NCBI RefSeq assembly: GCF_007970665.1 | Contig: NZ_CP042430.1 | Span: forward strand, 1,612,001 to 1,676,000 | Origin: Baekduia soli | GTDB taxonomy: Bacteria; Actinomycetota; Thermoleophilia; Solirubrobacterales; Solirubrobacteraceae | Length of the DNA stretch: 64,000 nucleotides | Direction of reading: 5' to 3' | In this document: piece after piece, positions 1 through 64,000 of the stretch | How positions within the stretch are numbered: position 1 is the stretch's first letter | Layout: the number at the start of each line of letters is the position of its first letter | Made by a program: the position numbers and the translations under genes | The notes under the pieces: generated by a model | What the model was told of the DNA's origin: nothing | What the model saw: the letters and a program-made list of their open reading frames with translations, nothing else | Databases searched by the model: none

Positions 1-102
1 TGCGACCAGGGCGGGTGAGGGCCTCCTTGGAGGCTGGGTGGTGCTGAAGCCCCAGGCTCATCAAGACGTTGGGCAAGATCGGCGGCCGAGCGGGCAGGCA
101 GG

Positions 103-495
103 TCACCGGCATCGCACGCACGGTGCGAAGCAACGGACCACTCCCAAAGGGTGCGCGCGCGAGGCGCGGACCGAGGCGACCTCCCACCCGATCGTCACCA
201 GCCGCCGGGCGGCCTTCTGCGCTGGTCCTGACCCGGAGCGGTTGCGCGCGTCGATCTCGGCTGGAGTGGTTACGGACGACGATGGGCAGGACACGGCGAC
301 GGGGTCGAGGCTGACGGTCGTGTCCGTCGTCGTGTCGGTGACGGTGACGTCGATGCTGCTGGCGTCGCGCGGGGTCGACGGCGAGAGTGGCGGCGGCGAG
401 GTGGCCGGCAGGGGCACGCGGACGTGCGGGCCAGACGCCCGGGTTGCGGGCGTCGCGATCTCGATGGTGTGCTGGCCCCCGATTGACCCGATGGT
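103..495 (-). pseudogene. coding-like continuation downstream of the S8 peptidase stop
   Basis: The minus-strand frame stays open for 131 codons after the TGA that ends the neighbouring subtilisin-like protease, and it is exactly in frame with that gene. Codons in the middle have strongly GC-rich third positions, as in real genes here, and the reading is rich in Thr, Val, Asp, Ser and Pro, like a secreted linker or Ig-like segment. No start codon with a ribosome site is apparent. It may be a severed C-terminal part of the protease or a remnant of a separate gene. Long chance frames are common at this GC content, so confidence is low. The opposite strand of 1-495 shows nothing recognisable. 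Confidence 0.25.
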
Positions 496-2523
496 TCACG
501 GCGTGCGAACGCGGCGGCGAGCGATCGCTGAGGCTTCGTGCGCCAGTGGGCGCAGCGTGGCGGTGACGAGCAGGGCTGGTGCTGAGCGGAGCCTGGGGCC
601 GAGGGCGACCGTCGAGGTCCACGAGCCTTGACGCGATCTGCCTCGCATCGTTGCGCAGCTTCTGGCCGCCCCGGGGGCGCACACGCGGACGGTCAGGCGT
701 CCGGCGGTGCTGGAGGTTCCCGCCACGCGGAGGGCGGTTCGTCCTCGCGGATGAGTTCGCCGCACGATCAGCAGCCGGATGGTGGAGGGGCGCAGTGCCT
801 GCCGTGGCACGGCATCACGAGTCGGCCAGATGAGCGTGGACGGTGAGAGCGTCTCGGTCGGTTGGTCGGCTGTCGGCGACGGGGAGGACGGCAGCACGGG
901 GGCCGAGACGGAACCGGTCAAGGTGCTGAAGGCCTGCCGGGTGCCTGCTTCGTTGGACCCGTTGAGCGCGGCCCGCAGCGTCCGGCCGGACAGCTCGGGG
1001 CCGAGGATCAACGTGGGCTCGGTCGCACTGGTCAGCGTCTGGCAGTCATCGCCCTGCGGGCTGCACGACTGCCAGCTCCACGTGGTGCTGGTGGCGTCCT
1101 GGAAGCTTCCGCCCTGGGCGGTCAGCGTCTGACCAATCACCGGTTCGCCCGCGATGGTCGGGATGCTGGTGATGGTGGGCAGAGGCATGGAGGCCGCGGC
1201 CTGTCCGGAGATGAGCGACAGCAACGCTGATGCGTCGAGCGTGCCGCCGGCGACGGTCCGTCCCGCCATGTCGGCAGTCGGTCGGGCGGAGGCGATCAGG
1301 GCGCTGCGGATGGCCGACGGGGTCGCGGAGGGCGCGAGGGCTTTGGCCAGCGCGACGGCGCCGGCGACGTGCGGGCTGGCCATGCTGGTCCCGCTCATGT
1401 ACACCAGGCCCCCGCCTGGTGTCCAGGAACGGATGTCCTGACCGGGCGCGCCGAGGTCAACGCTCGTGGCGCCGAAATCGGAGAACGATGCGAGGCCGCC
1501 GGTGTTGGTCGACGCGGCGACGCAGACAACGTTGCTCAAGGTGTAGGAGCACGGGTAGTGCGGCGTCTGCTCGACGTTGGCGGCGTCGTTGCCGGCCGCG
1601 GTGACCAGCATCACGTCGGGATGGCGGCTGATGGCGTCACGGAGGTAGGTGCTGTCGGTGGTGCCGCTGAGGCTGGCGTTGACGACCTGCGCGCCCTCGC
1701 GCGCGGCATAGTCGAAGCCGTCGGCGACAGCGCTGACGTAGCCCGAGCCGGAACCGTCGAGCACCTTGACCGTCAGCAATCTGGCCTGGGGCGCAACGCC
1801 GACGATACCGGAGCGGTTGTCGGCGGCCGCGACGGCGGTGCCCGAGACGTGGGTCCCGTGGCCGTTGTCGTCGGAGATGTTGGTGGTGTCGGTGACAAAG
1901 CTCCAGCCGTGGACGTCATCGACCTTGCCGTCGGCGTCATCGTCGATGCCGTTGCCGGGAATCTCGGCGGGGTTGGTCCACGCGTTGGTGGCCAGGTCGC
2001 CGATCGTGAGGTCGGCGCCGGTGTCGAGCACGGCCACGGTGGCGCCGGCGCCCCGTGTGCGGTCCCACGCGTCGAGTGCGCGGATGTCCTGCCCGGGCGT
2101 CCCGGGTTGGCCGTTGATCGTCTGGCCCGTGTTCGACAGTCCCCACAGGCTCGAGAACGCCGGATCGTTGGGGGCCGCTGTCGTCACGGCGACGCGCTCG
2201 TCGACTTCTGCGTAACGCACGCTCGGGTCGCGGCGAAGCGCGCGCAGTGCGCCGGCGGGGTCCTCGGCGAGGACCGCTTCGGCCCCGGGCAGCGCCAACG
2301 CCTTGAGCGCGACGGCACCGGCACGCGAGCGGGCTTCGACGCGTTGATCGGCACGAGCGGCGGGATCGAAGCGCACGATCAGGCGTCGGCTGGCGGCAGC
2401 GTTGTCGCTGAAGACGAGCAACCCCCCGAAGAGGGCGATCAGGCCCCCGACGAGGCGGCTGCGCCGCCGCGTCGGCTGGGGGCCGCGGCGACGGCGCCGG
2501 GCCGTCGCCGCGGTCGGGCTCAC
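496..2523 (-). CDS. secreted subtilisin-like serine protease (peptidase S8)
   Basis: The 675-residue product begins with an Arg-rich stretch and a hydrophobic segment (about 24-44) ending AAAS, a signal peptide or anchor. An inhibitor-like propeptide follows (about 46-115, containing RYAEVDE). The S8 catalytic triad is complete: Asp167 in AVLDTGAD, His222 in NGHGTHVSG and Ser380 in GTSMASPHVA, with oxyanion Asn312 in AAGN. An Ig-like module (about 445-545) and a Ser/Pro linker lead to a basic C-terminal domain. The start lies 5 nt after the stop of the upstream secreted repeat protein, so the two are probably co-transcribed behind the c-di-GMP riboswitch. Extracellular proteolysis is the family role; the substrate is unknown. 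Confidence 0.9.
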   Translation of the reverse strand: MSPTAATARRRRRGPQPTRRRSRLVGGLIALFGGLLVFSDNAAASRRLIVRFDPAARADQRVEARSRAGAVALKALALPGAEAVLAEDPAGALRALRRDPSVRYAEVDERVAVTTAAPNDPAFSSLWGLSNTGQTINGQPGTPGQDIRALDAWDRTRGAGATVAVLDTGADLTIGDLATNAWTNPAEIPGNGIDDDADGKVDDVHGWSFVTDTTNISDDNGHGTHVSGTAVAAADNRSGIVGVAPQARLLTVKVLDGSGSGYVSAVADGFDYAAREGAQVVNASLSGTTDSTYLRDAISRHPDVMLVTAAGNDAANVEQTPHYPCSYTLSNVVCVAASTNTGGLASFSDFGATSVDLGAPGQDIRSWTPGGGLVYMSGTSMASPHVAGAVALAKALAPSATPSAIRSALIASARPTADMAGRTVAGGTLDASALLSLISGQAAASMPLPTITSIPTIAGEPVIGQTLTAQGGSFQDATSTTWSWQSCSPQGDDCQTLTSATEPTLILGPELSGRTLRAALNGSNEAGTRQAFSTLTGSVSAPVLPSSPSPTADQPTETLSPSTLIWPTRDAVPRQALRPSTIRLLIVRRTHPRGRTALRVAGTSSTAGRLTVRVCAPGAARSCATMRGRSRQGSWTSTVALGPRLRSAPALLVTATLRPLAHEASAIARRRVRTP

Positions 2524-2528
2524 GCGCG

Positions 2529-3179
2529 TCAGCTCGCCGTGCTGGTGGGCGGCGCGGCGGTCGCCGGGTCAGTCGTGCTGGGGTCGCTTGTGGCGGGATC
2601 GGCCGTGGCCGGAGCGGTCGTGCTGGGATCGGGTGCCGGCGTCGTCTCGTCCGGGCGGTCGGCCAAGAGCCGCACCGCGGCCTTGACACACTGGCTGAAC
2701 GGCGTGCCCTTCTGGCCGGCGACGTGCTTCTTGGACGCCGTCTTGCACGCGGCTGTCGGCGAGACGGCACTGCCGGAGGCGATCTTGGCCAACGCGGTCA
2801 CGCACTGGCTGAAGGCCGTGCCCTTCTGGCCGGCGACGTGCTTCTTGGACGCCGCCTTGCAGTAGCTGCCGTAGGCCGTGGTCGCTGCACCGGTGGTCGC
2901 CGCGCCAGCGCCCGAGGAGACCGACGACGCGGGGGCGTTCGTCGCCAGCTGCGTGGATCCGGGGTTGTCGGTGCCGGTGGGATGGTCGCCCTGCGACGGG
3001 TGACCGTCGGCGGCCGGGTGCTGGACCGGGGTGGACGGCGGACTCGACGGCAGTCCGGCGGGAGCATGGGCCTGCGCAGCCGCCGGGAGGGTCGCGGGCG
3101 GTCCGGCGGCGTTGGCGACACCGAGCGGGAGGGCGAGCGCCGCGGACAGTGCGGCCGCCGCGAGGTACGTGGTCTTCAC
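2529..3179 (-). CDS. secreted protein with two Cys-flanked SKKHVAGQKGT repeats
   Basis: The 216-residue protein starts at GTG with AGGAG six nucleotides upstream. It has a clear signal peptide (residues 1-24, ending ANA), a Pro/Ser/Ala-rich region, then two near-identical repeats. Each contains a Cys, then ASKKHVAGQKGT, then FSQCV, so each carries a Cys pair about 18 residues apart. The tail is a low-complexity Thr/Ala/Asp/Pro sequence. It is probably exported to the surface. I recognise no enzyme family; the repeat looks like a small disulfide-stapled helical module. Its position between a GEMM riboswitch and a secreted protease suggests that the pair responds to c-di-GMP and the protein may be substrate, partner or matrix component. 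Confidence 0.8.
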   Translation of the reverse strand: MKTTYLAAAALSAALALPLGVANAAGPPATLPAAAQAHAPAGLPSSPPSTPVQHPAADGHPSQGDHPTGTDNPGSTQLATNAPASSVSSGAGAATTGAATTAYGSYCKAASKKHVAGQKGTAFSQCVTALAKIASGSAVSPTAACKTASKKHVAGQKGTPFSQCVKAAVRLLADRPDETTPAPDPSTTAPATADPATSDPSTTDPATAAPPTSTAS

Positions 3180-3191
3180 GAGGTGCTCCTG

Positions 3192-3268
3192 GGTGACTGG
3201 GCGACCTTCCGTAGGAAAGGTCCCTGGCTTTGCGTCCCCGCCTCACGACGGGTTTGCCTTGTATTCCG
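3192..3268 (-). promoter_or_regulatory. cyclic di-GMP-I (GEMM-I) riboswitch
   Basis: Read on the minus strand, the leader contains AAGGCAAACC, a hairpin CCCGUC-GUGA-GGCGGG closed by a GNRA tetraloop, GGACGCAAAGCCA, and a second hairpin built from GGGACCUU and AAGGUCGCC. These match the conserved core and order of the GEMM-I aptamer, including the tetraloop that docks into the second helix. The aptamer ends about 10 nt before the AGGAG ribosome site of the secreted repeat protein, so control of translation initiation is plausible. No separate terminator is obvious, and whether c-di-GMP switches expression on or off cannot be read. Confidence 0.85.
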
Positions 3269-3299
3269 AGGTTTGATGCCTCTGGATCTACAACGCCCC

Positions 3300-3662
3300 A
3301 CCGAGCCGAGGGTCAGGACCGGTCTCCCAGGCTGCGCTGCAACTCGACCATTCGTCCAGTCAAGTGGTACTGGCCCGTCGAACGCTTCAGGCGACTGGCA
3401 CCCAGGCGCCATCTCCAAGATCCGATCCCTGTTGAGCGTGCACGTGCCCTCGGCAGCGGTCGACTCGGTGCATGGGCCGAAGTGGTTGACCGCGCCGGAC
3501 GGGTCGATCGCGTCGACCTGCCCTGCGGTCCCGTTGCCCAGCCGGCGTGAGGCCGGTCTTGCCGAGCCGCTCGATGCCGACCTGCTGCCAGCAGAACTGG
3601 CTCACGCTCGTACCGCCGGGCTTGTTGGCCGAGCAGTCGGTCTGCCTGATCGCGCGTGACAC
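3300..3662 (-). pseudogene. degraded minus-strand coding remnant upstream of the riboswitch
   Basis: Two minus-strand frames give protein-like text that would join through a frameshift near 3535-3560. The upstream part contains TDCSANKPGGTSVSQFC and the downstream part VDAIDPSGAVNHFGPC followed by a Cys-containing stretch. The Cys spacing resembles a secreted disulfide-rich protein, but I recognise no family. No intact start-to-stop frame spans both. The rest of 3269-3823 shows no convincing gene; it should hold the promoter of the GEMM leader. Confidence 0.25.
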
Positions 3663-3823
3663 GAAGATCCTGGACCGGCGACGGACCGGCGGAGGCCGGA
3701 ATCAGTGTGTGGACGTGGATGTACGATCGCCCGAAGTGACCAGCGTCAGGTCGTCCGGCCGTGACGCTGTTCGTCGGTGACCCATCGGTGTCGCTACGGG
3801 CGCGCAGAATGGGGCATGCTTGG

Positions 3824-4537
3824 TCACAGGAGTTCAGGGAGTGTGGTGTGTGGATCGCCGTGCAGTAGCCATCCGTGGTCGTGGCGCTGTAGATCTCCCT
3901 GCTTGGTGAGGATCCCGATGGCGGTGGTCACCGATGGTCGGCGGGCGGCCACGAGCTTGGCGATGGTCTCGTGGGTCAGCTCAAGTGGCACGTGGACGCC
4001 CTGGGGCGTCACGCGACCCCAGCGATCGGCCAGCATCCACATCAGGGTGAGGATCCGCGCGTCAATCCGGGGTACCTGCGCGATGGTGCACTGCATGGAG
4101 ACTTGTCGTGAGCGGCGCACCATGCGTTGGACCAGCACGTCCAAGATCGACGGCCAGCGTCCTGCGATCGCGGCAAAGCGCCGGTCAAGAACGACGGCGC
4201 TGGCGGGCTCCAGCACCGTCCATGACGCCCGGACGGTGCCCGATCCGCGGGTCGCGTCGTCGTCCCAGGGACGGATGATGTCGCCTTGGCCCAGGAGTTC
4301 TGTGGTTGACCGGTTGGCCAGATGGAGGTCGCGGGTGATCACGCCGTCCAGAACGAGAAGCCCGACAGCCGGGGGGATGGTTGCGTGCTCGGGCAGCCTC
4401 GCGGCAAGCGATCCCGTGGGCAGGCGCTGCAGGGTCACCACCACATGGCGGCGGGCGATCTCGCGCGCATCGCCATCCAGGCCGGCGCCCATCTCCGGAT
4501 CGGCATCGAGAACAGAGATCAGAGAAGGTCGTTTCAT
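3824..4537 (-). CDS. Crp/Fnr-family transcriptional regulator
   Basis: The 237-residue protein has the Crp/Fnr layout: an N-terminal beta-rich effector domain (about 35-130), a long dimer helix (about 130-160), and a C-terminal winged helix (about 165-230). The recognition segment is LTHETIAKLVAARRPSVTTAI, typical of HTH_Crp. The effector domain lacks the canonical cAMP pocket and has no Cys cluster for an iron-sulfur centre, so its ligand is unknown. It lies alone downstream of thiC, 108 bp away and on the same strand, and could be read through from it. Confidence 0.82.
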   Translation of the reverse strand: MKRPSLISVLDADPEMGAGLDGDAREIARRHVVVTLQRLPTGSLAARLPEHATIPPAVGLLVLDGVITRDLHLANRSTTELLGQGDIIRPWDDDATRGSGTVRASWTVLEPASAVVLDRRFAAIAGRWPSILDVLVQRMVRRSRQVSMQCTIAQVPRIDARILTLMWMLADRWGRVTPQGVHVPLELTHETIAKLVAARRPSVTTAIGILTKQGDLQRHDHGWLLHGDPHTTLPELL

Positions 4538-4645
4538 CGGGTGTACTCGTGGCGGCGTTCGCCGCGGCCTGTGACGGTGTCGACGTCGTCTACGTGCTGC
4601 AACAGCAGACGGGGTCGGTTGGGCAGTCTGGACAGGGGCTGTGGG

Positions 4646-6110
<1,465 letters not shown>

Positions 6111-6268
6111 TTCAATGTCGCGGCAGCATAACCGCCAATCCACTCCGTAGTCGCCGTGACGCCGGTCCGCTTGCCATCGAGCAGGCCGGGGTTACGTGCT
6201 GGGCCGACGGATCCGCCGGTGTTTTCCGCGGCGTCGTCCGGCGGTGGTCGAGGAGCCGTCGTGAGCGC

Positions 6269-7900
6269 CTATGGGTCCTTATGGCGTCGCGGGGCCCGAG
6301 GCGGGCGGCGGGTGAGTCCCTTGGGACGCCGAGGCCCGGGTGGTGCTGCCGTCGGCGTCGTCACCGCGGGCGAGGCGGGGACAGCCGCGCCGGGCTGGAA
6401 CCCCTGTGGAGCCCGGGCCGAGCCAGACGGCGTCAAAGCCGGGGTGTGGTCGCTCCCCGCCGTAGCCTGGAGGCCGCTCCCGGTGCCGTGATCATCGCCG
6501 GCGGGCGCACCCGGCGGGGCATGTTGGGCCTTTGCGCCGTCCGTCGGGGCGGTGCTCTGCGCCGGCGCGTGACGGTTGCCTGCCGAGCCGGCGCGGCGTC
6601 CCGACGGAGACGTCGTCGTGGCCGGTGAGCGCTGCGAGCCGGGCACGACGGCGCGGGCCGTCCGACCGGCCTCAGCGCCGTCGTGGCCAGAGCCGGCATG
6701 CATGCCGGGGATGGTCGCGACCGGGGTTGAACTCCGGGTGGCAGGACGCGACGACATCGTGTTTCCACCAGCATCTGCCGGGCCGGGCGCCGAGCGCGTT
6801 GCGGACTGCGGCACACCGCCCGGCGGACCCATGCGCTGACCCCTGCCGAGCGAGTCGCGCACGTGCGCAGAGGTGATCCCAGCCGGCCCGGACTCGGAGC
6901 CTGATGCATGAGGGCGCGTCCCGCTCGGCGCGGCGACGGGAGCCTTCGCGCCGGCGGCTGGAGCAGAGCCGAAGATCTGTGAGACGGGCGGCGCGGCGAT
7001 GGCCCCGCCGGTGGCCGTCACCGCCACCGCTGCGGCCAACGCCACCTTCCCCGTCACGGTCGCCACCATGCCGGTCGAGGCCGATGACGCACCGAGAGCG
7101 CCCGAGCTCTTCGCACCGGCGCCCAGCAGATGAGCGGCCATGGCGGCGCCTGTGGCCAGCGGAAGGGGCGGAGCAAGCAGGGCGAGCTCTCCTGGGCGTC
7201 GCTGCAGATCGGACTGGAAGGCCTGGCACATCACGCAGGACCGCAGGTGCGAGCGGAGACGGCGTCCTCGCAGGACGCGCTTGTCGCCGTCAGAGAGCGC
7301 GCGCCGGCACGGCTCGCACTCCATCTCGCGTCCCTCGCGGTGCTCCAGGAGCGCGACGCGGGCCTCGAAGATCGTCTGCTTCACGGCGCGCGGCGAGGAC
7401 TCAAGCACGACCGCGATCTCCTCGTGGCTGAGGCCGCTGAGCTCGCGCAGCACCAACGCCTCTCGCTGACGCTCGGGCAGCTCGTCGAGATCGCCGCGCA
7501 GCTCGGCCAGCTGCTGCCGGAGCTCGACCACCCGCTCCATGGCATCGCCGCCGATCTCGCCGGCCTCGCCCAACTCGCACGTGCTGCGGCGTCGGCGCAG
7601 CAACGAGATCGACTCGTTGTGCGCGATCCGGAACAGCCACGGCCGCAACTCGAAGTCGCGGTCCTCGTGCTGCAGCGCCGCAAACGCCCTCGCCATCGTG
7701 CTCTGCAGCGCGTCGCAGGCGTCCTCGTCGTGATCGACGATCGACCGGCAGTAGCGATAGAGCGCCTGATGGTGTCGCTCGTAGACGACGGCGAAGGCCG
7801 CCTCGCTGCCCCTCGCTGCCCGCGATCGCAGCGCACCATCGCCACGACGGCGAAGAACCACCGGCGCCAAAGCAGGCGACGCGATCGAGGACGACGACAC
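6269..7900 (-). CDS. ECF-type sigma-70 factor fused to zinc-finger/membrane tail
   Basis: Residues about 30-105 form sigma region 2 (YERHHQALYRYC through RPWLFRIAHNESISLLRRRR) and about 135-190 form region 4 (LPERQREALVLRELSGLSHEEIA). Next comes a putative anti-sigma zinc finger with CEPC and an HxxxCxxC element (SHLRSCVMC, about 195-230). A mildly hydrophobic segment (about 270-300) could cross the membrane. The remaining 240 residues are Pro/Ala/Ser/Thr-rich, like an extracytoplasmic tail. At 543 residues it is far longer than a usual ECF factor (about 170-220). The fusion suggests self-contained regulation: the sigma domain may be held by its own sensor tail. The neighbours give no target. 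Confidence 0.85.
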   Translation of the reverse strand: MSSSSIASPALAPVVLRRRGDGALRSRAARGSEAAFAVVYERHHQALYRYCRSIVDHDEDACDALQSTMARAFAALQHEDRDFELRPWLFRIAHNESISLLRRRRSTCELGEAGEIGGDAMERVVELRQQLAELRGDLDELPERQREALVLRELSGLSHEEIAVVLESSPRAVKQTIFEARVALLEHREGREMECEPCRRALSDGDKRVLRGRRLRSHLRSCVMCQAFQSDLQRRPGELALLAPPLPLATGAAMAAHLLGAGAKSSGALGASSASTGMVATVTGKVALAAAVAVTATGGAIAAPPVSQIFGSAPAAGAKAPVAAPSGTRPHASGSESGPAGITSAHVRDSLGRGQRMGPPGGVPQSATRSAPGPADAGGNTMSSRPATRSSTPVATIPGMHAGSGHDGAEAGRTARAVVPGSQRSPATTTSPSGRRAGSAGNRHAPAQSTAPTDGAKAQHAPPGAPAGDDHGTGSGLQATAGSDHTPALTPSGSARAPQGFQPGAAVPASPAVTTPTAAPPGPRRPKGLTRRPPRAPRRHKDP

Positions 7901-8515
7901 ACCTCACGGTATCGGCAACGTCGCCGCCAACCCGTAGTCAGGTTCGACATGCAGACGGACGCGGCCCGGGCCCGAAGCCCTTCGGCACCAGGAAAGACGT
8001 CCTGGGCCCCTCGTGATCCGGTCGCGCCTGACGGGCCGATCTGGTGACCGCGGCGCCGGCCGGACCACCGTCGCCTCGACGTCCGCCCGGTCCCGACCAA
8101 CGCCGGCCGCACCACCGGCTCCCCCCGGGTCGGGCGGAGCCAGGAGGAACTCGGTCCCGGAGCGAGGTGGCGGATCGAGTCGGCCGATCGCGCCGCCCGG
8201 GCGACCGCCGGTCGCCTCCAAGCCGGCCCAGGACCTCGGCACCGCTCCCCTCAGCACCACAACGACGGCCGCGGACGATGCCGTCGCAGCAATTCGTCTA
8301 ATCCATCGGCGTGCCATGCCGTCTATGGCCGTTGATTCGGCTTCGTCCTGAAGAGCCGCGCACGTGGGCACTGACAGGTCCGGCCGGCCACTCCGTCGGT
8401 GCCCGACGCATCTGGGCGCCAGTCCACCCACGAGGTGGCGTTCGATGATGCGGCCGGTGAGCGGTCGTGGCATGGCGACGTCGCCGAGCCAATCCCGGCA
8501 CGAAAGACGGATGAC

Positions 8516-8556
8516 GGGACCGCCCGCGCCTTCGCGATCGCCCCATAGGGCGATGG
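8516..8556 (+). repeat. direct repeat block A, left copy
   Basis: This 41-bp stretch matches 14835-14875 at 37 of 41 positions in the same orientation. It lies 171 bp before left block B and has its partner upstream of tRNA-Val. Confidence 0.75.
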
Positions 8557-8727
8557 CGCGCACGCGTCCCATCGCCTTGCGTTGCGGGCTTTTCGGGCGC
8601 GCTGGCCGGCGGTCGGACCTGCTGCGGTCGGCCGTGCGGGCCAGGCCACGGAACGAACGACGGATCCGAACGACGGATCATGCCGCCGTCATCGCCACTC
8701 CGAGCACCGGCCGAGCTGTAAAGCTTG

Positions 8728-8755
8728 TATTTCCAGGCCTTACGGCGATGGGCGC
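8728..8755 (+). repeat. direct repeat block B, left copy (att-like)
   Basis: This 28-bp stretch matches 14931-14958 at 25 of 28 positions. The right copy overlaps the last seven bases of the tRNA-Val gene, as an att core would. The left copy does not continue into a recognisable tRNA. Confidence 0.7.
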
Positions 8756-8928
8756 CGCGGTGGGTTCGCCGGCGCTCGCTGTTGGCGTCCGCTGCGGCCG
8801 GTCCGCCGCAATGGGGCCATTTCGACCGCGTTACGGCACCGCTGCCCAAACGCGTACGGACCGAGAAGACACGAGAGGTCAGCCGGCCTGCCGCCCGGCG
8901 GCTGGACGCGCCGCCGCGGACGACCGGT

Positions 8929-9504
8929 CTAGGTCTGGCCGGCAGGTGCGTTCGCGGGCGGCGCGCCACCAGCGGGCGGCCCCTGCGGCAGCTTGGACTG
9001 GCAGGCGTTCAGAGCCTTGGTGACCTTCGGGTCGCTGCGGTCGAGGGAGCCGAGCGCACGGAAGCCCTGCGAGGCGTCGATCTTCAACCCCTTGCTCTTG
9101 ATGCAGCTCAGGTAGGCAGTGAAGACCTGCGCGTTGGGTCCCTGGCCGTTGCCGGGGCCGGCGAGGCGGCCCCGGCCCCGTGGGCGGTACTTCGCGCAAG
9201 CCTGAAAGGCCTTGCGAGTCTTCGGGTCCTGGGCCCCGAACCCGCCGCCACCCGGCCCCGGCGGCGTACCGGTGCTCGGAGGCGCGCCGGTTGGCGGTGG
9301 CGTGGCACTGGAGGGCGGCGTGCGGTCGGGAAGCGTCACGCCCTGGTCGGCGAGGCACTGGCGGAACTTGGCGCGCGACGCGTTGCCGCCCGTGGTCGTG
9401 GAGGCGTCGGCTTGCGATGAAGAGGACGACGACGAGCCGCCGCAGGCGGTGAGCGCGACGGCGGCGACGGCCAGCACGGACAGGGGCACGAGGCGGACGA
9501 CCAT
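8929..9504 (-). CDS. putative lipoprotein, divergent to MacAB-like operon
   Basis: The 191-residue product has a short hydrophobic N-terminus ending in the lipobox LTAC (Cys21), followed by a Ser tract. Four further Cys residues occur in the spaced elements KFRQCLADQG, FQACAKYR, YLSCIKSKG and LNACQSK, separated by a Pro/Gly-rich linker. The repeated Cys-helix pattern suggests a small extracytoplasmic disulfide domain. No enzyme motif is visible. It is transcribed away from the efflux adaptor gene and shares its 109-bp control region, so an accessory or sensor role for that exporter is plausible but inferred. Confidence 0.75.
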   Translation of the reverse strand: MVVRLVPLSVLAVAAVALTACGGSSSSSSSQADASTTTGGNASRAKFRQCLADQGVTLPDRTPPSSATPPPTGAPPSTGTPPGPGGGGFGAQDPKTRKAFQACAKYRPRGRGRLAGPGNGQGPNAQVFTAYLSCIKSKGLKIDASQGFRALGSLDRSDPKVTKALNACQSKLPQGPPAGGAPPANAPAGQT

Positions 9505-9562
9505 GATCCATGGAGTGAGCCGCGCGTTCCCGAGAGCAGCCTGAGAGTTCGCTGGGGGATCC

Positions 9563-9589
9563 TCAGGAAGCTCTCAGGCTCCTGTCAGG
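9563..9589 (+). promoter_or_regulatory. three TCAGG direct repeats at 11-bp spacing
   Basis: TCAGG occurs at 9563, 9574 and 9585, exactly 11 bp apart, in the gap between the divergent lipoprotein and MacA-type genes. This is the usual geometry for OmpR/PhoB-type response regulators. A 9-bp inverted repeat (GCCTGAGAG at 9539-9547, CTCTCAGGC at 9571-9579) overlaps the sites. No response regulator gene lies in the window. Confidence 0.5.
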
Positions 9590-9613
9590 TCCCGCTCATG
9601 GTCGGGGGCGAGC

Positions 9614-11092
9614 GTGCCGGCTCGCATGGCTCGAGCACTTCGATCCCCGCTCACCCTCGTCCTGCTCGCGACGGCCGTTGGGCTCGTCGTCGTGGCAGTG
9701 ATCGTCGTCGGTCCCGAGACGACAGCGTCCGCTACGCGCGAGCGCGTTGTGACCGTGAGCAAGGGCGTCGTGCAGTCGACGGTCTCCGGCAGCGGCAACC
9801 TCGCGCCGGCCAGCACGATGAACTTGGACTTCGGCGCCTCGGGCAAGGTCACCAAGATCTACGTGCACGAGGGCGAGCACGTCACCCAGGGTCAGCTGCT
9901 CGCTCGCATCGATCCGTCTTCCGCGGAGGCGGACCTCGCAACCGCCCGGGCCAAGCTCGCCGAGGCGGAGGCGACGCTGGCCGACGTGCAGTCAGGGTCC
10001 TCGTCGTCGTCGTCGACGCAGACCGGGTCGGCGACGAGCACCGGCACGGCGGCGGCGATCGCTGTGGCCGCCGCCTACACGTCGTCGTCCGCGACGCCCG
10101 CGAGCACCAGCACGCCGGTGAGCACGGAGACCCCGGCGCCGGCCACGACGACGAAGACCACCACATCGAGCGCGCCGCAGGCGGCGCCGAGCGCCCGGTC
10201 CTCGGGCGGCTCGGCCAACCCTGCCGCTTCCCCGGGAAGCGGCTCCGCGTCGGGCGGCGGCTCGGGCCAGAGCGAGGCATCGGCGGCTGCGGCGGTGCAG
10301 AGCGCGCAGGTCGCGGTCGACCAGGCCGAACAGGCGGTCACGGCCACCCAGCTGCGCGCGCCCGCCGCCGCAACCGTGTCGGCGATCAACGGTGCCGTCG
10401 GCGACCAGGTCGGCGGCTCGTCCGCCAGCGGCGCGGCGGCCAGCAGTTCGTCCTCGTCGAGCGCGTTCATCACGCTCGTGCAGCTGAGCCGGATGCACCT
10501 CCAGGTCAGCCTGAGCGAGTCGGACATCGGCAAGGTGAAGGTCGGCCAGCCCGCGACGATCACCATCAACGCCGCGTCGGGCGAGACGGTCGCCGGCAAG
10601 GTCAGCTCAATCGGTGTGCTGTCGTCCTCCTCGAGCTCCTCGTCCGGGGCGGGGGGCGCCCTCGGCGGGAGCAGCACCTCCAGCGGCGCGGTCAGCTACC
10701 CGGTCGACATCGTGCTCACCCAGACCACAGGCGGCCTGAAGGCCGGGATGAGCGCCACGGCCGACATCGTCACCTCGCAGGTCTCGGGCGTCGTCGTGCC
10801 CACGCAGGCGCTGCGAGGCTCGAGCGTCACGGTCGTCAGCGGCGGCAAGCGCGCGGCGCGCCAGGTGCAGACGGGCATCGCGGGCGACTCGACGACGCAG
10901 GTCCTCAGCGGGCTGCAGGCGGGCGACCAGGTCGTCGTGACCTCGACGACGGCCAGTGCGGCCGGTGCGACCGGCGCGACGAGCGGCGCCAGCCGCACCG
11001 GCTTCGGCAACCGCTTCGGCGGCGGTGGGCTGGGCGGCGGCCTCGGCGGCGGCGCCGGGCCGCCCGGCGGCTTCCGGGGAGGGGTCCGGTGA
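9614..11092 (+). CDS. MacA/HlyD-type periplasmic adaptor of an ABC exporter
   Basis: The 492-residue protein has one N-terminal membrane anchor (about 12-33), then a lipoyl/barrel-sandwich half (VHEGEHVTQGQLLARID), a helical segment, the second half (VTATQLRAPAAATVSAINGAVGDQV), a beta-barrel domain (MHLQVSLSESDIGKVKVGQPATI, split here by residues not shown) and a membrane-proximal domain ending in a Gly-rich tail. The hairpin is unusually interrupted by a long Ser/Thr/Ala-rich insert (about 118-225). The GTG at 9614 has GGGG a few bases upstream; an in-frame ATG at 9626 is the alternative. It overlaps the ATPase gene by 4 nt. Confidence 0.88.
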   Translation: MPARMARALRSPLTLVLLATAVGLVVVAVIVVGPETTASATRERVVTVSKGVVQSTVSGSGNLAPASTMNLDFGASGKVTKIYVHEGEHVTQGQLLARIDPSSAEADLATARAKLAEAEATLADVQSGSSSSSSTQTGSATSTGTAAAIAVAAAYTSSSATPASTSTPVSTETPAPATTTKTTTSSAPQAAPSARSSGGSANPAASPGSGSASGGGSGQSEASAAAAVQSAQVAVDQAEQAVTATQLRAPAAATVSAINGAVGDQVGGSSASGAAASSSSSSSAFITLVQLSRMHLQVSLSESDIGKVKVGQPATITINAASGETVAGKVSSIGVLSSSSSSSSGAGGALGGSSTSSGAVSYPVDIVLTQTTGGLKAGMSATADIVTSQVSGVVVPTQALRGSSVTVVSGGKRAARQVQTGIAGDSTTQVLSGLQAGDQVVVTSTTASAAGATGATSGASRTGFGNRFGGGGLGGGLGGGAGPPGGFRGGVR

Positions 11093-11799
11093 GCGCGCCC
11101 CCGCCGGTCATCGCCGTCGAGGACGTCCGGCGGACCTACCACGTCACCGACGACCTGGCCGTCCACGCGCTCGACGGCGTCTCGCTGCGCATCGCAACGG
11201 GCGAGTACGTCGCGATCATGGGCAGCTCGGGCTCGGGCAAGAGCACGTTGATGAACATCCTCGGGTGCCTCGACGTGCCGACGTCCGGGCGCTACCTCCT
11301 CGACGGCGTCGACGTACGCGTACTGGACGAGGACGAGCAGTCCGACCTGCGCAACCGCAAGATCGGGTTCGTCTTCCAGGCCTTCAACCTGGTCCCGCGC
11401 ACGACGGCGCTCGCCAACGTCGAGCTGCCGTTGACCTACGCGGGGCTCGGTCGCGGCGAGCGCCGCCGCCGGGCGCTCCACGCACTGGAGACGGTCGGCA
11501 TGGGACCGCGCGTGCACCACCTGCCTTCAGAGCTGTCAGGCGGCCAGCAGCAGCGCGTCGCGGTCGCCCGGGCGATCGTCACCAACCCCTCGCTGATCCT
11601 CGCCGACGAGCCGAGCGGCAACCTCGATTCGCGTTCCACGGCGGACGTGCTGCGCGTCTTCGACGAGCTCATCGTCGAGGGCCGAACGATCGTGCTCATC
11701 ACCCACGAGCACGACGTCGCCGAGCGCGCCGACCGCGTGGTGCACCTGGCCGACGGCCGCGTTATCTCCGACCAACGAACGGCGAAGGCGGCTGCGTGA
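11089..11799 (+). CDS. ABC transporter ATP-binding protein (MacB/LolD type)
   Basis: The start is the GTG inside the GTGA overlap with the adaptor stop. The 236-residue ATPase has Walker A GSSGSGKST, a Q-loop in FVFQAFNLVPRTTA, signature LSGGQQQRVAVARA, Walker B LILADEPSGNLDS and the switch His in ITHEHD. The sequence is of the MacB/LolD/FtsE class, which power mechanotransmission exporters rather than import. With the adjacent permease and adaptor it forms a complete inner-membrane MacAB-like unit. Confidence 0.95.
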   Translation: MSAPPPVIAVEDVRRTYHVTDDLAVHALDGVSLRIATGEYVAIMGSSGSGKSTLMNILGCLDVPTSGRYLLDGVDVRVLDEDEQSDLRNRKIGFVFQAFNLVPRTTALANVELPLTYAGLGRGERRRRALHALETVGMGPRVHHLPSELSGGQQQRVAVARAIVTNPSLILADEPSGNLDSRSTADVLRVFDELIVEGRTIVLITHEHDVAERADRVVHLADGRVISDQRTAKAAA

Positions 11800-13010
11800 G
11801 CGTCGCGGAGATCGCGCGGGTCGCGCTCGGCGGTATCCTGGCCAACAAGCTGCGCTCGGGCCTGACGATCCTCGGCATGACGATCGGCGTGGCGGCAGTG
11901 ATCATCCTCGTCGCGGTTGGCAACGGCAGCAAGCACCAGGTGCAGGCGGGCATCCAGGCGCTGGGCAGCAACGTCCTGCTGGTGCAGGCCGGCGGTGTTC
12001 GCGGCGGGCCCGGCTTCTTCGGCGGCGGCGGGATCACCCTCACCGAGAAGGACGCGACCGCTCTCCAGGACCGGTTCGAGGCACCCGACGTCAAGAGCGC
12101 CTTGCCGGTCGTCAACGGCTCCGCGACGCTCGTGGCCGGCTCGGTCAGCTACCAGCCGTCCTCGCTCGTCGGCACGCGGCCCGCCTATGCCCAGGCGCGC
12201 GACTACAGCGTCGCCGACGGTGCGATGTTCACGAACAGCGACGTCACGCACCACCGGCGCGTCGTGGTCATCGGCCCCACGGTCGTCAGCAACCTGTTCT
12301 CCGGGACCGATCCCGTCGGCCAGGCCGTCCGCGTCAACGGCACGTCGTTCACCGTCGTCGGCGTGACCAAGTCCAAGGGGTCGAACGGCGTCCAGGATCA
12401 AGACGACGTGGTCATCGCGCCGCTCACCTCGGTCCAGGACACGCTCACCGGGTACGGATCGATCAATCAGATCGTCGTGCAGGCCCGCTCGGAGGGTGCC
12501 CTGAACGCCGCGCAGTCCGAGGTCACCACGATCCTCTCCGGTCGTCACCACGTGAGCGACCCCACCAACCCGGGCTTCCAAGTCATCAACCAGGGGTCGA
12601 TCCTCGAGACCTCCGACCAGGCGACCCGCGTGTTCACCACGCTGCTGGGCGCCGTCGCCGCGATCTCGCTGCTCGTCGGCGGCATCGGCGTCATGAACAT
12701 CATGTTGGTCAGCGTCACCGAGCGAACTCGCGAGATCGGCATCCGCAAGGCCGTCGGCGCGCGGCGCTCTGACATCCTGAGCCAGTTCCTGACCGAGGCG
12801 GTGCTCGTCTCGATGCTCGGCGGCATCGCCGGTGTCGTCGTCGGCGTGGTCGGCAGCCGCTTCCAGATCGCCGGCGTGCAGCCGGTGATCGCCCTGTACT
12901 CGATCCCGCTGTCGTTCGGTGCGGCCGTCCTGGCCGGGCTGTTCTTCGGCACCTACGCGGCAGGCCGCGCCGCGCGCCTGCGTCCCATCGACGCCCTCCG
13001 CTTCGAATGA
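11796..13010 (+). CDS. MacB-type ABC transporter permease (FtsX-like)
   Basis: The start is a GTG in a GTGA overlap with the ATPase stop. The 404-residue protein has the MacB topology: a first membrane helix (ILGMTIGVAAVIILVAV, about 22-45), a large extracytoplasmic domain (about 45-280), then three helices, the last two separated by the conserved ERTREIGIRKAVGARRSDI coupling segment. The C-terminus LRPIDALRFE is typical. No TolC-like outer-membrane gene is nearby, as expected for a monoderm actinobacterium. Substrate is unknown; macrolides, peptides or lipids are family possibilities. Confidence 0.93.
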   Translation: MSVAEIARVALGGILANKLRSGLTILGMTIGVAAVIILVAVGNGSKHQVQAGIQALGSNVLLVQAGGVRGGPGFFGGGGITLTEKDATALQDRFEAPDVKSALPVVNGSATLVAGSVSYQPSSLVGTRPAYAQARDYSVADGAMFTNSDVTHHRRVVVIGPTVVSNLFSGTDPVGQAVRVNGTSFTVVGVTKSKGSNGVQDQDDVVIAPLTSVQDTLTGYGSINQIVVQARSEGALNAAQSEVTTILSGRHHVSDPTNPGFQVINQGSILETSDQATRVFTTLLGAVAAISLLVGGIGVMNIMLVSVTERTREIGIRKAVGARRSDILSQFLTEAVLVSMLGGIAGVVVGVVGSRFQIAGVQPVIALYSIPLSFGAAVLAGLFFGTYAAGRAARLRPIDALRFE

Positions 13011-13648
13011 CCGATCCGCAGACCACCGATCCCACGCTCGTCCTCGACGACGACCCCTACGCCGACGGCTACGAGGAGCCGCTCCCGCCGCCGCGGCCGC
13101 GCCGCCGCATCGTGACGCCGGTCACCGGCGCGCTGGCAGCGGTCGTGCTCGTCGCCGCCGGCTTCATCGCCGGCGTGCAGGTGCAGAAGGGCCAGGAGTC
13201 CTCGGCAAGCGGCGCACCCAGTGGGCTGCGAGCGTTCGCGGCCCCCGGCGCCGGACAGGGCCGGCAGGGCGCCGTGCCCGGCACGCAGGCCGCTGGCGGC
13301 GACGCCGGCGCCACCCCGACTGTCGGCACGGTCGCCAACACCCGCGGTTCGACGCTGTACGTCGTCACGAACGCCGGCACAACGATCCGCGTACGCCCCC
13401 AGAAGGGCTCGACGGTCACCCGCACGACCAAGAGCCACGCCTCCGCGGTTCACCCGGGCGACACGGTGATCGTTCGCGGAACGACCGCCGCAGACGGCAC
13501 GCTGAAGGCCACCTCGGTCACCGCGACGGCCGCCAACGCCGGCTCTGGCCTCGGCGCGCTGTTCGGCACCGGCGGCGGCACGCCGCCCGGCAACAGCGCG
13601 GCGCCCTCCGGCGCGCCTCAGGGCTTCGGCCCGCCGCCCGGCGGCTAG
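13007..13648 (+). CDS. membrane-anchored protein with OB-like domain, exporter-linked
   Basis: The ATG overlaps the permease stop (ATGA), so it is the fourth gene of the exporter operon. The 213-residue product has an acidic cytoplasmic N-terminus, one membrane helix (about 37-60), a linker, then a domain of about 70 residues (GTVANTRGSTLYVVTNAGTT through HPGDTVIVRGTT and LKATSVTAT) that resembles the DUF5666-like OB folds. A Gly/Pro tail follows. It probably sits on the outer face of the membrane. Function is not established; coupling to the exporter suggests an accessory role. Confidence 0.8.
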   Translation: MTDPQTTDPTLVLDDDPYADGYEEPLPPPRPRRRIVTPVTGALAAVVLVAAGFIAGVQVQKGQESSASGAPSGLRAFAAPGAGQGRQGAVPGTQAAGGDAGATPTVGTVANTRGSTLYVVTNAGTTIRVRPQKGSTVTRTTKSHASAVHPGDTVIVRGTTAADGTLKATSVTATAANAGSGLGALFGTGGGTPPGNSAAPSGAPQGFGPPPGG

Positions 13649-13659
13649 CTGACGTGCCT

Positions 13660-14114
13660 CGGGACGTTCCGAACGTCTGGGGCGAGAGGCGCGCCGGGCC
13701 CGGCCGGTCTTCCTCGACAGCGCGAGCAGATCATCGCGCTCCTGGACGCGGCCACCGAGCTCGACGCCGCGCCGCAGGCGCGCACCGCGGGCCGCCGCGC
13801 GCTGATCGCCACGCCGGCCTGCGCATCGGCGAGGCGACCGCGTTGCGCTGGGACATGTCGGCCTCCCCCACGGCCGCATCACCGTCCGCGCTTCCAAGAC
13901 CGAGGCCGGGATCCGCGACGTCGACATGCTCGCGGCGCTGCGCGACGAGCCCGCGATCCACCATGCAAACGCGCGCGCCGGGCGGGAGGACCTCGGCTTT
14001 CGACCTCGGCGGGCAGCCGCCGCTGCCCAAGGGCGTCAGCGTCCACAAGTTGCGCCATACGTTCACGTTGATCCTCTTCGTCCGCGGTGTCGATCCGCCG
14101 ATGTTGCGACGCTA
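13660..14114 (+). pseudogene. decayed phage-type tyrosine recombinase (integrase)
   Basis: Three frames together spell a tyrosine recombinase. The first has EQIIALLDAATELDAA, the second GLRIGEATALRW with the first catalytic Arg, the third HGRITVRASKTEAGIRDVDM, and then VHKLRHTFT with the HxLRH box and RGVDPP. The frames are broken by several small deletions, and the sequence stops before the catalytic Tyr region, so it is inactive. Its closeness to tRNA-Val and to the att-like repeats suggests that it is the relic of an integrated element. Confidence 0.8.
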
Positions 14115-14148
14115 GGGGCATACGGCAACGGTCCCGCGAGGAGCTCTG

Positions 14149-14526
14149 ATGGATATTCGCTTGAAGCGCGCGTATGACCCCGCCGAAGACGCGGACGGGT
14201 ATCGAGTGCTGATCGATCGGCTGTGGCCGCGCGGGGTGTCACGCGATCGGGCAAGGCTGGATGGCTGGGAGAAGGAGCTGGCGCCGACCACGGAGTTGCG
14301 GCAGTGGTTCGGCCATGAGCCGAGTCGCTTCGAGGAGTTTCGCCGTCGGTACATCGATCAGCTGCGTGAGCATCCCTCGCTGCTGACGGCGCTGCGCCGT
14401 CGGGCGCGCGACGGCACGCTGACCCTGGTCTTCGCTGCTCACGACACCGAGCACAACGATGCCGTCGTCCTCGCCGAGGTCCTCCGGCGCGGTCTCCCGC
14501 AGCGAACCACCCGAGAGCAGCCGTAA
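14149..14526 (+). CDS. DUF488 family protein (YeaO-like)
   Basis: The 125-residue product matches the YeaO/DUF488 family from end to end: RLKRAYDPAEDADGYRVL, IDRLWPRGVSRD, a central PTTELRQWFGHEP block, and TLVFAAHDTEHNDAVVLAEVL at the end. A ribosome site (GAGGAG) lies 6 nt before the ATG. It is complete and not in an operon, between a decayed integrase and a dehydrogenase fragment. The biochemical role of the family is unsettled. Confidence 0.9.
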   Translation: MDIRLKRAYDPAEDADGYRVLIDRLWPRGVSRDRARLDGWEKELAPTTELRQWFGHEPSRFEEFRRRYIDQLREHPSLLTALRRRARDGTLTLVFAAHDTEHNDAVVLAEVLRRGLPQRTTREQP

Positions 14527-14629
14527 GAATCGCCGGGCGGTGGACGCTAGAGCGGTGTGCCCCGCCCTGCGCCACACGTCACGAGCAGCACGCTGGCGGT
14601 TGCCGCCACGACGCCACCGGCCGCCGAGC

Positions 14630-14850
14630 TGATGGATGCGATCCGGTCGGTCGGCGACGGGATCGACCCGCTCGACGACCCCGACCTGCTGCCCGCCATG
14701 CTTGAGCCCAGCGTGCTGATCAGCCCACACACCGCCGCTCTGTCGGTGCGCGAGAACGAGCGCATCCCAGCGAGAACCTGCGCCGCGAGCTCCGCGGCGA
14801 GGACCTACTCGGTCGCGTCGATCCCAGGATCTTCGGGACCGCCCGCGCCT
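14630..14850 (+). pseudogene. C-terminal fragment of a D-2-hydroxyacid dehydrogenase
   Basis: The plus strand encodes LISPHTAALSVRENERI, the conserved His-containing C-terminal block of D-isomer 2-hydroxyacid dehydrogenases. After a one-base frame change it gives NLRRELRGEDLLGRVDP, the next family block. The NAD-binding domain and most of the gene are missing. The fragment runs into repeat block A just before tRNA-Val. The remainder of 14527-14951 holds nothing else recognisable. Confidence 0.65.
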
Positions 14851-14875
14851 TCACGATCGCTCCACCGGGCGATGG
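14835..14875 (+). repeat. direct repeat block A, right copy
   Basis: This is the partner of 8516-8556 (37 of 41 identical). It lies 55 bp before right block B, compared with 171 bp on the left, so the two flanks have diverged by insertion or deletion. Confidence 0.75.
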
Positions 14876-14930
14876 ACCGCCCGCGTCCCACCTCGCCGGC
14901 GCGCCACATCCGCCTGCGCCATAAGGCCCC

Positions 14931-14958
14931 AATTTGCAGGCCTTATGGCGATGGGCGC
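14931..14958 (+). repeat. direct repeat block B, right copy overlapping tRNA-Val 3' end
   Basis: This is the partner of 8728-8755 (25 of 28 identical). Its last seven bases are the 3' end of tRNA-Val, the usual place for an integrase attachment core. Confidence 0.7.
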
Positions 14959-15023
14959 GGCGGGTTTCGAACCTGCGACCTCTCGCGTGTGAAGCGAGCG
15001 CTCTCCCACTGAGCTACGCGCCC
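14952..15023 (-). tRNA. tRNA-Val (anticodon CAC)
   Basis: On the minus strand this 72-nt sequence folds as a full cloverleaf: a seven-pair acceptor stem (GGGCGCG with CGCGCCC), D arm GCTCAGTGGGAGAGC, anticodon stem CTCGC/GCGAG around TTCACAC, and T arm with TTCGAAA. The anticodon CAC reads valine GUG codons. One A·C mismatch is seen in the T stem. CCA is not encoded; the discriminator base is A. Confidence 0.95.
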
Positions 15024-15191
15024 TACTCGGACCGCCCTGTGCTGCCTCCTGCCCACGGCGCAGGGATCGGCTGGCGCCGGACTGTCCAGCGCGGCAGTTT
15101 AGCCGGAGGCGACAGGCGGCGGACTGACGGCGGGTCACGCGGCGGTGAGCGCCACGCGGGCCGGTTCCGCGTGACCCCCGGGGAGGGCCGG

Positions 15192-16160
15192 TCAGCCGGC
15201 CACGAGCGCGTCGCCGAGCGGCGTGCGCACGTACAGCACGCTGCGGCCCTCGCGCCGTCCGGTCGCCAGGCCGGCGTCGCGCAGGGCCGTCAGATGGTGT
15301 GAGGCGTTGGCGGGGCTGATCCGCAGGCGCTCGGCGACGTGCGTCGTCGAACGCGGCGCGGCGAGGTCGGCCAGGACCGCCGCGCGCGTGACGCCGAGGA
15401 GGCGGGCGAGCCCGTCGGGCGCCGGCGCCGCGTCCTCCCACAGCGTGGCGATGCCGCGCGCGGGATAGATCACGGTCGGCTGCCACGGCCCGCGATCGAT
15501 GACGAACGGGCGGACCGCGGAGAACGCCGTGGGCATCAGCAGCAGCCCGCGGCCGCCGAGCGCGATCGTCGCCTGGTGGCGCGGGACGTCGACCTCGACG
15601 TGGCGCTCGTCCCAGCTCACGCCGTCGGCGAGGTCGGCGAACAGCCCGGCGGCTCCGCCCTCGGCCAGTCGTCGCGCGCGGTGGGCGACGTCGGCGTCGA
15701 GGAACGCGCGCACCCTCGGCCAGACGGGCGCCACGGCGCGCTCCCAGTACTCCTCGAGCAGGTCGGCGAGCCCGCGCACCTCGCGGCGAGGGTGCGCGAT
15801 CCAGCGCTCGGCCGTCTCGCGCGCCCCGGGGTGTTGGGAGGCGAACAGGCGCATCTCCTCACGGATCTGGGCGGCGCGCGTGGCCCGCAGCGCGGCGAGG
15901 TCCTCCTCGATGCCTCCCAGCGGACCGCTGGGCGGCGGCGTGAGGAAGTCGGGGGTGAAGCCGCGCGGCGGCAGCAGCGCGACGGCGTCCTGCAGCGCCA
16001 GGCCGTCGAGGCGTCCGCTCAGCGACCGCAGCCACGGCACGTGCAGCGCGGCATGCGCCGGATCGCGCAGCGCGACGAGCGAGTGCACGAGCTCGAGCAT
16101 CGGCGAGATGGCGAAGCGCGTGCGGGCGAGGTCCTCGACCGAGAAGACGAAGCGCACCAT
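15192..16160 (-). CDS. ArsR-type winged-helix regulator with N-terminal DUF5937-like domain
   Basis: The 322-residue protein has a long N-terminal domain (MVRFVFSVEDLARTRFAISPMLE through about 235), typical of the DUF5937 class of actinobacterial regulators. The C-terminal ArsR winged helix (about 245-315) contains AERLRISPANASHHLTALRDAGL and GRRSVLY-like wing residues. No metal-binding Cys motif of classical ArsR is present, so the signal is probably organic. The gene precedes a VOC-family gene on the same strand; the two read away from a cupin gene and may control it. Confidence 0.85.
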   Translation of the reverse strand: MVRFVFSVEDLARTRFAISPMLELVHSLVALRDPAHAALHVPWLRSLSGRLDGLALQDAVALLPPRGFTPDFLTPPPSGPLGGIEEDLAALRATRAAQIREEMRLFASQHPGARETAERWIAHPRREVRGLADLLEEYWERAVAPVWPRVRAFLDADVAHRARRLAEGGAAGLFADLADGVSWDERHVEVDVPRHQATIALGGRGLLLMPTAFSAVRPFVIDRGPWQPTVIYPARGIATLWEDAAPAPDGLARLLGVTRAAVLADLAAPRSTTHVAERLRISPANASHHLTALRDAGLATGRREGRSVLYVRTPLGDALVAG

Positions 16161-16166
16161 CGGCGG

Positions 16167-16514
16167 TCAGGTCCGCGGGACCATGACCTCCAACATGGTG
16201 CCGTCGGGATCGGGGACGTAGATCGAGTCGCTGTCCCGGTGGCGCTCGGGGTGATAGGTGATGCCGAGCTGGTCCAGCCGTGCGGCGAGCGCGGCCTGGA
16301 CCGGCGCGGTGGTCGCCAGCGCGACATGGCGCAGGCCGGCCGCACGGTCGGCGAAGAGCCCGAGCCGCGCGCCCGCCGGGCCCAGGAAGACCGGCTGGTC
16401 GGGGACGTCGTGCGGGTCGCCGGCGCGCAGCCCGAGGACCTCGGCGTACCAGGCCAGCGACGCGGTCCGGTCGGAGGCGTTGAGCGAGACGTGGTCGATG
16501 CGGATGACGTTCAT
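16167..16514 (-). CDS. VOC family (glyoxalase/dioxygenase-fold) protein
   Basis: The 115-residue product has the paired beta-alpha-beta-beta-beta modules of the VOC superfamily: MNVIRIDHVSLNASDRTASLAWY, GLRHVALATTA and YVPDPDGTMLEVM. Candidate metal ligands are His8, the His in LRHVAL and the Glu in LEVM. It is transcribed just before the ArsR-type regulator, 6 nt apart, so the two form an operon. The substrate cannot be read from sequence. Confidence 0.88.
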   Translation of the reverse strand: MNVIRIDHVSLNASDRTASLAWYAEVLGLRAGDPHDVPDQPVFLGPAGARLGLFADRAAGLRHVALATTAPVQAALAARLDQLGITYHPERHRDSDSIYVPDPDGTMLEVMVPRT

Positions 16515-16551
16515 GGATCCAGCGTCGGGCGGGTCGGCGGTCCCGGCAACG

Positions 16552-16571
16552 GATTCGATGCTCGTTGAATC
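16552..16571. promoter_or_regulatory. inverted repeat in the VOC/cupin divergent promoter region
   Basis: GATTC at 16552-16556 and GAATC at 16567-16571 form a 5-10-5 dyad between the divergent VOC and cupin starts, with a further GAAT-C-ATTC dyad at 16567-16575. It is a candidate operator for the neighbouring ArsR-type protein. Confidence 0.35.
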
Positions 16572-16608
16572 ATTCGCGCCAGGCAAGGGGCTGTCCCACG
16601 CTGCCCCC

Positions 16609-17103
16609 ATGACAGCCACCACCATCCCGGCCGGCCACCCCTACGTCGCTTGCGAGAGCGAGCCGCGGTGGTACGGCAACAGCCTCTTCGAGTTCCTGGT
16701 GCCCAACGACGCGACCGGCGGGCGGATGACGGTCTTCCGGGCCACGATGCCCGAGGGCTTCAGCCCGCCGCGCCACATCCACACCCGCGAGGACGAGGCC
16801 TTCCTGGTGCTCGAGGGCGACGCCGGCTTCGATCTCGACGGCCGGACGCACGTCGCCGGCCCGGGCACGAGCGGGTTCATCCCGCGCGGCGTGCCACACA
16901 CCTTCCGGGTGCTGAGCCCCGTCGCGGTGATGTTGGGGGTCATGACCCCGGGGACCTTCGAGGAGCTCTTCCGCCACCTCGGCGTCCCGGCCGCCGAGCG
17001 CACGCTGCCCGCGCCCGGCGTCGTCGCGTTCGACATCGAGCGGGTCATGGCCGAGCAGGCACGGCTGGGCACGCAGGTCGTCGGCCCGCCCCTGGGGGCC
17101 TGA
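16609..17103 (+). CDS. cupin-domain protein (quercetin 2,3-dioxygenase-like)
   Basis: The 164-residue protein carries one cupin barrel. Motif 1 is PPRHIHTREDEAFLVLEG, with the metal ligands His, His, Glu; motif 2 is GTSGFIPRGVPHTFRV, with the last His. The N-terminal YVACESEPRWYGNSLFEFLV resembles quercetinase-like single cupins. The translated start is the ATG at 16609. It is divergent from the VOC/ArsR pair, a common layout for small detoxification or aromatic-catabolism units. Confidence 0.88.
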   Translation: MTATTIPAGHPYVACESEPRWYGNSLFEFLVPNDATGGRMTVFRATMPEGFSPPRHIHTREDEAFLVLEGDAGFDLDGRTHVAGPGTSGFIPRGVPHTFRVLSPVAVMLGVMTPGTFEELFRHLGVPAAERTLPAPGVVAFDIERVMAEQARLGTQVVGPPLGA

Positions 17104-17169
17104 CGGCGCCGGGCGCCGCGGCGCCGACAGAACCGGATCATCACCCGAGCACCGAACGGATCACGATCG

Positions 17170-17343
17170 ATGTCAACTCCACTGCATCACCTCTCCGCGC
17201 GCTTCGCGCAGCAGGACCTGGCGCGGCGGGCCGAACGCACCCGGCAGCGCACCGGCGTCCCCGGCGCCGCGCCGTCGGCCCGCAGAACCCACCACGTCAC
17301 GCCCGGGTCCAGCCGGGCGGATGCCGCCGAGCCACTGCGGTAG
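17170..17343 (+). CDS. possible 57-residue small protein
   Basis: An ATG at 17170 opens a 57-codon frame beginning MSTPLHHLSARFAQQDLARR, basic and helical, with GC-rich third codon positions. No strong ribosome site precedes it, and no domain is recognised. It lies in the 320-bp gap between a cupin gene and a decayed ammonia-lyase, so it may equally be a remnant. The rest of 17104-17427 shows nothing. Confidence 0.3.
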   Translation: MSTPLHHLSARFAQQDLARRAERTRQRTGVPGAAPSARRTHHVTPGSSRADAAEPLR

Positions 17344-17427
17344 CCCCGACGCCGGAGACGCGGCGAAGATGACCGGCATGACCTGCACCCGCAGCGCCCT
17401 GCCTCCGGTGCACGCCGAGGCCGATCC

Positions 17428-17860
17428 GTGAGGGCCCTCGTCAACCCCGCGTGGGATCCGGCCGCGGTGCCGCCGCCCGACGACGGCGCCGCGGCGTTCC
17501 ACCGCCGGCTGCCCGGCTACGCGCCCTGACCTCGCGGCGCCGGGCGATCGCCGGCGAGGGCGCCGAGGTCGTCGTGGTCGACGGAGCCCACGAGGACGCG
17601 GTCGCGCAGGCCGAGCGCACGGCGCAGGAGGACGGGCCGTGCTCGTCGCCGACGTCGGCGCGGCGGGCGGCCCGGCCGAGTGGGGCATCGACGGCTACGC
17701 GACGCTCTTCGCCGAGGGCGCCCACGACCGCGTCCTGGTCCCGGTCGGCGTCGGGTCGCTGACCGCGGCCGGCGCCCCCCAAGGGGCGCGCGCCGGGACG
17801 CGCGTCCTGCTCATCGGCTCCGAGGGGCACACGGGGACCGGGCCGTCCCGAGGCGGGTAG
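17428..17860 (+). pseudogene. internally deleted diaminopropionate ammonia-lyase-like gene
   Basis: The start is intact: a GTG gives RALVNPAWDP and then AFHRRLPGYAP, the N-terminal signature of PLP-dependent diaminopropionate ammonia-lyases, after which the frame stops. Further on, GEGAEVVVVDGAHEDAVAQA and, in another frame, VLVADVG, IDGYATLFAE and VLVPVGVGSL are later blocks of the same family. The PLP-lysine region and the C-terminal half are missing. This is a gene collapsed by several internal deletions. Confidence 0.7.
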
Positions 17861-17871
17861 GCTGCACCCCC

Positions 17872-18351
17872 ATGGAGGGCTCGCACGATCCGGGCACCGC
17901 CGCGTGGCACCTGCGGCTGCACCACACGGGGCACGACGCGCTGAGCGAGGACACCGCCCAGACGCCGGGCATGCGCCGCTACGAGGCGATCTCCGGCGCG
18001 CGCACGGGCTCGCGCAAGCTCTGGATGGGCCGCACCCACGTCGGCCCGGGGATGGTCTCGGCCGACCACCATCACGGCGAGGCCGAGACCGGCATCTACG
18101 TCGTCAGCGGGCATCCCGTGTTCGTCTTCCTCGAGGACGGTGCCGAGCGGCGCATCGAGACCGAGCCCGGCGACTACATGTACGTCCCGCCCTACGTGCC
18201 GCACCGCGAGGAGAACCCGTCGCCCGACGAGGAGGCGGTGGTCGTCATCGCGCGCAGCACGCAGGAGGGGATCGTCATCAACCTCCCGAGCCTGCGCGCC
18301 CACGTGCCCGAGCTCGACGCGCTCGCGGCGGCGCCGGAGCCGCCGGCCTGA
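17872..18351 (+). CDS. cupin-domain protein
   Basis: The 159-residue product is a single-domain cupin: SADHHHGEAETGIYVVSG supplies three His and a Glu, and PGDYMYVPPYVPHREENP the second motif with its His. The element TAGGCT at 17858-17863 is 8 nt before the ATG and there is no ribosome site, so the mRNA is probably leaderless. It stands intact between two decayed genes. The enzymatic activity is unknown. Confidence 0.85.
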   Translation: MEGSHDPGTAAWHLRLHHTGHDALSEDTAQTPGMRRYEAISGARTGSRKLWMGRTHVGPGMVSADHHHGEAETGIYVVSGHPVFVFLEDGAERRIETEPGDYMYVPPYVPHREENPSPDEEAVVVIARSTQEGIVINLPSLRAHVPELDALAAAPEPPA

Positions 18352-18374
18352 CGCCGCGCGCGCGGCGCCCCCGG

Positions 18375-18882
18375 GGACCTGGCGTGGTCGCGGCCGGCCC
18401 TGCTCGGGACGCTGCTCCTGGCCCGCCCTGCTGATCGGCTGGGCCTGACGCGCCTCGGGTCGCATCCTCGGCTTCTGGTCGTTCTCCATGCTGCTGCCGC
18501 AGGCGCCCTGCGGCGCGGCGGCCGTCGGCGTGCTGCACGCGACGGTCCGCCCGACGCTCGGCCACCGGGCCGCCCTGCCGGCCGCGCTCGCGCTGGCCGT
18601 GTCGCCCGTGTCGATCGCCGTGGCCCGCGTCAACAACCCCGACGCGCTGCTCGTGCTCCTGCTCGCCCTGTCCGCCCACCTCGTCGCGCGGGCGATCGAG
18701 TCGGACCCGGACCCTGGCGCCGGCGGCGCCACCGTCGCCGACGCGGCCAACCACCCTCGTTCGGCTCCTCGTCGGCGACCCAGCAGGGTCCCGGCGGCCG
18801 CTTCGGCGGCGGCCCGCCGACCCCCGCGGCGGGCAGACCGGGCCGCCGGCGCAGGGCCAGGCGCCCGGGCAGGGCTCCTGAC
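18375..18882 (+). pseudogene. truncated GT39-family glycosyltransferase
   Basis: The reading FWSFSMLLPQA-like (frame-broken), then GVLHATVRPTLGH, VSPVSIAVARVNNPDALLVL and AHLVARAIES matches the membrane core of GT39 mannosyl/arabinosyl-transferases, including the conserved NNPDALLVLLL. A later frame gives FGSSSATQQGPGGRFGG, like the Gly-rich extracellular loop of the family. The other transmembrane helices and the first-loop catalytic acids are absent. It runs up to the next gene and can be misread as its N-terminal extension. Confidence 0.65.
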
Positions 18883-18958
18883 GCCCACCGGCGATCAGGG
18901 CACGCGCCCTGCGGGTACGCCCGATCCTCGTGCCCATCCCCCCGAGCTCCATCCGCCC

Positions 18959-19861
18959 GTGAGCGCGACCCCGCAGTTCGCCGGCGAGAGCGACGGCGGC
19001 GGCCGCTTCGTCCGCCAGGACAGCCGCTTCCGCGAGCGCGTCGACGAGCGGCCGGAGCCGGGCCGCTACCACCTCTACGTCTCGCTGGCCTGCCCGTGGG
19101 CCTCGCGGGCGGTGATCGTGCGCATGCTCAAGGGCCTGCAGGAGGACCTGCCGATGACCGTGCTCGACCCGATCCGCGACGACCGCGGCTGGCGCTTCGA
19201 TCCGCAGCGCCCCGACCCGGTCAACGGCTTCGCGTTCCTCCAGGAGGCCTACGAGGCCACCGAGCCCGGCTTCGACGCGCGCGTGACCGTCCCCGTGCTG
19301 TGGGACACGCAGGAGGGGCGGATCGTCAACAACGAGAGCGCCGACATCATCCGGATGCTCGACGGCTGGAGCGACGACGGCCCCGACCTGGTCCCCGAGG
19401 ACCTGCGCCACGCGATCGACGAGCTCAACGAGCGGATCTACGCCACGGTCAACAACGGGGTCTACGCCGCCGGGTTCGCCTCGACGCAGGAGGCCTACGA
19501 GGAGGCCTTCGACGAGCTCTTCGCGACGCTGGACTGGCTCGACGACCTCCTGGCCACGCGCCGGTTCCTGCTCGGCGACCAGATCACGGAGGCCGACTGG
19601 CGGCTGTTCGTCACGCTCGTGCGCTTCGACGCCGTCTACGTCGGCCACTTCAAGTGCAACCTGCGCCGCATCGAGGACTACGACCACCTCTCGGGCTACC
19701 TGCGCGACCTCTACCAGCAGCCCGGCGTCGCCGACACGGTCGACTTCGACCACATCAAGCGCCACTACTACGGCACCCACCCGCAGATCAACCCGACCGG
19801 CATCGTCCCGAAGGGGCCGGCCCTGGACCTCTGGCGCGACCACGGCCGCGAGACGGTCTGA
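18959..19861 (+). CDS. glutathionyl-hydroquinone reductase-like protein (YqjG/ECM4 family)
   Basis: The 300-residue protein starts at GTG 18959, where similarity to the family begins. The GST-like thioredoxin domain holds the catalytic YVSLACPWASRAVIV (Cys-Pro-Trp). The C-terminal helical domain has VNNESADIIRML, ERIYATVNNGVYAAGFA and HFKCNLRRIEDY, all signature blocks. The end HYYGTHPQINPTGIVPKGP is diagnostic. The enzymes reduce S-glutathionyl- or mycothiol-type hydroquinone adducts; which thiol this host uses cannot be told. Confidence 0.93.
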   Translation: MSATPQFAGESDGGGRFVRQDSRFRERVDERPEPGRYHLYVSLACPWASRAVIVRMLKGLQEDLPMTVLDPIRDDRGWRFDPQRPDPVNGFAFLQEAYEATEPGFDARVTVPVLWDTQEGRIVNNESADIIRMLDGWSDDGPDLVPEDLRHAIDELNERIYATVNNGVYAAGFASTQEAYEEAFDELFATLDWLDDLLATRRFLLGDQITEADWRLFVTLVRFDAVYVGHFKCNLRRIEDYDHLSGYLRDLYQQPGVADTVDFDHIKRHYYGTHPQINPTGIVPKGPALDLWRDHGRETV

Positions 19862-19905
19862 GCGCCGCACGCGGCCGCGCGCGCCGCGGACGGCTAGACT
19901 CCGTC

Positions 19906-20184
19906 GCGGACCGTGCTAGGCGGGGAGGTAGCGGTGCCCTGTCGCTCGCAATCCGCTCTAGCGAGGCTGAATCCCCGGTTGAGGGGTGTGGCCAACGGGG
20001 TCTGCGCGCCGTGGCGGCGCTGATGGCCCGGGTCCCGCGCGGCGTCGGCTCGTGAACCAGGTCAGGTCCGGAAGGAAGCAGCCTTAAGCGATCACCGGCG
20101 AGCGCAGCGGGAGTTCCCGGTGCCGGAGCCGCCCTCCGGTGTGGCGCCCGAGGGACGCATGTCGAGGTCGGGTGCACGGTCCGC
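19906..20184 (+). ncRNA. ffs: signal recognition particle RNA, long bacterial form
   Basis: The universally conserved apical domain appears at 20059-20082 as GGUCAGG and GGAAGGAAGCAGCC. The 5' end GCGGACCGUGC pairs perfectly with the 3' end GCACGGUCCGC (20174-20184), closing a roughly 280-nt rod. The 5' part (GCUAGGCGGGGAGGUAGCGGUGCCCUG, given here only as a partial reading) has the Alu-like fold of long SRP RNAs of Gram-positive bacteria. It lies between the reductase gene and a strong terminator. SRP RNA guides Ffh to membrane-protein signals. Confidence 0.93.
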
Positions 20185-20198
20185 TGATCTGCAGCATG

Positions 20199-20228
20199 AA
20201 GGCCCCGCCGGGATCCGGCGGGGCCTTC
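20199..20228 (+). terminator. rho-independent terminator of SRP RNA
   Basis: An 11-bp perfect stem (GGCCCCGCCGG at 20201-20211 with CCGGCGGGGCC at 20215-20225) has a GAT loop and is followed by TTCGT. It lies 16 nt after the SRP RNA and faces the end of the convergent MFS gene. Confidence 0.85.
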
Positions 20229-20268
20229 GTCGTCACGGCCGCGGGGGCGGCGCGCCGCGCGCCGCCGC

Positions 20269-21720
20269 TCAGGCGGCGCCGGTCGGGGAGGGCGCCACGG
20301 CGACCATCGCCGGATCGGCCTCGGCCGTGGCGGCCCCCGTGCGCGGCCGGCCCGGGATGAGCAGCGCCAGCAGCGCGCCGAGGGCCAGGACCGCGGCGCC
20401 GATGGGCAGCGCGGCGGTCATCCCGTCGACGTAGGCCTGCGGCGACGTGTAGCCGCCGTCGTGGGTGAACACGGAGGCCAGCACCGCGACGCCCAGCACG
20501 CCGCCGAGCTCGCGGATCGCGTTCGTCGCGCCCGAGGCCTGGCCGGCCTCCTCCGGGCGCACGGCGCCGAGCACGGCGTTGGCGGCCGGGGCGAACACGA
20601 GCGCCATGCCCGTGCCGGCCAGCACGAACGGGACCAGCAGCGCCGAGTAGGCGACGGTCGGGGTCGTCACCGCCGCGAGCCAGCCGATGGCGATGGCCTG
20701 CAGGGCCAGGCCGCCGGCCATGAGCGGCCGCGCGCCGATCCGGTCGCTGAGCAGCCCGGCGACCGGCGCGACGACCATCGGCATGATCGTCCACGGCAGC
20801 ACGCGCAGGCCCGACTGCAGCGGCGACAGCCCCTGCGTGGTCTGGAAGAACTGCGAGAGCAGGAAGATCGAGCCGAAGACGCCGAAGAACATCGCCAGCG
20901 ACGTCCCGTTCGTGGCGCTGAACGCGCGGGAGCGGAAGAAGCGCAGCGGCAGCATCGGCGCCTTGGCGCGGCCCTCCCAGGCCACGAAGGCGGCCAGGAG
21001 CACGACGCCGGCGCCGATGGAGGCGACGATCGTCGTCGAGGTCCAGCCGAGCGCCTCGCCGCGCACGATGCCGTAGACGATGCCCAGCAGGCCGGTGCCG
21101 GCCAGGCCGATGCCCGGGAGGTCGAGGCGGCTCGCGGGCCCGTGGGACTCCCCGAGGTAGCGCGCGGCGAGCGGGACGAGGACGAGCCCGGTCGGCACGT
21201 TGAGCCAGAAGATCCAGTGCCAGGAGATGCCGTCGACGACGGCACCGCCGACGACCGGGCCCAGCGCGACGCCCAGGCCGGAGATGCCCGACCAGGCGCC
21301 GAGCGCGAGGCCGCGCTTGGCGGCGGGCACGGCGCCGGAGAGGAGCGTCAGCGTCAGCGGCGTCACGATCGCGGCGCCGAGGCCCTGCGCGGCACGCGCG
21401 GCCACGAGCGCGCCGGTCGTCGGGGCGAGCGCGGCGGCGGCGCTGGAGACGGTGAACAGCAGGACGCCGAGGGAGAACATCCGCCGGCGGCCGAAGCGGT
21501 CGCCGAGCGCGGCGCCGGTGAGCAGCAGGACGGCGTAGGCCAGGGTGTAGGCGTTGACCGTCCACTCCAGCGACTTGATCGAGGCGCCGAGGTCGGTGCG
21601 GATCGTCGGCAGCGCGGTGGTGACGACGAGGTTGTCGAGCGTCACCATGAAGAGCGCCACGCTGACGATCGCGAAGGTCCAGCCGGCACGCGGCCGCGCG
21701 GACTCGGGGGAAGGGGTCAT
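20269..21720 (-). CDS. MFS drug/proton antiporter, DHA2 (EmrB/QacA) family
   Basis: The 483-residue protein has about 14 hydrophobic segments. DHA2 signatures are LDNLVVTTALPTI at the first helix, WTVNAYTLAYAVLLLTGAALGDRFGRRR (motif A, read in two parts) and GVALGPVVGGAVVDGISWHWIFWLN (motif C, read in two parts). The chosen ATG has GGGAGG at a good distance. It exports hydrophobic or cationic compounds. It lies downstream of a TetR gene, with matching operator half-sites before both genes. Confidence 0.95.
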   Translation of the reverse strand: MTPSPESARPRAGWTFAIVSVALFMVTLDNLVVTTALPTIRTDLGASIKSLEWTVNAYTLAYAVLLLTGAALGDRFGRRRMFSLGVLLFTVSSAAAALAPTTGALVAARAAQGLGAAIVTPLTLTLLSGAVPAAKRGLALGAWSGISGLGVALGPVVGGAVVDGISWHWIFWLNVPTGLVLVPLAARYLGESHGPASRLDLPGIGLAGTGLLGIVYGIVRGEALGWTSTTIVASIGAGVVLLAAFVAWEGRAKAPMLPLRFFRSRAFSATNGTSLAMFFGVFGSIFLLSQFFQTTQGLSPLQSGLRVLPWTIMPMVVAPVAGLLSDRIGARPLMAGGLALQAIAIGWLAAVTTPTVAYSALLVPFVLAGTGMALVFAPAANAVLGAVRPEEAGQASGATNAIRELGGVLGVAVLASVFTHDGGYTSPQAYVDGMTAALPIGAAVLALGALLALLIPGRPRTGAATAEADPAMVAVAPSPTGAA

Positions 21721-21747
21721 CTCGGCCTCCCGGACCGTGGTTGGTGA

Positions 21748-21767
21748 GAGTGAGTGCTTACTCACTC
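21748..21767. promoter_or_regulatory. operator before the MFS gene (GAGTGAGT-GCTT-ACTCACTC)
   Basis: This is a perfect 8-4-8 inverted repeat 28-47 bp upstream of the MFS start. Its core TGAGT-N4-ACTCA (21751-21764) is identical in half-sites and spacing to the site before the TetR gene, so both are probably bound by that repressor. Confidence 0.8.
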
Positions 21768-21791
21768 GGTGGGCAAAAAAAGGGGACCGCA

Positions 21792-22349
21792 TCAGCAGAC
21801 GCGCAGGACCTCGGCCCAGCGGCCGTGGGTGCCGTCGGCGCCGATGGCGGCCATGACGTTCATGAGCATCCCGTGGGCGAAGAAGCTCTGGATGCCCTCG
21901 GGGGGCAGACCCGTCTCGCGCTCGACGACGGCGAACAGGTCGGCGAAGCCGGCGCGCGAGGCCTCGGCGACCTCGGGCATGGCGGCGGCCGCGGCGTGCA
22001 TGTGGATCTGGGTGAGCAGGAGCCGGCGGTCGGCCAGCAGCTCGCCGTAGGCCTCGCCCATCGCCTCCTTGACGTCGCGGCCGTCGGCGCGGGCCTGTGC
22101 GGCGGCCTCGATGAACGCGGAGCGGATCGCCTCGTTGGAGCGCTGCACGACGGCCAGGATGAGGTCCAGCTTGCTCGGGAAGAGGCGGAAGAGGTAGGCC
22201 TGCGAGATCCCGGCGGCCTTGGCGACGTCGATGGTCGGCGTGCCCAGGAAGCCGCGCTCGCCGAAGACCTGCATCGCGGCGGAGAGGACCTCCTCGCGCC
22301 GCTCCTCGGCCGTCGACAGCGTGCGCTTGGTGGCGGCTGCGGGCGTCAT
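21792..22349 (-). CDS. TetR-family transcriptional repressor of the MFS exporter
   Basis: The 185-residue protein has an N-terminal TetR helix-turn-helix (TAEERREEVLSAAMQVFGE, then DVAKAAGISQAYLFRLFPSK, about 13-60) and a helical ligand domain. It is transcribed toward the MFS gene, 71 bp away, and each gene has a TGAGT-N4-ACTCA site directly upstream. That arrangement implies autorepression plus repression of the pump, lifted by a pump substrate. Confidence 0.93.
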   Translation of the reverse strand: MTPAAATKRTLSTAEERREEVLSAAMQVFGERGFLGTPTIDVAKAAGISQAYLFRLFPSKLDLILAVVQRSNEAIRSAFIEAAAQARADGRDVKEAMGEAYGELLADRRLLLTQIHMHAAAAAMPEVAEASRAGFADLFAVVERETGLPPEGIQSFFAHGMLMNVMAAIGADGTHGRWAEVLRVC

Positions 22350-22356
22350 GCAGGAA

Positions 22357-22370
22357 TGAGTATGTACTCA
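22357..22370. promoter_or_regulatory. operator before the TetR gene (TGAGTA-TG-TACTCA)
   Basis: A perfect palindrome ends 7 nt before the TetR start and shares TGAGT-N4-ACTCA with the site at 21751-21764. It would block the TetR promoter, giving autoregulation. Confidence 0.8.
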
Positions 22371-22398
22371 CTCACCCGACGATGTCAAGGGTGGTCGC

Positions 22399-23811
22399 TC
22401 AGCCGCAGCCGCCGAACAGCAGCCAGAAGCGGCCGCGGGCCGTCGGCGCGCCGCCGGGCGCGGGCGGCAGCGTGCGGTCGAGATCGCCCTTGTCCAGGAC
22501 GAACTGCTCCGCCACGGCGGGCGAGGCGGGGACGAACGCGGGGCGCGCGTAGCGCCCGTGCTCCTGGGCGCTGAGGATGGCCGCGGGCCGGCGGTCGGTC
22601 CACAGCGCGAGCTGGGGGACCGCACGGCGGTTGGGCACGGTCAGCGGGCAGCGCAGCCCAGCCGTCTGCGGCGCGAGGTCGTGCAGCTCGTCGAGGATGT
22701 GGGTCTGCGTGATCAGCGCCCCACGGGTGCTCCGCAGCCGGTGGACCTGCGAGGGGGCGAACGCGGCCAGCGCCACGACCGTCAGCGCCGAGAACGCCAT
22801 CCAGCGCACGCGCCAGGGGTCGTCGCGCGCCAGCGCTGTCCAGCCCGCCACGCCGGCGCCGCAGAAGATCGCCAGGATCGCCGCCGGGCCCAGCAGGTAG
22901 CGCGTGAGGATCGACAGGCCCGCGGCGGCCAGCACGCAGAACGCCACGACGGCCACCACGCCGGCCGTGACGCCGAGCACCGCGCGGTCGCGCAGGCGCC
23001 ACAGCGTCAGGACGCCGCCGCCGGCGGCGCCGAGCAGCACGGGCTCGCGCAGGATCTCGCCGAGCCTCCGCGGCAGCGTGGAGGGCACGTGCTGCAGCCC
23101 GGTCACGCGGCCGAGGTCGGCCGCGGTCGACCGCGTGCCGGTCAGCGAGTGCAGCGGGTCGCCCGTGATCGCCAGGTCGCTGAGCGCCCACAGCGCCGGC
23201 GCGCCCGCGATGAGCGCGACGTGGACCGGGCGCAGCGCGCCGCCGCGCCAGAGCCACAGGCCGTAGACGATCGCGAACAGCCAGGCCTCGGGCCGCAGCA
23301 GCCCGGCCAGGCCGACGAGGACCAGGACCGGCGTGCCGGCCCGCCGTCGCCGGGTCTCGACGAGCAGCGCGCCGAGCAGCAGGCACAGGTAGGGGATGTC
23401 GACGTAGGCCCGGACGCCGTAGCTCAGGACGGGCTCGCGCGTGAGGACCACGAGCGCCGCGACGACCCCGGCCGCCGTCCCGAACCAGGCGCGCCCCAGC
23501 GCGAACACGAGCCAGCCCAGGACGCCGAGGGCCAGGAACGCGAGGACCTCGAAGAGGCCCTCGCCGAACCCCGTGCCGACCAACGCGCCGAGCGCGCCGA
23601 CCAGCGTGGCCAGCGGGTGCGGGGTCGGCGCGAACGCGACGCTGTAGTCCGGCGTGCGCCCATGGACGAGGTCGTTGCCCCACAGCAGCGCGTACTCCGT
23701 GTCGTAGTTGACGAAGCGCGCCGGCGTGCACGCCAGCCACACGAGCGCCGCGAGGGCGACCGAGACGGCGGCGGGGACGACGAGAGGGCGCGGCCGCATG
23801 CGGCCGCGCAC
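22399..23811 (-). CDS. multi-pass membrane protein, GT-C-like glycosyltransferase fold
   Basis: The 470-residue protein has about nine to ten hydrophobic helices followed by a soluble C-terminal domain (about 370-470). The first extracellular loop holds NYDTEYALLWGNDLVHGR, an acidic motif in the place used by GT-C lipid-linked sugar transferases. LLRPEAWLFA and GPAAILAIFCGAGVAGW are typical membrane segments. No exact family was recognised. It begins 1 nt after the stop of the M20 peptidase gene, so the two are co-transcribed. Confidence 0.75.
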   Translation of the reverse strand: MRGRMRPRPLVVPAAVSVALAALVWLACTPARFVNYDTEYALLWGNDLVHGRTPDYSVAFAPTPHPLATLVGALGALVGTGFGEGLFEVLAFLALGVLGWLVFALGRAWFGTAAGVVAALVVLTREPVLSYGVRAYVDIPYLCLLLGALLVETRRRRAGTPVLVLVGLAGLLRPEAWLFAIVYGLWLWRGGALRPVHVALIAGAPALWALSDLAITGDPLHSLTGTRSTAADLGRVTGLQHVPSTLPRRLGEILREPVLLGAAGGGVLTLWRLRDRAVLGVTAGVVAVVAFCVLAAAGLSILTRYLLGPAAILAIFCGAGVAGWTALARDDPWRVRWMAFSALTVVALAAFAPSQVHRLRSTRGALITQTHILDELHDLAPQTAGLRCPLTVPNRRAVPQLALWTDRRPAAILSAQEHGRYARPAFVPASPAVAEQFVLDKGDLDRTLPPAPGGAPTARGRFWLLFGGCG

Positions 23812-23812
23812 G

Positions 23813-25144
23813 CTACTGTGGCGCGCCGTCGCCCAGCGCGGCCAGGGCCGCCAGCAGCTCGCGGGCCGCCCGCTCCCCGAGCTCCAGGCCGCGCAGCGAG
23901 AACGACTCGTTGGGCGCGTGGAACGGGTCGTCGGGCAGGACGAAGCCGGTCACGATCGTCGGGATGCCCTTCGCGCCGAGGTCGGCGACGATCGGGATCG
24001 ATCCGCCGCTGCGCACGAACGCCGGGGCCACCCCGCAGGCGCGCTCGATCGCCTCGCCGGCCAGTCGGATCGCGGCCGTGTCGACGCCGAACAGCGCGGG
24101 CTGGGCGCTGTGGGAGCTGACGACCTCGAGCTCGGCCCCCTCGGGCAGCCCCCCGCGCAGGAGGCGCAGCAGCTCGGCGCCCATCGCGTCGGGGTCCTGG
24201 CCCGGGGCCAGGCGGATGGAGATCGTCGCGCGTGCGACCGCCGGGATGACCGTCCGCGCGTCGCCCGCGACGATCTGGTTGACGTCGACCGCCGTGTCGC
24301 TGCCGTTGCGCTCGATGTACTCGGCCGCCGCCGCGGGGTAGGCGGGCCGGGCGCCCGCGGCGTCCAGCGCCTCCTGCCCGGAGGGCAGCGCGTCCCACGT
24401 GGCGCGCTCGGCGTCGGCGACCGGCGCGATGCCGACGCGCAGCTCGTCGCGCACGCGGCCGTCGGGACCCGGCAGCACGGCCGCCAGCGCGGCGTGCAGC
24501 GCGTGCAGGGAGTTCAGCGCGCTGCCGCCGTACATCCCCGAGTGCAGGTCGCGCCGGGCGGCGCGCACCTCGAACGTCAGCAGGACCACGCCGCGCAGGC
24601 CGACGCAGATCGCCGGCAGGTCGGGGCCGACCATGCCGCTGTCGTAGACGATCGCCGCGTCGGCACCGCGCTCGTCGGCCGCCAGCCAGGCCGCGATGGA
24701 CTCGCCGCCGGCCTCCTCCTCGCCCTCGATCGCCACCCGCACGTGGACCGGCAGCTCGCCGGCCTGGGCCAGCCCGCACGCCGCGTGCAGCAGCGGCAGG
24801 AAGTTGCCCTTGTCGTCGGCGGCGCCGCGCGCGTAGACCCGCCCGTCACGGACCTCGGGCTCGAACGGCGGGCTCTCCCAGAGGTCCAGGGGCTCGGCGC
24901 CCTGGACGTCGTAGTGGCCGTAGATGAGCACGGTCGGCGCATCCTCGCGCGCCGCGCGCAGCTCGCCGATCACGAGCGGGTTGCCGCCGCCGATGCGCAC
25001 CAGCTCGGCCTCGCCGCCCGCCGCGCGGACCTTGTCGACGGCCCACTGCGCGGCGCGCTCCAGGTCGGCGGGGTCCCCGCCGCCGGTCGAGATGCTGGGG
25101 ATCCGCAGCCAGGTGAAGAGCTCGTCGAGGAGGGTGTCGGCCAT
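23813..25144 (-). CDS. M20 family dinuclear-zinc metallopeptidase (dipeptidase)
   Basis: The 443-residue protein is a dipeptidase of the CNDP/ArgE-like group. Zinc ligands appear in YGHYDVQ (His, Asp), AADDKGNF (bridging Asp) and [10 protein letters not shown] (catalytic Glu pair), followed by DSGMV and a lid domain with [15 protein letters not shown] (25157 to 25152 on the minus strand) is 7 nt before the ATG, so translation is probably leaderless. It is divergent from dnaX, and their -10 elements lie about 67 bp apart. Confidence 0.93.
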
Positions 25145-25224
25145 GGCTGGCAGACTACGCGGACCGCTGGAGCCGGCCCCGTGCCGGCACCCGCCGCGGT
25201 CCGGCTCGGGGGCCGCGATCGCCC

Positions 25225-25230
25225 TACACT
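25225..25230 (+). promoter_or_regulatory. -10 element TACACT for leaderless dnaX
   Basis: TACACT ends 9 nt before the GTG at 25240, with no ribosome site between. Transcription would begin at or next to the start codon, which decides the start of dnaX. Confidence 0.55.
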
Positions 25231-25239
25231 CGATTGCCC

Positions 25240-26955
25240 GTGCCCGCCGGACCCTCGCTCTACCGCCGCCACCGCCCGCGGACGTTCGACGACGTCATCG
25301 GTCAGGAGCACGTGGTGCGCACGCTGCGCAACGCGATCGAGCAGGGCAAGGTCCACCACGCCTACCTGTTCGTGGGCTCGCGCGGGACCGGCAAGACGTC
25401 GATGGCCAAGATGCTGGCGGCGTGCCTGAACTGCGAGCAGGGGCCGACGGTGACGCCCTGCGGGCGCTGCGAGTCGTGCGTGTCGATCGCCTCGGCGTCG
25501 TCGATGGACGTCATCGAGATGGACGCCGCCTCCAACAACTCGGTCGACGACATCCGCGAGCTGCGCGACTCCGTCCAGTACGCCCCGGTCGGCGGCCGCT
25601 ACAAGGTCTACATCCTCGACGAGGCGCACATGCTGTCCACGGCGGCGTGGAACGCGTTCCTCAAGACGCTGGAGGAGCCGCCGCCGTCGACGATCTTCGT
25701 CCTGGCCACCACGGAGGCCGCGAAGATCATGGACACGGTCGTCGACCGCTGCCACCGCTTCGACTTCCGCCGCCCGACCGTCGAGCAGCTCGCGACCGTC
25801 GTGCAGCGCGTGGCGGGCAAGGAGGCCATCGAGATCGCCCCGGACGCCGTCGCGCTCGTGGCGCGCAACGCGACGGGCTCCTACCGCGACGCGCTCGGCA
25901 CGCTCGAGCAGCTCGTGACCTACTCGGGCACGTCCATCGACACCGACGACGCCCTCGCGGTGCTCGGCGTCGCCGACGACGACCTGCTCTTCGGCGCGCT
26001 GGACGCCGTCGGCGCGCGCGACGCGCGGGCCGCCTGGCAGGTCACGGCGCGCCTGGCCGAGTCCGGGCGCGACGCGGCGCAGTTCCTGCGCGACCTGGAG
26101 ACCCACGCGCGCGACGTGCTCGTCGTGCAGACGCTGGGCGAGGTGCCCTCGCAGCTGGCGATGACCGCCGAGCGCGACGCCCGGCTCGCCGACCAGGCCG
26201 GCCGGCTGACCGGCGCCGACACCGTCCGGCTGCTCGACCTGCTGGCCGCCGGGATGCGCCTGGCCAAGGACGGCGCCGACGCCCAGACCCAGCTCGAGGT
26301 CGCGCTCGTCAAGGCCGCCGCCCCGGAGGTCGACCCCTCCACGCGGGCGCTCCTGGCCCGCCTGGAGCGCCTGGAGCAGGCGCTGTCGGGCGCCGCGCCC
26401 GCCCCGCGGCCCGCCGCTGTGCCGCACGCGGCCGCGCCCGCGCCCGCGCCGCCGGCCCCGCCCGCGCCTCACGCGCCCGTCGCCGAGCCGGGCGCCGCGG
26501 CGCCCGAGCCCGCCCGTGAGGAGGCGCCGTCTGCCGTCGCGGTCGCCGAGCCCACGCCGGCGCCCGCTCCGCCGCCGCTGGGCGAGCTGGACCTCGCGAT
26601 GGTCCAGGAGCTCTGGCCCGCCGTCCTGCAGGGCGTCGCCGAGACCAACCAGATGCTCGCCGGCTGCCTGGCGGAGGCCCGCCCGATCACCGTCGCGGGC
26701 CGCGACGTCACGCTCGCGTTCACGCCGGCGATGGCCTTCCAGAAGCGCAAGGCCGAGGACGCGGCCTCGCGGCGGGTGCTCGGCGCGGCGTTCCAGGCGC
26801 TGACCGGCGTGCCGCCGCGCCTGCTGTACGAGACGCGTGAGCCCGAAGAGCTCGGCGTCGAGCCCGAGGTGCTGGGCGAGGACGACTTCATCGCCCGCCT
26901 GCGCGCAGAGTTCGACGCCGTCGACCACCAGCCCGACGAGGAAGGCCCGGCCTGA
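25240..26955 (+). CDS. dnaX: DNA polymerase III subunit gamma/tau
   Basis: This is the clamp-loader ATPase. The 571-residue protein starts at GTG (an in-frame TTG lies 6 nt earlier). Walker A is GSRGTGKTS (about 46-54), the zinc module has CLNCEQG and CGRCESC, Walker B is ILDEAH, and the sensor segment is [10 protein letters not shown] Pro/Ala-rich linker (about 380-450) leads to a tau-like C-terminal domain. The next gene, ybaB, starts inside its stop codon and recR follows, the classical dnaX-ybaB-recR replication/repair operon. Confidence 0.97.
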
Positions 26956-27398
26956 TGCCCCAGCCCAACATCCAGCAGATGCTCCAGCAGGCCCAGGAGG
27001 CCATGGCGGCCCAGCAGGAGGCCCAGGACGCGCTCAAGGAGCAGCGCGTCGAGGCCTCGGCGGGCGGCGGCATGGTCAAGGTCGTCGTCACCGGCGACCT
27101 GCGTATCGAGGCGCTCACCATCGACCCCGACGCGGTCGACCCCGAGGACGTCGAGATGCTCCAGGACCTCGTGCTCGCGGCGACCAACGAGGCGCTGCGC
27201 CAGGTCGTCGACCTCCAGGAGAAGGCCATGCAGGGCGCCGCCGGCGCCGGCGGGTTCGACCCGATGCAGGCACTCGAGGGCCTCGGCCTCGGCGGCGCGC
27301 TCGGCGGCCTGGGCGGCCCGGGCGGGCCGGGGGCCGGGGGCGGTGGGCCGCAGCTCAACCGCGCGGCCCGCCGCGCGGCCGCCAAGAAGAACCGGTAG
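26955..27398 (+). CDS. YbaB/EbfC family nucleoid-associated protein
   Basis: The 147-residue protein begins with NIQQMLQQAQEAMAAQQEAQ, a charged amphipathic helix, then VEASAGGGMVKVVVTGDLRI and the central IDP block, all typical of YbaB. The usual family length is about 105; here a Gly-rich C-terminal tail ending in RAARRAAAKKNR is added. The ATG overlaps the dnaX stop by one base. The family binds DNA as dimers. Confidence 0.93.
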   Translation: MPQPNIQQMLQQAQEAMAAQQEAQDALKEQRVEASAGGGMVKVVVTGDLRIEALTIDPDAVDPEDVEMLQDLVLAATNEALRQVVDLQEKAMQGAAGAGGFDPMQALEGLGLGGALGGLGGPGGPGAGGGGPQLNRAARRAAAKKNR

Positions 27399-27405
27399 CC
27401 GGGCG

Positions 27406-28008
27406 GTGCTCGCCCCGCCCGTCCAGCGCCTGGTCACCGAGCTGGGCAAGCTGCCCGGCATCGGCCAGCGCACCGCGCAGCGGCTGGCCTTCCACCTGCT
27501 GCGCGTCGACGGTGAGGAGGCCAACGCGCTGGCCGACGCGATCCGCGAGGTCAAGCTGCGCATCCGCCAGTGCGAGATCTGCTTCAACCTGGCCGACGAG
27601 CCGCGCTGCCGCATCTGCCAGGACGAGCGGCGCGACCCGCGCGTGATCTGCGTCGTGGAGGAGTTCGGTGACGTGCTCCCCGTCGAGCGCACGCACGAGT
27701 TCCGGGGCCGCTACCACGTGCTCGGCGGCGCGCTGTCGCCGATCGACGGCGTCGACCCCGAGGACCTCAAGCTCGCCGAGCTCTACCGGCGCGTCGAGGG
27801 CGGTGAGGTGCGCGAGGTCGTCATCGCCACCAACCCCACGACCACCGGCGAGGCCACCGCGCACCACATCGCGGGCGTCCTGCGCGAGCGGACGCCCGAC
27901 GTGGCCGTGACCCGGCTGGCGTCCGGGCTTCCGGTGGGCGGCGACCTGGAGTACGCCGACGAGGTCACGCTCGGCCGGGCGTTCTCCGGGCGGCGCGAGA
28001 TCGTCTGA
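27406..28008 (+). CDS. recR: recombination protein RecR
   Basis: RecR acts with RecF/RecO in loading RecA at gaps. The 200-residue protein has the helix-hairpin-helix LGKLPGIGQRTAQRLAFHLL, the zinc finger CEICFNLADEPRCRIC, the Toprim domain with VVEEFGD and the late block EVVIATNPTTTGEATA. The GTG start is 7 nt after the ybaB stop. The usual length is about 198-200. Confidence 0.96.
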   Translation: MLAPPVQRLVTELGKLPGIGQRTAQRLAFHLLRVDGEEANALADAIREVKLRIRQCEICFNLADEPRCRICQDERRDPRVICVVEEFGDVLPVERTHEFRGRYHVLGGALSPIDGVDPEDLKLAELYRRVEGGEVREVVIATNPTTTGEATAHHIAGVLRERTPDVAVTRLASGLPVGGDLEYADEVTLGRAFSGRREIV

Positions 28009-28082
28009 GCGTCGCCGCGGCGCCGCCCGCCCGGCGGTTCTCAGATGCTCCGCGGCCCGCTCGAGGCGCGGGGGGCCGTCGA

Positions 28083-28119
28083 TGGCGCGGAGGTGGGGCA
28101 TGACCCCACGTTCGCGACA
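28083..28119. repeat. extragenic palindromic element, copy 1
   Basis: GTGGGG-CATGA-CCCCAC forms a hairpin, flanked by TGGCGCG and TTCGCG, which extend the stem. The same unit recurs at 36624-36660 and 36702-36739. The rest of 28009-28235 shows no gene; the element may act as a transcription or mRNA 3' boundary after recR. Confidence 0.75.
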
Positions 28120-28235
28120 TCCGATGGGCTGATGAGCGCCGACGCGCCACCTGCGGCGCTCGTGGGCACGTGGATGGCCCATGGCCACACCCCGGTGCCG
28201 AGGACCTCCGGCCCCGGGCGGCGCCCCCGCCTCCG

Positions 28236-29786
28236 TCACGCCACCGCGTCGCCGGCCCCGAGCGTCGCCGGCGCCGTGAGGGCCGGCAGGGGCCGCGGCA
28301 CGCCGGGGCGCGCCGGCGGTCGCGGTGGCCGGGCGGGCAGGTGCAGGCGCACGTTGCGCGCGCCCGGCGGCCCGGCGGCGCCGGCGGGCCGGCCGCCCTG
28401 GGGGTCCAGGAACGCGAGGTCGCGGGCGATCCCGGCCAGGTCGCCCTCGTCGCGGGGGCGCCCCGTGTGGTCGACGAGCCAGGTCTCCAGCGCGGTCGCC
28501 CCGCCGCGCGTGTGCACGAGGCGCAGCATGCGCCACTGCTGGGGCCAGTCGACGATCGACGCCGTCGTGATGTGCCAGTGCCCGCCCGCCGCGGTGCGCC
28601 GCGGCGCGATGGCGTTGCGGTGGGTGTGGCCGGCCAGGACGGCCACGACGCGCGGGTCGGCGTCCAGGACGTCGAGGACCGAGTCCGCGCCGGCGGTCTG
28701 GTCCAGCGGCTGGTGCAGCGCGACCATGATGTAGCGGTTGCCCGCCGCGGCCAGCGCGCGCCGCAGGAACGCGAGGGTGGAGGCGACCACCACGCCTCCC
28801 GAGCCGGCGTCGCGGCGCACGACGTCGAGCACCACGATGCGCAGGTCGGCGCCGACGTTCACGGCGTAGTCGAGCCGCTTGCCGGCCCCGCGGCGCAGCC
28901 GTCCCACGACGTCGTCGGCGCCGAGCTGGGTGCGCGCGGGGTCGGGCGCGACGCGCAGCGCGTCGCCGTCCAGACCCGCACGCAGCAGGTCGTCGACCTG
29001 GGACCGGGTGAGCTGCGTGCCGCGCAGCTGCTGCAGCAGCGCGGGCGCCGGCGTCACGAGCAGCCGGTCGCCGGTGGCGGCCGCGCGCGTGGCCTCGGTC
29101 GGGGCCAGCTCGCCCGCGACCAGGATGTCGTGGTTGCCCAGGACCGCGTGCCACGGGGCGCGGAGCCCGGGGCTGCGCACGGGGGCCACCGCGCGGTCCA
29201 GCAGGCCGGGGTGGCGCGGGGCGTCGACGTCGGGCCGGTAGTAGAGCGGGTCGGCGATCGTCTCGGCCTGCACGCCCTGGTAGCCGCGGCGGCCCGAGTC
29301 CGGGACGACCGTCCCGCCGCCCAGCAGCGTCACGGCCCACTCCAGCTCGTTGCGCTGGGCCGAGTCGGCGAGGTCGCCCGTCACGAGCACGACGTCGGGG
29401 CGCGCGGCGTTGACGGAGGCGACCGTGGCGGCCACGACCTGCGCGGTCAGCGTCTCGTGCCAGCGGAACGCCGAGCCCAGGCGCGGGCCCAGGCGGTCCA
29501 GGAAGGCCACGCGGCCGGGCGACTGCGCGTCGCGGACATGCAGGTCGGAGACCTGGGCGACCGTGGCCACCGCGCCGGAGGCCGCCGCACGCGGCGCCAG
29601 GTCGGTGCGGTCGGCCAGCGCGACGCCCGGCCCGCGGCTGAGCAGCCCGTCGCCATCGGGGTCCACGAGCGTGCGCGCCAGCGTCGAGCCGGGAGGGCCG
29701 GCCGTGCCGCCGCAGCCCAGCAGCGCGGCGGCCCCGGCCACGCCGGCGGCGCCGAGCAGCTCGCGGCGGGTGCGCCCGCGGCTCAT
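28236..29786 (-). CDS. exported metallophosphoesterase (TIGR03767-like)
   Basis: The 516-residue protein begins SRGRTRRELLGAAG with a hydrophobic core ending LLGCGG, which combines a Tat-like twin-Arg context with a lipobox Cys. Calcineurin-type metal motifs follow in order: QVSDLHV, VTGDLAD, LGNHD, ALHQP and AGHTHRN. The spacing between motifs and the inserted regions fit the long actinobacterial TIGR03767 class, whose substrate is unknown. A Pro-rich C-terminal tail ends the protein. It lies 22 nt downstream of the ABC permease gene on the same strand. Confidence 0.88.
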   Translation of the reverse strand: MSRGRTRRELLGAAGVAGAAALLGCGGTAGPPGSTLARTLVDPDGDGLLSRGPGVALADRTDLAPRAAASGAVATVAQVSDLHVRDAQSPGRVAFLDRLGPRLGSAFRWHETLTAQVVAATVASVNAARPDVVLVTGDLADSAQRNELEWAVTLLGGGTVVPDSGRRGYQGVQAETIADPLYYRPDVDAPRHPGLLDRAVAPVRSPGLRAPWHAVLGNHDILVAGELAPTEATRAAATGDRLLVTPAPALLQQLRGTQLTRSQVDDLLRAGLDGDALRVAPDPARTQLGADDVVGRLRRGAGKRLDYAVNVGADLRIVVLDVVRRDAGSGGVVVASTLAFLRRALAAAGNRYIMVALHQPLDQTAGADSVLDVLDADPRVVAVLAGHTHRNAIAPRRTAAGGHWHITTASIVDWPQQWRMLRLVHTRGGATALETWLVDHTGRPRDEGDLAGIARDLAFLDPQGGRPAGAAGPPGARNVRLHLPARPPRPPARPGVPRPLPALTAPATLGAGDAVA

Positions 29787-29808
29787 GACGCTGCCCGGCC
29801 GTGCGCGG

Positions 29809-32094
29809 TCATGACTCCTCCCTCAGGCCCGCCAGCACCGGCTCGCGGACCAGGCGGCGCCCGGTCACCCACGCCGCGACCCAGGCCAGCACGGACAGCG
29901 CGCCGGCCAGGAGCGCGATCTGCGCGACGCTGGCGCCGAGCGGGAGGTCGGCGTAGCCCGCGGCCAGGCGGGCGACCAGCGGCGAGAGCACGAGGGCCTC
30001 CAGGGCCACCGCGACGGCGATCGCGGGCAGGACGACCACCGCGGCGGCGCCGCCCAGCAGCCGGCGCAGCGCGCGGGCGTCGGCGCCGGCGGAGCGCAGC
30101 GTCGCCACCGCGCCGCGGCGCTCGCGCGCCGTGAGGGCCAGCGCGCCGACCAGCGCGTGCAGGCACACGAGCGCCACGGCGCCCGCGACGACGCGCAGCA
30201 GCCCGGCCAGGACCCCGAGGAAGGCTCCGTTGTCGCCCGTCGCGCCGCGGACCGCGTCGGCCCGGGCGCCGAGCGCGCGCAGGCCCTGCGCGATCCGCGC
30301 GCGATCGGCGCCCGGGCGCAGCGCAAGGACCATCGGGCCGTCGAGCGCGGCCCCCGCGGCCACGAGCCGGTCGGGGCGCACGAACGCCACGCGGCCCTCG
30401 TCCTGCAGCGTGCGCACCACCCCCACGACGCGGAAGCGCGCCTCGCGCGGAGACCGGGGCTGGATGACCAGCGTGGCGCCGGGGCGCAGGCCCAGGGCGT
30501 CGGCGAGGCCGACGCCGACCTCGGCCTCCCCGGCGCTGCGCACGCGGCGCCCCGACGCCAGCGGCGGCGCCTCGAAGCGCGTGTGGTCGCCGGCGTAGGC
30601 GATGACCTTCAGCGGGGAGCCCAGCGACGTCGCGCTGACCGCGTCGATCGAGTAGCGCAGCGCGGCGGCCGCCACGCCGGGGATCGCCTCCACGGCGCCG
30701 GTGTCCTGCGGCGGCAGCCGCGTCGTGAGCTGGTAGCGCTTGCCCAGCGTCGCGGGGTCGTCGCGCAGCCGGGTCAGCAGCGTGGCCAGCGCCAGGAGCA
30801 GGAGCACGACGCCCGCGGCGGTGCCCAGGACCGCGACGACCGAGGCGAAGCGCAGGCGCCGGGCGGCGACCAGGCGCGCGCCGAGCGCGGCCAGGCCGCC
30901 GCGGGTGCGACCCGCCCGCGGGCGGCCGCCCGCGACGTCGCCGCCGCGCAGCAGCTCGGCCGGGCGCCGGCGCGCCGCGCGCCACGCGGGCAGCGCCGAG
31001 GCGACCGTGACGAGCCCGACCGCCGCGACCCACAGGCCGGCCAGCAGCAGAGCGACCGTCCCGGCGCCGGGCGCCAGCTCGTTGAGCGAGGCCAGCACGC
31101 GCCGCGTCGGCCCAGCGCCCGCCAGCGCTCCGGCGACCAGCCCGATCGCGGCGGCCGGCGCGGCGACGAGCGCGCCGCGGGCCGCGTGCACCCCGACGAC
31201 GGCGCCGGGTGCCGCCCCGATCGCGCGCTGCAGGCCGATGCGGTCCAGCGCCCGCCGGACCTCGGACTGGGCGCCGGCAACCAGCAGGACCCCGGCCAGG
31301 CCTGCGGCCACCACGCCGAACGCGACGAGCAGCGCGACGACGATCCCGGCCGCCTGGCCGATGAGCGCCTCGACGCCGCCGCGGGTCAGGAAGCGCAGCC
31401 CGCGCAGGCCATAGGACGACTGCCGCGCGGCGGAGACGAGCACGTCGGCGCGCGACGGGTCCCGGGCCCACAGCAGCGCGGTGTTGACCGGGAACCGCTC
31501 GCCCGGCCGTGCGCCGAAGCGCGCGAGCAGCGCCTGCTCGGAGACCGTCACCCTGGCCGTCTTGGCCAGCGGCCAGGCCACGTTGTCGGGGGCGACCGAC
31601 GCGCCGACGATCCGCATGGGACCCAGGCGCCCGACGTGCAGGTCGTCGCCGACCCTCAGCCCCCAGTCGGTCATGAGCCCGCGCTCGACGACGACCTCGG
31701 GGGGCCCGGCACGGTCGGCGATGTCGCGGCCGTCGACGATCGCGTAGCCGCGCCGGCCGCCGGCGACGACCTGCAGCACACCCTGGCGCGTATCGTGGCC
31801 GGGCGCCTCGAGCCGCAGGCCCGTGCGCTCGAAGCGGTAGGACGCGGCCTCCAGGTTGGGCAGCGAGCGCACGACCCGGTCGACGTCCGCCGGGTCGCGG
31901 TCGCCGAACCGGGCCTCGATCGTCGGCAGGCCGGCCCGGTCGGCGGCGCGCCCGAAGCCCGTCGACAGCGCGTAGGCGACGGTCAGCGCGACGCCGAGCA
32001 CGAGCCCGGCCGCCGCGATGCCGGTCGCGGTGAGCGCAGTGCGCCCGGGCCGCGCCCGCAGGGACGCCCAGGCGGTGCGCAGCGCGAAGCTCAT
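29809..32094 (-). CDS. ABC exporter permease with two FtsX-like modules
   Basis: The ATG at 32094 lies in an ATGA overlap with the ATPase stop. The 761-residue protein has the long DevC/FtsX layout: a first helix (about 18-42), a large outer domain (about 45-245), three helices, a second single helix (about 415-440), another outer domain and three final helices. Such duplicated permeases work with a LolD-like ATPase to move lipids or lipoproteins, or to act as mechanotransmission pumps. Substrate is unknown. Confidence 0.88.
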   Translation of the reverse strand: MSFALRTAWASLRARPGRTALTATGIAAAGLVLGVALTVAYALSTGFGRAADRAGLPTIEARFGDRDPADVDRVVRSLPNLEAASYRFERTGLRLEAPGHDTRQGVLQVVAGGRRGYAIVDGRDIADRAGPPEVVVERGLMTDWGLRVGDDLHVGRLGPMRIVGASVAPDNVAWPLAKTARVTVSEQALLARFGARPGERFPVNTALLWARDPSRADVLVSAARQSSYGLRGLRFLTRGGVEALIGQAAGIVVALLVAFGVVAAGLAGVLLVAGAQSEVRRALDRIGLQRAIGAAPGAVVGVHAARGALVAAPAAAIGLVAGALAGAGPTRRVLASLNELAPGAGTVALLLAGLWVAAVGLVTVASALPAWRAARRRPAELLRGGDVAGGRPRAGRTRGGLAALGARLVAARRLRFASVVAVLGTAAGVVLLLLALATLLTRLRDDPATLGKRYQLTTRLPPQDTGAVEAIPGVAAAALRYSIDAVSATSLGSPLKVIAYAGDHTRFEAPPLASGRRVRSAGEAEVGVGLADALGLRPGATLVIQPRSPREARFRVVGVVRTLQDEGRVAFVRPDRLVAAGAALDGPMVLALRPGADRARIAQGLRALGARADAVRGATGDNGAFLGVLAGLLRVVAGAVALVCLHALVGALALTARERRGAVATLRSAGADARALRRLLGGAAAVVVLPAIAVAVALEALVLSPLVARLAAGYADLPLGASVAQIALLAGALSVLAWVAAWVTGRRLVREPVLAGLREES

Positions 32095-32831
32095 CCCGCC
32101 GCGTGGACGGCGACGTCGCCGTCGCTGCTGGTCACGGGCACCAGGCGCCCCTCCTCGAGGCGCAGCACGCGGTCGGCGCGCGCGGTGGCCTCGGCCTGGT
32201 GGGTGACCATCACGACGGCGCGGCGGTGGTCGGCCGCGCCGCGCAGCAGGTCGAGGACGGTGTCGCCCGCCTCGGCGTCCAGGTTGCCGATCGGCTCGTC
32301 GGCCAGGACGAGCGCCGGATCGGCCACGAGCGCGCGCGCCAGCGCGAAGCGCTGCTGCTCGCCGCCGCTGAGCTGGTGCGGGCGCAGCCCCGCGACGTCG
32401 CGCAGCCCGAGCCGGTCGATGAGCTCGCGCCCGCGCCCGGCCGACGCGCGGTCGGCGCCCGGCAGCGTCGTGGGCAGCAGGACGTTGGCCTCGCCGTCGA
32501 GCTCGGGCAGCAGGTGGAAGAACTGGAAGACGAAGCCGATCTCCGTACGCCGCAGCGCGCTCAGCTCGCGCTCGCCGGGTGCGCGGGGGCCGGCCACGGG
32601 GCGCCCGGCGACCTCGACGCTGCCCGCGTCGGCGCGATCCAGCCCGCCCAGGAGCTGCAGCAGCGTGGACTTGCCGCTGCCCGAGCGCCCGACGATCGCG
32701 ACGAGCTCGCCGGGGTGCACGTCGAGGTCGACGCCGTCGAGGATGCGCCGCTCGCCCCGTCCCACGCCGTGGACCTTGACCAGGCCGCGGGCGCGCAGGA
32801 CGACGTCGGAGGTGAGGTGGTCGTCGACCAT
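32091..32831 (-). CDS. ABC transporter ATP-binding protein (LolD/MacB class)
   Basis: The 246-residue ATPase has Walker A GRSGSGKST, Q-loop FVFQFFHLLPELDG, signature LSGGEQQRFALARA, Walker B LVLADEPIGNLDA and switch His in VTHQAE. Its stop overlaps the permease start by 4 nt, fixing the pair. The chosen ATG at 32831 gives the normal family length; an upstream extension to 32870 is possible but unlike the family. Confidence 0.93.
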   Translation of the reverse strand: MVDDHLTSDVVLRARGLVKVHGVGRGERRILDGVDLDVHPGELVAIVGRSGSGKSTLLQLLGGLDRADAGSVEVAGRPVAGPRAPGERELSALRRTEIGFVFQFFHLLPELDGEANVLLPTTLPGADRASAGRGRELIDRLGLRDVAGLRPHQLSGGEQQRFALARALVADPALVLADEPIGNLDAEAGDTVLDLLRGAADHRRAVVMVTHQAEATARADRVLRLEEGRLVPVTSSDGDVAVHAAG

Positions 32832-32891
32832 GCCCGGGCCACCAGTGTGACGCGGCGCACCGCCCGGCACGCCGGTGCGGCGCGGCGGCGC

Positions 32892-34118
32892 TCACGCCGC
32901 GCCATAGCGGGCGCGCAGCGCGGCGACGCGGGCGAGGGCGTCGCGCAGCCGCGCGGGCGGGATCTGCCCCGTGCGCAGCGCCTGCGTGACCGCGCGCCAC
33001 GCGGCGTCCTGGTCGGCGGCGTCGCCGGGGATCCACAGCAGGTCACAGCCGGCCTTCAGCGCCTCGACTGCGGTCGCCGCGACGGAGTCGCCTGTGGCCA
33101 GCGAGGCGGCCGCGAGGTCGCCCGAGACGACCACGCCGCCGAAGCGCAGGGGCCCGCGCAGGAGGTCGACGACGCCGGGCAGCAGCGTCGCCGGGGTGAC
33201 GCCGTCGAAGGCCACGTAGGTCGCCGAGCTGAGCTGGAGCGCGGGGGCGTGCAGGGCGAGCTGGAGGAACGGCTGCAGGTCGCGGCGCTGCAGGTCGCCC
33301 TCGGACTCGCCGACGGTCGCCTGCCCGTCGGCCGGGTCGCCCGAGGCCGCGCCCTCCCCGGGGAAGTGGCCGGGCGCCGCGGCGATCCCGGCGGCCTTGA
33401 ACCCGGCCAGCGAGGACGAGACCATGGGCGTGACGACCGTGGGGTCGTCGGAGAACGCGCGGCCCTCCCATGGGCCGCCCGCGGTGGCGATGTCGGCCAC
33501 GGGGCCGAGCACGAGCCCGACGCCCAGCGCGTGCAGCACGCGCCCGGTCGCGGCGGCGATGCGGCGCGCGGCCGCCACGCCGGACTGGGCGGCCGCCGCC
33601 GGGGTGCCCACGGGCACCGCGTCGACCGCGCCGCCGGGCTGGACGGCGGCCACGAGCGGGGCGGTGTGGCCGGCGCGCACGGCCCAGCGCCGCAGCTGCC
33701 CGATGAGCGCGGCGACCTGCTGGGGCGTCCCGCCGTTGCCGTGCTGCAGGACGACGCCGCCCCAGTCGTGGGCGGTGATGCGCGCGCGCACGGCGGCCGT
33801 CGGCGTGTCGCCCGCGAAGCCGATGAGGAAGAGCCTGGCCGCCTGTTCGGCCTCGGCGGCGCTCAGGGGCCGGCCGGGCGCCGCGGGCGCCGGGGCCCTG
33901 GCGCGGGTGGTGGTCGTCGTCGCGGGCGCGGGCGCGGCCGGGGCCGTGACGGTCACCGGCGCGGCGGTGCTGGGCCGCGCGGTGACGACGGCCCGCGGCG
34001 ACGGCGCGACGGGCTGCGGGCCGTGGGCGTCGCCGCCGCCCGACAGCGTGAACGCCACCGCGATGACGATCGCCGCGCCGAGGCACCCGGTCAGGCCGAG
34101 CAGGATCCACCGCCTCAT
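32892..34118 (-). CDS. GH3-like (NagZ-type) exported protein with altered active site
   Basis: The 408-residue protein has one N-terminal membrane segment (about 4-25), a Thr/Pro/Ala linker, and a glycoside hydrolase family 3 TIM barrel (about 85-405) with FLIGFAGDTP, VLGPVADIAT, AFSDDPTVV and CDLLWIPGD. In NagZ-type enzymes the nucleophile is the first Asp of SD(S/D)L, but here that block reads VVSGDLAA. The KHFPGHG loop reads PGHFPGEG. The key Asp is thus Gly and the usual Lys is absent, so catalysis may be lost or changed. It is divergent from lysC, with 35 bp between starts. Confidence 0.82.
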   Translation of the reverse strand: MRRWILLGLTGCLGAAIVIAVAFTLSGGGDAHGPQPVAPSPRAVVTARPSTAAPVTVTAPAAPAPATTTTTRARAPAPAAPGRPLSAAEAEQAARLFLIGFAGDTPTAAVRARITAHDWGGVVLQHGNGGTPQQVAALIGQLRRWAVRAGHTAPLVAAVQPGGAVDAVPVGTPAAAAQSGVAAARRIAAATGRVLHALGVGLVLGPVADIATAGGPWEGRAFSDDPTVVTPMVSSSLAGFKAAGIAAAPGHFPGEGAASGDPADGQATVGESEGDLQRRDLQPFLQLALHAPALQLSSATYVAFDGVTPATLLPGVVDLLRGPLRFGGVVVSGDLAAASLATGDSVAATAVEALKAGCDLLWIPGDAADQDAAWRAVTQALRTGQIPPARLRDALARVAALRARYGAA

Positions 34119-34138
34119 GCCGGTGCGCCCACAGCGAC

Positions 34139-34144
34139 TAGCAT
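34139..34144 (+). promoter_or_regulatory. -10 element TAGCAT for leaderless lysC
   Basis: TAGCAT ends 9 nt before the lysC ATG, with no ribosome site between. The whole divergent intergenic region with the GH3-like gene is 35 bp. Confidence 0.55.
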
Positions 34145-34153
34145 GGCCCGTCG

Positions 34154-35428
34154 ATGTCGGGCACCATCGTCATGAAGTTCGGGGGCACCTCGGTCGCGGA
34201 CGCAGCACGCCTGAAGCGCGCGGCCGGGCGCATCGTGGCCAAGCGCGAGCAGGGCTTTCGCGTCGTGGCGGTCCTCAGCGCCCGCGGCAAGGAGACCGAC
34301 CGGCTCATCGCCGACGCGCTGGAGGTCTCGCCGGTGCCCGACCCGCGCGAGATGGACATGCTGCTGTCCACGGGCGAGCGGGTGTCGTGTGCGTTGTGTG
34401 CGATGGCGATCAACGACCTGGGGCATCGGGCGATCTCGCTGACGGGATCGCAGGCGGGCATCGTGACGGATACGAGCCATACCAAGGCCCGCATCCTCGA
34501 GGTCCGCGCCGACCGCATCCGCTCCGCGCTGGACGAGGACAGCATCGTGCTCGTCGCGGGCTTCCAGGGCGTCAGCACCGCCAAGGACGTCACGACGCTG
34601 GGCCGCGGCGGGTCGGACACGACCGCCGTCGCGCTGGCCGCGGCGATCGGCGCCGATGAGTGCGAGATCTACACCGACGTTCCCGGCGTCTTCTCGGCCG
34701 ATCCGCGGATCGTCCCCGACGCGCGCAAGCTCGACGTCGTCTCGTTCGACGAGATGCTCGAGATGGCCGCGTCCGGCGCCGGCGTGCTGCAGCTGCGCAG
34801 CGTCGAGTACGCGCGCACCCATGGGGTGCGCATCCACTGCCGCTCGAGCTTCGACGACTCGGAGGGCACCCGCGTGGCGTCCGAGGACGCCAGGAGAGAC
34901 CAGGACATGGAGAACCCCCTCATCACCGCCGTCACCCACTCGCGCGGCGAGGCCCGGGTGACGCTGATCGGCCTCCCCGACAGCCCGGGCATCGCGGGGC
35001 GCGTGACGACCGCGCTGGCGGCGTCCAACGTCAACATCGACATGATCATCCAGAACGAGCCGCGGTCGGCCGGTGCGCTGGCCGAGCTGTCGTTCACGGT
35101 GCCCCAGGACGACGTCGCCGCCGCGCAGGCCGCGCTGGCGCCGATCGCCAGCGAGCTGGGCATCGAGGTCGACACCGACGACGCCATGGGCAAGGTCTCC
35201 ATCGTCGGGGCCGGGATGAAGTCGCACCCGGGCGTCGCGGCCAAGGTCTTCACCGTGCTCGGCGAGCACGAGATCAACATCGAGATGATCTCGACGTCGC
35301 CGATCCGCATCTCGTGCGTCGTGCCCGGCGACAAGGTCGCCGATGCCGTCAAGGCGCTGCACAGCGCGTTCGAGCTCCAGGGGGCGGACACGATCCGCCC
35401 GGAGCAGCCGTTCGGGGAGTTCTCATGA
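34154..35428 (+). CDS. lysC: aspartate kinase
   Basis: This enzyme makes aspartyl phosphate, the first step to lysine, threonine and methionine. The 424-residue protein has VMKFGGTSV at its start, TGSQAGI, the kinase block [18 protein letters not shown] and [15 protein letters not shown]. Two ACT domains follow (about 260-420). An in-frame ATG at 34907 (residue 252) has AGGAGA upstream, matching the separate regulatory beta subunit known in actinobacterial aspartokinases. The next gene, asd, overlaps by 4 nt. Confidence 0.96.
34907..35428 (+). CDS. probable internal start: aspartokinase beta (ACT) subunit
   Basis: Within lysC an ATG is preceded by AGGAGA about 9 nt upstream, in the linker between kinase and ACT domains. 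It would yield a 173-residue protein starting [20 protein letters not shown] and holding both ACT domains. Alpha2-beta2 aspartokinases made from such in-frame starts are established in Bacillus and Corynebacterium. Here this is inferred from the sequence only. Confidence 0.45.
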
Positions 35429-36474
35429 GCCGTTACCGCGTCGCCGTCGTCGGGGCCACGGGCGCCGTCGGCACCGAGATGCGCCGCCTGCTGCGCGACC
35501 GGGGGTATCCGGCCTCGGAGATCGTGCCCTTCGCGTCGCAGCGCTCGGCGGGCCGCGAGCTCGAGGACGGGCTCGTCGTGCGCGGGCTGGCCGACGACGA
35601 CTCCATCGGCGGCTTCGACGTCGCGATCTTCTCGGCCGGCGGGTCGATCTCGCGCGAGTGGGCGCCGCGCTTCGCCGCGCGCGGCGCGATCGTCGTCGAC
35701 AACTCCAGTGCGTTCCGCATGGACCCCGAGGTGCCGCTCGTCGTCTCCGAGGTCAACCCCGAGGCGCTGGACCACATCGGCAAGGGCATCGTCGCCAACC
35801 CGAACTGCACGACGATGGCGATCATGCCGCCGCTGCACGCGCTCCACGTGGAGTTCGGCCTGCGCGCGATGGTGGCCACGAGCTTCCAGGCCGCCGGGGG
35901 CGCCGGGCAGAAGGGCATGGACGAGCTCATGGAGCAGGTCCCCGGCCTGCTCGCCGACCCGCTGGCCCTGCAGAGGCGTGGCGCCGAGGCGGCCGCGACG
36001 GTGACCGACACGCCGGTGTTCGGCAAGCCCCTGGCCTTCAACGTCGTGCCGCTGCTGGGGACCGACACGGGCAACGGCTACACCGACGAGGAGATGAAGC
36101 TCCAGAACGAGTCGCGCAAGATCCTCGGCATCGAGGACCTCGCCGTCTCGCCGACGTGCGTGCGCGTGCCGGTCATGGTCGGCCACTCGATCGAGGTCCG
36201 CGCGCAGTTCGAGCGCGAGCCGACGGTCGCACGGGCGCTGGAGGTCATGGGCGCCCACGAGGGCGTCGAGCTCGACGACGTGCCCACGCCGCTGGAGTGG
36301 GCGGGCCGCGACCCGGTGGCCGTCGGCCGCGTGCGCCTGGACCTCGGCGACCCGTTCGCGCTGAACCTGTTCGTCGTGGGCGACAACCTGCTCAAGGGCG
36401 CGGCCCTCAACACGGTCCAGATCGCCGAGCTGCTGCACGAGCGCGGCCTGCTGGGCGCCCGCGCAGCCGCCTGA
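35425..36474 (+). CDS. asd: aspartate-semialdehyde dehydrogenase
   Basis: The enzyme reduces aspartyl phosphate to the semialdehyde. The 349-residue protein has the NADP motif VVGATGAVG, the catalytic NPNCTT (Cys128), [16 protein letters not shown] and the late [13 protein letters not shown] with the acid-base His. Its ATG lies in an ATGA overlap with lysC, so kinase and dehydrogenase are translationally coupled. Confidence 0.96.
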
Positions 36475-36555
36475 GGGCGGGCGCGGGGGCGGGCGCCATC
36501 GCCAGTGGCGTTCCGCGCGGCCTGCGGTGGCGGTGCGGGACGTCGGCGACGGGGT

Positions 36556-36689
36556 GCGCGGCGGTGCCGGCGCGCGGGGTCGTTCGCCGGCGCCGGGGGT
36601 CTTGTGTCTCGATGACCGGCGGGTGGCGCGAAGGTGGGGCATCACCCCACGTTCGCGCCATGCGGCGCGGCGGTGCCGGCGCGCGCGGT
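36556..36689. repeat. tandem copies of a GC-rich unit between asd and the sdh operon
   Basis: GCGCGGCGGTGCCGGCGCGC followed by GGGGT or GCGGT occurs at 36556-36580 and again at 36665-36689, 109 bp apart. It alternates with the palindromic elements listed next. The 297-bp gap from asd to the small ORF holds only these repeats. Confidence 0.7.
36624..36660. repeat. extragenic palindromic element, copy 2
   Basis: TGGCGCGAAG, then GTGGGG-CATCA-CCCCAC, then GTTCGCGCCA: a two-part stem with an internal loop, the most symmetrical of the three copies. It lies between the converging asd and sdh operons. Confidence 0.78.
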
Positions 36690-36701
36690 ACGCCCGTCGG
36701 G

Positions 36702-36739
36702 TGGCGCAGACGCGGGGCATGACCCCACGTTCGCGCCAT
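36702..36739. repeat. extragenic palindromic element, copy 3
   Basis: TGGCGCAGACGCGGGG-CATGA-CCCCACGTTCGCGCCA (shown in two arms) repeats the unit 78 bp after copy 2 with small changes in the left arm that are not fully compensated. Confidence 0.75.
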
Positions 36740-36771
36740 CGGGCCCTCGCGGACGAGCCGCGAGCCGGGCC

Positions 36772-36981
36772 CTACAGCTCGGTGTCGGGGACGGGCGGGA
36801 TCGCCCGCCGCAGGCGCTCGCGGGCCGCATCGACGCGTGCGTCGAAGGGTCCCGCGCCCGCCGCGGCCTCGGTCCCGGAGTCCGGCACGATCGTGCGCGG
36901 CGCATCGGGACGGACCGTGCGCCGGGGCCGCCGCGTGGGCGGGGTCCCCGGCGCTCCGCGCAGGAGCCGTCCCAGCCTCAC
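36772..36981 (-). CDS. small basic protein translationally coupled to the sdh operon
   Basis: A GTG inside a GTGA overlap with the stop of the HdrB-like gene opens a 69-codon frame. The product is Arg/Pro-rich, starts VRLGRLLRGAPGTPP and ends DAARERLRRAIPPVPDTEL. Codon use is GC-rich at third positions. I recognise no domain. The 4-nt coupling and tight operon position argue that it is real, perhaps an assembly or regulatory factor for the complex; the Pro/Arg composition leaves doubt. Confidence 0.55.
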   Translation of the reverse strand: MRLGRLLRGAPGTPPTRRPRRTVRPDAPRTIVPDSGTEAAAGAGPFDARVDAARERLRRAIPPVPDTEL

Positions 36982-37895
36982 CGACCGTCGCCGGCGCCCA
37001 CGCCCGCGACGACCGACGTGGTCCAGTCGATGACCGAGGTCGGCTTGACGACGTGCTTGTTGAGCCCGAGCTCCTTGGGGTCCAGGCCGAGGGCCAGGCC
37101 CACGAGCTGGGGGAGGTGCAGCACCGGCATGTTGATCTCGCGGCCGACCAGGCGCTGGGCCAGCGGCTGCTGGAGGTCCAGGTTCAGGTGGCACAGGGGG
37201 CACGGGGTGACGACGCAGTCGGCGTCCGCGTCGGCCGCGTCGCCCATGTGGCGACCGGTCTGGCGCAGCGACGCCTCCTTGTTCATCGTGATGATCGGGA
37301 ACCCGCAGCACTTGTGCGAGCCCGCGTACTCGATCACGGTGCCGCCGAGCGCCTCGATGACCTGCGCGAGGTAGGTGTCGCGCGGATGCTCGTCGTCGAT
37401 GCCGAGGCGGTCGGTCGGCCGCACGATGTAGCAGCCGTAGAACGGTCCGACCTTGAGGTCGGTCAGCGGCCGCCGCACGCGTGACCGCAGCTCGTCCAGG
37501 CCGAGCTCCTCCACGAGCACCCAGAGGAAGTTCTTGTTGCTGATCCCCGGCTCGTAGTGCAGGCCGTGCTTCTCCAGCGTGCCGTTGATGTGCCCGCGGT
37601 ACTCGGCCGACGCGTCCAGGCGCTCCTGGCACTCGCCCTGCGCGCCCTGGCAGGTCGAGCAGATGTTCATCATCAGGTCGGCGCCCTCGACCGCCTGGGC
37701 CAGCGCGAACGTCCGGGCGTTGAGCGTGTCGGCGAGCTCGGTGTTGTGCTCGGCGATCACGCCGGCCCCCGTGCAGCAGGCACGGTCCAGCGGCACGAGC
37801 TCGATGTCGAGCAGCGGCGCCACCGCGGCCATCGATCCGTGCAGCTCCGGGGTGAAGCCACGGCTCACGCAGCCGGGCCAGTACGCAACCTTCAT
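36978..37895 (-). CDS. HdrB-like CCG-domain subunit of succinate dehydrogenase (SdhE type)
   Basis: The 305-residue protein has two CCG Cys-rich domains of the heterodisulfide reductase B type: ACCTGAGVI with NICSTCQGAQ in the first half, and SHKCCGFPI with VTPCPLCHLN in the second. It follows sdhA and sdhB in the same operon, where most bacteria encode cytochrome b membrane subunits. Archaeal and some bacterial SdhE (type E) complexes use such a subunit as the membrane-facing electron carrier. No transmembrane helix is seen. The start is 52 bp after the sdhB stop. Confidence 0.9.
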   Translation of the reverse strand: MKVAYWPGCVSRGFTPELHGSMAAVAPLLDIELVPLDRACCTGAGVIAEHNTELADTLNARTFALAQAVEGADLMMNICSTCQGAQGECQERLDASAEYRGHINGTLEKHGLHYEPGISNKNFLWVLVEELGLDELRSRVRRPLTDLKVGPFYGCYIVRPTDRLGIDDEHPRDTYLAQVIEALGGTVIEYAGSHKCCGFPIITMNKEASLRQTGRHMGDAADADADCVVTPCPLCHLNLDLQQPLAQRLVGREINMPVLHLPQLVGLALGLDPKELGLNKHVVKPTSVIDWTTSVVAGVGAGDGR

Positions 37896-37947
37896 GAGCG
37901 GTGGTCCTTCTCGGGCGTCCGACCCGTGGTTGTGGCGGCGACCTTCA

Positions 37948-39117
37948 TCAGGCGTTGTCCTCCGACTTCGCGTCCCCGGTGGCTTCGACGCGCTCCTGCG
38001 GCGAGTCCTCGTTGTCCTCGTCGCGGCCGGAGATGTACAGGTTGTATTCGATGCGCTTGTCGCGGCCCTCGATCTCGTCGTAGATCGCCTGGACCTGCTT
38101 GAGGTCGGCCGGCGGGATCTTGTGGGGCTTGACGGCGCCCATGATCGTGACCTTGCGACGCATGACGGCCTTGGTGATCGCCGGCAGCGAGCTGGCGAGC
38201 TCCAGTCCGGCGGGCGGCGCGAACTTGCCGAACCACGAGTTGCCGCCGTAGGAGCGGGGCAGCAGCTCGGCCTCCCACAGCAGGCCGTAGTTCTTGATCA
38301 GCGTGACGAAGGCGGCCTCGTGGCGCTCGCCGTTGTTGCGGTCGACGATGTGGTGGTCGCCGGTGGCACGGCGCCGCAGGCGCATGATCTGGTTCATCGG
38401 CGCCACGCCCTTGGGGCAGGCCTCGATGCACTTGAAGCAGTGCGTGCAGTCGTAGATGCCGTGCGGGTCCTCGGCGAGGTCCATGAGGCGCTCGCGCTGC
38501 TCGGCGTCGCGGGGGTCGCCGACGAACCGGTAGGACTTGGCCAGCGCGGCCGGCCCGATGAACAGCGGGTCGACCTCCATCGCCAGGCAGTCCGACACGC
38601 AGGCGCCACACTGGATGCAGGCCATGGACTGCGTGACGTCGACCATCGACTCGCGGTCGACGATGTACTCGCGCTCGGGAATCGGCGTCTTGTTGATGAG
38701 CCACGGCGTGACGCGCTGGACCTTCTTCCAGTGGACGGCGTCCATGTCCACGATGAGGTCCTTGATGACGGGCATGTTGCCCATCGGCTCGATCTCGATG
38801 ACCCCGTCGCGCGACGTGGCCTTCGCCCGGTCGAGGTGCGTGTGGCAGGCCAGGCCGGGCTGGCCGTTGACGCGCACGCCGCAGGAGCCGCAGATCGCGG
38901 CCTTGCACGAGCAGCGGATGCCGATGGAGCCGTCGAAGCGGCCCTTGGCCTGCAGGATGCCCTCGAGGACGGAGCGGTGCGGCTCGAGCTCGATCGTGTG
39001 CTCGACCCAGTACGGGGCCTCGCCGGACTCCGGGTCGTAGCGGCGGATCCGGAGCGTGAAGCTCTCGGAGACGTCGCTGCGGGTCGGGGAGTGCGCGGTG
39101 GTCGGTTCGGCGGCCAT
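37948..39117 (-). CDS. sdhB: succinate dehydrogenase/fumarate reductase iron-sulfur subunit
   Basis: The 389-residue protein has a [2Fe-2S] ferredoxin domain with CSCKAAICGSCG and a later Cys in GLACHTH. The bacterial-ferredoxin domain has CIQCGACVSDC and CTHCFKCIEACPKG. At 389 residues it exceeds the common 230-260, with a C-terminal extension of about 100 residues ending in an acidic tail. It transfers electrons from the flavoprotein to the quinone site. It lies 2 nt after the sdhA stop and before the HdrB-like gene. Confidence 0.95.
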   Translation of the reverse strand: MAAEPTTAHSPTRSDVSESFTLRIRRYDPESGEAPYWVEHTIELEPHRSVLEGILQAKGRFDGSIGIRCSCKAAICGSCGVRVNGQPGLACHTHLDRAKATSRDGVIEIEPMGNMPVIKDLIVDMDAVHWKKVQRVTPWLINKTPIPEREYIVDRESMVDVTQSMACIQCGACVSDCLAMEVDPLFIGPAALAKSYRFVGDPRDAEQRERLMDLAEDPHGIYDCTHCFKCIEACPKGVAPMNQIMRLRRRATGDHHIVDRNNGERHEAAFVTLIKNYGLLWEAELLPRSYGGNSWFGKFAPPAGLELASSLPAITKAVMRRKVTIMGAVKPHKIPPADLKQVQAIYDEIEGRDKRIEYNLYISGRDEDNEDSPQERVEATGDAKSEDNA

Positions 39118-39119
39118 GG

Positions 39120-40820
39120 CTAGTACTTCCTCTCCTCGGGCTGCCACTGGGTGATCGTGACGGGGGCGTAGTCGATCTCGGGGCTGTCGCCGCCGTTGCG
39201 CGACAGGGTGATGTGCTTCATCCAGACCTCGTCGTTGCGCTCGGGGTAGTCCGTGCGGAACTGGGCCCCGCGCGACTCCTTGCGCTCGATCGCGGCGACG
39301 ACGGTGCACTCGGCGCAGTCGAGCATGTACCCCAGCTCGATCGCCCCGAGGACGTCCTGGTTGAACACGGAGCCCTTGTCGTCGACGTAGGCGGTCTTGG
39401 CCTCCTCCTTGAGCCGGCGCACGACCTCGAGCGCGTGCTCGAGCCCGGCCTGCTCGCGGAAGACCGCGACGTTGCGGTTCATCTCGGTCCCGAGCTCGTC
39501 CTTGATCTCGGCGATCCGGCGGCCCGTCTGGGGCCGGTCGATGATCGACTTGACCCAGGCCTGCTCGTCGTTGAGGCGCGCCTGCTGGGCGGCGGGCTTG
39601 GGCTGCGCCATCCCCGCGGCGCGCTGGGCGGCGTGCTCGCCGGCCCGGCGGCCGAAGATGAGCGTGTCCAGCAGCGAGTTGGCCCCGAGGCGGTTGCCGC
39701 CGTGGACCGAGACGCAGGCGACCTCGCCGGCGGCGTAGAGGCCCTCGATGGGCGTCGCGCCGTCGATGTCGGTCTTGACGCCGCCCATGATGTAGTGCTG
39801 GCCCGGGCGGATGAGGATCGGCTCGCGGGTGATGTCGACGCCGGCGAAGTCCTTGCCGATGTTGACGATCTCGCGCAGCGCCTCGAGCGTGCGCTTCTTG
39901 GGGACGACGGTGATGTCGAGGTAGATGCCGACACCGCCGGGCCCGACGCCGCGGCCCTCGTTGATCTCGGTCTGCTCGGCGCGGGAGACGACGTCGCGCG
40001 ACGCCAGCTCCATCTTGTTCGGCGCGTACTTCTCCATGAAGCGCTCGCCGTTGGCGTTGAGGAGATGCGCGCCCTCGCCGCGTGCGCCCTCCGTGATGAG
40101 GAACCCGTTCTCGACCAGGCAGGTCGGGTGGTACTGCACCATCTCCATGTCCATGAGCGGCGCGCCGAGGCGGTAGGCCTGGGCGATGCCGTCGCCGGTG
40201 CAGATCAGGCCGTTGGTCGTCGGCTTGAAGCACTGGCCGGCGCCCCCGGTGGCCAGGATGACGTTCTTGGCGGTGAAGATCTCCAGCGTGCCCGTGCGGA
40301 TGTCGCGGGCGATGCAGCCCGACACCGCGCCGGTCTCGTCCTGCAGCAGCGAGGTCGTGAACCACTCCTCGTAGCGGTCGACGCGCTCGTGGTACTTCAT
40401 GAGCTGCTCGTAGAGCACGTGCAGGATCGCCTGGCCGGTGATGTCGGCCACGTAGGCGGTGCGCTTGGTGGAGGCGCCGCCGAAGGCGCGCAGGTCCAGC
40501 GCGCCGGTCTCGTTGCGGTGGAACGTGACGCCGATGTGCTCGAGGTGCATGACCTCGTGCGGCGCCTCGCGGCACATCACCTCGATCGCGTCCTGGTCCC
40601 CGATGAAGTCGGAGCCCTTGACGGTGTCGTACGCGTGCGACCGCCAGTCGTCCGCGGGGTTGATGGCGGCGTTGATGCCACCGGCGGCGGCGACGGAGTG
40701 CGAGCGGACCGGGTGGACCTTGCTCATGATCGCCACCGACGCTCCGGCGTCCGCGGCGGCCAGCGCAGCACGCTGTCCGGCCAGGCCGGCGCCGAGGATG
40801 AGAACGTCATGTGCAGGCAT
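39120..40820 (-). CDS. sdhA: succinate dehydrogenase/fumarate reductase flavoprotein subunit
   Basis: The 566-residue protein has the FAD motif ILGAGLAGQRAALAAADAG, the covalent-flavin region SHSVAAAGGINAA, the substrate loop with QYHPTCLV and GEGAHLLN, the active-site segment and VHGGNRLGANSLLD near the end. It oxidises succinate in the TCA cycle or reduces fumarate. It is the first gene of an operon with sdhB, an HdrB-like gene and a small ORF. A -10-like TATAGA lies about 40 nt upstream on the minus strand. Confidence 0.96.
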   Translation of the reverse strand: MPAHDVLILGAGLAGQRAALAAADAGASVAIMSKVHPVRSHSVAAAGGINAAINPADDWRSHAYDTVKGSDFIGDQDAIEVMCREAPHEVMHLEHIGVTFHRNETGALDLRAFGGASTKRTAYVADITGQAILHVLYEQLMKYHERVDRYEEWFTTSLLQDETGAVSGCIARDIRTGTLEIFTAKNVILATGGAGQCFKPTTNGLICTGDGIAQAYRLGAPLMDMEMVQYHPTCLVENGFLITEGARGEGAHLLNANGERFMEKYAPNKMELASRDVVSRAEQTEINEGRGVGPGGVGIYLDITVVPKKRTLEALREIVNIGKDFAGVDITREPILIRPGQHYIMGGVKTDIDGATPIEGLYAAGEVACVSVHGGNRLGANSLLDTLIFGRRAGEHAAQRAAGMAQPKPAAQQARLNDEQAWVKSIIDRPQTGRRIAEIKDELGTEMNRNVAVFREQAGLEHALEVVRRLKEEAKTAYVDDKGSVFNQDVLGAIELGYMLDCAECTVVAAIERKESRGAQFRTDYPERNDEVWMKHITLSRNGGDSPEIDYAPVTITQWQPEERKY

Positions 40821-41049
40821 GTATCAGGCTCTTCGTCTCGAGTTCGGGGTGACGGACTCTATACGTCGGACCCGCCCGGCCACGCGCACGTCGGACGCAC
40901 GGTTGGCGTCCGGGCGGTGCCCCGGGGGCCCGCGCGAGAGCCGGTCGGTTGGGACGTCAGGCAGATGACGCTCGGCGGTCGGCCCGGGCCGCCGCCCGCC
41001 CGGCCCCCAGGGTCCCGGGATGCCCCGTCCCGGCGCCACCGCACCCTCC

Positions 41050-41378
41050 GAGCGCGCCCGGGTCCGCCGCGGGCCCGCGTGCGCCGACCACGAGGCGCAC
41101 GACGCTGCACGCGATCCTCGACGAGGGCCCGGTCGCCGACCTCGGCATCGCCGTCGACGGCCAGCCGTACGTCATCCCCCACCCTCCACACGCGGGTGGG
41201 GGACCGCGTCCACGCCCGCCCGCGCCGTGGCGAGCTGAAGGGCACGCGGATCCTCGTCATGGACCTCGCGGAGGTCTCGGCCAAGGTCGTCGACGGGGAC
41301 CCCGTCGACGAGGACGAGGACCACGCGCTGGACGTGTGGGCCGGCGTCGTGCCGCTCGCGCGGGCGGGCGGCCGCCGC
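41050..41378 (+). pseudogene. internally deleted PPOX-family flavoprotein gene
   Basis: Frame-broken plus-strand readings give TLHAILDEGPVADLGIAVDG with QPYVIP, then TLHTRVGDRVH-like text. After a deletion comes RGELKGTRILVMDLAEVSAK and DALDVWAGVVPL-like text, the two ends of pyridoxamine 5'-phosphate oxidase-like proteins. The central FMN-binding part is missing. The stretch 40821-41049 holds the sdhA promoter and otherwise nothing recognisable. Confidence 0.65.
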
Positions 41379-42548
41379 TCAGGGGCGCAGCTCGAGGCCG
41401 GCGGCCAGGGCCCGGCGCACGTGGTCCAGCGTGACGAGCCCGCAGAGCCGGCCGTCGGCGTCGACGACGACGAGCGCGCCGAGGCGCCGCAGCGCCTCCG
41501 AGCTCAGCAGGGACTCCAGCGGCGTGTCGCGCGCCACGTGGGCGTCGCCGTCGGCGGCGGCGTCGAGCAGGTCGTCGACCGGGAGCGTCGGGCGCCCGGA
41601 CGCCAGCGCCCCGTCGACGAGCTCGGCGCGCAGCAGGCCCAGGACCCGCCCGGCGGCGTCGGTGACGGGGAACCACGGCAGCCGGTAGCGCAGGAAGAAC
41701 TCGTCCTGGGCCGCCAGCGCGGTCGTCGTGCCGGGCACGGCGACGGGCTCGGCGTCCATGACGTCGGCGGCGGTCACGCCGTCGATGCGGTCCGAGAACG
41801 CGCTGGCCGCGATGGCCCCGCGGGCGCCGCTGCTGATGAACCAGCCCAGGATGAGCAGCCAGATGCCCGCGAACGGATCGCCGCCGCCCAGCGCCAGGTA
41901 GAGGCCGAAGCCCATGAGCAGGTAGGCCAGGCCCTGGCCGATGCGCCCCGCCGCGCGGGTGGCGCGGTGGCGGTCGCCGGTCGCCCGCCAGATCGCGGCG
42001 CGCGCGATCCGGCCGCCGTCGAGGGGGAAGCCCGGCAGCAGGTTGAAGGCCAGCAGCCAGAGGTTGACGATCCCCAGCCACGACAGCAGCGCCAGCAGCG
42101 GCGTCGTGCTGTCGCCGTGGGTGTAGCTGTCGACGGCCTCGCCGAGGTGCGAGGTCGCCGCGACGCCCCCGAGGCAGATCAGCGCGATGAGCGCGGTGAC
42201 GGCCGGGCCGGCCGCGGCGATGCGGAACTCCTCGCCCGGCGTCTCGGAGTCGCGGCTGAGCTTGGCCAGGCCGCCGAAGATCCACAGGTCGATGCCCAGG
42301 ACCTCGATGCCGTTGCGCCGCGCGACGAGCGCGTGGCCGAGCTCGTGCAGCGCGAGGGAGACGAAGAAGAGCAGGACGGCGGCCACCGTGACGAGGTAGG
42401 CGACCGAGTTCGAGACGTCCAGCACCGAGTCGAAGAACCCGGAGAACGAGTAGATCATCACGAAGAGCACGACGAACCAGCTCGGGCTCGCCCCGATGCG
42501 GATGCCGAACACCCGCGCAAGCTGCACTGATCCTCTGCCGCTGAACAT
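41379..42548 (-). CDS. site-2 protease family membrane metalloprotease with CBS domains
   Basis: The 389-residue protein has about six hydrophobic helices, the zinc motif HELGHAL (about 70) and the third-ligand motif NLLPGFPLDGGR. Two CBS domains follow (about 235-385: ADVMDAEPVAVPGTT and DTPLESLLSSEALRR). Such S2P/SpoIVFB-type enzymes cut membrane proteins in intramembrane proteolysis, and the CBS pair may sense nucleotides. The ATG at 42548 is chosen because similarity begins there. It is divergent from aat. Confidence 0.93.
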   Translation of the reverse strand: MFSGRGSVQLARVFGIRIGASPSWFVVLFVMIYSFSGFFDSVLDVSNSVAYLVTVAAVLLFFVSLALHELGHALVARRNGIEVLGIDLWIFGGLAKLSRDSETPGEEFRIAAAGPAVTALIALICLGGVAATSHLGEAVDSYTHGDSTTPLLALLSWLGIVNLWLLAFNLLPGFPLDGGRIARAAIWRATGDRHRATRAAGRIGQGLAYLLMGFGLYLALGGGDPFAGIWLLILGWFISSGARGAIAASAFSDRIDGVTAADVMDAEPVAVPGTTTALAAQDEFFLRYRLPWFPVTDAAGRVLGLLRAELVDGALASGRPTLPVDDLLDAAADGDAHVARDTPLESLLSSEALRRLGALVVVDADGRLCGLVTLDHVRRALAAGLELRP

Positions 42549-42625
42549 CTGGACACATTGTGCCGCGTGCGACCAGGACCGTGTGGGCGGGGCCGGGGGG
42601 CGCACCGCTGCGCCACAGTGTGGGG

Positions 42626-43201
42626 GTGGACGTCGCCACCATCCTCGGGCTCTACGCCCAGGGGCTGTTCCCCATGGACGAGCCGGGGGCGCCCGACCTG
42701 CCGTGGTGGGCCGCCGATCCCCGGACGGTGTTCGGGCTCGACGCCCCGGCGCGGGCAGGGGTCCGCCGCCGCGTTCGGCGCTCGCTGGCCGCCCGGGAGG
42801 GCTGGGAGCTGCGCGTCGACGGCGCCTTCGACGAGGTCGTCACCGCGTGCGCGCGCCCGCGGGGACCGCACGACGGCGTCTGGCTGACGCCGCGGATGCA
42901 CGAGCTCTACCGGGCCCTGCACGCCGCCGGGCACGCCCACACGTTCGAGGTCTGGCTCGACGACGGGCTGGCCGCCGGGCTCGTCGGCGTCACCATCGGC
43001 CGCGCCGCGATGCTCGAGTCCATGTTCCACCGCGTGCCGCACGCGGGCAACGTGCTGGTCTCGCTGACGCTGGACGCGCTGGCGGCCTCGGGCTACGAGC
43101 TGTGCGACATCCAGACCGCCACCGACCACACGTTGTTCCTCGGCGCCGTCCAGATCCCGCGCGAGGAGTACGAGCGGCGCCTGTGCGCGGCGCTGGGCTG
43201 A
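42626..43201 (+). CDS. aat: leucyl/phenylalanyl-tRNA--protein transferase
   Basis: The enzyme adds Leu or Phe to proteins with N-terminal Arg/Lys, marking them for ClpS/ClpAP in the N-degron pathway. The 191-residue protein has LYAQGLFPM, WWAADPR, GVWLTPRMHELYRALHAAGHAHTFEVW (as two blocks), MFHRVPHAGNV and CDIQTATDHTLFLGA. GTG codons at 42620 and 42560 are alternative starts in frame; 42626 fits the family N-terminus best. Confidence 0.93.
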   Translation: MDVATILGLYAQGLFPMDEPGAPDLPWWAADPRTVFGLDAPARAGVRRRVRRSLAAREGWELRVDGAFDEVVTACARPRGPHDGVWLTPRMHELYRALHAAGHAHTFEVWLDDGLAAGLVGVTIGRAAMLESMFHRVPHAGNVLVSLTLDALAASGYELCDIQTATDHTLFLGAVQIPREEYERRLCAALG

Positions 43202-43203
43202 GG

Positions 43204-43608
43204 TCAGGCCCCGGTGGCCTTCAGCCCCGCGGCCTCGACCTTCGGGCCGAGGGCCTGGGCCAGCGCGAGCAGCCCCGAGAGCGGGCGGATCATCACCGTG
43301 AAGTCCTGCACGAGGCCGTCGGAGCCGGTGCGCAGGAGGTCCAGGCCCTCGAGCTCCCTGCCGCCGACCGCGGCGCGGAAGACGAGCGCCTCGGTCCCGT
43401 CGGAGCCGCCGATCTCGTCGGTGTAGCGGAAGTCCTCGAACGTCTCGAAGACCAGCCGCAGCAGCGCGGCGACCGTGTCGCGCCCGACGTAGGGGTGGAA
43501 GACCGCCGGGCTGTGGAACACGATGCCCGGCGCCAGCGTCGCGATCGCGGCCTCGATGTCGCCGGCCTCGACGGCGGCGCGGAACGGGTGCGGTGCGGGC
43601 GCGGTCAT
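43204..43608 (-). CDS. SnoaL/NTF2-like protein
   Basis: The 134-residue protein has the NTF2-like cone fold pattern: an N-terminal helix (FRAAVEAGDIEAAIATLAP), GIVFHSPAVFHPYVGRD and VFETFEDFRYTDEI with alternating strands. Similar polyketide-cyclase-like proteins bind small hydrophobic ligands; no catalytic residues can be assigned. It lies 22 nt after the AidB-type gene and is probably co-transcribed with it and the TetR gene. Confidence 0.83.
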   Translation of the reverse strand: MTAPAPHPFRAAVEAGDIEAAIATLAPGIVFHSPAVFHPYVGRDTVAALLRLVFETFEDFRYTDEIGGSDGTEALVFRAAVGGRELEGLDLLRTGSDGLVQDFTVMIRPLSGLLALAQALGPKVEAAGLKATGA

Positions 43609-43630
43609 GGAGGTCTCCCGTGGTGGTGCG

Positions 43631-45310
43631 CTACGCCGCCTGCGGCGCGTGGCGCTCGATGATGGCGCCGACGTCGGTGCCCGCGGGCAGTGTGCCGTAG
43701 TGCAAGCCGCCGCCGCCGGCCACCCGCGTGGCCGTGAACGCGTCGGCGACCGCGGCCGGGGCGTGGCGGATGAGCAGCGAGGCCTCCAGGGCGATCGCGA
43801 GGTGCTCGACGACGAGCCGCGCACGGTGCTCGAGGTCGTCGGGGCGGGTGAACTCGTCGCGCAGGCTCTCGGTGAAGGCGTCGTAGCGGTCGTCGTGGCC
43901 GGCGGCGAGGTCGAGCTCGGCCAGGTAGGCGTCCAGGGCCTGGGGCGTGCGCCGCAGCGCCCGCAGGACGTCGAGGGCCATGACGTTGCCCGAGCCCTCC
44001 CAGATCGAGCACAGAGGCGCCTCGCGGTACAGGCGCGGCATGCCCGAGGCCTCGACGTACCCGTTGCCGCCCAGGCACTCCAGCGCCTCGAACGCGTGGT
44101 TGGGCACGCGCTTGCAGACGTGGTACTTGCCCACCGCGGTCGCCAGCCGGCGCAGGTGGTCGGCCCCCTCGTCGCCCGCGGCGGCCTCGTCGTAGGCGCG
44201 GCACAGGCGCAGCGCGAGCACCGTCGCGGCCTCGCTCTCCACGGCCAGGTCGGCCAGCACGTTGCGCATGAGCGGCTGGTCGACCAGGCGGCGCCCGAAC
44301 GCCTCGCGGTGCTGCGCGTGCCAGGTCGCCGCGGCCACCGCGGCGCGCATGCCGCCCGCCGCGCCGATGACGCAGTCCAGGCGCGTGTGGCCGACCATCT
44401 CGATGATCGTCGGCACCCCGCGGCCGGGCTCGCCGACCATGCGGCCCCAGGCGCGGCGGAACTCGACCTCCGACGACGCGTTGGAGCGGTTGCCCAGCTT
44501 GTCCTTCAGGCGCTGCAGCTGGAAGCCGGCGTTCTTGGCCCCGTCGGGCAGGAAGCGGGGGACCGCGAAGCACGACAGGCCCTCGTCCGTCTGGGCCAGC
44601 ACGAGGAACAGGTCGCTCATCGGCGCGCTGCAGAACCACTTGTGGCCGACGAGCAGGTACTCGGCGCCCGCGCCCGTGGCGGCGCCCGCGGGCAGCGCGA
44701 TCGTCGTGTTGGCCCGCACGTCCGAGCCGCCCTGCTTCTCGGTCATCGCCATCCCGCAGATCGCTCCGGGCTTCTGGTCGGCGGGCCGCAGCGCGCCGTC
44801 GTAGCCGCGGGCGGTCAGGCGCGGCACCCATTCCTGCGCGACCTCGGGCGTGGCCCGCAGCGCGGGGACGGCGGCGTAGGTCATCGTGATGGGGCAGCCG
44901 AAGCCCGCCTCGGCCTGGGTGCCGCTGAGGTAGATCGCCGCGCGCGCGACATTGGCCCCCGGCCGCGGGTCGTTCCAGGGCAGCGCATGCATCTCGTCGT
45001 GCACCCCTCGGGCCATGAGGCGGTGCCAGGAGGGGTGGAACTCGACGGCGTCCAGGCGGTTGCCCTGGCGGTCGTGGGTGTGCAGCACCGGCGGGTGCTC
45101 GTTGGCCTCGAAGCCCCAGCGGATCGGCTCAGCGCCCCAGAACGCGCCGGCCTCGGCGGCGCGCGCGTGCGCCCAGCCGCCGCCCTCGCGCTCCAGGCCC
45201 TCGACGAGCGCGGCGTGGTCGAGGTAGAGGTTGCGCCCCTCCATCGGGGGCACCTGGTTGAGGACCTCGTGGGTGGCGCCGAGGGCGTCAGGCCGCGTGA
45301 TGGTGGACAT
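43631..45310 (-). CDS. AidB-type acyl-CoA dehydrogenase
   Basis: The 559-residue flavoprotein has AidB-class blocks: GFGCPITMTYAAVPAL, GMAMTEKQGGSDVRANTT, HKWFCSAPMSDLFLVLAQT (as shorter pieces), NRSNASSEVEF and ECLGGNGYVEASGMPRLYRE with SIWEGSGNVMALDVLR. E. coli AidB is a flavoprotein of the alkylation response with isovaleryl-CoA dehydrogenase activity; actinobacterial members often act in acyl-CoA oxidation. It overlaps the upstream TetR gene by 23 nt, so its expression is tied to that regulator. Confidence 0.94.
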   Translation of the reverse strand: MSTITRPDALGATHEVLNQVPPMEGRNLYLDHAALVEGLEREGGGWAHARAAEAGAFWGAEPIRWGFEANEHPPVLHTHDRQGNRLDAVEFHPSWHRLMARGVHDEMHALPWNDPRPGANVARAAIYLSGTQAEAGFGCPITMTYAAVPALRATPEVAQEWVPRLTARGYDGALRPADQKPGAICGMAMTEKQGGSDVRANTTIALPAGAATGAGAEYLLVGHKWFCSAPMSDLFLVLAQTDEGLSCFAVPRFLPDGAKNAGFQLQRLKDKLGNRSNASSEVEFRRAWGRMVGEPGRGVPTIIEMVGHTRLDCVIGAAGGMRAAVAAATWHAQHREAFGRRLVDQPLMRNVLADLAVESEAATVLALRLCRAYDEAAAGDEGADHLRRLATAVGKYHVCKRVPNHAFEALECLGGNGYVEASGMPRLYREAPLCSIWEGSGNVMALDVLRALRRTPQALDAYLAELDLAAGHDDRYDAFTESLRDEFTRPDDLEHRARLVVEHLAIALEASLLIRHAPAAVADAFTATRVAGGGGLHYGTLPAGTDVGAIIERHAPQAA

Positions 45311-45959
45311 CGGCGTCGTGCTCCTGGTCGGTGGTGGCCCGCAGGCAGAACGTGACGAGCCCCTGCAGGAGCGCGCCGGCGTCGCGGGCCGGGGTGGTGG
45401 GGGAGGCGGGGGCGACCCAGTCGACGAGCGCCTCGCCGACCGCGCCGACGAGCGCGGTGGCGGTCAGCCCGGCGTCCTGGGCGGGCAGCTGCCCGCGGGC
45501 GATCCCGTCGCGGATCGTGGCGGCGAAGACGGCGGCGTAGGCGCGGCGGAAGGCCAGGCGCTCGGCCTCGACGGCCGGGTCGACGGGCTCGGCGAGCAGC
45601 GCCCAGGCCAGGCGCCGGCTGCGCAGCGCGCGGCGGGCGAACGTCCGGACGGCCTCGGCCAGCGCGTCGCGCGCGTCCTCGCGGCCGGCCGTCGCGGAGG
45701 CGACGGCGTCGACCTCGCGCCGGGCGGCCCGCCGGAAGACCTCGACGAGCAGGTCGGCCTTGGACGGGAAGTGGCGGTAGACCGTGCCGGTCGCCACGCC
45801 GGCGCGGCGGGCGACGGCCGCGACCTGCGCCTCGCGATAGCCGCCATGGGCGACGAGCTCGGTCGCCGCGTCCACGATGACGCCGCGCGCGGCGACGCGC
45901 CGGGCCTCCGTGCGCTCGGTGGGGCGGTACGGCACGGGAAGGAGTGAACCATGGTTCAC
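45288..45959 (-). CDS. TetR-family regulator of the AidB-type operon
   Basis: The protein (up to 223 residues) has a TetR DNA-binding domain ([20 protein letters not shown] then [18 protein letters not shown]) and a helical ligand domain. The frame can start at GTG 45959 or at GTG 45935. The region between is part of a 36-bp palindrome, so the later start may be the real one. It is the first gene of a three-gene operon with the acyl-CoA dehydrogenase and NTF2-like genes; autoregulation is likely. Confidence 0.9.
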
Positions 45960-45969
45960 TCCTTCCCGT
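45934..45969. promoter_or_regulatory. 36-bp perfect palindrome at the TetR start
   Basis: ACGGGAAGGAGTGAACC at 45934-45950 is exactly repeated in inverse after the central AT, ending at 45969. The inner core GTGAACCATGGTTCAC is a typical TetR operator. It covers both candidate start codons of the TetR gene, so repression would be complete and autogenous. Confidence 0.85.
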
Positions 45970-46165
45970 CAAGGCCCGGCGCGCTCAGCGCCGCGAGCCG
46001 GACTTCTCCGGGGCGCCGGACTCCGGCACCGGCCAGCAGCGACGTACGGCGCGGCGCTCATACCGGGCCAGCTCGAGCGGACCCACCCCGGTGCGGAGCA
46101 GCTGACGCTGCGCGACCTCGCCCGCAACCTCCGCCGGGACCCGGCCCGGGCCACCCGGTCGATAG

Positions 46166-48379
<2,214 letters not shown>

Positions 48380-48433
48380 CCCGGGCGGGGGCCTCGACGC
48401 CGCTGCGGTGCCGGCACCGATAGGTTTGGAGGC

Positions 48434-49420
<987 letters not shown>

Positions 49421-49441
49421 GGCCGGCGGACGACCGAGGCG

Positions 49442-49471
49442 CGGGTGTTCGCCCCCTGGGGCGAACACCCG
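49442..49471. terminator. bidirectional terminator-like hairpin after mdh
   Basis: A perfect 14-bp inverted repeat (CGGGTGTTCGCCCC, loop CT, then its complement) sits between the ends of mdh and the convergent winged-helix gene. No T tract follows on either side, so termination may need other factors. Confidence 0.65.
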
Positions 49472-49501
49472 GTGAGCCTGGGCAAGCGCTCTGCGCGAGT
49501 C

Positions 49502-49900
49502 CTAGGCCGCCTCCATGGGGTGCCAGCCCCGGCCCTCCTTGCGGACCATGCCCTCCTTCTGCAGGGCGGGCAGCACGCGGTAGAGGTAGTTCTGCTGGAT
49601 GCCCATCTGCTCGGCCAGGTCGGGGATCGTGATGCCCGGCGTGGCCCGCACGAGCTCCAGCGCCTGGCGGCCGCGCGTGCCCGAGCCGCGCGGGCGCCCG
49701 CGGCGCCCGGAGCCGTCGCCGCCCGACCCGTTGCCGGCGGTCGCGCGCCGACGCGGCGCCGGCGGGGCGGCCGGCCGGGCGCCGACGCCGTCGAGCGCCT
49801 GCACCGCGGCCTCCAGCCGGTGGTACTCGTCCACCAGGGGCCGCAGCTCCTTGATGCGCTCCTGCATCTCGCGCCGCTTCTCGTCCAGGAAATCCGCCAT
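49502..49900 (-). CDS. small winged-helix DNA-binding protein with AT-hook-like linker
   Basis: The 132-residue protein has three parts: an N-terminal coiled-coil helix (FLDEKRREMQERIKELRPLV, about 4-40), a basic Gly/Arg linker with GRRGRPRGSGTRG that resembles an AT-hook (about 60-80), and a C-terminal winged helix (ATPGITIPDLAEQMGIQQNY then YRVLPALQKEGMVRKEGRGW). This looks like a dimeric nucleoid-type or transcription-linked protein. GGAAGG precedes the ATG. An inverted repeat GTCGT/ACGAC about 25-45 bp upstream may be its own operator. Confidence 0.78.
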   Translation of the reverse strand: MADFLDEKRREMQERIKELRPLVDEYHRLEAAVQALDGVGARPAAPPAPRRRATAGNGSGGDGSGRRGRPRGSGTRGRQALELVRATPGITIPDLAEQMGIQQNYLYRVLPALQKEGMVRKEGRGWHPMEAA

Positions 49901-50010
49901 GGGTGTTGCCTTCCCGCCACTGCCGTCGTGTTTTCAGTTAACGACAGTGTCACAGCTCGCCGCTGAAGGCCAACAGGTGAAGCGGTGACTGCGCGACGCG
50001 GGTGTGACCG

Positions 50011-50454
50011 TCAGCCGCGGCCGTCGCCGTGTTCCATCAGGCGCTTGAGGCGCAGCAGGGAGGCGTTGGCCTCCTTGGCGGGCAGGCCGCCGACGATCGC
50101 GCGGCTGGCCACGGCGCCGAGCGGGCCGAGCGGCACCTTGAACTCGTTGCGGTAGTCGAAGCGCGTGCCGCCCCGCCCGTTGTCGGCCAGGCGGTACTCG
50201 GTCTCGGCGTGCGAGCGCGCCGGCCCGCGGCCCTTCCACTCCGCGTGGTGGGGCGCGTCGTTGGTGGCCAGGTACCACTTCACCTTGAAGTTGGCACCCC
50301 GCAGGTGCAGGACCTGCTCCATCTCGTCAGGGGAGTGCGACACCAGCTTGCGGTGGATCGTCACCCAGTCCTGAAGGCGGCGCGGGTCCATCACCGTCGC
50401 CCAGACGTCTTCCACGGGTGCGTCGATGTCGATGCTGGCCAGCACTTCGCTCAC
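50011..50454 (-). CDS. SRPBCC (START-like) family protein
   Basis: The 147-residue protein has the SRPBCC fold signs: ASIDIDAPVEDVWATVMDPRRL with a first strand and helix, a central antiparallel sheet (FKVKWYLATND, THFDYRNEFKVPLGPLG-like) and a long C-terminal helix (KEANASLLRLKRLMEH). It probably binds a hydrophobic ligand or lipid. It lies alone between a DNA-binding protein gene and a nucleotide-sugar-like reductase gene, all on the minus strand. Confidence 0.87.
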   Translation of the reverse strand: MSEVLASIDIDAPVEDVWATVMDPRRLQDWVTIHRKLVSHSPDEMEQVLHLRGANFKVKWYLATNDAPHHAEWKGRGPARSHAETEYRLADNGRGGTRFDYRNEFKVPLGPLGAVASRAIVGGLPAKEANASLLRLKRLMEHGDGRG

Positions 50455-50486
50455 GTGTCCGCCAATCTACCCGTGGGGCCCGCCGT

Positions 50487-51416
50487 TCAGCGCGCCCGGA
50501 GCTCCTCGACGGCCTCCCAGTCGCGCAGCGCGCGCTCGATCGCGGCGTTCAGGCGGTGCAGCCGGACGCCCAGAGTGGGCGCCGCGCGGTCGTCGCGCGG
50601 CAGCAGGTCCCCGTCGAGCCCCTCCATGAGCGGTCCGATGAGCGCGTGGTCCTCGCCGGCGATCGCGGCCGCCACGCGGCTGGCGATCGGCGTGAGCGAG
50701 AAGCCCAGGGGGATCGGCGCGCGCCCGACCAGCAGCGCGTCGCGGATGCGGGTGATGAGCTCGCCGTAGGTCACGGTGTCGGGCCCGGCGATGTCGAGCG
50801 ACACCGGCCCGTCGACGGCGTCCGACGTCGCGCCCGCGACGAGGAAGGCCAGCACGTCGCGCCCGTCGATCGGCCGCGTGCGGTGCTCGCGCCACGACGG
50901 CAGCGGCATGACGGGCACCCGCTCGACGAGGCGCACGAGGAAGCGGAAGGAGCGCGAGCGGGCGCCGATGACGATCGAGGCGCGCAGCGCCAGCGCCTCG
51001 GGCGCGGCCTGCAGCAGCGTGCGCTCGACCTCCAGGCGGCTGGCCAGGTGCGCCGAGGCCGGCCCCTGCGTGGGCACCAGGCCGCCGAGGTAGACCACGC
51101 GCCGCACGCCGGCGGCGCGCGCGGCCGCGGCGAAGCGCGCGGCGGCCACGCGGTCGCGCGCCTCGAAGCCGCCCCCGCCCGCGGCGGCCTCCATCGAGTG
51201 GATGAGGAAGTAGGCGACCTCGACGCCGTCCAGGGCCTCCGCGAGGCCCGCGCCGCTGACGGCGTCACCGACGACGACCGGCACGCCGGTCACGCCCGCG
51301 GCGGCCACGCGACCCGGGTCGCGGGCGAAGGCACGCACGTCCATCCCCGCCCGCTGCAGGCGGGGGACCAGCGCGGCCCCGACGTAGCCGCTGGCGCCGG
51401 TGACGAGGACGGTCAT
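50487..51416 (-). CDS. NAD(P)-binding atypical SDR/NmrA-like protein
   Basis: The 309-residue protein starts MTVLVTGASGYVGAALVPRL, with the GxxGxxG Rossmann motif. VVVGDAVSG, YFLIHSM, VVYLGGL and LRASIVIGARS follow, typical of NmrA/complex I NDUFA9-like atypical SDRs. No YxxxK catalytic pair is seen, so it may be a redox sensor or carrier-linked reductase. Its upstream region holds a large inverted repeat shared with the divergent small Cys-rich gene. Confidence 0.88.
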   Translation of the reverse strand: MTVLVTGASGYVGAALVPRLQRAGMDVRAFARDPGRVAAAGVTGVPVVVGDAVSGAGLAEALDGVEVAYFLIHSMEAAAGGGGFEARDRVAAARFAAAARAAGVRRVVYLGGLVPTQGPASAHLASRLEVERTLLQAAPEALALRASIVIGARSRSFRFLVRLVERVPVMPLPSWREHRTRPIDGRDVLAFLVAGATSDAVDGPVSLDIAGPDTVTYGELITRIRDALLVGRAPIPLGFSLTPIASRVAAAIAGEDHALIGPLMEGLDGDLLPRDDRAAPTLGVRLHRLNAAIERALRDWEAVEELRAR

Positions 51417-51559
51417 GAGCGGGCCATGGTGACCGACGCGGAGCCGCGCCGGGCGCACCTGGCGTCCCCGCAGCCGTCCGGCCGCAGCGGCGGCGGCCAA
51501 GATGCAGGGGTCGGGTAGCAGGTCGGCGCGGTGCGTGGCGGGCATCGGCCCGACGTCCC

Positions 51560-51630
51560 CGCAAACACCGGCAAACGGCGCCCGATTCCCGCTCCGTACA
51601 GGTATTTCGACCCGTTTGTCGGCGTTTGCG
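51560..51630. promoter_or_regulatory. 19-bp imperfect inverted repeat with phased CAAAC half-sites
   Basis: CGCAAACACCGGCAAACGG at 51560-51578 is matched in inverse at 51612-51630 (17 of 19). Each arm contains two GCAAAC/ACAAACG-type half-sites 10 bp apart, one DNA turn. It sits in the divergent control region of the NAD(P)-binding gene and the small Cys-rich gene. Confidence 0.5.
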
Positions 51631-51700
51631 ACAACGGCCCGAGGCGATCCGTGCGATTTGCGGGAATCGACGTTGCGGCCGATCCCGCGGACGTGTTTCG

Positions 51701-51982
51701 ATGCTCGTCGTGGCGACCGAGACGATCGAGCGTGAGCAGGTGCGGGCGACGAAGGCCAAGGGGCGTGGGCGGGCTCCCGTCGCAAGCTGCGAGGACTGCT
51801 TCTTCCGCCGCAACCTGCTGTGCGCGCTCGACCTCGAGGATCCCTGCGCGACGTTCCGTCCCGACCATCCCGAGGGCCTGCGCCCGCCGCGCCAGCTGCG
51901 CTTCCACTTCCGCCAGCCCGGGCGCACGACCGCGGCGTGGGCGTTCCCCAGCGCCGACGAGCAGGCCTCGCTGCACGCCTGA
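51701..51982 (+). CDS. small Cys-rich protein of unknown function
   Basis: The 93-residue protein has a basic N-terminus and a conserved-looking core with CEDCFFRRNLLCALDL and EDPCATFRPDHPEGL: four Cys in the pattern CxxC-x7-C-x7-C, suggesting a metal or disulfide site. The ATG at 51701 has no ribosome site; a GTG at 51710 is possible. The core ends RPPRQLRFHFR. I recognise no named family, though the Cys pattern looks conserved rather than random. Confidence 0.65.
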   Translation: MLVVATETIEREQVRATKAKGRGRAPVASCEDCFFRRNLLCALDLEDPCATFRPDHPEGLRPPRQLRFHFRQPGRTTAAWAFPSADEQASLHA

Positions 51983-52017
51983 GCCCGCCCGCGCCGCGTC
52001 GGGCTAGGGTCCCCGGC

Positions 52018-53124
52018 ATGAAGATCCGCGCCGCCGTCCTGGAGGAGTTCGGCCAGCCCCTGGCCATCGGAGAGGTCGAGCTCGACGGGCCGGGGCCGGG
52101 CGAGGTCCTCGTGCGCCTCGCGGCCTGCGGGGTCTGCCACACCGACATGTACACGGCCAGCGGGGCCGACCCGTCGGGCTACGCGCCGACGGTGCTCGGC
52201 CACGAGGGCGCCGGCGTGGTGGAGGCCCTCGGCGAGGGCGTGTCGTCGCTGGCCGTCGGCGATCACGTCGTCACCCTGTTCTCGCCGCAGTGCCGCGAGT
52301 GCCTGCACTGCCGCAGCGACAAGACCAACCTCTGCCTGGCCATCCGCGAGCAGCAGAACCTCGGCCACCTGCCCGACGGCACGACGCGCCTGCACCGCGG
52401 CGAGGAGCGCATCCGCCACTTCATGGGCACGAGCACGTTCGCCGAGGCGACCGTCATGCCCGAGATCGCGCTGGCGAAGATCGACCCGGCGGCGCCGCTG
52501 GACGTCGTGTGCACGCTGGCCTGCGGCGCGACGACCGGGATCGGGGCCGCGCTCTACGTGGCCAAGGTGGAGCGCGGCAGCACGGTGGCCGTGTTCGGCG
52601 CCGGTCTCGTCGGGCTCGGCGCGGTGGCCGGGGCGCGGCTGGCGGGCGCCGAGCGCATCATCTGCGTCGACCTCGACGAGGGGCGGCTGGCGTCGGCCCG
52701 CGAGCACGGCGCGACGGAGACGTTCATCGGCGGCGAGGACGCCGTGGAGCGCATCGTCGAGATGACGGGCGGCTTCGGCGCCGACTACACGTTCGAGGCC
52801 ACCGGCAGCGTGAAGGTCATGCGCCAGGCCGTCGAGTCCGCGCGCATGGGCTGGGGCCTGTGCACCGTCGCGGGCGTCGCCGGGCGCGGCGAGGTGCTCG
52901 AGGTGATCCCGCGCTATCTCATCACCGGCCGGCGGATCGCCGGGGCGTCCTTCGGCGGGGCCAAGGGCCGCGACCGCGTGCCCGAGCTCGTCGACCTGTA
53001 CGTGAAGGGCGACCTCGACCTCGAGGCGTTCGTCACCCGGCGCATCGCGCTGGACGAGGTCAACGACGCCTTCGCGGCCATGGACCGCCACGAGGGCGTG
53101 CGGACGGTCATCACGTCGTTCTGA
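52018..53124 (+). CDS. zinc-dependent alcohol dehydrogenase, class III-like
   Basis: The 368-residue protein has the catalytic zinc ligands in GVCHTDMY and GHEGAGVVE, the structural-zinc lobe CRECLHCRSDKTNLC and the NAD motif FGAGLVGLGAVAGARLAGA. The pattern GTSTFAEATVM is typical of class III (S-hydroxymethyl-thiol) dehydrogenases, which detoxify formaldehyde adducts of glutathione or mycothiol. TAGGGT (52005-52010) is 7 nt before the ATG, so the mRNA is probably leaderless. Confidence 0.93.
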   Translation: MKIRAAVLEEFGQPLAIGEVELDGPGPGEVLVRLAACGVCHTDMYTASGADPSGYAPTVLGHEGAGVVEALGEGVSSLAVGDHVVTLFSPQCRECLHCRSDKTNLCLAIREQQNLGHLPDGTTRLHRGEERIRHFMGTSTFAEATVMPEIALAKIDPAAPLDVVCTLACGATTGIGAALYVAKVERGSTVAVFGAGLVGLGAVAGARLAGAERIICVDLDEGRLASAREHGATETFIGGEDAVERIVEMTGGFGADYTFEATGSVKVMRQAVESARMGWGLCTVAGVAGRGEVLEVIPRYLITGRRIAGASFGGAKGRDRVPELVDLYVKGDLDLEAFVTRRIALDEVNDAFAAMDRHEGVRTVITSF

Positions 53125-53135
53125 GGGCGCCGCGA

Positions 53136-53156
53136 GGGCCCGCTCGCTCCGGGCCC
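53136..53156 (+). terminator. possible terminator hairpin after the alcohol dehydrogenase
   Basis: GGGCCCG and CGGGCCC form a 7-bp stem with a CTCGCTC loop, 12 nt after the stop. There is no T tract. Confidence 0.35.
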
Positions 53157-53204
53157 CGATCATGTGGGGTGATGAGATCGCCGGGGATGGAATAATCATC
53201 CGTG

Positions 53205-54140
53205 ATGCTCGACCTCAAGCTGCTGACGACCTTCCGCGAGGTCGCGCTGCGGCGCTCCTTCAGCGACGCGGCCTCCGCCCTGGGGTACACCCAGCCCGCC
53301 GTGTCCCAGCACGTCGCCCGCCTGGAGGCCGCGCTGGGCGCGCGGCTGCTGGACCGCGACGCCCGTGGCGTGAGCCCGACCCCCGCCGGCGAGCTGCTGC
53401 TCCTGCGCGCCGCGACGCTGCTGGACGCCGCGCGCCGCGCCGAGGAGGACGTGCGCTCGGCCGCCGGGATCGGGCGGGCGACGGTGTGCATCGGGGCGTT
53501 CCCGACGCTGGCCGCCGGCCTGCTGCCTGGCGCCACGCGCGACCTGCGCGCCCGGCGCCCCGACCTGCGCCTCGACGTACGGCTGCTCGAGCCGGCGCAC
53601 GCGATCGACGAGCTCGTCGTCGGCCGCCTCGGCCTCGCGACGCTCGTGGACTCCGAGCTGCAGCCCATGGGCGTGCGCCCGGGCGTCGAGCACGTGCACC
53701 TCTGCGACGACCCGCTGCTGCTCGTCATGGCCGCCGAGCACCCCCTGGCCGGCCGGGCGAGCATCGGCCTCGAGGAGCTCTCGGAGGAGCCGTGGCTGCT
53801 GCCCGAGGTCGGCGGCACCTGCGCGGACTCCAACATCGTGCTGCGCGCCTGCCGCGACGCGGGCTTCGAGCCCGACGTGCGCCTGGCCTTCGACGACTAC
53901 TCCGCGCTGCAGGGCATGGCGGCGGCCGGCGTCGGCATCGCGCTCATCCCGAGCCTGTCGACCGCCAACATCCGCTCCGACGTGGCCGTTCGCCCGCTGC
54001 GCGGCCGGGCGCCGCAGCGCCGCATCCAGGCGGCGGTGCGCGTGGGGGAGGCCGACCCGCTCGTCGACCACGTCATCGAGGCGCTGCGCGCCGCGGCGCG
54101 GGCGCTGCCGGGTGGCCGCGCGCTCACCGCGGTCGCCTGA
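53205..54140 (+). CDS. LysR-family transcriptional regulator
   Basis: The 311-residue protein has the LysR N-terminal winged helix (LLTTFREVALRRSFSDAASA then LGYTQPAVSQHVARLE) and two-lobed effector domain (about 90-300, from ATVCIGAFPTLAAGLLP). ATG 53205 is chosen over GTG 53202. The upstream dyad GGATG-GAATAAT-CATCC at 53187-53202 and a -10-like TAATCA are close to the start. Its targets are unknown; it lies between alcohol dehydrogenase and hsp20 genes on the same strand. Confidence 0.94.
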   Translation: MLDLKLLTTFREVALRRSFSDAASALGYTQPAVSQHVARLEAALGARLLDRDARGVSPTPAGELLLLRAATLLDAARRAEEDVRSAAGIGRATVCIGAFPTLAAGLLPGATRDLRARRPDLRLDVRLLEPAHAIDELVVGRLGLATLVDSELQPMGVRPGVEHVHLCDDPLLLVMAAEHPLAGRASIGLEELSEEPWLLPEVGGTCADSNIVLRACRDAGFEPDVRLAFDDYSALQGMAAAGVGIALIPSLSTANIRSDVAVRPLRGRAPQRRIQAAVRVGEADPLVDHVIEALRAAARALPGGRALTAVA

Positions 54141-54163
54141 GCCCGGCGCGGTACATTCGTGCC

Positions 54164-54649
54164 GTGGCCCCCGAGCGTGACCTCTTCGCCAACTTCGAAT
54201 GGATGCGCCGCGAGATGGACGAGCTGTTCGGCGACGTGTTCGGCACCGGCGTGCTCGGTGCCCGCCACCGCGGCGGCTTCTCCCCGGCGGTCGACGTCTT
54301 CTACGAGACCCCACCCGGCCCCGACCCGCCGCGCGCGGTCGTCCACGCCGAGCTGGCGGGCATCGACCCCGACGAGATCGGCCTGGACATCGAGGGCCGC
54401 GAGCTCGTCATCGCCGGCCACCGCCGCCCGGCCGACGCCGAGGCCGAGGGCCGGGTCTACCAGCAGCTCGAGATCGACTTCGGGCCGTTCCGGCGCGTGA
54501 TCCCGCTCGGCGCCGACGTCGTGGCCGAGGAGGCCCGCGCGACCTACCGCGACGGGATCCTGCGCGTCGAGCTGCCGCTGGTCTCGGCCGACGCCCGCGC
54601 ACGGCGCGTCCCGATCGAGATCCCGGACCCCGACGAGCCCGGGCGCTGA
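54164..54649 (+). CDS. Hsp20/alpha-crystallin small heat-shock protein
   Basis: The 161-residue protein has an N-terminal arm FANFEWMRREMDELFGDVF, an alpha-crystallin domain (about 48-145) with VVHAELAGIDPDEIGLDIEG, the conserved RATYRDGILRVELPL and a C-terminal tail with PIEIPD. It holds unfolded proteins in ATP-independent fashion. TACATT (54152-54157) lies 6 nt before the GTG, implying a leaderless mRNA. lon begins 8 nt after its stop, so holdase and protease are co-expressed. Confidence 0.93.
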   Translation: MAPERDLFANFEWMRREMDELFGDVFGTGVLGARHRGGFSPAVDVFYETPPGPDPPRAVVHAELAGIDPDEIGLDIEGRELVIAGHRRPADAEAEGRVYQQLEIDFGPFRRVIPLGADVVAEEARATYRDGILRVELPLVSADARARRVPIEIPDPDEPGR

Positions 54650-54657
54650 GTCCGGCC

Positions 54658-57057
<2,400 letters not shown>

Positions 57058-57115
57058 CATCCGGTGGGGTCCGGGTATGCTCGCCGCAGGACCCCCGACC
57101 ACAAAGGGAAGCTGT

Positions 57116-57568
57116 ATGGCCAAGAAGAAGAAGGCGGCCGCGGCCGCCGGCGCTGTCACCGCGGCGCGCCATAACCCGTATGTCCAGCGTGTCGTCGAGG
57201 ACGACGACCTGCGCGACAACGTCCGCGTCGCGTTCGAGGCCGCCCGTGACGCGTTCGACCGGCTGAACAACGGCAAGACCCCCGCCAAGGTCCTCACGGA
57301 CGACAAGAAGTTCCACAAGAACGTGCAGACCGCGGCCGAGGCGCTCAAGGACGCCGGCTCGGCGCTGAAGGACGGTCCGAAGAAGAAGAAGCGCGGGGGC
57401 TTCGGCCGCAAGCTGCTCTTCCTCCTGGTCGCCGGCGGAGCCGCCCTGGCGATCAGCTCCGACCTGCGCTCCAAGCTGCTCGACGCCCTCTTCGGCGCCG
57501 AGGAGGAGTTCGACTACACGTCGACCACCACGCCGTCGTCGACCCCGGCGAGCGGCACCGCCGCCTAG
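57116..57568 (+). CDS. conserved-looking Lys-rich single-pass membrane protein
   Basis: The 150-residue protein starts MAKKKKAAAAAG, has helices with NPYVQRVVEDDDLRDNVRVA and AEALKDAGSALKDG, a basic KKKKRGG stretch, one membrane helix (KLLFLLVAGGAALAIS, about 98-115) and an acidic/Thr/Ser tail. The layout is cytoplasmic helices, then membrane anchor. It has a leader: TATGCT at 57075-57080 and AAAGGGAAG before the ATG. I recognise no named family. A terminator follows. Confidence 0.75.
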   Translation: MAKKKKAAAAAGAVTAARHNPYVQRVVEDDDLRDNVRVAFEAARDAFDRLNNGKTPAKVLTDDKKFHKNVQTAAEALKDAGSALKDGPKKKKRGGFGRKLLFLLVAGGAALAISSDLRSKLLDALFGAEEEFDYTSTTTPSSTPASGTAA

Positions 57569-57601
57569 CGCGGCCCGCGCCCGGACACCCGGCAGCGACC
57601 A

Positions 57602-57621
57602 GGGCGCCCTCCGGGGCGCCC
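57602..57621 (+). terminator. terminator after the Lys-rich membrane protein
   Basis: GGGCGCC and GGCGCCC form a 7-bp GC stem with a 6-nt loop, followed by TTCTC, 33 nt after the stop. Confidence 0.65.
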
Positions 57622-57677
57622 TTCTCGTGCCGGGGGTCGCCCGCCGCGTGCTGGCCGGCCAGCTAGCATCGTCGGCC

Positions 57678-58280
57678 ATGGAGGCGGCCTCCCAGCGCTC
57701 GCAGCTCAGCGGCGAGAGGGCCCAGCGCATCGTCGACGCCATGCGCGCCTCCGTCGCCGCGCGGGGCGTCGCCGGCTCGACGTTCGACCACGTCGCGCGC
57801 GACGCCGGGGTGTCCCGCGGGCTGCTGCACTACTACTTCGGCTCCAAGGAACGGCTGCTGGCCGAGGTCGTGCGCCGCGACACCGACCTGCGGATGGCCG
57901 CGCTGGACGAGCAGCTCGCACGGGCCTCCAGCGCCGCGGACTTCATCGCGCTGCTGCGCGGCACGCTGGAGGACCTGGTCGCGCAGGACACGGAGTTCCT
58001 GGCGCTGTCGTTCGAGGTCTTCACGCTCTCGCGGCGCAACCCGGAGATCGCGGCGGAGTTCGGGGAGCTCGTCCGGCGCACCCGGGCGCAGGTCGCGCAG
58101 GTCCTGCGGGCCAAGGAGGCCGAGGGCGTGCTCGTCCTGCGCGCCGAGCCGGAGGCCATCGCCGAGGTCCTCTTCGGGCTGGGCGACGGCCTGGCGCTGC
58201 GCATGCTCGGCGACCCCGGCCACGACCACCGGGCCACCGTCGCGGCCGGGGTGCTGGCCGTCGGTGCGCTCATCGGCTGA
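57678..58280 (+). CDS. TetR-family transcriptional regulator
   Basis: The 200-residue protein has the TetR helix-turn-helix (RIVDAMRASVAARGVAGSTF, then VARDAGVSRGLLHYYFGSKE, about 18-65) and a helical ligand domain with FEVFTLSRRNPEIAAEF. It stands alone, with TAGCAT (57664-57669) 8 nt before the ATG, so it is probably leaderless. No linked target gene or clear operator was found. Confidence 0.92.
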   Translation: MEAASQRSQLSGERAQRIVDAMRASVAARGVAGSTFDHVARDAGVSRGLLHYYFGSKERLLAEVVRRDTDLRMAALDEQLARASSAADFIALLRGTLEDLVAQDTEFLALSFEVFTLSRRNPEIAAEFGELVRRTRAQVAQVLRAKEAEGVLVLRAEPEAIAEVLFGLGDGLALRMLGDPGHDHRATVAAGVLAVGALIG

Positions 58281-58425
58281 GCTGCGACCGCGCGTTGGGC
58301 GCGGCGTGTCCTCGGGCAAACCTGCGCATCCCGGGCCGGAAGTTGCGGTACGGGTGCGGGAACCCGTGCAGATGCTGCGCGCCCGTGGACAGGGTCCCAC
58401 CCGCCCGGAAGGGTGTGGTTCGGAG

Positions 58426-58737
58426 ATGAACGATCACGGCGATCCCTTCCGCACCGTCGCCTGCGAGCTGCTCTGCGTACTGGCCGACGAGGGTCGCCCG
58501 ATGAGCCTGCGCGACCTCGAGGACAGCGATCGCCTCGGCCGCGCCGCCGCCACTCGCCAGCTCTCCGTCGCGCGGGTCGCCGGATTCGTGCGCACCGTGC
58601 CGTGCCCCGAGCACCCGCTCGAGCCGACCTACCGGCCCACCACGCTGGGCCTCATGATCGCCCGCCGCTCGTCCCGCGCCGCCGCGGCGGCCGGCGGCCT
58701 GCGCGACGCCGCCGACGCCACCTGGGCCGCGGCCTAG
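58426..58737 (+). CDS. small winged-helix-like protein of unknown function
   Basis: The 103-residue protein has a helix-turn-helix-like core (TVACELLCVLADEGRPMSLR, then LEDSDRLGRAAATRQLSVAR) followed by GFVRTVPCPEHPLEPTYRPT, resembling a MarR/PadR wing. The family was not identified. CGGAG lies close before the ATG. Its TAG shares the four bases CTAG with the convergent glyS stop. Confidence 0.68.
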   Translation: MNDHGDPFRTVACELLCVLADEGRPMSLRDLEDSDRLGRAAATRQLSVARVAGFVRTVPCPEHPLEPTYRPTTLGLMIARRSSRAAAAAGGLRDAADATWAAA

Positions 58738-60128
58738 TCCTCCAGCAGCTTGGGCGAGCGCCACGGCGCGGCCAGCCGCGCCGACAGCAGCTCGGGCAGC
58801 GCGTCGATCGCGACGCGCTCCTGGGCCAGCGTGTCGCGGTCGCGGACCGTCACCGTGCGGTCCTGCAGCGTCTCGTGGTCGATCGTCACGCACCACGGCG
58901 TGCCGATCTCGTCCTGGCGGCGGTAGCGCTTGCCGATCGAGCCGCCCTCGTCGTACTCGGCCTGCATGCGGCGCTTGAGCGTCGCGTGGATCTCACGCGC
59001 GAGCTCGGGCTGGCCGTCCTTGCGCACGAGCGGCAGCACCGCGACCTTGACCGGCGACAGCCGTGGGTGCAGCTTGAGCACGGTGCGCGACTCGCCCTCG
59101 ACGGCCTCCTCGTCGTAGGCGTCGGCCAGGAAGGCCAGCAGCGAGCGCCCGACGCCGGCGGCCGGCTCGATGACGTGCGGCACGTACCGGCGGCCGTCGG
59201 GCTCGACGACCTCGAGGTCCTTGCCCGAGGCCGCGGCGTGCGCGGTGAGGTCGAAGTCGCCGCGGTTGGCGATGCCCTCCAGCTCGGACCAGCCCATGGG
59301 GAAGAGGTACTCGACGTCGGCCGTGCCGCTGGAGTAGTGGCTGAGCTCGTCGGGGTCGTGGTCGCGCAGGCGCAGGTGGTCGGGCCGGATGCCGAGCTCG
59401 GCGTACCAGTCCATCCGGGCCTGCTTCCAGTGGGCGTACCAGTCGGCGGCCTGCTCGGGCGGGACGAAGAACTCCATCTCCATCTGCTCGAACTCCAGCG
59501 TGCGGAAGATGAAGTTGCCCGGGGTGATCTCGTTGCGGAACGACTTGCCGACCTGGGCGATGCCGAACGGCGGGCGCCGGCGCGCGAACGTCAGCACGGT
59601 CTTGAAGTCCAGGAAGATGCCCTGTGCGGTCTCCGGGCGCAGGAACACGGTGGAGCCCGTGTCCTTCACCGGCCCGACCGAGGTCTCGAACATGAGGTTG
59701 AACGCGCGCGGCTCGGTGAGCTCGCACTCATCGGTCTCGCCGGGGAGGCGCGAGGGCCTGCGCCCGCAGCGGACGTCGGGGTGGGCGTCGGCGTCAGCGC
59801 GGGCCTCGTCGAGGTGGTCGGCGCGGAAGCGGCGCTTGCACGTCTTGCAGTCCACGAGCGGGTCGGTGAAGCCCGCGAGGTGGCCCGAGGCCTCCCACGT
59901 CTTCGGGTGCTGGATGATCGCGGAGTCCAGCGCGACGACGTCGTCGCGCTCCTGGAGCATCGCGTCCCACCACGCGTCGACGACGTTGCGCTTGAGCAGG
60001 ACGCCGTAGTGCCCGTAGTCGTAGGTGTTCGCGATGCCGCCGTAGATCTCGGAGGCGGGGAAGATCAGGCCGCGGCGCTTGGAGAGCGCCACGATCTTGT
60101 CCATCGTCACGACGTCGGCGGAAGGCAC
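58734..60128 (-). CDS. glyS: glycyl-tRNA synthetase, class II homodimeric type
   Basis: The 464-residue enzyme attaches glycine to tRNA-Gly. Class II motifs and family blocks are GLIFPASEIYGGIANTYDYG, CKTCKRRFRAD, LRPETAQGIFLDFK, GKSFRNEITPGNFIFRTLEF (as two blocks) and QMEMEFFV. The anticodon-binding domain ends the protein. The GTG at 60128 is chosen because TAGAGT (60141 to 60136 on the minus strand) is 7 nt upstream; the ATG nine codons later is an alternative. Confidence 0.96.
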   Translation of the reverse strand: MPSADVVTMDKIVALSKRRGLIFPASEIYGGIANTYDYGHYGVLLKRNVVDAWWDAMLQERDDVVALDSAIIQHPKTWEASGHLAGFTDPLVDCKTCKRRFRADHLDEARADADAHPDVRCGRRPSRLPGETDECELTEPRAFNLMFETSVGPVKDTGSTVFLRPETAQGIFLDFKTVLTFARRRPPFGIAQVGKSFRNEITPGNFIFRTLEFEQMEMEFFVPPEQAADWYAHWKQARMDWYAELGIRPDHLRLRDHDPDELSHYSSGTADVEYLFPMGWSELEGIANRGDFDLTAHAAASGKDLEVVEPDGRRYVPHVIEPAAGVGRSLLAFLADAYDEEAVEGESRTVLKLHPRLSPVKVAVLPLVRKDGQPELAREIHATLKRRMQAEYDEGGSIGKRYRRQDEIGTPWCVTIDHETLQDRTVTVRDRDTLAQERVAIDALPELLSARLAAPWRSPKLLED

Positions 60129-60252
60129 GCGCCGGACTCTAGCCAGCCGCAGGGGATCGTCCACCCGTGCCATCGAGCCACGCGCGCCCCGCGAACGAGC
60201 CCCCGGGCGGGTTCGCGGAAGGGAAGACGAGCCGCCGGGCGAGTCTTTTCCC

Positions 60253-60277
60253 TGGCACTCGTATACTGAGAGTGCCA
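60253..60277. promoter_or_regulatory. CIRCE-type operator (TGGCACTC-N9-GAGTGCCA)
   Basis: An 8-bp perfect inverted repeat with a 9-nt spacer matches the HrcA target CIRCE (consensus TTAGCACTC-N9-GAGTGCTAA) in half-site core and spacing. The spacer contains TATACT, a -10 element (60262-60267), and the right arm abuts the ATG of the FmdB-like gene. A bound HrcA would block that promoter. Confidence 0.78.
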
Positions 60278-60646
60278 ATGCCGATCTATGAATACCGGCG
60301 CCCGAACGGCACGACGTTCGAGGTCCTCCAGTCCATGGCGGACGATCCGCTCACGGAGGATCCGGAGACCGGCGTCCCGGTCGAGCGCGTACTCCACGCC
60401 CCCGCGATCCATTTCAAGGGGAAGGGCTTCTACAACACGGACTACGGGACCAAACGCCGCAACCGCGAGCTGCGCGAGTCCGCCGAGTCCGGCGCCGACA
60501 AGCACGAGGCCAAGCAGGCCGAGAAGGCCAAGGAGAGCAAGGACTCCTCGGACAAGGCCCCCAAGGCGGAGTCCAAGGCCAAGGACTCCGGCTCGTCCAA
60601 GCCGGAGAAGAAGTCCTCGTCCTCGTCGTCCTCGAAGAAGAAGTAG
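60278..60646 (+). CDS. FmdB-like protein lacking the zinc-ribbon cysteines
   Basis: The 122-residue protein begins MPIYEYRRPNGTTFEVLQSM, the FmdB/CxxC-CxxC regulatory-protein signature, and continues with a DDPLTEDPETG block and FKGKGFYNTDYG. In ordinary FmdB four Cys form a zinc ribbon; here the whole protein has no Cys. The C-terminal half is a Lys/Ser/Glu/Ala-rich disordered tail ending in a Ser run and KKK. A CIRCE operator adjoins the start, implying heat-shock control. Confidence 0.85.
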   Translation: MPIYEYRRPNGTTFEVLQSMADDPLTEDPETGVPVERVLHAPAIHFKGKGFYNTDYGTKRRNRELRESAESGADKHEAKQAEKAKESKDSSDKAPKAESKAKDSGSSKPEKKSSSSSSSKKK

Positions 60647-60647
60647 C

Positions 60648-61829
60648 TCAGCCCTTCAGGAAGCGCGCGACGTCGCGCTGCTTCTCGGCGTCGGACACGT
60701 GCAGCCCGGCGCCGCCCCCCGGGGCCTGCTCGAAGCCGTCGGGCTTGAGGATGCGCGTCGGCGGCGAGCCGCCGGTGGCCAGGGCGCCGAACAGGCCCAG
60801 GAGGGTCGGTCCGCCCATGTCGGACTTGAGGGCCTTGGGCGTGTTCCAGGCGATGAACGGCAGCCGCGGGAACGCGTAGGGCGAGACCAGGCGCGACTTC
60901 ATCGCCGACAGGATCTTCTGCTGGCGCCGGGCGCGGGTGAGGTCGGATTCGCGGGCGTTGCAGTCGTTGTGGCGCGTGCGGGCCAGCGCCAGGGCCTGCT
61001 TGCCGTCGATGTGGGTCTTGCCCTTCTTCAGGCGCAGCGTGTAGCCGCCGTTCTTGAAGCCGCCGTTGATGCGCGAGACGACGCAGCCGCCCTCGTAGTC
61101 GATGCCGCCCATGGCGTCGATGAGCTGCGGGAAGTTCGCGAAGTCGACCTCGATGAGGTGGTTGACCTTGATGCCGAGGTACTGCTCGATGGTCTGCACG
61201 GCCAGGGCCGGTCCCCCGAACGCGTACGCGGCGTTGATCTTGTTGCGGCCGTGGCCGGGGATGTCGACGACGGTGTCGCGCGGGATGGAGAGCCGGGCGC
61301 TCCTGCCGCCCCCGACGCGCATGAGCATGATCGAGTCCGAGCGGCTCGGCCCGCTCGTCGACGCGCCGGGCTCCTTGGAGCCCTTCGTGCGCTGGTCGGA
61401 GCCGAGCACGAGGATCGTGTTGGCGCTCGTCAGCGGGTACCCGGCGCCGGCGAGGCTGACCTTGCCGCTGAGGTCGCCCTGCTGCAGCTGGGCGCTGATG
61501 AGGAAGAGCACGAGCGAGAGCGCGAGCCAGCCCAGGACCGCGAGCACGATCCACTTCACGACCCGCCCGACGCTGATCGGGCCGCGCCGGCGGGGCCGCC
61601 AGGGCAGCGGCAGGCGGCGGCGACCGGGGGCCTCGGGCGGCGGCGCGCCGGGCCCCGCCGGCCCGGGCTGCGGCGCGGGGGCCCCGCCGAGGGGCGGTGC
61701 GTCGGCGCCGCGGCCGCGCCGCAGCTCGTCCAGCAGCGACCCCCCGTCGCGGGGCCCGCGGCGCAGCAGGCGCGGCGCGGTCCGGTACTTCGTGTACTCC
61801 GGCGGGGGTCGGGAGGCATCGACATGCAC
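60648..61829 (-). CDS. LytR-CpsA-Psr (LCP) family cell-wall glycopolymer ligase
   Basis: The 393-residue protein has a long Pro/Arg-rich cytoplasmic segment, one membrane helix (about 90-112, VVKWIVLAVLGWLALSLVLF) and the LCP catalytic domain: ILVLGSDQR, SRSDSIMLMRV, LSIPRDTVVDIPGHG and INAAYAFGGP, with later ALALARTRHND and SDLTRARRQQKIL. LCP enzymes attach teichoic acid or arabinogalactan-like polymers to peptidoglycan. Its end converges with the FmdB-like gene (1 nt apart) and its start is divergent from the ROK gene. Confidence 0.93.
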   Translation of the reverse strand: MHVDASRPPPEYTKYRTAPRLLRRGPRDGGSLLDELRRGRGADAPPLGGAPAPQPGPAGPGAPPPEAPGRRRLPLPWRPRRRGPISVGRVVKWIVLAVLGWLALSLVLFLISAQLQQGDLSGKVSLAGAGYPLTSANTILVLGSDQRTKGSKEPGASTSGPSRSDSIMLMRVGGGRSARLSIPRDTVVDIPGHGRNKINAAYAFGGPALAVQTIEQYLGIKVNHLIEVDFANFPQLIDAMGGIDYEGGCVVSRINGGFKNGGYTLRLKKGKTHIDGKQALALARTRHNDCNARESDLTRARRQQKILSAMKSRLVSPYAFPRLPFIAWNTPKALKSDMGGPTLLGLFGALATGGSPPTRILKPDGFEQAPGGGAGLHVSDAEKQRDVARFLKG

Positions 61830-61846
61830 CGGGTAGGGTGACGCGC

Positions 61847-62827
61847 ATGGCCGCCGGGTGCGTGATCGGCGTCGATCTGGGAGGCACCAAGCTGCTCGCC
61901 GGGGTCGTCGACCGAGACCTCAACGTGCACCACCGCGTGCTCCGTCACTCCCGGGACGGCACGACCGCCGAGGCGCTCCTGGACGCCCTGGTCGACGCGG
62001 TCCGCGAGGCCCGCGAGGCCGCCGACGCCGACGTGCGCGCGGTCGGGTTCGGCATCCCGTCGCTCGTCGACCGGCGCACGGGGGTCGCGGCGACGACGGT
62101 GCACCTGCCACTGCACGACCTCCCGTTCCGCGACGTGATGGCCGAGCGCCTCGGCCTGCCGGTCGTCGTCGACAACGACGCCAACGCCGCGATGCTCGCC
62201 GAGCACCGCCACGGCGCGGCGCGCGGGACGCACACCGCCGCGCTGCTGACGCTGGGCACGGGGATCGGCGGGGGGATCGTCGTCGACGGCCGCGTCGTGC
62301 ACGGCGCGCACGGCGGCGCGGGCGAGTGGGGGCACATGGTCGTCGACATCGACGGGCCGCAGTGCTCGTGCGGCAACGCCGGATGCCTGGAGATGTTCGT
62401 GTCGGGCTCGGCCCTGGGCCGCGGCGGGCTGCGCGTCGCCCGTGGGGCGCCCGAGTCGGGGCTGGGACGGGCGCTGGCGTCGGGGCGCGAGGTCACGGGG
62501 ATGCTCGTCACCGAGCTGGCGCACGACGGCGACCAGGCCGCGCGCGACGTCGTCGCGCTCATGGGCACCTACCTGGGCATCGGCCTGGGCAACATCGTGA
62601 ACATCCTCAACCCGGAGGTCGTGGCCATCGGCGGGGCCGTCGTGGCAGCGGGCGACCTGCTGCTCGAGCCCGCGCGCCGCGTGCTCGCCGAGCGGGCGCT
62701 GGCGCCGTCGCGCGACCAGGTCCGCGTGGTGCCGACCCGCTTCGGCGACGCGTCGGGGATGATCGGCGCCGCCCTGCTGGCCATGGATCTCCTCGACGAC
62801 CCCGCGGCCGCGGCGGAGGCGGCGTGA
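61847..62827 (+). CDS. ROK family sugar kinase (glucokinase-like)
   Basis: The 326-residue protein has the ATP motif IGVDLGGTKLLAGVV, the sugar/catalytic block VVDNDANAAMLAEH, TLGTGIGGGIVVDG and the ROK zinc site with GEWGHMV and CSCGNAGCLE. These point to an active sugar kinase, most likely for glucose. TAGGGT (61834-61839) is 7 nt before the ATG and overlaps the divergent LCP promoter region. rsmI overlaps its stop by 4 nt. Confidence 0.93.
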   Translation: MAAGCVIGVDLGGTKLLAGVVDRDLNVHHRVLRHSRDGTTAEALLDALVDAVREAREAADADVRAVGFGIPSLVDRRTGVAATTVHLPLHDLPFRDVMAERLGLPVVVDNDANAAMLAEHRHGAARGTHTAALLTLGTGIGGGIVVDGRVVHGAHGGAGEWGHMVVDIDGPQCSCGNAGCLEMFVSGSALGRGGLRVARGAPESGLGRALASGREVTGMLVTELAHDGDQAARDVVALMGTYLGIGLGNIVNILNPEVVAIGGAVVAAGDLLLEPARRVLAERALAPSRDQVRVVPTRFGDASGMIGAALLAMDLLDDPAAAAEAA

Positions 62828-63633
62828 CCGGCCGGCTCGTGGTGTGCCCGACGCCGATCGGCAACCTCGAGGACGTGACCCTGCGGGTGCTCAGCGCGCT
62901 GCGCGAGGCCGACGTCATCGCCTGCGAGGACACCCGCCGCACGCGGGTGCTCCTGGACCGCTACGGCGTCAAGGCGCGCACGGTCAGCTACCACGAGCAC
63001 AACGAGGCCTCCCGCGCGTCCGAGCTGGTGGCGCGCATGCAGGAGGGAGCGACCGTGGCGCTCTGCAGCGACGCGGGCATGCCGCTGGTCTCCGATCCCG
63101 GCTTCGTCCTCGTGCAGGCCTGCGTGGCCGCGGGCGTGGGGGTCGAGGTGCTCCCGGGGCCCTCGGCGGCGCTCGCCGCGCTCGTCGTGTCGGGGCTGCC
63201 GGCGGGGACGTGGCGCTTCGCGGGGTTCCTGCCGCGCAAGAAGGGCGAGCTCGTGGCGCTGCTGCGCGGGGCGGCCGAGACGCTCGTGGCCTTCGAGTCG
63301 CCGCGGCGCGTGGGCGCCGCGCTCGCGGTCCTGGCCGACGTCGACCCCGACCGCCCCGTCGCGGTCTGCCGGGAGCTGACCAAGCTCCACGAGGAGGTCG
63401 TGCGCGGCACCGCCGGCGAGCTGGCCCGCCGCTACGCCGCGGAGGAGCCGCGCGGCGAGGTCGTCGTCGTCATCGGCGCCGCTCCGCCCGAGGCCGCCGA
63501 CGCCGGCCCGGCGCTCGCGGCCCTCGTGCGCCTCGTCGAGGCCGGGGCCAAGCCGCGGCCCGCCGCCACCGTCGTCTCCGAGCTCACGGGCGTGGCGGCC
63601 AACGAGCTCTACCGCGCGCTCATGGCGCGCTAG
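62824..63633 (+). CDS. rsmI: 16S rRNA (cytidine(1402)-2'-O)-methyltransferase
   Basis: RsmI methylates the ribose of C1402 in the ribosomal decoding site. The 269-residue protein has CPTPIGNLEDVTLRVL, CEDTRRTRVLLDRYG, CSDAGMPLVSDPG, PGPSAALAALV and FAGFLPRKKGE, all RsmI signatures, and a small C-terminal domain ending in the AANELYRALM helix. The GTG is in a GTGA overlap with the kinase stop. Confidence 0.96.
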   Translation: MTGRLVVCPTPIGNLEDVTLRVLSALREADVIACEDTRRTRVLLDRYGVKARTVSYHEHNEASRASELVARMQEGATVALCSDAGMPLVSDPGFVLVQACVAAGVGVEVLPGPSAALAALVVSGLPAGTWRFAGFLPRKKGELVALLRGAAETLVAFESPRRVGAALAVLADVDPDRPVAVCRELTKLHEEVVRGTAGELARRYAAEEPRGEVVVVIGAAPPEAADAGPALAALVRLVEAGAKPRPAATVVSELTGVAANELYRALMAR

Positions 63634-63732
63634 CGACGACCGGCGCGCCGATCGTCACGCGGGCGAGCCGGGACGGTGCCGGTTGCGCGTCGCCGGCCCG
63701 CGCCGGACCGTCGGGCGCGAGCATCGGCGGCC

Positions 63733-64000
63733 ATGCCCCGACCCGTCCCCGTCCTGCTGACCGCGCTGGCCGTCGTCCTGGCCGGCGCCGCGCCCGCGGC
63801 GGCGGCGGCCGGCAGCGGCTGGCAGCGCCCGCTGCCGGGCGCCGTGCTCGCGGGGCCCTTCACCTACGGGCGCGACGCGCCGTTCGAGCGCGGGCGCCGG
63901 CGCGGCGTCGACCTGCGCGCGCGGCCCGGCGCCGCGGTGCGGGCCGTCTGCGACGGCCGGGTGCGCCACGCCGGCCGCGTGCCGCGCTGGGGCCGCGGCG
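63733..64000 (+). CDS. M23 family peptidase, N-terminal part (cut by window end)
   Basis: The frame starts at ATG 63733 and is open to the window end (89 codons). A signal peptide (PVPVLLTALAVVLAGAAPAAAAA, shown here as a reading, ends near residue 25) precedes WQRPLPGAVLAGPF, RGVDLRARPGAAVRAVCDG and GRVRHAG, the first blocks of M23/LytM endopeptidase-like domains. In the family motif HxGxDL the His is replaced: the text is RRRGVDL, so it may be a non-catalytic member. Function: cell-wall hydrolysis or its regulation. Confidence 0.75.
   Translation, partial: MPRPVPVLLTALAVVLAGAAPAAAAAGSGWQRPLPGAVLAGPFTYGRDAPFERGRRRGVDLRARPGAAVRAVCDGRVRHAGRVPRWGRG

What the first reader, a model, noticed from the sequence alone, without database searches (positions are those of the whole stretch)
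2529..3268. c-di-GMP riboswitch controlling a secreted repeat protein and subtilase
Seen: a GEMM-I aptamer with a GNRA tetraloop sits directly before the ribosome site of a secreted Cys-repeat protein, which is coupled to a subtilisin-like protease. Known: GEMM-I riboswitches control motility, matrix and surface proteins. Inference: this operon is a c-di-GMP-dependent surface or matrix remodelling unit in an under-studied actinobacterial lineage. I see no terminator, so the switch may act on translation.
Basis: partly seen in the sequence, partly recalled or inferred. Interest (0 to 1): 0.72.

Follow-up and report, generated by a model that had tools for sequence, protein, structure and literature searches.

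The report
c-di-GMP riboswitch before secreted protein genes
An RNA sensor of the c-di-GMP class overlaps the ribosome-binding site of a two-gene unit for a secreted repeat protein and a secreted protease, and relatives of this bacterium carry the same sensor mostly in front of genes for pili and exported proteins.

Summary
Rfam RF01051 (c-di-GMP-I) matches window 3268-3189, minus strand, at 57.2 bits (cut-off 35). The ribosome site AGGAG (3190-3186) overlaps the aptamer's last two bases and GTG follows at 3179. The gene encodes a signal-bearing two-repeat Cys protein; a subtilase ORF starts 5 nt after its stop. No terminator-like site was found, so translational control is likeliest; on or off is not settled.

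The aptamer lies 9-16 nt before homologous repeat genes in three other genera of the family (one hit weak) and in one MAG of another family, but in only 7 of 31 family loci examined. Among 107 catalogued family targets, 101 look like pilins or exported proteins.

New is a candidate expression platform: a GAGG...CCUC hairpin just 5' of the aptamer, in 8 of 38 loci whose ribosome site abuts the aptamer and 0 of 75 others, and in 3 of 12 against 0 of 26 in held-out loci (p = 0.026). Folding does not show the proposed alternative pairing in the window. The element is a new member of a known class; ligand binding is untested.

The parts
3268..3282 (-). GAGGCAUCAAACCUC hairpin directly 5' of the aptamer; candidate switching element (GAGG 3282-3279, CCUC 3271-3268)
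   Evidence: Motif count 8 of 38 SD-adjacent loci against 0 of 75 others; pattern hit in the window; 4-bp stem, 7-nt loop; formed in the predicted free structure of the window leader
3189..3268 (-). c-di-GMP-I (GEMM-I) riboswitch aptamer
   Evidence: RF01051, 57.2 bits, E 1.5e-8; contact bases G, A, C
3186..3190 (-). Ribosome-binding site AGGAG, overlapping the last two aptamer bases, 6 nt before the start codon
   Evidence: Sequence
2529..3179 (-). Gene for a 216-aa protein with signal-like N-terminus and two Cys repeats, GTG start
   Evidence: ORF; homologues in 28 of 146 family genomes; no Pfam family; secretion inferred from the N-terminus by reading
2799..2861 (-). Repeat 1, CKAASKKHVAGQKGTAFSQCV
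   Evidence: Cys, Ser, Val, Gly and Phe columns invariant in 15 aligned relatives
2685..2747 (-). Repeat 2, CKTASKKHVAGQKGTPFSQCV
   Evidence: Alignment
496..2523 (-). Subtilase gene (675 aa, GTG start), 5 nt after the repeat gene's stop codon
   Evidence: PF00082 E 7e-49; spacing
6269..7900 (-). ECF sigma factor gene with long C-terminal extension; not in the unit, but homologues often lie beside the repeat gene in relatives
   Evidence: PF08281 E 1.2e-14, PF04542 E 6.8e-13; homologue near the repeat gene in 10 of 16 named loci (no background control)

Best explanation
A class I c-di-GMP riboswitch controls translation of a two-gene unit for exported proteins. Shown: a complete aptamer whose 3' end overlaps the ribosome-binding site; no terminator-like site; repeat gene and subtilase gene 5 nt apart; the same layout before homologous repeat genes in some relatives. 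Inferred: c-di-GMP binds; binding changes ribosome access to the SD; the subtilase follows by translational coupling; the products act on the cell surface or matrix. Proposed switch: CCUC (3271-3268) pairs with the upstream GAGG (SD free, on), or CCU plus the next GG pairs with the aptamer end and SD as an extended P1 (C3271-G3188, C3270-G3189, U3269-A3190, G3267-C3191, G3266-C3192; drawn by hand), which masks the SD. Ligand binding should favour P1, so I lean to 'off at high c-di-GMP', only about 55 to 45. The confidence below is for translational control by c-di-GMP in either direction.
For: RF01051 hit and intact contact bases. SD overlaps the aptamer; no terminator-like site. The genome has 28 GGDEF and 12 EAL matches over cut-off. 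Aptamer 9-16 nt before repeat genes in the window, Paraconexibacter antarcticus (three copies), G106, G012, G013 (weak, 34.1 bits) and L162. Of 112 family loci, 34 are SD-adjacent. Hairpin: 8 of 38 SD-adjacent against 0 of 75 others, shuffles mean 0.40 and at most 3; with near-identical P. antarcticus copies collapsed 7 of 37 against 0 of 75; four further hairpin-bearing aptamers, all SD-adjacent; held-out loci outside the family 3 of 12 against 0 of 26, p = 0.026. A survey reports a tendency to translational riboswitches in Actinomycetota (PMC12452182, passage).
Against: No binding or expression data. The aptamer was found before only 7 of 31 family repeat-gene loci examined. Most SD-adjacent leaders lack the hairpin. 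The motif was first seen by eye in the same data. Flanks pair with their own SD region no better than swapped flanks. Folding does not decide on or off (mean SD accessibility 0.43 free, 0.41 with the aptamer core enforced). CCUC-SD pairing appears in predicted structures of only 2 of 12 hairpin leaders (G004, G208), not in the window. Many hairpin-bearing leaders precede one helical secreted protein family, so counts are not independent. CCUC is complementary to nearly any SD.
Confidence: 0.7

Rival explanations
1. The switch is translational and turned on by c-di-GMP: without ligand the SD is held by aptamer strands (for example UUUCCU of P3 with AGGAG), and ligand-stabilised P2 and P3 free it.
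For: In the folding test the SD became more open with the aptamer core enforced in 10 of 30 leaders and less open in 6 (threshold 0.1). V. cholerae Vc1 is a class I element that acts positively (PMC4744006, passages).
Against: For the window itself the same test gave 0.45 free and 0.36 with the core enforced. It gives no role to the 5' hairpin.
Confidence: 0.35
2. Control is not at the SD but through Rho-dependent termination or mRNA stability, with the aptamer near the gene only because leaders are short.
For: No expression data exclude it; the simple scan cannot see Rho sites. For Vc1 the authors found no terminator and no anti-SD and left the mechanism open (PMC4744006, passage).
Against: The SD overlaps or abuts the aptamer repeatedly (34 of 112 family loci), leaving little room for another platform.
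Confidence: 0.15
3. The 5' hairpin is a stability or transcript-start element, or simply inherited with one gene family's leader, and plays no part in switching.
For: Several hairpin-bearing leaders precede one helical secreted protein family (cluster 2 and look-alikes by reading). Flank-swap controls were negative, and CCUC-SD pairing is predicted in only 2 of 12.
Against: It also precedes repeat genes in the window, P. antarcticus and L162 and a 475-aa protein in G169. It was seen only with SD-adjacent aptamers.
Confidence: 0.6
4. The element senses another cyclic dinucleotide, such as cGAMP.
For: Variants of this class with A at position 20 bind cGAMP (recalled; 13 GEMM-Ib elements with cGAMP binding in Geobacter are mentioned in PMC8835794, passage).
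Against: The window has G at the aligned position 20, as do 109 of 112 family loci.
Confidence: 0.05

Closest known systems
c-di-GMP-I riboswitch (GEMM-I), Rfam RF01051
   Same: Score above the curated cut-off, full-length match, GNRA loop in P2, contact bases G, A, C
   Different: The tetraloop is GCGA or GUGA in 108 of 112 family loci and a simple pattern for the CUAA...UAUG receptor of the consensus matched 0 of 112; the SD abuts the aptamer
c-di-GMP-I-GGC, Rfam RF03167
   Same: Same clan; P. antarcticus copies score 58.7 bits by either model
   Different: The window is reported under RF01051; relatives before repeat genes score 34-59 bits, under RF03167's cut-off of 59
Clostridioides difficile PPEP-1 and its surface-protein substrates under c-di-GMP riboswitches (PMC11477304, passages)
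   Same: A secreted protease and surface proteins under c-di-GMP riboswitches
   Different: There, class I before the protease and class II before the substrates act in opposite directions at transcription; here one class I element precedes both genes, the protease is a subtilase, and no substrate relation was tested
V. cholerae Vc1 before gbpA (PMC4744006, passages)
   Same: Class I aptamer before a secreted adhesion protein, with no apparent terminator
   Different: Vc1 has a long leader (transcript start 225-244 nt before the start codon) and acts positively; here the start is 9 nt from the aptamer and the sign is unknown

Membership tests
c-di-GMP-I riboswitch (RF01051) | Covariance-model score above the curated cut-off over the full model | tested here: met
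   57.2 bits against 35, model positions 1-87
c-di-GMP-I riboswitch (RF01051) | Conserved ligand-contact bases (G20, A47, C92; numbering recalled) | tested here: met
   G, A, C in the window; G 109, A 112, C 111 of 112 family loci
c-di-GMP-I riboswitch (RF01051) | GNRA tetraloop docking into a receptor in P3 | tested here: inconclusive
   GUGA loop present; consensus receptor pattern absent in 112 of 112 loci, window included; docking to a plain helix is possible (recalled)
c-di-GMP-I riboswitch (RF01051) | Binds c-di-GMP and changes expression | not testable with these tools
   Needs in-line probing or ITC and reporter fusions
c-di-GMP-I-GGC (RF03167) | Best-scoring model of the clan, above its cut-off of 59 | tested here: not met
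   The window is reported under RF01051, the lower-scoring clan overlap being left out
GEMM-Ib (cGAMP) riboswitch | A at position 20 (recalled) | tested here: not met
   G in the window
Peptidase S8 (subtilase), for the second gene | PF00082 above its curated cut-off | tested here: met
   167.1 bits against 21.8, E 7e-49
Protease-plus-substrate pair of the PPEP-1 kind | The protease cleaves the co-regulated surface protein | not testable with these tools
   No substrate data; the pair is not conserved (0 of 47 repeat-gene locus records with a subtilase match)

The most novel reading that the evidence does not exclude
In this order of Thermoleophilia, class I c-di-GMP aptamers form a secretome switch whose SD-adjacent subclass works by three-strand exchange: an SD-like GAGGC, an anti-SD CCUC at the aptamer's 5' edge and the true SD at its 3' edge compete, so the aptamer's own P1 closes over the ribosome site. 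The repeat protein belongs to a surface module with an ECF sigma factor and, in P. antarcticus, an EAL-GAF protein encoded directly downstream that could feed back on c-di-GMP. (Probability lowered from 0.30 after the recount.)
Probability: 0.25. Interest if true: 0.6.

Novelty: new member of a known kind. Interest (0 to 1): 0.45.

Why it matters
Class I c-di-GMP riboswitches are known mainly from proteobacteria and firmicutes (recalled; papers). In the held library, (riboswitch, Solirubrobacter and c-di-GMP together) found no paper, and none of the 15 papers listed of 356 held 'c-di-GMP riboswitch' or 'GEMM-I'. A regulon read from aptamers (pilins, CAP proteins, subtilases, ice-binding-like and carbohydrate-active-enzyme-like proteins) would give a first functional frame to many unannotated exported proteins of a little-studied group. 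The proposed platform, if real, would give this aptamer class a simple translational mechanism that compensatory mutants can test.

Tried and rejected
General complementarity between a leader's 5' flank and its own SD region: not above swapped flanks. Deciding on or off by folding: inconclusive. Predicted pairing of CCUC with the SD: 2 of 12 hairpin leaders, not the window; the hairpin state equals the minimum-energy state in 6 of 12. Fold of the repeat domain: AlphaFold2 pLDDT 81.7, pTM 0.69, but Foldseek against the PDB gave only 5 matches with E of 5.2 to 9.6, so no function follows. NCBIfam gave only a far sub-threshold hit for the repeat protein. Subtilase as a conserved partner of the repeat protein: none in 47 locus records, some of which are the same place twice. 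The first ORF picker mis-called several genes, among them those of P. antarcticus; it was replaced. Alignment A2 held one row in the wrong frame and was not used.

Counting notes. The 112 catalogued loci come from matches listed; one search had more matches than it listed. The ORF picker favours N-terminal hydrophobic stretches, which lifts the exported count. One search used 113 loci: four repeat-gene loci were added, duplicates and loci with under 45 nt upstream were dropped; two of its eight positives are near-identical P. antarcticus copies, and its pattern missed G113, which is SD-adjacent and has a longer loop. The four new hairpin loci were picked by eye from the capped, noisy list (G004, G014, G169) and from the six matches (G208). 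The 41 loci are those outside the family in the capped list; three were dropped before counting (L217, the same locus as L162; L181 and L201, found by the hairpin pattern). Of the 36 repeat-gene matches, 31 loci were examined for the aptamer; some loci are cut short upstream, so absence is not proven there. The ECF neighbour count has no background control.

Full report
1. The aptamer. Rfam RF01051 matches window 3268-3189 on the minus strand at 57.2 bits over the full model. A search of the whole 5.21-Mb, single-contig genome finds three such aptamers. The other two precede a 413-aa protein with a signal-like N-terminus and no Pfam match (L034) and an ice-binding-like protein (PF11999, E 2.3e-63; L035). 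The genome has 28 GGDEF and 12 EAL matches over cut-off. The aligned ligand-contact bases are intact (positions recalled).

2. The unit. AGGAG (3190-3186) overlaps the last two aptamer bases and GTG follows at 3179. The repeat protein carries two copies of CKxASKKHVAGQKGTxFSQCV; the four Cys are invariant in 15 of 15 aligned relatives. The subtilase ORF starts 5 nt after the stop codon and its domain scores E 7e-49. Beyond the subtilase (end at 496) the next genes run on the other strand and read as a branched-chain transporter operon (by reading). Simple scans found no terminator-like and no sigma-70-type promoter site in 2400-3820; such scans are weak in G+C-rich DNA.

3. Aptamer and repeat gene in relatives. 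A 69-aa query finds the repeat gene in 28 of 146 family genomes, 36 matches. I examined 31 loci for the aptamer: 29, the window, and the third P. antarcticus copy. It is present in 7, from 5 genomes: the window, P. antarcticus three times, G106, G012, and G013 (weak, 34.1 bits). In the named collection (18 loci) it also precedes the repeat gene in L162, a MAG titled Thermoleophilaceae (62.4 bits). The distance from aptamer end to start codon is 9-16 nt in these. They fall in five genera (g1, g5, g18, g19, and g51 of another family). A genome holds only a few aptamers among thousands of genes, so repeated chance is implausible, though no probability was computed; most repeat genes examined lack the aptamer.

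4. The wider set of targets. RF01051 matches 89 of 146 family genomes and 128 of 232 order genomes. I catalogued 112 family loci and picked the likely target gene. Of 107 with an ORF of 60 aa or more, 22 are pilin-like, 79 others have an N-terminal hydrophobic stretch and 6 have neither (the picker favours such stretches). Pfam on cluster representatives gives CAP, subtilase, GHL15, cellulase, polysaccharide lyase, right-handed beta-helix and ice-binding-like domains; several representatives have no match. Four genomes of one genus have the aptamer 41-45 nt before one protein cluster whose tested member, L051, is a subtilase (PF00082, E 5.9e-51). A protease under this aptamer is thus recurrent, though not beside the repeat gene.

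5. Expression platform. Pilin leaders have the start 60-98 nt from the aptamer in 20 of 22 loci; SD-adjacent leaders (SD and start within 16 nt) make up 34 of 112. Reading the latter showed a recurrent GAGG...CCUC hairpin ending at or near the aptamer's 5' end. Counted afterwards it is in 8 of 38 SD-adjacent loci, 0 of 19 pilin loci and 0 of 56 others; shuffled flanks give 0.40 on average and 3 at most in 300. The motif came from the same data, so I looked at new data. Pattern searches gave four further hairpin-bearing aptamers, in G004, G014, G169 and G208; all four are SD-adjacent. A held-out set of 38 aptamers outside the family gave 3 of 12 SD-adjacent against 0 of 26 others (Fisher p = 0.026). 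Across 15 hairpins the stem is 4-6 bp; the fifth pair is C-G in ten, G-C in one and unpaired in four.

6. Proposed mechanism. CCUC can pair with the upstream GAGG or with the SD. In the window, CCU plus the following GG can form an extended P1 with the aptamer end and SD, leaving the C92 position free (drawn by hand; P1 geometry recalled). P1 closes the ligand pocket in this class (recalled), so binding should mask the SD. Results against: flanks show no general complementarity to their own SD; enforcing the aptamer core changes SD accessibility in both directions; CCUC-SD pairing appears in predicted structures of 2 of 12 hairpin leaders (G004 free, G208 with the arm blocked) and not in the window. 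An on switch remains possible; V. cholerae Vc1 acts positively (PMC4744006, passages).

7. Neighbourhood. A homologue of the window's ECF sigma factor (6269-7900) lies within the fetched flank of the repeat gene in 10 of 16 distinct named loci, P. antarcticus counted once by its copy L151; no background rate was measured. In P. antarcticus the segment reads aptamer, repeat gene, EAL-GAF gene (PF00563 E 2.6e-38, PF01590 E 1.5e-11), second aptamer, pilin-like genes (PF07963 in the two scanned), ECF sigma gene, and nearly identical repeat-gene segments occur three times. The repeat protein may thus belong to a surface module with feedback on c-di-GMP; this is a hypothesis.

8. Comparison. By score and contact bases the element is a c-di-GMP-I member; binding is untested. 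It recalls the C. difficile pairing of surface proteins with protease PPEP-1 under c-di-GMP riboswitches (PMC11477304, passages), but with one element before both genes. PMC12452182 (passage) reports a tendency to translational riboswitches in Actinomycetota. PMC9943018 (passage) notes that the c-di-GMP models tend to recognise the same sequences, which fits the near tie of RF01051 and RF03167 here.

9. Verdict. The aptamer is a new member of a known class. Beyond the ordinary are the lineage-wide secretome regulon and a testable, unproven translational platform.

Noticed in passing
window 6010-6118 (-): TPP riboswitch (RF00059, 56.4 bits, cut-off 54.3) just before an ORF that reads as thiC (4646-6019).
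   Followed up: no
window 19911-20179 (+): Large bacterial SRP RNA (RF01854, 152.1 bits).
   Followed up: no
L112 8741-8820 (Paraconexibacter antarcticus): A second aptamer whose last bases contain the ATG of a pilin-like ORF (start at 8818 as listed), so the start codon may lie inside the aptamer; the true start is not proven.
   Followed up: partly
L112, L113, L114 (P. antarcticus): Three nearly identical copies of the aptamer and repeat-gene segment: 99.1% over 10.1 kb between two, 98.4% over 2.3 kb to the third. Cause of the duplication unknown.
   Followed up: partly
L054 (G141), L111 (G115), L039 (G010): Aptamers with A, A and C at the position aligned to G20; A there marks cGAMP-type variants (recalled), so L054 and L111 might sense cGAMP.
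   Followed up: no
112 family aptamer loci: P2 tetraloop is GCGA or GUGA in 108 of 112, and a simple pattern for the consensus CUAA...UAUG receptor matched none; possibly a lineage-specific loop and receptor swap.
   Followed up: partly
L145, L146, L147, L150-L154, L159, L161: ECF sigma factor gene beside the repeat gene in 10 of 16 distinct named loci; the repeat protein may be its surface partner.
   Followed up: partly
L138, L139, L141: The Cys repeats are fused to a domain with repeated MIPHH motifs that reads like DUF305 (recalled, not tested).
   Followed up: no
L041, L045, L047, L048, L059, L224: Neighbouring similar genes (pilins or other exported proteins), each with its own aptamer.
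   Followed up: no
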